From Actinomycetes bacterium (GTDB lineage: Bacteria; Actinomycetota; Acidimicrobiia; Acidimicrobiales; Palsa-688): DNA of 5,224 nt. Position 1 is the stretch's first letter, and the number at the start of each line of letters is the position of its first letter. The position numbers and the translations under genes are program-made. Location: assembly GCA_021798075.1 (NCBI GenBank), contig JAJZYO010000175.1, positions 1 through 5,224 on the forward strand. The letters run 5' to 3'. The notes beneath the pieces are model-generated. The model was given only the letters and a program-made list of their open reading frames with translations. It did not search any database and was not told the origin of the DNA. Shown piece after piece: positions 1-5,224 of this stretch.

Positions 1-356
1 GCCGGGCGCTCCTTCCCCTGCTCGCTGCCTTCCGCGCCACGGTCCGGGTGTACGACCCATGGCTGCCGGCCAGCGTCCTCGAGGAGGCCGGGGCGGTCCC
101 CTCTGGGCTGGCCGAGCTGCTCGCCGCTATCGACGTGTGGCCCGAGGAGCCCGTCCCCTCCGACCACCGGGCGCGAGAGCTCGACGGCGTGGTGCTGTCC
201 GCCCACCGGGCCGGCGGCATCCCCGAAGCTTTCTACGAGATAGGTCGCATGGTCCTCGACGACCTCACCCTGATCGCTGGAGGGCTCCCGCCAGTACGCA
301 TGCAAATCGCCTCCCGTGAACTCGTCGGGCGCTACCGCAACCGCCCCGCCGGCTAG
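1..356 (+). pseudogene. D-2-hydroxyacid dehydrogenase, 3' part, with internal in-frame deletion
   Basis: This is the C-terminal part of an NAD(P)-dependent D-2-hydroxyacid dehydrogenase (glycerate/phosphoglycerate dehydrogenase superfamily). The 5' end lies outside the window, and the visible frame starts at base 3 and gives 117 residues. The end of the first Rossmann beta-strand is visible (VRVYDPWLP, from residue 14), then the helix ending in LAELLAA. The sequence then jumps directly to IDVWPEEP and continues into VVLSAHRAGGIPEAFYEIG, the conserved C-terminal segment with the catalytic His. In the family, about 60 residues normally separate these points: the second half of the NAD-binding domain, including the NxSRGxxVD motif with the catalytic Arg. 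These are missing, with the junction near base 128/129. The Glu of the EEP motif and the His remain. The frame is intact and ends with TAG, so it could make a shortened protein, but NAD binding and catalysis should be lost. An assembly collapse is an alternative. Family identification is firm; the pseudogene call is less so. Confidence 0.7.
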
Positions 357-407
357 CCCCGAAGGGAGCGGGCGGCGCCCGTTCGAGGCCATGAGCCGGG
401 TCCCGGT

Positions 408-414
408 GAGGTGA
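408..414 (+). promoter_or_regulatory. Shine-Dalgarno site deciding the HAD gene start
   Basis: GAGGTGA pairs with the 3' end of 16S rRNA and stands 5 nt before the GTG at 420. The in-frame GTG at 411 lies inside this site and has no usable ribosome binding site of its own, so 420 is preferred. Confidence 0.55.
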
Positions 415-419
415 GCACC

Positions 420-1058
420 GTGAAGGTCCTCAGCTGCCGCGGGGTGTTATTCGACTGCGATGGCGTCCTGGTCGACTCGGACGAGAGCGTCGCCTCGGCC
501 TGGGGCCGCTGGGCCCGCCGGCTCGGTCTGGACGTCGAGATGGTGCAAGGGCTGGTGCACGGCCGCCGGTCCGCGGACACGGTGGCGATGCTCGTCCCTC
601 GGGAGCGCCAAGCCGAGGAACTGGCTCGGATCAACCGCTACGAGATCGAAGACGCCGGCAGCGTGCGCGCTATCGGCGGCGCCCTGGCTTTGCTCCAATC
701 GATCCCGGCCCCTCAGTGGGCCGTAGTGACTTCGGGCCGTGCAGAGCTGGCGCTCGCCCGGTTGCGCGCCGCCGGCCTACCTCGCCCGGCGGTGCTGGTC
801 GGTGCCGAAGACGTGAGCCGAGGCAAGCCCGACCCCGAGGGTTACAGGCTGGCAGCCGAGAGCCTGGGCGTGCCACCGGCCGAGGCGGTAGTGCTCGAGG
901 ATGCCGCGGTTGGCGTCCATGCCGCCCGGGCGGCCGGCGTGGGCGCCGTCGTCGGGGTGGGCGAGCGAGCTGCTGCGGGCGGCGCCGACGTCGTCGTAGC
1001 CGACTTACGCCCCCTCCGGTGGGAAGATGGGCATCTCTGGGTGAGGGGGACAGTTTGA
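420..1058 (+). CDS. HAD-superfamily hydrolase, sugar-phosphate phosphatase-like
   Basis: This is a cytosolic Mg2+-dependent phosphohydrolase of the HAD superfamily with a helical C1 cap, closest in pattern to the beta-phosphoglucomutase / 2-deoxyglucose-6-phosphatase / glycerol-3-phosphatase group. All four HAD motifs are visible in 212 residues. Motif I is FDCDGVLVDSD, with nucleophile D12 and acid/base D14. Motif II is VVTSGR with T104. Motif III is K136 in RGKPDPEGY. Motif IV is E160-D161 in VLEDAAVGVHAA. The cap carries the HGRRSADTV signature (about residues 47-55) of sugar-phosphate phosphatases. Length is normal for the family and nothing is missing. The substrate cannot be read from sequence. 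The gene follows the dehydrogenase remnant by 63 nt on the same strand, so co-transcription is possible. It ends 3 nt from the stop of the convergent SRPBCC gene. An alternative start is GTG 411, three residues longer. Confidence 0.9.
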   Translation: MKVLSCRGVLFDCDGVLVDSDESVASAWGRWARRLGLDVEMVQGLVHGRRSADTVAMLVPRERQAEELARINRYEIEDAGSVRAIGGALALLQSIPAPQWAVVTSGRAELALARLRAAGLPRPAVLVGAEDVSRGKPDPEGYRLAAESLGVPPAEAVVLEDAAVGVHAARAAGVGAVVGVGERAAAGGADVVVADLRPLRWEDGHLWVRGTV

Positions 1059-1061
1059 CGG

Positions 1062-1577
1062 TCAGAGCGTGACGTCGCCGGCTTCGTCCGTCGACTCCAG
1101 GGTCGCGGCCAGCCTGACCAGGAAAGAACGCACGGTCGACTCGGCCACGCGGTGCAGGACGGCACGGTCCAGGCGCCGGCCCAGTTCCCCGAGCGGCGCC
1201 ACGTAGGAAGCCGACAGGATGACACGGCACTCGGAGGGGCCGATCGGGGCGAACTCGAGGTCGCCGTCGAGCACTGGGAAAAGCCCAGGGAACTGCACGG
1301 CCTCCCACCTGATAGAGACGGCGAGGCCTGCTCCTCGCTCGCGACAGGCACCGAGGGCCACGCGCACGTCGCGGGAGATCCGCCCCGAGGCCCAGGACGG
1401 CCCGATCCTGACGAGCAGTTCGTGGGCGTCCTGGCCCGCGGCCGAAGCAAGAGGTTCGAGCCGGCTCCCATCGCCGTGGCACCAGTCCTCGGCCACCTCG
1501 ATGGGTCGTCCCACATCGACGAAGTCGTGAACGAAAAGCGCCCTTTCCTTCTCGCCCGCAACCCCCGTCTCGCCCAT
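1062..1577 (-). CDS. Predicted SRPBCC/START-fold protein
   Basis: The product of 171 residues resembles the SRPBCC (polyketide cyclase/dehydrase, START-like) helix-grip fold. It opens with a FVHDFVDVGRPIEVAEDW segment (residues 15-32), as in SRPBCC proteins where a short strand precedes the phrase 'rPievv..fl'. A strand-rich middle follows (about 86-125, including VSIRWEAVQFPGLFPVLDGDLEFAPIG), and then a long C-terminal helix (about 131-162) of the kind that closes over the ligand pocket. No catalytic residues are predicted and the ligand is unknown. I chose the ATG at 1577. A longer frame opens at GTG 1664, adding 29 residues, but it has no good ribosome binding site and would run through a DosR-like box and a -10-like hexamer. 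With the 1577 start, the message would have only about 2-3 nt of leader. The fold assignment is by pattern only and is moderately sure. Confidence 0.7.
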   Translation of the reverse strand: MGETGVAGEKERALFVHDFVDVGRPIEVAEDWCHGDGSRLEPLASAAGQDAHELLVRIGPSWASGRISRDVRVALGACRERGAGLAVSIRWEAVQFPGLFPVLDGDLEFAPIGPSECRVILSASYVAPLGELGRRLDRAVLHRVAESTVRSFLVRLAATLESTDEAGDVTL

Positions 1578-1586
1578 CGCGAGGGC

Positions 1587-1592
1587 AGGGTA
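1587..1592 (-). promoter_or_regulatory. Candidate -10 hexamer for the SRPBCC gene
   Basis: On the minus strand TACCCT (a TAnnnT hexamer) lies 22 nt downstream of the DosR-like box ending at 1615. It predicts a transcript start near 1580, almost at the ATG at 1577, which would be a leaderless or near-leaderless mRNA, common in actinobacteria. There is no recognisable -35, as expected at an activator-dependent promoter. Confidence 0.4.
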
Positions 1593-1614
1593 CGTCGCAG
1601 CGGCGCCCGCCTGG

Positions 1615-1630
1615 TAGGGCCGAAAGGCCC
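1615..1630 (-). promoter_or_regulatory. DosR/DevR-like operator, copy 2, facing the SRPBCC gene
   Basis: Read on the minus strand, the 16-mer is GGGCCTTTCGGCCCTA. It differs from the box at 1714-1729 (GGGACTTTCGGCCCTA) at one base. The DosR consensus core known from mycobacteria is GGGACTWWAGTCCC. This copy matches 11 of 14 positions. Its GGGCC and GGCCC arms also make it a perfect 5-bp inverted repeat around TTTC. Its centre lies about 43 bp upstream of the predicted transcript start, the usual place for a DosR proximal site. Confidence 0.5.
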
Positions 1631-1709
1631 AACCACCTGGGGGAAAAGCCCGCGCTTCGACCACGCTCTTTCGAGCACCAAGCCGGTAGCATCCTCAGAG
1701 GCTGTCTGG

Positions 1710-1731
1710 CCTAGGGACTTTCGGCCCTAGG
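1710..1731 (+). promoter_or_regulatory. DosR/DevR-like operator, copy 1, facing the zinc-ribbon gene
   Basis: The element is an inverted repeat with 7-bp arms, CCTAGGG and CCCTAGG, around ACTTTCGG. Its core GGGACTTTCGGCCC matches 12 of 14 positions of the mycobacterial DosR core consensus GGGACTWWAGTCCC. The centre lies about 44 bp upstream of the predicted start of the leader RNA at 1765, where a response-regulator activator would contact RNA polymerase. No sensor kinase or regulator gene is in this window, so the regulator's identity rests on motif similarity. Confidence 0.55.
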
Positions 1732-1752
1732 GCCGAGGCCGTGGGCCGCTGG

Positions 1753-1758
1753 TATTTT
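1753..1758 (+). promoter_or_regulatory. Candidate -10 hexamer for the leader RNA and zinc-ribbon gene
   Basis: TATTTT sits in the only A/T-rich patch of this region, 23 nt after the end of the DosR-like box at 1729. It predicts a start at about 1765, which is exactly the first base of the 13-bp outer helix of the leader. No good -35 is visible. Confidence 0.45.
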
Positions 1759-1764
1759 TAACTC

Positions 1765-1880
1765 GGCACTCTGGTGCATGCCAGACGGCACGTTCGACCG
1801 GGGTCGTGCGCCGCTGGTGAAGTTACCCGGTCGGCGTCGGGTGGTGTGCCTCGTCTGTCGGCGGGGCGCACCAGAGTGCC
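1765..1880 (+). promoter_or_regulatory. Long structured 5' leader RNA (unclassified)
   Basis: Three helices nest within 116 nt. P1 is a perfect 13-bp pairing of 1765-1777 (GGCACTCTGGTGC) with 1868-1880. P2 is 10 bp with a 2-nt bulge, pairing 1782-1791 (CAGACGGCAC) with 1846-1849 and 1852-1857. P3 is a perfect 8-bp pairing of 1795-1802 (CGACCGGG) with 1826-1833, closing a 23-nt loop. The ribosome binding site of the next gene begins 8 nt after P1. The class is not one I recognise: no cobalamin, TPP, c-di-GMP, fluoride, glycine or SAM signature was found. It could be a cis-regulatory leader, a processed small RNA, or an RNA-stabilising cap. A 116-bp element with terminal inverted repeats is a less likely alternative, as no target duplication is visible. 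Confidence 0.5.
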
Positions 1881-1888
1881 TTTGGCAA

Positions 1889-1896
1889 AGAGGTGA
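1889..1896 (+). promoter_or_regulatory. Shine-Dalgarno site for the zinc-ribbon gene
   Basis: AGAGGTGA lies 7 nt before the ATG at 1904. This decides the start against the in-frame ATG at 1778, which lies inside the structured leader and has no ribosome binding site. Confidence 0.7.
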
Positions 1897-1903
1897 GCTG
1901 GTC

Positions 1904-2239
1904 ATGAAGCTAGCCGCACCGATCAGATGCAGGCACTGTGGCCGAGTGGTTGTGTCACCGGACGAACCCGAGTTCTACTCGTGCCACTTCACCGTTACAG
2001 ACCCGCACATGGACAGGTGGTCTTGTGGTTCGTGCATCACCTTCGAAGAGAAGCGTGACATCGTCCTCGAGCTCGAGGGCCCCTCGCTCGAGGTCATCGA
2101 CCTGGCCGAGGTGACGCCCGAGGACATATACGCAGCCGCCAGAGAGGCCGGGCTGGCGAAACAAGAGGTCCTGCTCTTGCACCAGTTCGTCAATATCTCA
2201 TGGCGGGCTCAGAGTATGGCGGTAGGCCGGAAACGCTGA
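1904..2239 (+). CDS. Small zinc-ribbon protein of unknown function
   Basis: I do not recognise this 111-residue protein. Two zinc-knuckle pairs are visible, C9-R-H-C12 and C41-G-S-C44, with a fifth cysteine at C27, so one structural zinc site is likely. The rest (about residues 46-105) is acidic, then predicted helical, with no signal peptide or membrane segment and a basic C-terminus (GRKR). There is no obvious enzyme motif. A role in nucleic-acid or protein binding is typical of small zinc ribbons but is not shown here. The gene is monocistronic in the window: a DosR-like box, a -10, and a long structured leader precede it, and it ends 75 nt from the convergent Trp-rich gene. The open frame runs upstream without a stop to ATG 1778 (153 residues), and that extension contains another CLVC motif. 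The start at 1904 is preferred for its ribosome binding site. Confidence 0.75.
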   Translation: MKLAAPIRCRHCGRVVVSPDEPEFYSCHFTVTDPHMDRWSCGSCITFEEKRDIVLELEGPSLEVIDLAEVTPEDIYAAAREAGLAKQEVLLLHQFVNISWRAQSMAVGRKR

Positions 2240-2314
2240 CCGCACGAACGGTCGTTGGACAGGGCCAGCTCAGGGTACGACCCGGCCCCGACCCAGCGCT
2301 TGGAGGCGAAGCGC

Positions 2315-2833
2315 CTACTGCTGCTTGGCACGGTGGGGCTGGTGCAGAGCTCTCTCGACGGCCGCCACCCACTGGGCTGGCCACCACGCGACCACTTCGG
2401 AACTCCTCGCCAAGTCCAGTTCGAGAGGCACGAGCACCTCGCGTTGCAGCCGGGCGAGCGAACCCGAAGAGCGGGCCTCTCGAAGTACTTCCCCTGCCAA
2501 GTAGGTACGAGCCCGGCGCCACCTCCTCTCGCCCAGGCCTGGGGCGGCCGAGCGCCTCAGCTCAGCTTGAAGATCTTCCTCACTCCCGTGGGCCAGGAGG
2601 TTGGTCCAGGTCCACGCCGGCACCGAGGTGACGCCACTGCCGAAACGTTCGGCCAGGCGACCCGACAAGAAGGCCTCGCAGTCCGCCGAAAGCTCCTGCC
2701 CGGCACGCCGTAGGCGCCGGCGCCACCTGAGGCCGCCCAGCCGGCCGGCAGGCGTGAGGAGGACGCGCTCGAAGAAGCGGTTCTCGTCTGCCCACACGCT
2801 GAGCCAATTAGGCACCCACGTCGTCAACCACAT
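2315..2833 (-). CDS. Trp-rich conserved-looking protein of unknown function
   Basis: I do not recognise the family. The 172-residue product has 11 tryptophans (W2, 6, 10, 14, 37, 74, 76, 105, 150, 151, 155) and many arginines, and contains a distinctive PAWTWTNLLAHGSEEDL segment (residues 72-88). Secondary structure looks mostly helical. No signal peptide, membrane span, metal site or nucleotide-binding motif is visible. Coding potential is good: third codon positions are strongly G/C while first positions vary, and the frame is open for its whole length. The ATG at 2833 is preceded by GGGGGGTG at 7 nt spacing. The gene follows the ferredoxin by 43 nt on the same strand, so the two are probably co-transcribed, and a partnership with that ferredoxin is possible but unproven. 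It converges on the zinc-ribbon gene. A 5-bp hairpin at 2304-2316 overlaps its stop but lacks a T tract. Confidence 0.65.
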   Translation of the reverse strand: MWLTTWVPNWLSVWADENRFFERVLLTPAGRLGGLRWRRRLRRAGQELSADCEAFLSGRLAERFGSGVTSVPAWTWTNLLAHGSEEDLQAELRRSAAPGLGERRWRRARTYLAGEVLREARSSGSLARLQREVLVPLELDLARSSEVVAWWPAQWVAAVERALHQPHRAKQQ

Positions 2834-2876
2834 ATGCCGACACCCCCCAAAATCCTTATCCGTCCCTGCTTTACAT

Positions 2877-3104
2877 TCAGAGCTTCACGTAAATGCACTC
2901 GCCGGCGCACTGCGCCTGCGCATCGAGCACGTCTGACTCGAGCTCACCCGAGACGAGAAAGGCGCCCGGCTCCCCGTCCACTGTCGCATGCCGGTCCACG
3001 CGGACGTGGGCAAGACCGTCGTCGCGCATCTCGAACACCGCCGGGCACAGCTCCTCGCAGAGGCCGTCCCCGGTGCAGTACTCGTGCTCGATCCAGACCT
3101 TCAC
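2877..3104 (-). CDS. Single-cluster ferredoxin (Asp-ligand type)
   Basis: This is a 75-residue soluble electron carrier of the single-cluster [3Fe-4S]/[4Fe-4S] ferredoxin family. The cluster motif is C10-x2-D13-x2-C16-x3-C20-P, with the last ligand C66 in QCAGEC. Asp at the second position is as in Pyrococcus furiosus ferredoxin (CIGDAICASLCPDVFEM), whose Asp ligates a [4Fe-4S] cluster that readily converts to [3Fe-4S]. The last ligand is followed by Ala instead of the usual Pro, and C70 is an extra cysteine in a GECI ending common in actinobacterial ferredoxins. The GTG start is supported by AGGAGG 8 nt upstream. It is the first gene of a probable two-gene unit with the Trp-rich protein. Possible partners are the hydrogenase encoded further right or a cytochrome P450 elsewhere; the window does not decide. 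Confidence 0.9.
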   Translation of the reverse strand: MKVWIEHEYCTGDGLCEELCPAVFEMRDDGLAHVRVDRHATVDGEPGAFLVSGELESDVLDAQAQCAGECIYVKL

Positions 3105-3112
3105 TTCCCTTG

Positions 3113-3118
3113 CCTCCT
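3113..3118 (-). promoter_or_regulatory. Shine-Dalgarno site of the ferredoxin gene
   Basis: On the minus strand this reads AGGAGG, the full core, 8 nt before the GTG at 3104. It is the strongest ribosome binding site in the window and suggests high expression. Confidence 0.75.
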
Positions 3119-3187
3119 AACTTCGGCCCCCGTCCCGGCAGGCCTCACTTACCTTCTAGCGGCAGACGCCCGGGTGGCTTTAGGGCA

Positions 3188-3212
3188 ATTGGTCCCCCTT
3201 TCCTGGCCCAAT
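3188..3212. promoter_or_regulatory. Imperfect inverted repeat in the ferredoxin/baeRF divergent region
   Basis: Arms ATTGGTCC (3188-3195) and GGCCCAAT (3205-3212) pair at 7 of 8 positions around a 9-nt spacer. It lies in the 269-bp spacer between the divergent ferredoxin and baeRF starts and might bind a regulator of either gene. It does not fit the DosR box spacing. Confidence 0.3.
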
Positions 3213-3332
3213 GGCCTACGCGAGCGGAGCGCGCCCGAAAGGAGCGACACGCGGCTTTCGTCCCACCGGGCCTCCTCCACCTGGGCTGCACCAGCCCTGC
3301 ACACGGCCGTCATGGGCCTGCCGTCGGGTGGG

Positions 3333-3338
3333 TATATA
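3333..3338 (+). promoter_or_regulatory. Candidate -10 hexamer for the baeRF gene
   Basis: TATATA is an isolated A/T-rich hexamer in a GC-rich spacer, 41 bp before the ATG at 3374. It predicts a start near 3345 and a short leader of about 29 nt. No clear -35 or DosR-like box stands at the spacing seen in the other two promoters. Confidence 0.4.
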
Positions 3339-3373
3339 TGGCCTGAGTGGACGAACCCGGAGAGGAGCGGTCC

Positions 3374-4666
3374 ATGGCTACTTGGCATTGTCCCGTTTGT
3401 GGGCTGAACTTTGTCTTTCACTCCGAGCTGGACTGGCACATCCGTGAAGCTCACTGCATGAAACGCACGGCCGGCCTCGCCGGTCAGCTGGAGAGGGAAG
3501 CCGTGCTCAGCTGGTCTTCGCTGCGCCAGCTACAAGCGGTGAGTGTTGGGCCGTCGGTGTCGTTGTTCCTCTGGACGACCCCAGCAGCCGTCATGACGGC
3601 TCACGACGCGACGAACCTGCACCGTCTTGCCTCTCAGGCTCGCGAACGGCTGGCGCACGAGCTGAAGGGCCAGGCGCTCGAGCACATGGAGACCCGCCTC
3701 AGCGAAACCGTGCGCGCCGCCGAGAGCGGCCCGACCGATCACGGCCTCGCCCTTTTTGTGAGCGCGGCTGAGACCGCTGTCGTGCCCTTGCCCTTCTCGC
3801 CTCGCGAGAGGGTGGCCATCAACCCGAGGTTTGCCACCCGCGACCTCCTCGAGTCCCTGGAGGCTTTCCCTCCCTACCGTGCCCTCGTGCTGCGAGGCCC
3901 TGGTTTCAGGCTCCTCGAAGGCAGGGCGCAGCGCCTCTCCGAGGTCCGTGACTGGCAGGTGCCCAACCCCTCGCTCTGGCGAGCACGGCGTGACGACTCG
4001 GCGCTGTACGCCAGCTGTTGGACGCCGCGCCAGCGGCGCTTGGCCGCTTTCGAGTCGGCAGACCGGGCCATCGGTGAGAGGGTCGCCATCGTCGGGCGGC
4101 TGCCTCTCGTCCTCCTGGGCCGCAAGGGCCTGATGGCCAAGTACCGGAGGCGCTCGCCCCACACGTCCTCGGTGATCGGGCAGGTACCCGTCTGGGGCGC
4201 CATGCTGTCGAGGGCCGACGTGGCCGAGCAAGCCGCGCCGCTCGTCACGGCCTGGCGGCAAGCGCACACGGCGCAGTACCTGGAGGCCCTCCACGAGGCG
4301 GACCGCCAAGGCCACGTCGTCTGGGGGTTGCAGCCGGTCTGGGACGCGGTGCGCGCGGGCCAGGTGCAGTGGCTCTGGGTCGAGCGGGACTACTGGGAGC
4401 CGGGACGGCTCGGCGACAGGGGCACGCGGCTGCTGGCCGCGCCCGACCTCGAGGCGCCCGGGGTGACAGAAGACATCGTGGACCTAGTCATGGAGCGTGC
4501 CGCCCTGGCCGGCGCCCACGTCGAGATCGTCGAGCGGCTGGGGCACGGCCGAGCTGGAGACCGCATAGCCGCTCAGCTCGGGGCGCCTGCCGGTGCCGGC
4601 GAGCGACCCCAACCTGGCGAAGCTGTGGCCGGCCAACCAGCCGCCGGCAGCGCGGCTGCGGCCTGA
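3374..4666 (+). CDS. C2H2 zinc finger fused to a baeRF (VLRF1/eRF1-like) domain
   Basis: This 430-residue protein begins with a classical C2H2 zinc finger: C6-x2-C9-x12-H22-x4-H27, with the hydrophobic core F13 and L19 in canonical positions (C-x2-C-x3-F-x5-L-x2-H-x4-H). The body matches the bacterial archaeo-eukaryotic release-factor-like (baeRF, VLRF1-related) pattern. SVSLFLWT (61-68) is the first strand. DHGLALFVSAAETAVVPLP (122-140), then INPRFATRDLLESL and YRALVLRGPGFRLLEG (168-183), form the core. DIVDLVMERAALAGAHVEIVERLGHGRAGDRIAAQL (367-402) is the eRF1 domain-3-like end. Relatives act at ribosomes: eukaryotic Vms1/ANKZF1 releases stalled peptidyl-tRNA, and mycobacterial Rv2629 is a dormancy protein. 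No GGQ or GSQ catalytic triplet was found, so hydrolase activity is uncertain. The Ala/Gly/Pro-rich tail (403-430) looks unstructured. The start at 3374 follows GAGGAG at 6 nt; a GTG at 3347 has no such site. The stop lies 1 nt from the hypA stop. Confidence 0.82.
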   Translation: MATWHCPVCGLNFVFHSELDWHIREAHCMKRTAGLAGQLEREAVLSWSSLRQLQAVSVGPSVSLFLWTTPAAVMTAHDATNLHRLASQARERLAHELKGQALEHMETRLSETVRAAESGPTDHGLALFVSAAETAVVPLPFSPRERVAINPRFATRDLLESLEAFPPYRALVLRGPGFRLLEGRAQRLSEVRDWQVPNPSLWRARRDDSALYASCWTPRQRRLAAFESADRAIGERVAIVGRLPLVLLGRKGLMAKYRRRSPHTSSVIGQVPVWGAMLSRADVAEQAAPLVTAWRQAHTAQYLEALHEADRQGHVVWGLQPVWDAVRAGQVQWLWVERDYWEPGRLGDRGTRLLAAPDLEAPGVTEDIVDLVMERAALAGAHVEIVERLGHGRAGDRIAAQLGAPAGAGERPQPGEAVAGQPAAGSAAAA

Positions 4667-4667
4667 A

Positions 4668-5024
4668 CTAGCCGGGCCCGGCGTCGCCGGCGTAGCCGAG
4701 CCCCAGGAGCTCGAGGCCGCCGGACAATTCCGTTGGGCGGCCACAACCCGGGCAGATACCGATGTGGCCGGCGACATTGTCCCCTGGCAGTTCGCCGGCC
4801 CACCCGCAAGAACACTCGAGGTGAGCCGGGACCACCTCGAGGTCGAAGGTGGCATTTTCGAGTTCCCCGCCAGGGTATTGCTTGGCCGCGACCGGGAAAA
4901 CAGCGGCTAGCTCCTCTGCGTCGATGCCGGCGCTGCAGCGCGCCCGGACAGCCAGCACGCGCCGGCCTCGGCAAAGCTCGGCGCACTTGGCCACCAGGCC
5001 TTCGGCCAGAGAGAGCTCGTGCAA
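4668..5024 (-). CDS. hypA: [NiFe] hydrogenase nickel chaperone HypA
   Basis: HypA delivers nickel, with HypB, to the large subunit of [NiFe] hydrogenase during cytosolic maturation. The 118-residue product has the family's usual length. It starts MHELSLAEGLV, where H2 of the MHE motif is the nickel ligand. The zinc domain carries C71-S-C73 and C91-P-G-C94. The first knuckle is C-x-C instead of the common C-x2-C, and the second is normal. The H2 requirement fixes the start at the TTG at 5024, 10 nt after the hydrogenase large-subunit stop. No Shine-Dalgarno sequence is visible there, so translation is probably coupled to the upstream gene. Its place just behind the hydrogenase large subunit points to a dedicated chaperone for that enzyme. 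Its 3' end converges on the baeRF gene, with one base between the two stop codons. Confidence 0.93.
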   Translation of the reverse strand: MHELSLAEGLVAKCAELCRGRRVLAVRARCSAGIDAEELAAVFPVAAKQYPGGELENATFDLEVVPAHLECSCGWAGELPGDNVAGHIGICPGCGRPTELSGGLELLGLGYAGDAGPG

Positions 5025-5034
5025 CGTACGACAG

Positions 5035-5224
5035 CTACTGCTCGGCTGAGCGGCTCACCCGGCGGAGCAGCTCGCCGCCCGGCCCGAACACGTCGAGCAC
5101 CAACGGCATCTGGCCGATGGCGTGCGTGGAACAGGAGAGGCACGGGTCGTACGCCCTGATCACCGCCTCCACCCGGTTGAGCGCGCCCTCGCGCACCTGG
5201 TCCCCCTTTATGTAGTGCTGGGCG
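5035..5224 (-). CDS. [NiFe] hydrogenase large subunit, C-terminal end (partial)
   Basis: Only the last 62 codons are in the window; the gene continues beyond its right edge. The C-terminal nickel motif DPCLSCSTH is present, and its two cysteines are ligands of the NiFe site. It is preceded by GALNRVEAVIRAY, as in large subunits. DPCxSCxTH followed by xxGxMPL is typical of cytoplasmic group 3 hydrogenases, which couple to NAD(P), F420 or other soluble carriers, rather than of membrane uptake enzymes (DPCxxCxVH). The 28 residues after the His (AIGQMPL to SAEQ) are the extension that a HypD/HycI-type endopeptidase normally removes after nickel insertion. No such protease is in the window. The subgroup (3b Hyh-like versus others) cannot be fixed from this fragment. 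It forms an operon with hypA. Confidence 0.93.
   Translation of the reverse strand, partial: AQHYIKGDQVREGALNRVEAVIRAYDPCLSCSTHAIGQMPLVLDVFGPGGELLRRVSRSAEQ

Follow-up and report, generated by a model that had tools for sequence, protein, structure and literature searches.

A classical C2H2 zinc finger at the N-terminus of a Balon-type protein in one Acidimicrobiales-type clade

The finger-Balon gene and its surroundings

The window analyzed here, 5,224 nucleotides of contig JAJZYO010000175.1 from an Actinomycetes bacterium, carries on its forward strand, at positions 3374–4666, a gene for a protein of 430 amino acids. The gene was recognized from its translation, from a match to Pfam baeRF_family3 (PF18845, E 7.5e-17) and from 49 relatives. 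The protein, called finger-Balon below, consists of a classical C2H2 zinc finger (residues 5–27, window 3386–3454), a linker of 18 residues (residues 28–45, 3455–3508) and a Balon-like body with N, middle and C domains (residues 46–404, 3509–4585), all on the forward strand. The ATG at 3374 is preceded by the Shine-Dalgarno-like sequence GGAGAGGAG (3359–3367, forward strand), and at five other loci (L002–L006) the same ATG lies behind a purine-rich stretch.

The upstream neighbor of the gene encodes a single 4Fe-4S ferredoxin (2877–3104), and downstream lie HypA (4668–5024) and the end of the NiFe hydrogenase large subunit (5035–5224), all three on the opposite strand. Hydrogenase genes were found downstream in L002 and L003 too, and HoxU in L003 scored above its cut-off. 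In L004, a universal stress protein, two pyridoxamine-oxidase-like proteins and a GNAT/CoA-ligase protein are encoded upstream in their stead, and neither the hydrogenase genes nor an upstream set of this type was present near the finger-Balon gene in L005 and L006. The neighbors in the window and in L002–L004 fit an anaerobic or stress life. Because those in the window lie on the other strand, no operon ties the finger-Balon gene to stress genes.

Farther upstream in the window, positions 1778–2239 (forward strand) encode a zinc ribbon-like protein of 153 residues with two C-x2-C pairs and weak Pfam matches (E 0.025); a similar gene is located at 3682–4134 of L003. Comparison of window positions 1–360 with L001 (2454–2983) revealed that 174 bases of the L001 2-hydroxyacid dehydrogenase gene are missing from the window. 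The two sequences are identical up to window position 126, and the gap, apparently flanked by two short direct repeats, is apparently a deletion or an assembly fault. From position 251 to 5224, 13 mismatches were counted, so the window represents a close strain of the L001 genome.

A Balon-like body behind a classical zinc finger

The baeRF_family3 profile matched finger-Balon with 62.6 bits against a cut-off of 31.5, and matched 47 of the 49 relatives at E ≤ 1. This agrees with the baeRF body, a member of the eRF1 superfamily, that a first-pass annotation of the DNA had placed behind the finger. The VLRF1 label given to the body in that annotation had to be abandoned. The PDB profile match was to Balon of Psychrobacter urativorans (1.8e-27), the best five PDB matches of the whole-body model in Foldseek were all Balon, and the 22 Pfam families that 49 members matched at E ≤ 1 include none named VLRF1. 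Vms1 is not among the 50 structural matches listed for the body, an absence from the list that excludes nothing. Excerpts of the source treat baeRF-1 and VLRF-1 as distinct clades with separate entries into bacteria (PMC6514570). The body is baeRF family 3, that is Balon, and not VLRF1. The score for NCBIfam NF052287, the equivalog of P. urativorans Balon, was 145.6 bits against a cut-off of 330; judged by this threshold, finger-Balon is a relative of that protein and no equivalog.

Balon enters the ribosomal A site, where, according to excerpts of its structural description, the N domain lies near the decoding center and about 10 Å off the mRNA channel, the middle domain at the peptidyl-transferase center and the C domain on EF-Tu, and it is able to bind together with RaiA (PMC10901736). 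Balon (AOC03_06830 of P. urativorans; MSMEG_1130 and Rv2629; baeRF family 3) is the nearest family of finger-Balon by profile and structure, and the two share a three-domain eRF1-like body that has neither GGQ nor NIKS. Among the 50 proteins compared, two contain a GGQ somewhere in their sequence. Finger-Balon differs from Balon in the added N-terminal C2H2 finger, which puts about 38 residues in front of Balon residue 1, and in the missing HP motif.

No HP dipeptide occurs anywhere in finger-Balon. The loop T68–M74 (TTPAAVM; 3575–3595), which aligned with the decoding-center HP-motif segment of P. urativorans Balon, is without HP. None of the 11 aligned fingerless relatives from the class has the motif either, though five of them keep the proline. 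The motif therefore does not define the wider family, and its absence carries no particular message about the finger. The proposal that the finger replaces the HP motif is weakened by these 11 relatives.

In the middle domain, residues 193–222 (DWQVPNPS...CWTPRQRR; 3950–4039) form a loop and the start of a helix at the position of the GGQ loop, with no GGQ. This loop, considered with regard to the bL27 trap of Balon, is approximately 13–20 residues shorter than that of P. urativorans Balon, and it is even shorter in the fingerless relatives L019 and L024. W194 in this loop is conserved in 49/49 aligned relatives. Behind the short loop, the helix starts with Gln-Arg-Arg (residues 220–222, 4031–4039), with Q220 kept in 44, R221 in 48 and R222 in 41 of the 49. 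The hairpin region of the C domain (residues 338–356, 4385–4441) aligned to that of Balon without a large gap, and the predicted model has strands at 344–347 and 352–355 in the place of the EF-Tu-binding beta-hairpin of Balon. The first-pass annotation had offered a release or a hibernation factor; the missing GGQ argues against release, and hibernation is the likelier of the two.

The N-terminus of the protein, MATWHCPVCGLNFVFHSELDWHIREAHC..., contains C6-x2-C9-x3-F13-x5-L19-x2-H22-x4-H27 in the translation of 3374–4666, exactly the finger that had been described from the DNA. Given the composition of the protein, the chance expectation of this exact pattern is about 1e-7 over its length. Pfam zf-C2H2 matched residues 5–27 (E 0.0092), its 16.8 bits falling short of the curated 25.2-bit cut-off, and it matched 39 of the 49 aligned relatives at E ≤ 1. 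Of 50 proteins, with finger-Balon itself counted, 40 carry the pattern; the remaining ten start inside the finger or behind it, P0035 at residue 11, P0002 at residue 29 and the others farther downstream.

In those of the 49 aligned relatives that have a letter at the position, the ligands are invariant (C6 and C9 in 40/40, H22 and H27 in 41/41), and the core residues F13 and L19 are kept in 39/41 and 41/41. Outside the ligands and core, E18, W21 and R24 are conserved in 41/41 and F15 and S17 in 40/41. The mean frequency of the top residue was 0.938 in the finger and 0.915 in linker residues 28–41; column entropy was 0.31 for residues 5–27, the lowest among the segments compared, 0.48 for residues 28–41 and at least 1.0 for the rest of the body, values that may carry a search bias as the relatives were gathered by shared words. 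At the codon level, comparison of six fetched loci gave dN of 0.02–0.09 for codons 1–41 vs 0.16–0.35 for codons 42–96 in five of seven pairs; in several pairs, the synonymous sites were saturated or gave no defined value. The two remaining, close pairs were uninformative (0.021 vs 0.025 and 0 vs 0.029). The dN comparison points in the same direction as the conservation of finger and linker in the alignment. Divergent copies obtained via whole genomes, at 39–41% identity, keep all four ligands and little else of the finger (CPICPLIFQFRTEVEYHLRNDH), and W21 is not among the residues kept in the most divergent of them.

In the full-length model, residues 18–41 had pLDDT below 50. A separate model of 60 residues had a mean pLDDT of 65.2 and a pTM of 0.41, with Foldseek E-values from 0.21 up. 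Modeled alone, the finger adopted a beta-beta-alpha fold that superposes on classical C2H2 fingers. The finger described from the DNA is confirmed.

Distribution and probable origin of the fusion

A protein search limited to residues 1–45 found only the finger-Balon family (38 of 43 candidates), and a search with P0049 as query gave three matches. In a class sample of 395 genomes, a relative of the protein was found in 20 and the finger in three (G001, G005 and G006); no finger was present at the loci of the other 17, among which the G125 locus ends at a contig end before the N-terminus. In a phylum sample of 396 genomes, baeRF_family3 scored above its cut-off in 83, and the finger profile gave a full-strength match in G001 only. 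An all-frame scan of the 30 baeRF3 loci fetched from other actinobacteria by top score, one of which starts at a contig end and one of which has masked bases, revealed no classical C2H2 pattern in any open frame.

Within the family of G001 (32 genomes), 12 genomes have a relative and ten have a finger match. The two relatives without a finger match are that of G765, cut by a contig end, and that of G759, which has the body and no finger. Among 288 genomes of the order, the finger matched at E ≤ 1e-4 in 11, five with finger-Balon (G001, G005, G006, G770 and G879; G879 does not belong to the 32-genome family) and the other six with short stand-alone fingers (G820 with two copies, G884, G868, G249, G878 and G201).

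In a 20-row tree of the body, with G759 left out, the eight finger rows formed one group with support of 100/99, indicating one origin. When G759, G879, G767 and G769 were added (24 rows), 11 finger rows and G759 formed a 12-row clade with support of 100/100, inside which the order of forks is not settled. On this tree the finger label needs two changes, for which a single gain plus a single loss is the simplest account. In G759, the body occurs with the regulator described below but without a finger, so the finger is not indispensable. In the genomes sampled here, the fusion is confined to one Acidimicrobiales-type clade. The first-pass annotation had suggested that the finger is either ancient or convergent; this restriction supports convergence and not an ancient origin.

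The divergent finger-Balon relatives adjoin a response regulator/histidine kinase pair at all six of their loci: L135 (G879), L136 (G770), L137 (G769), L141 (G767), L144 (G759, fingerless) and L074 (G005, a broken copy). The regulators contain Response_reg and Trans_reg_C domains and the kinases HAMP, HisKA and HATPase_c. At five of these loci, the regulators are 67–89% identical. An orthologous pair adjoins the stand-alone finger genes in two of the six order genomes that have them (G820 and G249) and is missing near those of the other four. It was found near none of the stand-alone fingers at seven loci elsewhere in the phylum, some of which are short, and no such pair was found near the window-type copies at eight loci. 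The window-type copies lost this neighborhood or never had it. Since the same regulator pair stands beside stand-alone fingers and beside divergent Balon relatives, these results suggest that the architecture probably arose when the gene of a stand-alone finger microprotein, located beside a two-component system, joined a Balon gene.

The broken copy in G005 (L074, approximately 7210–7563, reverse strand; L033) is a second copy in which about 114 matched residues precede a stop. It adjoins the two-component system, and the intact copy of G005 lies elsewhere. In G820, the two stand-alone finger genes are located about 3.4 kb apart (L132, 7073 and 10515, forward strand), and one of them adjoins a response regulator. 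Small stand-alone C2H2 proteins of Actinomycetota have the same type of finger as finger-Balon, for example CPKCELSFSYKTELDWHAREDH (G820) and CPVCALKFRFSSELDQHLKLEH (G619), and differ from it in being short and without a Balon body. Proteins of this kind at L068, L070, L071 and L073, from several actinobacterial genomes, have 52–67 residues and the motif CPVC.L.FR...EL..HL...HP.F; no NCBIfam family was found for the three small proteins tested. At L135, a trypsin-like/PDZ protease identified by Pfam (5917–7071) follows the two-component system, and L137 has a gene alike in length and position (696–1853). We take this order of protease and two-component system to resemble MprAB-PepD of mycobacteria.

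Possible roles of the finger

By homology with Balon, finger-Balon most likely binds the A site and acts in ribosome hibernation. The three-domain body would enter a vacant or stalled A site and, without hydrolyzing peptidyl-tRNA, would shield the ribosome under stress in the manner of Balon. The finger would hang by the conserved 18-residue linker from the N domain, which in Balon faces the decoding center, and could serve as an additional docking arm on rRNA or a ribosomal protein, having probably come from a stand-alone microprotein gene next to a two-component system. To a Balon-type hibernation factor with the finger as an extra ribosome docking arm, we assign a probability of roughly 0.55. 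Docking on the ribosome is thus what we infer to be the most likely function of the finger, a leading but unproven reading.

A single C2H2 finger is present in a chain of the archaeal 70S ribosome (Bk of 9qf4, 9qf5 and 9qf6, and Bo of 6skg). Three of these four chains superposed on the finger model at 0.6–0.7 Å over 25 residues, and 9qf5_Bk at 3.4 Å over 32 residues. The archaeal chain differs in not being fused to a hibernation factor, and its sequence match is weak (E 0.63).

Clearly less probable is that the finger binds DNA or a regulator, as a module of the neighboring OmpR-type two-component system that was joined to hibernation by the fusion. An orthologous response regulator and histidine kinase are common to the stand-alone finger and to the divergent finger-Balons, and the closest solved fingers, by sequence and by structure, are DNA-binding ones. 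However, single zinc fingers seldom bind DNA specifically, and the window-type copies lie away from the two-component system at all eight loci. Moreover, residues F15, S17, E18 and W21, which we take to be the outward, DNA-contacting positions by the usual numbering of the C2H2 helix, are an unusual set for DNA contacts, which favors a protein or RNA partner.

Slightly more doubtful again is that the finger extends to that side of the 30S A site where the mRNA channel lies, partly standing in for HPF/RaiA, lost by the family. The HPF profile PF02482 was found in none of six finger genomes (a count that excludes G879, the finger genome outside the G001 family), in 1 of the 32 genomes of the family vs 233 of the 395 of the class sample, and, as read by eye, in 14 of the 17 genomes of the class whose relative has no finger (missing in G026, G198 and G360). 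A family-wide loss of HPF/RaiA, a nearly universal hibernation factor, is therefore possible. The distance of Balon from the mRNA channel and its co-binding with RaiA, as excerpted from PMC10901736, would suit such a role. However, the loss does not track the finger: of the 20 genomes of the family that have no relative of finger-Balon, 19 have no HPF either. HPF being missing family-wide, with or without the finger-Balon gene, no causal link is shown, and the idea that finger and HPF loss are linked is weakened. The ribosomal protein L10 was found in four of the six finger genomes, so the two others are incomplete, and the pattern comprises essentially a single evolutionary event.

A compound factor is as improbable as the HPF replacement: the finger microprotein of a stress two-component system would have been fused to Balon in a family without HPF/RaiA, and the finger would reach a second ribosomal site, the mRNA channel or the 30S head. 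One protein would then block both the A site and the channel and may answer to zinc. If true, it would be a bacterial, convergent counterpart of the finger by which Vms1 is anchored to the large subunit of the eukaryotic ribosome.

We regard as similarly tentative a zinc or redox sensor that would switch the hibernation factor with zinc supply or oxidation. The four ligands are invariant, and zinc status has been tied to ribosome hibernation in mycobacteria in an excerpt of PMC13418864, but conservation extends well past the ligands and core (E18, W21 and R24, each 41/41), beyond the needs of a bare sensor.

A bacterial VLRF1/Vms1 homolog, that is, a release factor acting on peptidyl-tRNA whose finger would be ancestral, is very improbable and was rejected on the evidence of Pfam, PDB profile, Foldseek and the N domain. 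As in Vms1/ANKZF1 of the VLRF-1 clade, a C2H2 finger precedes an eRF1-superfamily domain (excerpts of PMC6514570), and the conserved Gln-Arg-Arg (Q220 44/49, R221 48/49) begins a helix behind a loop. However, family, profile and structure point to Balon, the exact GGQ triplet is missing, and finger-Balon retains an eRF1-like N domain, which the eRF1-like domain of Vms1 does not have in the excerpted text of PMC5989216. The same excerpts (PMC6514570, PMC5989216) give Vms1 ankyrin repeats, a VIM, an active GxxQ loop and a Rei1-like finger, the last acquired within eukaryotes (PMC6514570). A true start at M29, with the finger not made, corresponds to one database entry (P0002, 402 aa), whose start is most likely a miscall, and is refuted by the codon-level constraint on codons 1–41, alongside the conserved ligands, the Shine-Dalgarno sequence before ATG 3374 and the finger annotated in 40 of 50 proteins.

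Balon was described as a hibernation factor of bacteria only recently, and a Balon with a classical zinc finger is a new architecture in a known family; the literature searched (open-licence PMC papers) made no mention of a zinc finger on Balon. The likely donor of the finger can be traced to a stand-alone finger gene. If the finger docks on the ribosome, eRF1-type factors acquired anchoring fingers on two occasions, once in Vms1 of eukaryotes and once in bacterial Balon. A role as sensor or regulator would instead link hibernation to zinc or an envelope-type two-component system. In the G001 family, which is nearly without HPF/RaiA, Balon may bear more of the load of hibernation.
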